Assembly (NCBI GenBank): GCA_030670605.1
Contig: DAOVBK010000020.1
Span: forward strand, 1 to 12,121
Length of the DNA stretch: 12,121 bases
Origin: Candidatus Stahliibacteriota bacterium
GTDB lineage: Bacteria > Hydrothermota > Tepidihabitantia > SM23-42
Direction of reading: 5' to 3'
Shown: positions 1 to 12,121 of the stretch, piece by piece
How the letters are laid out: every line of letters starts with the position of its first letter
Numbering within the stretch: position 1 is the stretch's first letter
Notes under the pieces: model-generated
The model's input: the letters and a program-made list of their open reading frames with translations, nothing else
Told to the model about the DNA's origin: nothing
The model's database searches: none
Program-made: the position numbers and the translations under genes

Positions 1-1368
<1,368 letters not shown>

Positions 1369-1387
1369 TAAGTATGGAAGATGCTTG

Positions 1388-1402
1388 TCCGCCCCAGGCG
1401 GA
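1388..1402. repeat. Small GC-rich hairpin
   Basis: TCCGCC (1388-1393) and GGCGGA (1397-1402) are perfect complements around a 3-nt loop CCA. No T run follows, so it does not look like an intrinsic terminator. It resembles in size the short-loop hairpins between the arrays near 10,000-10,260. Confidence 0.55.
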
Positions 1403-1403
1403 G

Positions 1404-1511
1404 GTTAGCCCCGTTAGAAGCACCGGAGAAACTAATCATTCTTTTTGGGCAACAAAATCCCCCTACCTATTCCGATCTATGACTTCGAGTTCAGCTTCTA
1501 ACGGGGTTAAG
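1404..1511. repeat. 18-bp inverted repeat enclosing 72 bp
   Basis: The left arm at 1404-1421 (GTTAGCCCCGTTAGAAGC) is nearly the reverse complement of the right arm at 1494-1511 (GCTTCTAACGGGGTTAAG), matching at 16 of 18 positions. The 72 bp between the arms have no obvious coding content. This could be a small palindromic repeat element, the remains of a miniature mobile element, or a long-loop hairpin. No target-site duplication is evident. Confidence 0.6.
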
Positions 1512-1527
1512 GTTTGGAAGCTGGATT

Positions 1528-1593
1528 TCGTACTCGTATATCGTCGGTCGTAATCGTTACCATACGAATACGAGATACGAGTCACCAGTACGA
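1528..1593. repeat. Mirrored 5+5-unit inverted array (TCGTA / TACGA)
   Basis: TCGTN occurs at 1528, 1534, 1541, 1548 and 1554, with spacings 6, 7, 7 and 6. The inverted form TACGA occurs at 1563, 1569, 1576 and 1589, with a degenerate CACCA at 1583, again giving spacings 6, 7, 7 and 6. Unit count and spacing pattern are thus reproduced in the two arms, and the whole could fold as a cruciform or RNA hairpin. Confidence 0.75.
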
Positions 1594-1693
1594 TGAATCT
1601 CCAGCTTCTCGATTCACTCTCTCGCTTCCGCTCGAGACAAGTCCGTTCACTCGAAGAGTAAATCACTTGTATTGTTCCCCTCATATCTTACGG

Positions 1694-1717
1694 GACAAGC
1701 GAGCTTTGTCGAAAACA
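1694..1717 (-). repeat. Bulged hairpin, inverted partner of 1787-1814
   Basis: GACAAGC (1694-1700) can pair with GCTTTGTC (1703-1710) around a 2-nt loop, with one bulged base. Its flank CTTTGTCGAAAACA (1704-1717) is, in reverse complement, TGTTTTCGACAAAG, close to TGTTTCGACAAAG at 1787-1799. The two copies therefore face each other across about 70 bp. Confidence 0.55.
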
Positions 1718-1723
1718 GAGGTA

Positions 1724-1791
1724 TTCTGCGGTCTCTGCGGGATTTCAGTGTAATCTGTGTTATGAAGTTTGGGGTTTAGAGTTTAGTGTTT
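1724..1791 (+). repeat. Short-period stretches: 9-10 bp (CTGCGG type) then 7 bp (GTTT type)
   Basis: CTGCGG at 1726 and 1735, TCAGTG at 1745 and CTGTGT at 1755 form a loose 9-10 bp series. GTTT then occurs at 1767, 1774, 1781 and 1788, exactly every 7 bp. Both are degenerate. They run directly into the palindrome at the DUF4159 promoter. Confidence 0.65.
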
Positions 1792-1793
1792 CG

Positions 1794-1814
1794 ACAAAGT
1801 CATCTTGACTTTGT
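1794..1814. promoter_or_regulatory. Perfect 9-3-9 palindrome over the -35 box: candidate operator
   Basis: Arms ACAAAGTCA (1794-1802) and TGACTTTGT (1806-1814) are perfect reverse complements around TCT. The right arm contains most of the -35 element TTGACT (1805-1810), so a dimeric regulator bound here would block the promoter. It may instead be part of the repeat family, since TGTTTCGACAAAG also occurs inverted near 1704-1717. Confidence 0.5.
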
Positions 1815-1832
1815 TCGTACTCACCTTATAAT
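1805..1832 (+). promoter_or_regulatory. sigma70-like promoter of the DUF4159-DUF4175-TPR operon
   Basis: TTGACT (1805-1810), a 16-bp spacer and a perfect TATAAT (1827-1832). The ATG of the first gene begins 6 nt after the -10 box (1839), where transcription itself would be expected to start, so the message is probably leaderless. Confidence 0.82.
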
Positions 1833-1838
1833 TTACTG

Positions 1839-2471
1839 ATGCATGTTCTCTTGCTCATACCGTTATTATTCGGTCAGTATGACTTCACCGTTGCTCGACT
1901 CAAGTATGCTGGCGGTGGAGATTGGTATGCAGATCCCTCCTCCTTACCGAATCTGCTTGTCGCAATAAATGAACGCACGACAATTAGAGCAGCACCACGT
2001 GAGGCAACAGTTGAGATTACCGACCCTGAGCTTTTCAATTTTCCCTATCTCTATATGACCGGACATGGCAATGTCCGTTTCACAGATGAAGAAGTTATAA
2101 TCCTAAGAAATTACTTTGCCGGAGGCGGTTTTTTACATGCCGATGACAACTACGGCATGGATAGTTCTTTTCGCAGAGAGATGAAAAAAGTGTTTCCCGA
2201 CTCACCGCTCATTGAGTTACCATTTGACCATCCGATTTACAATTCATTCTACAATTTTACTGACGGATTACCCAAAATCCATGAGCATGAAGGCAAACCA
2301 CCACAAGGTCTTGGCATATTCTATGATAATCGGCTCATTGTTTTCTATACATATGAATGCGATCTTGGTGATGGCTGGGAAGACCCCGACGTACACAATG
2401 ACCCTCCGGAAAAACGAGAAGCAGCACTCCAGATGGGTATCAACATTGTCGTATACAGCCTCACACAATAG
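1839..2471 (+). CDS. DUF4159 domain protein, probably exported
   Basis: A 210-residue protein whose N-terminus MHVLLLIPLLFGQ looks like a short signal peptide or membrane anchor. The remainder reads as one DUF4159 domain. Family-like blocks are RLKYAGGGDWYADPSSLPNLL at about 20-40, LYMTGHGNVRF at 71-81, GGGFLHADDNYGMD at 95-108, then LPFDHPIY, KIHEHEGKPPQGLGIFY and DLGDGWEDPDVHNDPPEKRE. From memory DUF4159 resembles glutamine-amidotransferase-like folds and is often near DUF58, BatA-like and MoxR genes, none of which is visible here. No catalytic Cys is obvious. The ATG lies 6 nt from the -10 box with no room for a ribosome-binding site. The next gene begins 6 nt after its TAG. The biochemical function is unknown. 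Confidence 0.88.
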   Translation: MHVLLLIPLLFGQYDFTVARLKYAGGGDWYADPSSLPNLLVAINERTTIRAAPREATVEITDPELFNFPYLYMTGHGNVRFTDEEVIILRNYFAGGGFLHADDNYGMDSSFRREMKKVFPDSPLIELPFDHPIYNSFYNFTDGLPKIHEHEGKPPQGLGIFYDNRLIVFYTYECDLGDGWEDPDVHNDPPEKREAALQMGINIVVYSLTQ

Positions 2472-2477
2472 AATTGT

Positions 2478-5400
2478 ATGACAAACATAGATATCATTAC
2501 AACAAAACTCAAACGGTTCGATTTCAAACAACGCATCACCGAATTAACAGCGCTTGTTGTGTTCACGCTTGCCACGGTCGTAATTGCGACAATCATTGCG
2601 CTTTTTCTTCTCAAGTCGCCTTTGTACGGCCTGCTCGGAATCATACCGTTGCTGCTATTCCGACCGATATCTCTCGTTGAGCGAGCACGCAGACTCGAAG
2701 AGAAACTCACGCTGCGGGGCGAACTGATCAACAGCATACAACTTGCAGATATCCCGCAGAAGAGCAAGGAGAACTATTCGCGTGAATTGATCGACTCATA
2801 TATTGACAATGCAGCTGCACACCTCAAAACCATCGATTTCAACAAACACATGAACTACAAGCCGCTGCACAATGCTCTGTTCATTATGCTGCTCAGTGTT
2901 TGTGTGAGCCTCCTGTATCCCGCGCTTTGGCCAACACGTTTCTGGTACGCACTGAACCATACGATATACTATTCAGTTGAACCACATGCGGAGCATTACC
3001 TCGAGGGCACGGACGTGCGCATCGCGCTTCATTTGAATGGTGTTTACGTTCCGCATGCCGTTGAACTTCTTATAACACAAGACAGCATCGGAACAAAAGA
3101 GAAAGTAGCGGTTCATGAGGGCACGGCAGCCAAGACATTAAAAGTAAACAGAGCAATGAGCTATGCCTTCCGTTTTCTTGGTCGGACAACAGCTGAGCAC
3201 CGGCTAACACCACTTGAACCGCTGCACATCGAGGCATTATCATTTGACCTTATCTACCCTGCGCACACACGGATAGCAAATGAAACAAAGACTGGTAGGC
3301 AGCTTATCGCACCATCAGGAACGAGGGTCACAATCCACGGAAGGGCAGCGCAACCTCTTGTGTCATCGCAGTTCATTTTGGAGGACACGATTGATCTCGT
3401 GTGCGATGGCAAACGGTTCTCTGGAGAATTCTCGATCAAAGAAAGTGGCACTGCGACACTGTATCTTGCATCACAATCAGAGCACAAAGAGCAAATAGTT
3501 ATCTATGCAATTCCAGATCTGGTACCACTTGTTGATATCTTCTATCCTGGCTACAATATCAATGTACCGAGTAATATGAGACTCGGAATCGGCATACGGT
3601 GTAGTGATGATTATGGGTTAGCACGCGGTACGTTTCACCACACATTCGAGTCGGAAATCACACGTACCCTGGCTGTGCGAAGAGGTGCGCTTGAAGATAC
3701 GCTCTCTTTCATATGGGATCTGTCAGAACTCGGATTGTTGCCTGGAGATGAACTCTCCTACTATGCGAAAGTAACTGATAATGCCGGGCACACTGCAAAG
3801 AGCAGAACATACCACATATACTTCCCCACTATGGAAGAAATATACCAAGAAATCAGCGAACAAGAACAGCATATAGCGGAAGATCTGAAAGACATCCAAT
3901 CAATGCACGCAGAGGAAATCGAAGAAATGACCCGCATTCGCGAAAAGATCATGAAGGAGCGGAGCGTACAGTGGGCAGACGAAGAAAAATTGAGAGAAAT
4001 CATCAATAATGAACAAGAGCTATTGGATAAGGTCGATGAGTGGCGCGCAGAACTCGAAGAGACAATCGAGAAACTGAACGAAGGCATTGTTCTTGACCAG
4101 GAATCACTCGAGCGGCTCCATGAGATAACCGAGATCATGCAAGAAATCGCACCGGATGAATTGCGTCATGCACTCGAACAATTACAGACCGCCCTTGAAA
4201 AGAAACCACAAGATATTCAGAATGCACTCGAGAATCTAAAACAACATCAAGAAGACCTCGCCAAGATGCTCGAGCGAACATTGGAGTTGCTCCGCAGATA
4301 TCAACAGGAACAAAGGCTCGGTGAACTCGCACAGGAGGCACAGGAATTAAGTGAACAGGCTGAAGAAATAGACGAACTATCACAAGACCAAGAACTCGAC
4401 CTCACCGATGATGTGGCATCATTACAGCAGGATATCGAAGAGCTCGCACAGGCGCTGGAAGAACTGGCTGGTTCAGAAGGATTAGAGGAAAGTATCAAGC
4501 AGATGCTCGAGGAACTGGCACAGCAGGCACAGAATACAGCAACAGCATCGTCAATGTCTCAAACAAAGCTCAACATGGAGCAGCTTGCTGCTGACCTGAG
4601 TAGATTGTATGAACAGCTCACGCGCGGCAGGACTGCACAACTTCGTAAGAACCTTCTTGAGGTTATGAATCAGCTCATCGACATATCAAAAGCACAGGAA
4701 CATCTCTTTCTGTCACCAGGACCGGAAAATGGAGAACAGCAAAAAAAGATCATGAACGCCACCAAGGTGGTTGCCGAGAGTTTGTATGCACAGCAGACAA
4801 AGAGTCTTTATGTGACATCAAACATGGGCAAAAATCTCGCAAAAGCGCTCAATCATATGGAACAAGGACAAGCACCGTTTCATGCGCGCGAGGCAATGAA
4901 ATATCTCAATGTCGTATGCTATGAAATGCTCCGAAACATGGAAAAGGTGGCAGAGGGAGCATCCTCAACAGGCATGGACAATTTCCTCAAACAACTAGCA
5001 CAAGTCACACAGGGACAAATGTCACTGAACCAGTCAATGTCAGGATTCATACCACTTCCCCTATCAGGACTAACACCGGGACAGAAGGCACAGGTGCAGC
5101 GGCTTGCTGCGAAACAACGTGCCCTCCGCGAGGCATTACAGGGCCTGCGCGCAGAGAGTGGAACACAGCACGGTGAAATACTCGACCACGTCATTGATGA
5201 AATGGAAAAAGCAGAAGAAGCGCTCTATCAGTATAAGATCGACCGTGACCTCATTGAACGACAACGGCATGTGCTCTCAAAGCTTCTCGATACGCAGCGG
5301 TCTATTAGAAAAGAAGGTTACGGCAGACAGAGAACAAGCAAACCAGGCAGTGATGTGTTCGTACAACAACGTCCCGCACCGCTGGCATCAGACCTTGGTC

Positions 5401-5507
5401 GGGATCAATTACGCGAATTGTTGCAGAAGGCATTGCGCGAAACATACCCTGAAGAATACGAGTATTACATACGGGAATACTTTAAGCGCTTGTTAGAGGA
5501 GGAGTGA
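2478..5507 (+). CDS. DUF4175-type large membrane protein with a long coiled coil
   Basis: A 1009-residue protein. Hydrophobic helices lie at about 24-45 and 48-62, and a third at about 131-150 precedes a beta-rich region that looks extracytoplasmic (about 160-445). That region includes FDLIYPAHTRI (about 255-265) and VDIFYPGYNINVP followed by CSDDYGLARG (about 352-385), typical of this family. From about 452 to 690 a strongly charged Glu/Gln/Lys/Leu heptad region predicts a long coiled coil. The C-terminal 300 residues are helical and end in YPEEYEYYIREYFKRLLEEE. The fold order fits DUF4175/TIGR02302-like proteins, whose function is not established. The ATG at 2478 has no visible Shine-Dalgarno site, so translation may depend on the upstream gene. 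The TGA at 5505-5507 overlaps the next start by one base. Confidence 0.85.
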   Translation: MTNIDIITTKLKRFDFKQRITELTALVVFTLATVVIATIIALFLLKSPLYGLLGIIPLLLFRPISLVERARRLEEKLTLRGELINSIQLADIPQKSKENYSRELIDSYIDNAAAHLKTIDFNKHMNYKPLHNALFIMLLSVCVSLLYPALWPTRFWYALNHTIYYSVEPHAEHYLEGTDVRIALHLNGVYVPHAVELLITQDSIGTKEKVAVHEGTAAKTLKVNRAMSYAFRFLGRTTAEHRLTPLEPLHIEALSFDLIYPAHTRIANETKTGRQLIAPSGTRVTIHGRAAQPLVSSQFILEDTIDLVCDGKRFSGEFSIKESGTATLYLASQSEHKEQIVIYAIPDLVPLVDIFYPGYNINVPSNMRLGIGIRCSDDYGLARGTFHHTFESEITRTLAVRRGALEDTLSFIWDLSELGLLPGDELSYYAKVTDNAGHTAKSRTYHIYFPTMEEIYQEISEQEQHIAEDLKDIQSMHAEEIEEMTRIREKIMKERSVQWADEEKLREIINNEQELLDKVDEWRAELEETIEKLNEGIVLDQESLERLHEITEIMQEIAPDELRHALEQLQTALEKKPQDIQNALENLKQHQEDLAKMLERTLELLRRYQQEQRLGELAQEAQELSEQAEEIDELSQDQELDLTDDVASLQQDIEELAQALEELAGSEGLEESIKQMLEELAQQAQNTATASSMSQTKLNMEQLAADLSRLYEQLTRGRTAQLRKNLLEVMNQLIDISKAQEHLFLSPGPENGEQQKKIMNATKVVAESLYAQQTKSLYVTSNMGKNLAKALNHMEQGQAPFHAREAMKYLNVVCYEMLRNMEKVAEGASSTGMDNFLKQLAQVTQGQMSLNQSMSGFIPLPLSGLTPGQKAQVQRLAAKQRALREALQGLRAESGTQHGEILDHVIDEMEKAEEALYQYKIDRDLIERQRHVLSKLLDTQRSIRKEGYGRQRTSKPGSDVFVQQRPAPLASDLGRDQLRELLQKALRETYPEEYEYYIREYFKRLLEEE
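5496..5502 (+). promoter_or_regulatory. Ribosome-binding site of the TPR gene, inside the DUF4175 gene
   Basis: GAGGAGG at 5496-5502 lies 4 nt before ATG 5507 and favours that start over the in-frame GTG at 5504, which would leave only a base or so of spacing. It encodes the last Glu residues of the upstream protein. Confidence 0.7.
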
Positions 5508-6217
5508 TGCTGCTCGCTGTTTTCTTTCTTCTCAGCACAAACAGTACCATTGACAGCCTGAAGACATTGCTCGACAAGCGACCACAACTGCCGGTTGTGG
5601 TCGAACTGCATAACGAGTATGTATATGACCGGAACTTCGATAGTGCGCTTGAGCTCTTGCAGCTCTACGAGGCGCGTCTCGCGTCGAACGAGCGGGTCAT
5701 GGTCGGTCTCCTCCTCGGTGATACATATCTCTTTTCTGGCGACATATTGTCGGCACGGGAGACATATTTGCGAACGGTAATCCGCTACCCGCGTTCTGAG
5801 CACGCGAACAACGCACTCGAGATGCTCTACCTCATAGAAACAACACGCGATGATACGGTTGCATTAAAACGGCTTGGAAGTGCACTGTGTTTTTTCCAGA
5901 CACAACAGTACGAAACAGCACGGGATAGTCTCAAACGACTACTGACGACACGCGCTGCCCCGTATGCATTCTACTATTTGGCACGGGTCTATGAAGAACA
6001 AGACGACATACCACTTGCCATAGGCACATTACGGGAACTGAACGAAAAATACCCTGACCACACCATACATACTGCAAACCTGTATCTCGCTGAACTCTAC
6101 TGGCGGTCAGACAATAATGAGCTGGCTCGTGAGGTTCTTGAAGAGGTTGTCGTCAGCGCGCCACATTCAATCTATGCAGTGCGTGCGCGGGAAATGCTGA
6201 CTGTTCTGAATCCCTAA
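5507..6217 (+). CDS. Tetratricopeptide-repeat protein, probably exported
   Basis: A 236-residue protein. MLLAVFFLLSTNS at the N-terminus is a plausible signal peptide. The rest is built of helical pairs with TPR character. Examples are the segment around FDSALELLQLYEARL, GDTYLFSGDILSARETYLRT, YPRSEHANNALEMLYLI, YETARDSLKRLL, APYAFYYLARVYEEQDDI, NLYLAELYWRSDNNELAREV and PHSIYAVRAREML. TPR proteins of this kind act as protein-protein scaffolds in the periplasm or at the envelope. It is the third gene of the DUF4159-DUF4175 operon, overlapping the preceding stop by one base, so the three products probably act together. Its partner is unknown. Its stop overlaps the stop of the convergent HAD gene by 4 bp, leaving no space for an intergenic terminator. 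Confidence 0.85.
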   Translation: MLLAVFFLLSTNSTIDSLKTLLDKRPQLPVVVELHNEYVYDRNFDSALELLQLYEARLASNERVMVGLLLGDTYLFSGDILSARETYLRTVIRYPRSEHANNALEMLYLIETTRDDTVALKRLGSALCFFQTQQYETARDSLKRLLTTRAAPYAFYYLARVYEEQDDIPLAIGTLRELNEKYPDHTIHTANLYLAELYWRSDNNELAREVLEEVVVSAPHSIYAVRAREMLTVLNP

Positions 6218-6837
6218 TCACATCTGAAATCACGCGCGAGTGCATAAATATCAGATGGTCCTTTTACTTCACAGACGTGCATATTAAGTCTTCGCGCCGG
6301 CTCTAAATCAACGTTGTAGCGATCACCAACAAAACAGCACTCTTCGGGTCGTACATCCATTTCCTGTATGGCTCGCCGTACAAATTCAGGGTCTGGTTTC
6401 AGCAATTTGAATGTGTTGTACGTGTATACTTTGTCGAAGAGATGTTTAACGCCGAGTGCCTCAAGCGTTCTGTTGGTCTGAACACTATTGTTGTTGGTGA
6501 GAATCGCCAACCGGTACTGCTTTTTCAATACAGACAGGCTGTTCAGTAATCGCTCATCTTCTTTCAGGTAGTCGCGCGGATCAAAGTACGCAATGTTCTC
6601 CTCGTGCCAGTGTTCTGTGGACATACCGACTGACCTCAATGTAAGTGTGTACGGCACTGGATCGCCGTACGTACTTCTCATCTGCGCGCGTTTATGCTCG
6701 ATCAACTGTTTTGCCTCGTCAACAGATATGTTCTTGAGTTTCGCAATCGCATGGTACGCGGCTTCGGCAAACTTGTTGCTAATTTCAGAGTTCTGATAGA
6801 GCGTACCGTCGAGGTCAAAAATAATGACTTTGATCAT
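6214..6837 (-). CDS. HAD-superfamily hydrolase, subfamily IA (possible pyrimidine 5'-nucleotidase-like phosphatase)
   Basis: A 207-residue protein with all four HAD motifs: I, FDLDGTLY (nucleophile Asp8, acid Asp10); II, LAILTNNN; III, LLKPDP (Lys); IV, CFVGDRYNVDLEPARRL. The helical cap between motifs I and II is typical of subfamily IA. The block FDPRDYLKEDERL before motif II recalls SDT1/YjjG-like pyrimidine 5'-nucleotidases, but phosphoglycolate phosphatases are similar and the substrate cannot be fixed from sequence. ATG 6837 was chosen because the nucleophile motif begins a few residues later. The longer upstream frame overlaps porB and has no family character. It follows porB by 64 bp with no clear promoter or ribosome-binding site, so it may be read from the por transcript. 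The tail-to-tail overlap with the TPR gene is CTAA. Confidence 0.88.
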   Translation of the reverse strand: MIKVIIFDLDGTLYQNSEISNKFAEAAYHAIAKLKNISVDEAKQLIEHKRAQMRSTYGDPVPYTLTLRSVGMSTEHWHEENIAYFDPRDYLKEDERLLNSLSVLKKQYRLAILTNNNSVQTNRTLEALGVKHLFDKVYTYNTFKLLKPDPEFVRRAIQEMDVRPEECCFVGDRYNVDLEPARRLNMHVCEVKGPSDIYALARDFRCD

Positions 6838-6901
6838 AATGCTGTCGTCGGATGTACTATGAGGCGACCGTACTGGTTTTTGCTGCCAGTTCTTTGTGCT
6901 C

Positions 6902-7825
6902 TTATGTCTCGCTTCTTTTGAGGAGTCGTTCCCAGATAAAATCAACTTCTGCCTGGTATTCTCTGATGGGCAGGTCATCCTTCCACTTGAACAGATGTCC
7001 GAACCTGCCCTGCATACTCAGAAATTCAGTAATCGGTTTCTTTTCTTTTGGCTTAACCGTAATACGGTATTTTCCATCCTGGTATTCATAGAGGGGCCAG
7101 ATACACGTCTCAACTGATATTTTTGATACCTTGACGGTTTTCTCTGGAGCATATGCCCAGCCTAAACGGCACGGTGCATAAATATTGAGGAAGGATGGTC
7201 CTTCACACGCCAGGGCTTTCCTCACCTTGGTTACCAGATCATTCCAGTAGCCAAACGTCGCCTGTGCCGCGTAACCAGGTTCGTGTGCAATCACAATTTC
7301 AGTGAGATTCTTTCTCAATTGCGGTTTACCAGGTATAACCTTACCGGCTGGTGACGTTGTCGTGTGCGCACCACGAGGTGTTGCTGAAGACCGCTGTACA
7401 CCAGTATTCATGTAAGCTTCATTATTATAGCAAACGTACAAGACCCGGTGCCGGCGCTCAATCATGCCGGACAGTGCCTGTAGACCGATGTCATAGGTAC
7501 CACCATCACCGCCAAAAGCAATAAACCTGAGGTCCTTTTTAATCTTACCTTTTTTCTTGAGTACCTTATATGCCGCTTCAACACCAGCCATTGTTGCAGC
7601 AACGTTTTCGAATGCGTTGTGGATGTACGGAACATTCCATGCAGAATAGGGATATATTGTCGAGAATACTTCGAGACAACCAGTAGAGGCACCAACCACA
7701 ACTGGATTCTCTGCTGCCATAAGCACCTGTCGTGCGACAATTGCTGCACCACAACCCGCACAACCTCGATGTCCACCAACGAATTTCTCTTTTTGAGCTG
7801 CCAGTTCTTTGAGCTTAGCCATCAT
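6902..7825 (-). CDS. porB: Pyruvate:ferredoxin oxidoreductase, beta subunit (TPP binding)
   Basis: The beta subunit binds thiamine pyrophosphate and the proximal 4Fe-4S cluster in oxidative decarboxylation of pyruvate to acetyl-CoA and CO2 with reduction of ferredoxin. The 307 residues are of normal length. The cluster cysteines are C22 and C25 (GCAGCG), C50 (STGCLE) and C219 (APCRLGW). The TPP/Mg motif runs from GDGG at 106-109 to NN at 134-135, followed by EAYMNTGVQRSSATP. The start at 7825 overlaps the porA TGA by 4 bp, with AAGGGG just upstream at 7834-7829. A second ATG directly follows at 7822 and cannot be excluded. The paralogous 2-ketoisovalerate enzyme (Vor) is a possible alternative, but the YNNEAYMNTGVQRSSATP stretch is typical of Por. 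Confidence 0.93.
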   Translation of the reverse strand: MMAKLKELAAQKEKFVGGHRGCAGCGAAIVARQVLMAAENPVVVGASTGCLEVFSTIYPYSAWNVPYIHNAFENVAATMAGVEAAYKVLKKKGKIKKDLRFIAFGGDGGTYDIGLQALSGMIERRHRVLYVCYNNEAYMNTGVQRSSATPRGAHTTTSPAGKVIPGKPQLRKNLTEIVIAHEPGYAAQATFGYWNDLVTKVRKALACEGPSFLNIYAPCRLGWAYAPEKTVKVSKISVETCIWPLYEYQDGKYRITVKPKEKKPITEFLSMQGRFGHLFKWKDDLPIREYQAEVDFIWERLLKRSET

Positions 7826-8994
7826 TCACCCCTTACGCCAAAATACACGATATCTTTGTCGACCTTGCTTGATTTCTGAATTCCAAGAAGCTCCGCGTAT
7901 ATTGATTCAATTTCCTCAATACTGATGTCTCTGCCACCGAGTCCGTACACATAATTCTTAAAGAGAGGACGGGCTTCAGCATCATACAGAATCGAGCGCG
8001 CATCATTATACAGATGTCCGCCAAGCGATGACATCGTATCTGAACGATCGAGCACACCGACGACCTTTGCCTTTACCAATGCTTTTGTCATCGCCGCTTT
8101 TGGAAATGGACGATACACTCTACTGCGTATCAAGCCGACCTTTTTGCCTTTTTCACGCAACCGTTCTACGGCAACCTTTGCTGTACCACCGGTCGAGCCC
8201 ATCGCAAGAATTGCCACTTCTGCGTCATCCATTTTGTATTCATCAACGATCGGGTAGTAGCGACCGAATTTGTCACCGTATTCTTTTTGCACCTGCTCAA
8301 GAACGGGTAACACATGGTCCATTGCGTCGATTTCAGACCGTTTGTGCTCAAAAAAGTAGTCCTGTAAATCCAAGGGTCCAAGGGTTAATGGATTGTCAAC
8401 ATCAAGAAGCGAGTAACTGACTTTCCGTTCGCCGAGAAATGCGGGCACGTCCTTGTCATCAATGAGCTCAACGCGTTCCATACCATGACTGATAATAAAG
8501 GCATCGGTTGTCACTATGCCCGGTAAGAGCACGTGCTCTGCAACCTTAACCATCTGAATGGTCGTATCGTATGCTTCTTGTGCATTTTCTGCATAGATTT
8601 GCAGCCATCCCGCATCACGCGAAGCCAGTGTATCTGAATGATCACAATGAATGTTGATCGGACTCGATAGCGAACGGTTCACAAGACAAATTACTATGGG
8701 CAAGCGAAGTCCAGCAGCAATAAAAAGAATTTCATGCATAAGGGCAAGTCCTTGTGACGCAGTTGATGTCATCACACGCGCACCACTTGCCGACGCGCCG
8801 ACGCACGCACTGCATGCAGAATGCTCGCTCTCAACTGGCACAAATTCAGTATCAACGAGACCGTCGTTAACGAATTTAGAAAACAACTGAACAACTTCGG
8901 TTGCCGGCGTGATCGGATATGCAGCAACAACATCGGGGTTTATCTGACGCATTGCTTCAGCCATTGCCTCATTTCCTGTGCGAGCTACTATCAT
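7822..8994 (-). CDS. porA: Pyruvate:ferredoxin oxidoreductase, alpha subunit
   Basis: A 390-residue alpha subunit that supplies the pyrimidine-binding domain for TPP and closes the active site with PorB. The N-terminus has TGNEAMAEAMRQINPDVVAAYP, then ITPATEV. VPVESEHSA carries the glutamate expected to activate TPP. TSTASQGLALMHE and the INIHCDHSD loop follow. The C-terminal half (LAMGSTGGTAKVAVERLREKGKKVGLIR and on) is the transketolase-C-like domain. The ATG at 8994 overlaps the porD stop by 4 bp and has a strong GGAGG (9003-8999) 4 nt upstream. It is expected in a cytoplasmic alpha-beta-gamma-delta complex with its three neighbours. Confidence 0.94.
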   Translation of the reverse strand: MIVARTGNEAMAEAMRQINPDVVAAYPITPATEVVQLFSKFVNDGLVDTEFVPVESEHSACSACVGASASGARVMTSTASQGLALMHEILFIAAGLRLPIVICLVNRSLSSPINIHCDHSDTLASRDAGWLQIYAENAQEAYDTTIQMVKVAEHVLLPGIVTTDAFIISHGMERVELIDDKDVPAFLGERKVSYSLLDVDNPLTLGPLDLQDYFFEHKRSEIDAMDHVLPVLEQVQKEYGDKFGRYYPIVDEYKMDDAEVAILAMGSTGGTAKVAVERLREKGKKVGLIRSRVYRPFPKAAMTKALVKAKVVGVLDRSDTMSSLGGHLYNDARSILYDAEARPLFKNYVYGLGGRDISIEEIESIYAELLGIQKSSKVDKDIVYFGVRGE

Positions 8995-9281
8995 TTTTCC
9001 TCCCTTACCATAGTAATTGCCTTCACCTTAGGTGGACATTCTTCCGCGCATATGCCACATCCCTTACAGTACTTGTAATCGATACCCTGAACCTTGCCAT
9101 CTTTGACAATGATCGCTGAATCCGGACAGTACACCCAGCAAATCAGACAGTGCGTGCATTTGTTCTCGTCCCAAATCGGTTTTTCACTGCGCCAATCACC
9201 TGTTTCAAAATCAAGACAGGTTGCGGCATCCAGAACGAGCCCGATCGGTAATTCCTTCCAGCCTTTCTTTTCTTTTTTCAT
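8991..9281 (-). CDS. porD: Pyruvate:ferredoxin oxidoreductase, delta subunit (2x 4Fe-4S ferredoxin)
   Basis: A 96-residue ferredoxin-like subunit. Two CX2CX2CX3CP motifs are visible, at Cys42-45-48-52 (CTHCLICWVYCP) and Cys72-75-78-82 (CKGCGICAEECP), so it should hold two low-potential 4Fe-4S clusters that pass electrons from the PorB cluster to free ferredoxin. The N-terminal GWKELPIG block is typical of PorD. GAGGAGG lies 7 nt upstream of the ATG at 9281. The ORF overlaps porG upstream and porA downstream by 4 bp each. Confidence 0.95.
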   Translation of the reverse strand: MKKEKKGWKELPIGLVLDAATCLDFETGDWRSEKPIWDENKCTHCLICWVYCPDSAIIVKDGKVQGIDYKYCKGCGICAEECPPKVKAITMVREEK

Positions 9282-9850
9282 GCCTCGGCCTCCTCATATG
9301 CACGCTTTATCGCCTTAATATTGCCCTCAACAACATCCGGTCGTGTAGGGAATTTCTTCTGCAAACGGTCATGTACTGATTTGAGCATCGGTTCGAACTC
9401 GAGCAACTTGCTGACCTTAATGAGCGCGCCGAGCATCGGGGTATTCGGTATGTCGCGTTTCAATATCTCATTTGCGATCTTGCTCGCATCAACAACATAT
9501 ATCTCTTGTGTCGTCAACGTGAGCTGTTTCTTGATCTCAGCCGCAGTCTTCTGTGTATTCACAAGAACAACACCATCCGCCGGTAGTCCTTCAGTCACAT
9601 CAATTGTTTCCATGAGTGTCGGGTCAAGCACAACGACAATACGGGGATTCTTTATTCCGCAGTGCTGGTGTATTGGTTCATCAGAAATCCGATTAAATGC
9701 AAAAACCGGTGCACCCATTCTCTCCGGTCCATATTCAGGAAATGCTTGAATGTACTTGCCTGTTTCAACGGCAGCAGCGCCAAATAACAGAGCAGCAGTC
9801 TTCGCGCCCTGGCCGCCTCTGCCGTGCCATCGTATTTCAAGTAATGCCAT
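9278..9850 (-). CDS. porG: Pyruvate:ferredoxin oxidoreductase, gamma subunit
   Basis: A 190-residue gamma subunit, first gene of porGDAB. The N-terminus LEIRWHGRGGQGAKTAA and FPEYGPERMGAPV at about 38-50 are the family signatures. The C-terminal part (PNTPMLGALIKV) also fits. This domain is thought to bind CoA and position it in the complex. The start has a good ribosome-binding site, AGGAG at 9862-9858, 7 nt upstream. It is the only first-in-operon gene here with an evident 5' leader. A promoter lies 33 bp upstream of the start. Confidence 0.94.
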   Translation of the reverse strand: MALLEIRWHGRGGQGAKTAALLFGAAAVETGKYIQAFPEYGPERMGAPVFAFNRISDEPIHQHCGIKNPRIVVVLDPTLMETIDVTEGLPADGVVLVNTQKTAAEIKKQLTLTTQEIYVVDASKIANEILKRDIPNTPMLGALIKVSKLLEFEPMLKSVHDRLQKKFPTRPDVVEGNIKAIKRAYEEAEA

Positions 9851-9882
9851 TTTGGAGCTCCTTTCGTCTTGAAATGACCTCT

Positions 9883-9910
9883 ATTATAGCCGATAAAAAG
9901 CCAAAGTCAA
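9883..9910 (-). promoter_or_regulatory. sigma70-like promoter of porGDAB
   Basis: Minus-strand TTGACT (9910-9905), a 16-bp spacer and a perfect TATAAT (9888-9883). Transcription should begin near 9876, giving a leader of about 25 nt that includes the ribosome-binding site. The -35 box is preceded by CTTGACTTTGG-like sequence shared with the DUF4159 promoter (CTTGACTTTG). Confidence 0.83.
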
Positions 9911-9921
9911 GAAAATGCTCA

Positions 9922-9997
9922 TTAGTCTCATAGTCCTATTGTCTTATGGTCTGATAGTCGACCATGGGACCAATAAACGTTGACTATCCGACTAATC
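9922..9997. repeat. 8-bp-period inverted array 1 (ATNGTCNN then GACNATNN)
   Basis: GTC occurs at 9925, 9933, 9941, 9949 and 9957, exactly every 8 bp. The orientation flips at the palindrome GTCGAC (9957-9962). GAC follows at 9960 and 9968, AAC at 9976, then GAC at 9982 and 9990. Typical units are ATAGTCCT, ATTGTCTT and ATGGTCTG. Confidence 0.85.
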
Positions 9998-10002
9998 AAA
10001 TC

Positions 10003-10025
10003 TGTAGTGGTCGAGCTGGCTCGAC
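10003..10025 (+). repeat. Short-loop hairpin repeat, copy 1
   Basis: TGTAGTGG (10003-10010) leads into a perfect 7-bp stem, GTCGAGC (10010-10016) and GCTCGAC (10019-10025), around TG. A second copy lies inverted at 10134-10156. Confidence 0.8.
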
Positions 10026-10035
10026 TGAACTCGTA

Positions 10036-10126
10036 TTCGTCTTATCGTCTGATTGTCCGATAGTCTGATAGTCAAATCATTGATGTGACGATACGACAAT
10101 AGGACGATAAGACAATTGGACTAATG
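10036..10126. repeat. 8-bp-period inverted array 2 (five GTC units, 13-bp loop, five GAC units)
   Basis: GTC occurs at 10039, 10047, 10055, 10063 and 10071. After the loop 10074-10086, GAC occurs at 10087, 10095, 10103, 10111 and 10119. Every step within each arm is exactly 8 bp. GAC units read GACGATAC, GACAATAG, GACGATAA, GACAATTG and GACTAATG. Confidence 0.9.
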
Positions 10127-10133
10127 GATTTCC

Positions 10134-10156
10134 GCAGAGTAAACTCTGCCACTACA
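10134..10156 (-). repeat. Short-loop hairpin repeat, copy 2 (inverted)
   Basis: GCAGAGT (10134-10140) and ACTCTGC (10143-10149) form a perfect 7-bp stem around AA, followed by CCACTACA (10149-10156), the exact reverse complement of TGTAGTGG at 10003-10010. Three stem pairs differ from copy 1 on both sides, so pairing is kept while sequence changes. Confidence 0.8.
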
Positions 10157-10158
10157 AC

Positions 10159-10237
10159 ATTGTTATATCGCTGGATCGTTGTATAGTTGCATTGTTAACC
10201 ATCCAACCACAGAGCTATTCAACCATCCCAACTATTC
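10159..10237. repeat. 8-bp-period inverted array 3 (ATNGTTNN then AACNATNN)
   Basis: GTT at 10162, GCT at 10170, then GTT at 10178, 10186 and 10194 are spaced exactly 8 bp. The array flips at GTTAAC (10194-10199). AAC at 10197 and 10205, AGC at 10213, AAC at 10221 and AAC at 10230 form the other arm, the last step being 9 bp. The core is GTT/AAC instead of GTC/GAC, but the unit length, the AT two bases before the core and the five-unit count are the same. Confidence 0.83.
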
Positions 10238-10244
10238 AGGATTA

Positions 10245-10260
10245 GCAGAGCTCGCTCTGC
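10245..10260. repeat. Short-loop hairpin, third member
   Basis: GCAGAGC (10245-10251) and GCTCTGC (10254-10260) form a perfect 7-bp stem around TC. No TGTAGTGG flank is visible. Just downstream, CGAGACAAGT (10271-10280) repeats a 10-mer found at 1633-1642. Confidence 0.65.
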
Positions 10261-10293
10261 GCCCTGAGCGCGAGACAAGTTTCGGCTATTCCT

Positions 10294-10368
10294 GTGCTAT
10301 CGTTAGATCGTCTCATTGTCGTACATTCGACTATACGACCATAGGACTATGGGACAATTGGACTCATT
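10294..10368. repeat. 8-bp-period inverted array 4, abutting the panC promoter
   Basis: GTG (10294), GTT (10302), GTC (10310) and GTC (10318) lie 8 bp apart. After 8 bp, GAC occurs at 10329, 10337, 10345, 10353 and 10361, exactly every 8 bp. The last unit ends 7 bp before the panC -35 box. Confidence 0.85.
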
Positions 10369-10375
10369 GGGAGCA

Positions 10376-10403
10376 TTGAAAATGCGGTGGATTCGGCTAT
10401 AAT
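10376..10403 (+). promoter_or_regulatory. sigma70-like promoter of panC
   Basis: TTGAAA (10376-10381), a 16-bp spacer and a perfect TATAAT (10398-10403). Only 5 nt separate the -10 box from ATG 10409, so the transcript should be leaderless. Confidence 0.8.
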
Positions 10404-10408
10404 CCCGC

Positions 10409-11245
10409 ATGCAGTTCGTCAAGAGCATTAAACGGGTCAAGCGCATCGTGGCTGCTGCCAGGCGACAACGCAAGACCGTTGGCTTTGTGCCGACCATGGG
10501 TGCTTTGCATGAAGGTCATCTTTCACTTGTCCGTACTGCCTGCAAGAAATCTGATTTTGTCGTTGTCTCTATCTTTGTTAATCCAACGCAGTTCGAACCA
10601 CATGAAGACTTGCGCAGATACCCCCGAGATCTCACAAAAGACCTCGCATTGCTCAAAAACGAAGGAGTCGATCTCGTTTTTGCTCCTTCGGTGCGGGTTC
10701 TGTATCCATTAGATTTCAAAACACGCGTTACAGTACATGATTTGAGTTCGGTGCTGTGCGGCATAACACGGCCACACCACTTCCAGGGCGTCACGACAAT
10801 TGTGCTAAAACTCTTCAACATTGTACAACCTGACATCGCTGTATTTGGCAAAAAGGATTATCAACAAGCCGTCATCATTCAACGAATGGTGAAGGATTTG
10901 AATCTGGATACACGAATTGTACTCGGCGTGATTGTACGTGAACCAGATGGCTTAGCAATGAGTTCCCGTAATCTGCATCTTTCAAAACATGACCGTACTA
11001 ATGCGGTCGTCCTGCACCAGTCTCTACAATGGGTGAAAATGGCATTCAAAGGCGGTCTCACAGATACAAAAAAAGCTCTTCAAAAGATGCGGCGTATGAT
11101 ACACAACAAAGGCGGAAAGATTGATTATATCGAAGCAGTGGACAAAAACACACTTGCTCCTGTGAAAAAACTAAGGAAAGGAACACTTCTCGTCGTAGCT
11201 GTCTACTTCAGTTCCACGCGGCTCATCGATAATACAGTTCTGTAG
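10409..11245 (+). CDS. panC: Pantothenate synthetase (pantoate--beta-alanine ligase)
   Basis: A 278-residue cytoplasmic enzyme that joins pantoate and beta-alanine with ATP through a pantoyl-adenylate, giving pantothenate for CoA. It is a nucleotidyltransferase of the HIGH superfamily. PTMGALHEGH at 28-37 carries the HxGH signature (34-37). FVNPTQF follows. GKKDYQQ is at 147-153, and the KMSKS-like MSSRN begins at 184. Length is normal. No ribosome-binding site is possible because the -10 box ends 5 nt before the ATG. No other pan gene is visible. topA follows after 51 bp with its own promoter. Its product feeds the CoA pool used by the divergently transcribed Por enzyme, but co-regulation is only a guess. 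Confidence 0.96.
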   Translation: MQFVKSIKRVKRIVAAARRQRKTVGFVPTMGALHEGHLSLVRTACKKSDFVVVSIFVNPTQFEPHEDLRRYPRDLTKDLALLKNEGVDLVFAPSVRVLYPLDFKTRVTVHDLSSVLCGITRPHHFQGVTTIVLKLFNIVQPDIAVFGKKDYQQAVIIQRMVKDLNLDTRIVLGVIVREPDGLAMSSRNLHLSKHDRTNAVVLHQSLQWVKMAFKGGLTDTKKALQKMRRMIHNKGGKIDYIEAVDKNTLAPVKKLRKGTLLVVAVYFSSTRLIDNTVL

Positions 11246-11262
11246 TATCCAAAAAAAATTCC

Positions 11263-11291
11263 TTGACATTATTACACCCTGTGACTATAAT
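11263..11291 (+). promoter_or_regulatory. sigma70-like promoter of topA
   Basis: A consensus TTGACA (11263-11268), a 17-bp spacer and a perfect TATAAT (11286-11291), placed in the 51-bp gap after panC. The GTG start of topA begins 5 nt after the -10 box. An A8 run (11251-11258) lies just upstream and may act as an UP-like element. Confidence 0.83.
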
Positions 11292-11296
11292 GCACC

Positions 11297-12121
11297 GTGA
11301 AAAAGAAAAAAACGAAGAAGAAACCAAAAAAAATAATTATTGTCGAATCACCAACAAAAAGCAAAACCATAAAAGGATTTGTTGGTAAAGAATTCACGCT
11401 ACTCTCTTCCCGCGGGCACATCAAAGACCTACCGAAATCAAAACTCGGTGTTGATGTTGAAAATAACTTCCAGCCGTACTACATAAAAATACGCGGGAAA
11501 GCAAGTATCATAAATGAAATAAAAAAGGCATGCAAAGATGCACCCGAGATTTTTCTGGCTCCTGACCCCGACCGCGAAGGCGAGGCGATCGCCCAGCATC
11601 TTGCCGAAGAACTCAATTCAACTGCTCCGAGAATCAAGCGAGCGCTCTTCTATGAAATCACACCAGAGCACGTCAACAACGCACTGCAACATCCCACGAC
11701 GATCAATCTTAGTCTTGTTGATGCACACAAGGCGCGCAGAGTGCTTGACCGTATTGTTGGATACTACACGAGCCCGATCTTGTGGAAAATCCTAAAAAGT
11801 GGTTTGTCTGCAGGAAGGGTGCAAACCGTCGCGCTACGGCTTATTTGTGAGCGCGAAAAAGAAATCACAGAGTTTAAACCCACACCCTATTGGACCGCAG
11901 AGGCGGAATTTGAAACGTCGAAGGGAGAGCGGTTCAAGGGTACGCTGTGGCGGATCAATGGTGAAACCAGAAAAATCGACACAAAAGATGAGCTTAACAA
12001 ACTGATAAAAGCTCTGCAAAAAGGTGTCGCGTTTGCCGTCGTATCGTTCCGAGTAACAAATCCGCAACGCACGCCGCCGCCACCGTTCATCACTTCGACA
12101 TTGCAACAGGAGGCTTCACGA
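11297..12121 (+). CDS. topA: DNA topoisomerase I (type IA), 5' part, cut by the window
   Basis: The enzyme relaxes negatively supercoiled DNA by single-strand passage. The 275 codons present start with a Lys-rich tail, MKKKKTKKKPKK, then the TOPRIM domain with IIIVESPTKSKTI (Glu17), SRGHIKDLP and the Mg-binding DPDREGE at 90-96. LFYEITPEHV, DAHKARRVLDRIVGYYTSPILW and GLSAGRVQTVALRLI then follow, the usual start of the core. The catalytic tyrosine lies beyond FITSTLQQEASR and thus outside the window. The start is GTG at 11297: the frame continues unbroken to the edge, the homology begins a few residues in, and the promoter ends 5 nt before it. An upstream start would fall inside the promoter. 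Confidence 0.95.
   Translation, partial: MKKKKTKKKPKKIIIVESPTKSKTIKGFVGKEFTLLSSRGHIKDLPKSKLGVDVENNFQPYYIKIRGKASIINEIKKACKDAPEIFLAPDPDREGEAIAQHLAEELNSTAPRIKRALFYEITPEHVNNALQHPTTINLSLVDAHKARRVLDRIVGYYTSPILWKILKSGLSAGRVQTVALRLICEREKEITEFKPTPYWTAEAEFETSKGERFKGTLWRINGETRKIDTKDELNKLIKALQKGVAFAVVSFRVTNPQRTPPPPFITSTLQQEASR

Follow-up and report, generated by a model that had tools for sequence, protein, structure and literature searches.

Inverted 8-bp arrays in a WOR-3-type bacterium: a candidate gene-free form of an element bracketing IVP genes

In a Candidatus Stahliibacteriota bacterium the gap between the divergent genes porG and panC is filled with inverted arrays of short units, and the question is what kind of element these arrays represent. 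The window analysed here is the whole stretch of DNA around them, 12,121 nucleotides of contig DAOVBK010000020.1; the genome searched with it comprises 1.75 Mb and is 79% complete. An original prediction, made from the letters of the window, had placed 25 core triplets of the gap on an exact 8-bp grid, and 25/25 are found there. Over 9901-10378 the match at lag 8 is 0.457, whereas 500 dinucleotide-shuffled versions give 0.253 +/- 0.021 (z 9.9), an excess that bears out the predicted period; lag 16 reaches z 6.6 over the same positions, and lag 8 separates 19 pairs of GTC or GAC, where the shuffles average 0.31 such pairs and never exceed 3. The spacer at 1302-1838 and two coding stretches, which are all the other regions tested, have no lag-8 excess.

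The gap holds four inverted arrays, with units of the form GTCNNATN or GTTNNATN. The shared unit originally written as ATNGTYNN is one phase of this unit and is better written GTCNNATN. The change of core in one array is likewise real (GTT, GCT, GTT, GTT, GTT at 10162-10194), the remaining arrays of the grid having only GTC or GAC. By eye the arrays form the hairpins H1 (9925-9992), H2 (10039-10121), H3 (10162-10239) and H4 (10302-10363; Table 1). Four inverted arrays with about five units per arm had been claimed; the inversion stands, and a clean 5+5 pair is seen by eye at 10039-10121 only, the other partner arms being degenerate or short. Rfam gave 0 matches above gathering score in the window, and the porG–panC gap contains no S23/IVP ORF.

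Table 1. Arrays, repeat ends and neighbouring genes in the window (positions are those of the window).
Feature	Coordinates	Strand	Basis
7-bp array, GTTTAGNG type, in another spacer of the window	1767..1793	+	Unit as in C212 IVP flank
porG	9278-9850	-	
H1 first arm, five GTC units on 8-bp grid	9925..9959	+	Grid exact, GTC 5/5; fits genome-wide five-unit pattern
H1 partner arm, degenerate: GAC at 9960, 9968, then 9982, 9990; GTCGAC junction	9960..9992	-	By eye
Composite element, 152 bp, ends GTAGTGG / CCACTAC	10004..10155		Second copy elsewhere; fold z-scores
REP-like end: GTAG tag and small palindrome GTCGAGC..GCTCGAC	10004..10025	+	End pattern search
H2 five-unit GTC arm	10039..10073	+	Grid check, five-unit pattern, hairpin survey
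H2 loop, 13 nt	10074..10086		Commonest loop length, 18/27 hairpins
H2 five-unit GAC arm	10087..10121	-	Grid check, five-unit pattern, hairpin survey
REP-like end: GTAG tag and small palindrome GCAGAG..CTCTGC	10134..10155	-	End pattern search, composite scan
H3 five-unit GTT/GCT arm, sister unit GTTNNATN	10162..10196	+	Grid check and genome pattern count
H3 degenerate AAC arm opposite the GTT arm, AAC spacing irregular	10195..10239	-	By eye
H4 short plus arm: GTT, GTC, GTC	10302..10320	+	By eye
H4 five-unit GAC arm	10329..10363	-	Grid check, five-unit pattern
panC	10409-11245	+	

The same arrays are dispersed through the genome. A four-unit GTCNNATN pattern has 186 matches (86 forward and 100 reverse) against 1 for the reversed control, the five-unit form has 80 (control 0), and a four-unit pattern of the sister unit GTTNNATN has 45 (control 0). 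Among arms of at least five units in the loci examined, 95/100 have exactly five. These loci contain 27 clean 5+5 hairpins, the window's own included, so that the expectation of such arrays elsewhere in the genome held. The gap between the arms is 13 nt in 18 of them, 8 nt in five, 1 nt in three and absent in one, and the hairpins have two arm classes that differ in their variable (N) letters. Array arms lie outside ORFs of at least 120 aa in 111/118 cases and inside in 7, such ORFs making up 54% of those loci (a count that omits the arms of five loci); one array lies within a 1077-nt ORF (L061).

Among relatives the GTC pattern occurs in 15/61 genomes, each belonging to the same family or order, against 7/61 for the reversed control, and in 19 of 147 genomes of the phylum against 15 for the control, with the genome of the window in both. 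Since the reversed control is also common outside this genome, low counts elsewhere weigh little. A clear excess of pattern over control outside this genome is present in G017 (23 to 0), G025 (19 to 0), G133 (18 to 0), G131 (14 to 0) and G012 (12 to 0). The prediction of similar arrays in relatives holds as far as inverted arrays of the same unit are concerned, for example in G025. Arms in G025 have eight units and one arm at L211 has more than 20, and we therefore set aside the idea that five units answer to five protein subunits; five-unit arms in this genome more probably go back to the amplification of a single founder. We read the porG–panC gap as a group of dispersed palindromic repeats that code for no protein, in a WOR-3-type bacterium.

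The only clean hairpin of the window is part of a larger composite, in which two GTAG-tagged REP-like hairpins enclose the 5+5-unit hairpin. A scan of 50 loci of the genome yielded a second copy with different flanks (L092:1446-1597, contig C217) and a 52-bp copy lacking the array hairpin (L305:288-339, contig C200). The REP-like end pattern gave 25 single ends in the genome and 0 in the control. The proposed hairpin-forming structure is supported by the predicted folds of 10003-10160, at -58.4 kcal/mol and z -5.85 for RNA and at z -4.38 for DNA; a 12-bp perfect stem in the window fold depends on sliding the arms by one unit and does not hold for the hairpins at large. In the manner of a MITE the composite has terminal inverted repeats, no gene and a dispersed occurrence (two loci, different flanks), and in the manner of a REPIN 10004-10155 has the GTAG tag with a short palindrome, twice and inverted. 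No target-site duplication is evident by eye in the two composite copies. We class the window element as a MITE/REPIN-like repeat, unusual in its core. The original prediction had missed the GTAG ends and the composite, as well as the genome-wide spread and the IVP link described below.

Could the composite simply be an ordinary REP doublet (REPIN) spread by a RAYT/TnpA-REP transposase, with the GTC arrays as a roleless passenger spacer? Tag and palindromes stand inverted at both of its ends, the genome has five Y1_Tnp genes, and heterodimers with GTAG tags have been described together with RAYT genes (PMC3733652). We nevertheless consider this scenario unlikely. Among the 27 hairpins only five have a GTAG left end, five a GTAG right end and two both; five have an alternative left end, and recognised outer ends are absent in 15/27. 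None of the five Y1_Tnp stretches contains three GTC or GAC on an 8-bp grid. Lone GTAGTGG/CCACTAC words occur in just two of them (L159 and L317), the one in L317 without a palindrome by eye, and no Y1_Tnp contig out of the five carries the REP pattern in full, although a RAYT may be missed in a genome that is 79% complete. Moreover, GTC arrays also stand at IVP genes outside WOR-3, and the arrays hold GTC and AT constant while their N letters diverge. RAYT as the sole driver was set aside on these grounds.

The divergence of the units is highly uneven. The window composite and the C217 copy differ in 11/24 N letters and in 0/46 GTC/AT letters, at 1/13 loop positions and at 8/69 positions of the ends; this comparison is the less biased one, because the window was not selected by pattern. 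Pairwise comparison of the 18 hairpins whose gap is 13 nt gives mean differences of 0.47 for N, 0.02 for GTC/AT, 0.28 for the loop and 0.35 for the outer 8 bp, the fixed-position figures (97.6% pairing; 2.1% divergence) being inflated by arms that were mostly gathered with a pattern demanding GTC and AT. The variable positions use all four letters.

Covariation of paired units had been raised as a test of the structure, and it failed in the seven registers tried. At N positions opposite arms form Watson-Crick pairs in 16.4% of cases against 20.1% for re-paired oriented arms (27/5000 shuffles at or below), the baseline being that of oriented hairpins, as the unoriented one of 35.5% mixes the two arm classes. 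Pairing falls below that of shuffled pairs in registers 0 and 1 (16/3000 and 56/3000 at or below) and lies slightly above it in register 2 (139/3000 at or above), which is the best register in 13/27 hairpins; registers -3, -2, -1 and 3 give no clear pairing signal. The complementary ends can thus form a stem with their constant letters only, and the N letters avoid pairing. Within arms, adjacent units are identical in 2/162 cases against 5.9 +/- 2.2 expected, in agreement with the earlier view that recent slippage is no simple cause. The arrays look as if they were kept from turning into perfect palindromes or perfect tandems.

The lead to a candidate protein partner came from a relative in which a GTC array adjoins a gene for a four-helix-bundle protein, and this family was examined for that reason. 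It matches PF05635 and TIGR02436 (23S-rRNA-IVP/S23, here IVP), and an IVP-type gene is present in 26 of the 31 genomes searched against 0/14 control genomes. By eye, IVP genes tend to lie between inverted degenerate short-unit arrays with a gene-specific unit; the units are mostly 7-9 bp long and each locus has its own. From this genome and its relatives 55 of 143 matches were taken (30 loci from the search, 24 hand-picked, and C100), of which 52 were usable in the first flank test after exclusion of L108 and L111 (no stop-free frame) and one place at a contig end. A second set consisted of named IVPs (the best 80 of 525 confirmed relatives, 77 usable), whose loci belong to many phyla as judged by record titles. 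A central-ORF rule left 27/30 RAYT and 11/30 MvhD control loci, and some of the 11 may represent a neighbouring ORF. Some IVP loci are mutually orthologous, so that gene counts are not counts of independent events.

In the first flank test the 200-bp upstream flank of each gene was locally aligned with its 200-bp downstream flank in reverse complement. For the 52 genes of this genome and relatives the own partner reached 26.9 against 16.4 for foreign partners and ranked first in 26/52; for the 77 named loci the values were 33.0 against 17.1 and 28/77, with about 1 first rank expected by chance per set. Among the controls the own partner ranked first in 0/11 MvhD-type genes, 5/27 RAYT genes and 5/50 side ORFs. 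In direct orientation the named IVP flanks gave 22.7 against 16.0 with 11/77 first ranks, weaker than inverted and above chance, so not every array pair is inverted. The second flank test required a period of 6-12 bp in at least one flank, and 60/77 named IVPs and 31/51 relatives had one, against 2/27 RAYT, 3/11 MvhD-type, 5/50 side ORFs and 0/77 shuffles. Lags of 7 or 8 account for 62/83 of the periodic IVP flanks in the named set and 36/44 in the relatives. Other ORFs of the named loci scored 9/22, and in 7/13 such flanks the lag was 9, a codon multiple.

GTC arrays enclose an IVP ORF at C100 (L072) in this genome, at G025:C41 and in SM23_42. The smaller array elsewhere in the window belongs to a type linked to a different IVP gene: the GTTTAGNG-type pattern has 22 matches in the genome (at most one mismatch; control 1), among them 1767..1793 and C212:2398-2417, and the IVP gene of C212 is at C212:2487-2783. 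PDDEXK_3 (GxxExxY) genes were considered as a second cargo, with 24 of 39 places taken and 20 ranked; they look array-flanked by eye and the numbers are weak, the own partner ranking first in only 4/20. Given these genes, IVP may not be the only family with such flanking arrays. Our literature search, which left most subscription journals outside its coverage, showed no link between IVP genes and short-unit arrays among the papers listed, and as far as the searches reach the association is undescribed.

The type of unit follows the relatedness of the proteins. Units are shared by 6.1% of 1482 IVP pairs at 48-62% identity and by 0.5% of 5007 pairs below 40%, a difference larger than in all 1000 permutations. 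Without pairs that share neighbours the figures are 76/1430 (5.3%) and 7/4877 (0.14%), and the difference of 0.052 compares with 0.025 as the largest of 1000 permutations. The agreement persists without these pairs and is therefore not just a matter of orthologous places. Joint descent of gene and array explains a unit–protein agreement without any recognition; such joint descent is itself the claim of one element. Outward GTCNNATN arrays flank 5/131 other IVPs (not counting the G025 copy), whose mean identity to the C100 IVP is 0.574 against 0.393 (p at most 5e-5, 20000 permutations ignoring relatedness). The five correspond to about three lineages and not to five independent events: L209 and L140 lie in WOR-3-type hdr clusters with neighbour genes in common; L210 and L211 are from Anaerolineae, 89% identical, with one neighbour gene in common; and L261, from Anaerolineales, is only 46% identical to the C100 IVP and yet GTCNNATN-flanked. 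Conversely, L212 is among the closest to the C100 IVP (0.54) and fails the unit rule.

The arrays vary in presence at the hdrA-mvhD junction, where nine of ten close MvhD loci were compared, with G004 unreadable and G009 (contig end) left out. The spacer has no GTC arrays in G023 (8 bp), G003 (40 bp), G015 (46 bp) and G011 (54 bp), the last two with short GGTTAAA-like repeats, and in G005 it measures 139 bp and has no grid. It holds GTC arrays with no IVP gene in G012 (126 bp), and arrays together with the IVP gene in G025 (550 bp) and in this genome (658 bp). SM23_42 and G011 carry a related IVP with GTC arrays at another junction, before a zinc-ribbon-like gene, and at that junction G025 has arrays without an IVP gene. 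In G025 the beginning of the MvhD reading frame takes in one of the arrays.

Within the best 80 of 525 relatives, the named protein closest to the C100 IVP comes from candidate division WOR-3 SM23_42, and our placement of the lineage derives from this. Differences between the C100 and G025 IVP genes at the three codon positions are 0.23/0.19/0.46, with the third position changing about twice as much as the other two, so that the C100-type gene is under protein constraint. Shine-Dalgarno-like words stand at 71/132 IVP starts against 29 after shuffling. The net charge of the 80 named IVPs averages +2.7 (range -3 to +7) and that of C100 is +9, a mild basicity that speaks neither for nor against nucleic-acid binding. 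The PDB relatives 2gsc and 2rld have five chains each; the Xanthomonas campestris (X. campestris) protein of the family is described as a homopentamer ring, and S23/IVP proteins are reported to lack a known function (PMC4990558). Four IVPs matched 0 PADLOC families.

Two further explanations have to be weighed against these data. An element working in the transcript, in the manner of the 23S rRNA intervening sequences (IVS), with an array stem that RNase III would remove and selection acting on the excised stem-loop, would account for an S23 ORF between complementary ends, which is the architecture of the Coxiella IVS (PMC4990558), for arrays at gene junctions of the hdr cluster and for the strong RNA fold of the composite. 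It is improbable all the same: the window copy sits between divergent genes, and facing arms tend not to pair in their N letters, whereas selection on a stem would have the opposite effect. Least probable is neutral tandem expansion (slippage and inverted duplication, then decay, with IVP genes sitting in permissive repeat-rich gaps), which fits the mostly intergenic position of the arrays and the commonness of short-unit repeats in some bacteria (PMC4679880), but not the deficit of identical adjacent units, the unequal divergence of constant and variable letters, the unit type tracking IVP relatedness even with shared-neighbour pairs excluded, or an array pattern far less frequent in most control sets.

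The best explanation, which we hold with moderate confidence, is that the inverted 8-bp arrays represent a wider IVP-bracketing element in its gene-free (MITE-like) state. Genome-wide dispersal, composite anatomy, the IVP-array association and the tracking of IVP relatedness by unit type are the parts of it with direct support. As to mechanism, we infer that the IVP would bind the GTC..AT letters that stay constant in its own unit, either as DNA or as an RNA stem-loop, which would make the arrays both the ends of the element and its recognition platform, with the IVP as the driver of movement. Gene-free arrays such as those of the window would then spread in trans, some of them carried within a GTAG REP doublet; judging by its GTAG ends, the window composite may have been moved by REP/RAYT-type processing as well. 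Among the loci retrieved from this genome C100 is the sole place where an IVP gene has nearby GTC arrays on either flank, so the argument for mobilisation in trans is a comparative one. The five chains of solved IVP relatives and the ring described for one of them would suit a multi-site platform, and the array hairpin is plausibly the multi-site protein platform that had been proposed among other possibilities. A retro step by a DGR-like reverse transcriptase was rejected: RVT_1 gave 0 matches in this genome, which is evidence against such a step within the limit of 79% completeness, and it is present in 3/21 genomes searched. More tentatively, and as a possibility we would not call likely, the arrays may belong to pan-bacterial, unnamed minimal mobile elements in which a pentameric S23/IVP gene lies between inverted degenerate arrays and protein and unit co-evolve; the protein would read the constant letters and spread arrays with or without the gene, using neither a reverse transcriptase nor a classical transposase, and the N letters would be kept varied, preventing perfect palindromes and tandems.

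Several known systems resemble the proposed element in part. The 23S rRNA IVS shares with it a small gene of the same family (PF05635, TIGR02436), complementary stem-loop-forming ends and a patchy distribution. It differs in having a single inverted repeat where degenerate short-unit arrays form the ends here; the elements here lie between protein genes (some inside one), and the window copies lie between porG and panC and not within rRNA genes (rRNA is unannotated in the loci). The GTAG REP/REPIN and RAYT system is alike in its tag, small palindromes, inverted heterodimers and dispersed copies, and unlike in that a 5+5 array hairpin stands between the ends here, most array hairpins have no such ends and an array-flanked RAYT gene was not found in this genome (79% complete). 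Rickettsia palindromic elements are also dispersed palindromes that occur within coding genes as well; we know of no periodic unit structure and no IVP link in them. Cyanobacterial STRR are short tandem heptamer repeats, and repeats of this kind in Beggiatoaceae likewise form many intergenic short-unit arrays. In diversity-generating retroelements (DGR) the accessory protein Avd is a four-helix pentamer; fold class and variable positions adjoining constant ones are alike, whereas here there is no RVT_1 match and the variable positions use all four letters. The Beggiatoaceae TAACTGA repeats are reported to be direct, with one inverted case (PMC4679880), and the terms intervening, S23 and four helix are absent from its text; Rickettsia palindromic elements are named in PMC3733652.

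The IVP-array association is the part worth pursuing. If IVP genes are regularly bracketed by arrays that track the protein, the arrays are an obvious candidate ligand of these proteins. A figure legend of PMC10910872 names an IVP among CRISPR-associated candidates; if the proposed element is real, such arrays could pass for CRISPR-like repeats, and our guess is that arrays lie behind that listing. The element, if real, would also put one explanation on offer for puzzling short-unit arrays in bacterial genomes.

Arrays of the GTC type, the 8-bp unit type of the window, apparently also lie inside coding genes at five loci (L061, L034, L035, L036 and L041; by eye), with location within the ORF checked for L061 alone. 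By eye, all seem to occupy one common loop of a C-terminal FlgD-like/sorting-type domain, directly before a (T)WDG.D..G motif. In the relative G025, an hdr/mvhD gene cluster (L134, G025:C41:86000-95500) has GTC arrays at four of its junctions, and one of these arrays is translated, extending MvhD at its N-terminus. This region also encodes a Y1 transposase, whose gene has REP-like repeats of its own.

The second large spacer of the window contains further short-unit arrays of several unit types (by eye), namely GATACRA-like, ATCAGGAY-like, CTGCGGT-like and GTTTAGNG; a pattern count was made for GTTTAGNG only.

Positions of additional short-unit arrays
Feature	Position	Remark
Short-unit arrays, other large spacer	window 1274-1338, 1562-1581, 1712-1793	by eye
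GTC-type array, apparently intragenic	L061:1584-1618 (source genome, G000:C31)	inside ORF

The reversed control pattern was matched 19 times each in G142 and G143, two genomes of the same phylum, which hints that these carry arrays built from a further unit. PDDEXK_3 (GxxExxY) genes (L324, L328, L348, L326 and L322) appear to be bracketed by degenerate inverted repeats with a longer period; in the flank test for such genes the own upstream-downstream inverted match ranked first, against foreign partners, in 4/20, with weak statistics.

Very long arrays bracket genes for the 23S-rRNA-IVP/S23 four-helix-bundle protein (IVP) at L211, L241 and L288, in MAGs of Anaerolineae, Bacteroidetes and Pyrinomonadaceae, and the L211 unit is nearly identical to that of the window (GTCTGATG). 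Some IVP genes contain in-frame stops (L145 on G000:C205, L111 and L108) and resemble decaying copies. An IVP protein is named among CRISPR-associated candidates in a figure legend of a CRISPR survey (PMC10910872); our guess is that degenerate arrays next to IVP genes might have been mistaken there for CRISPR arrays.
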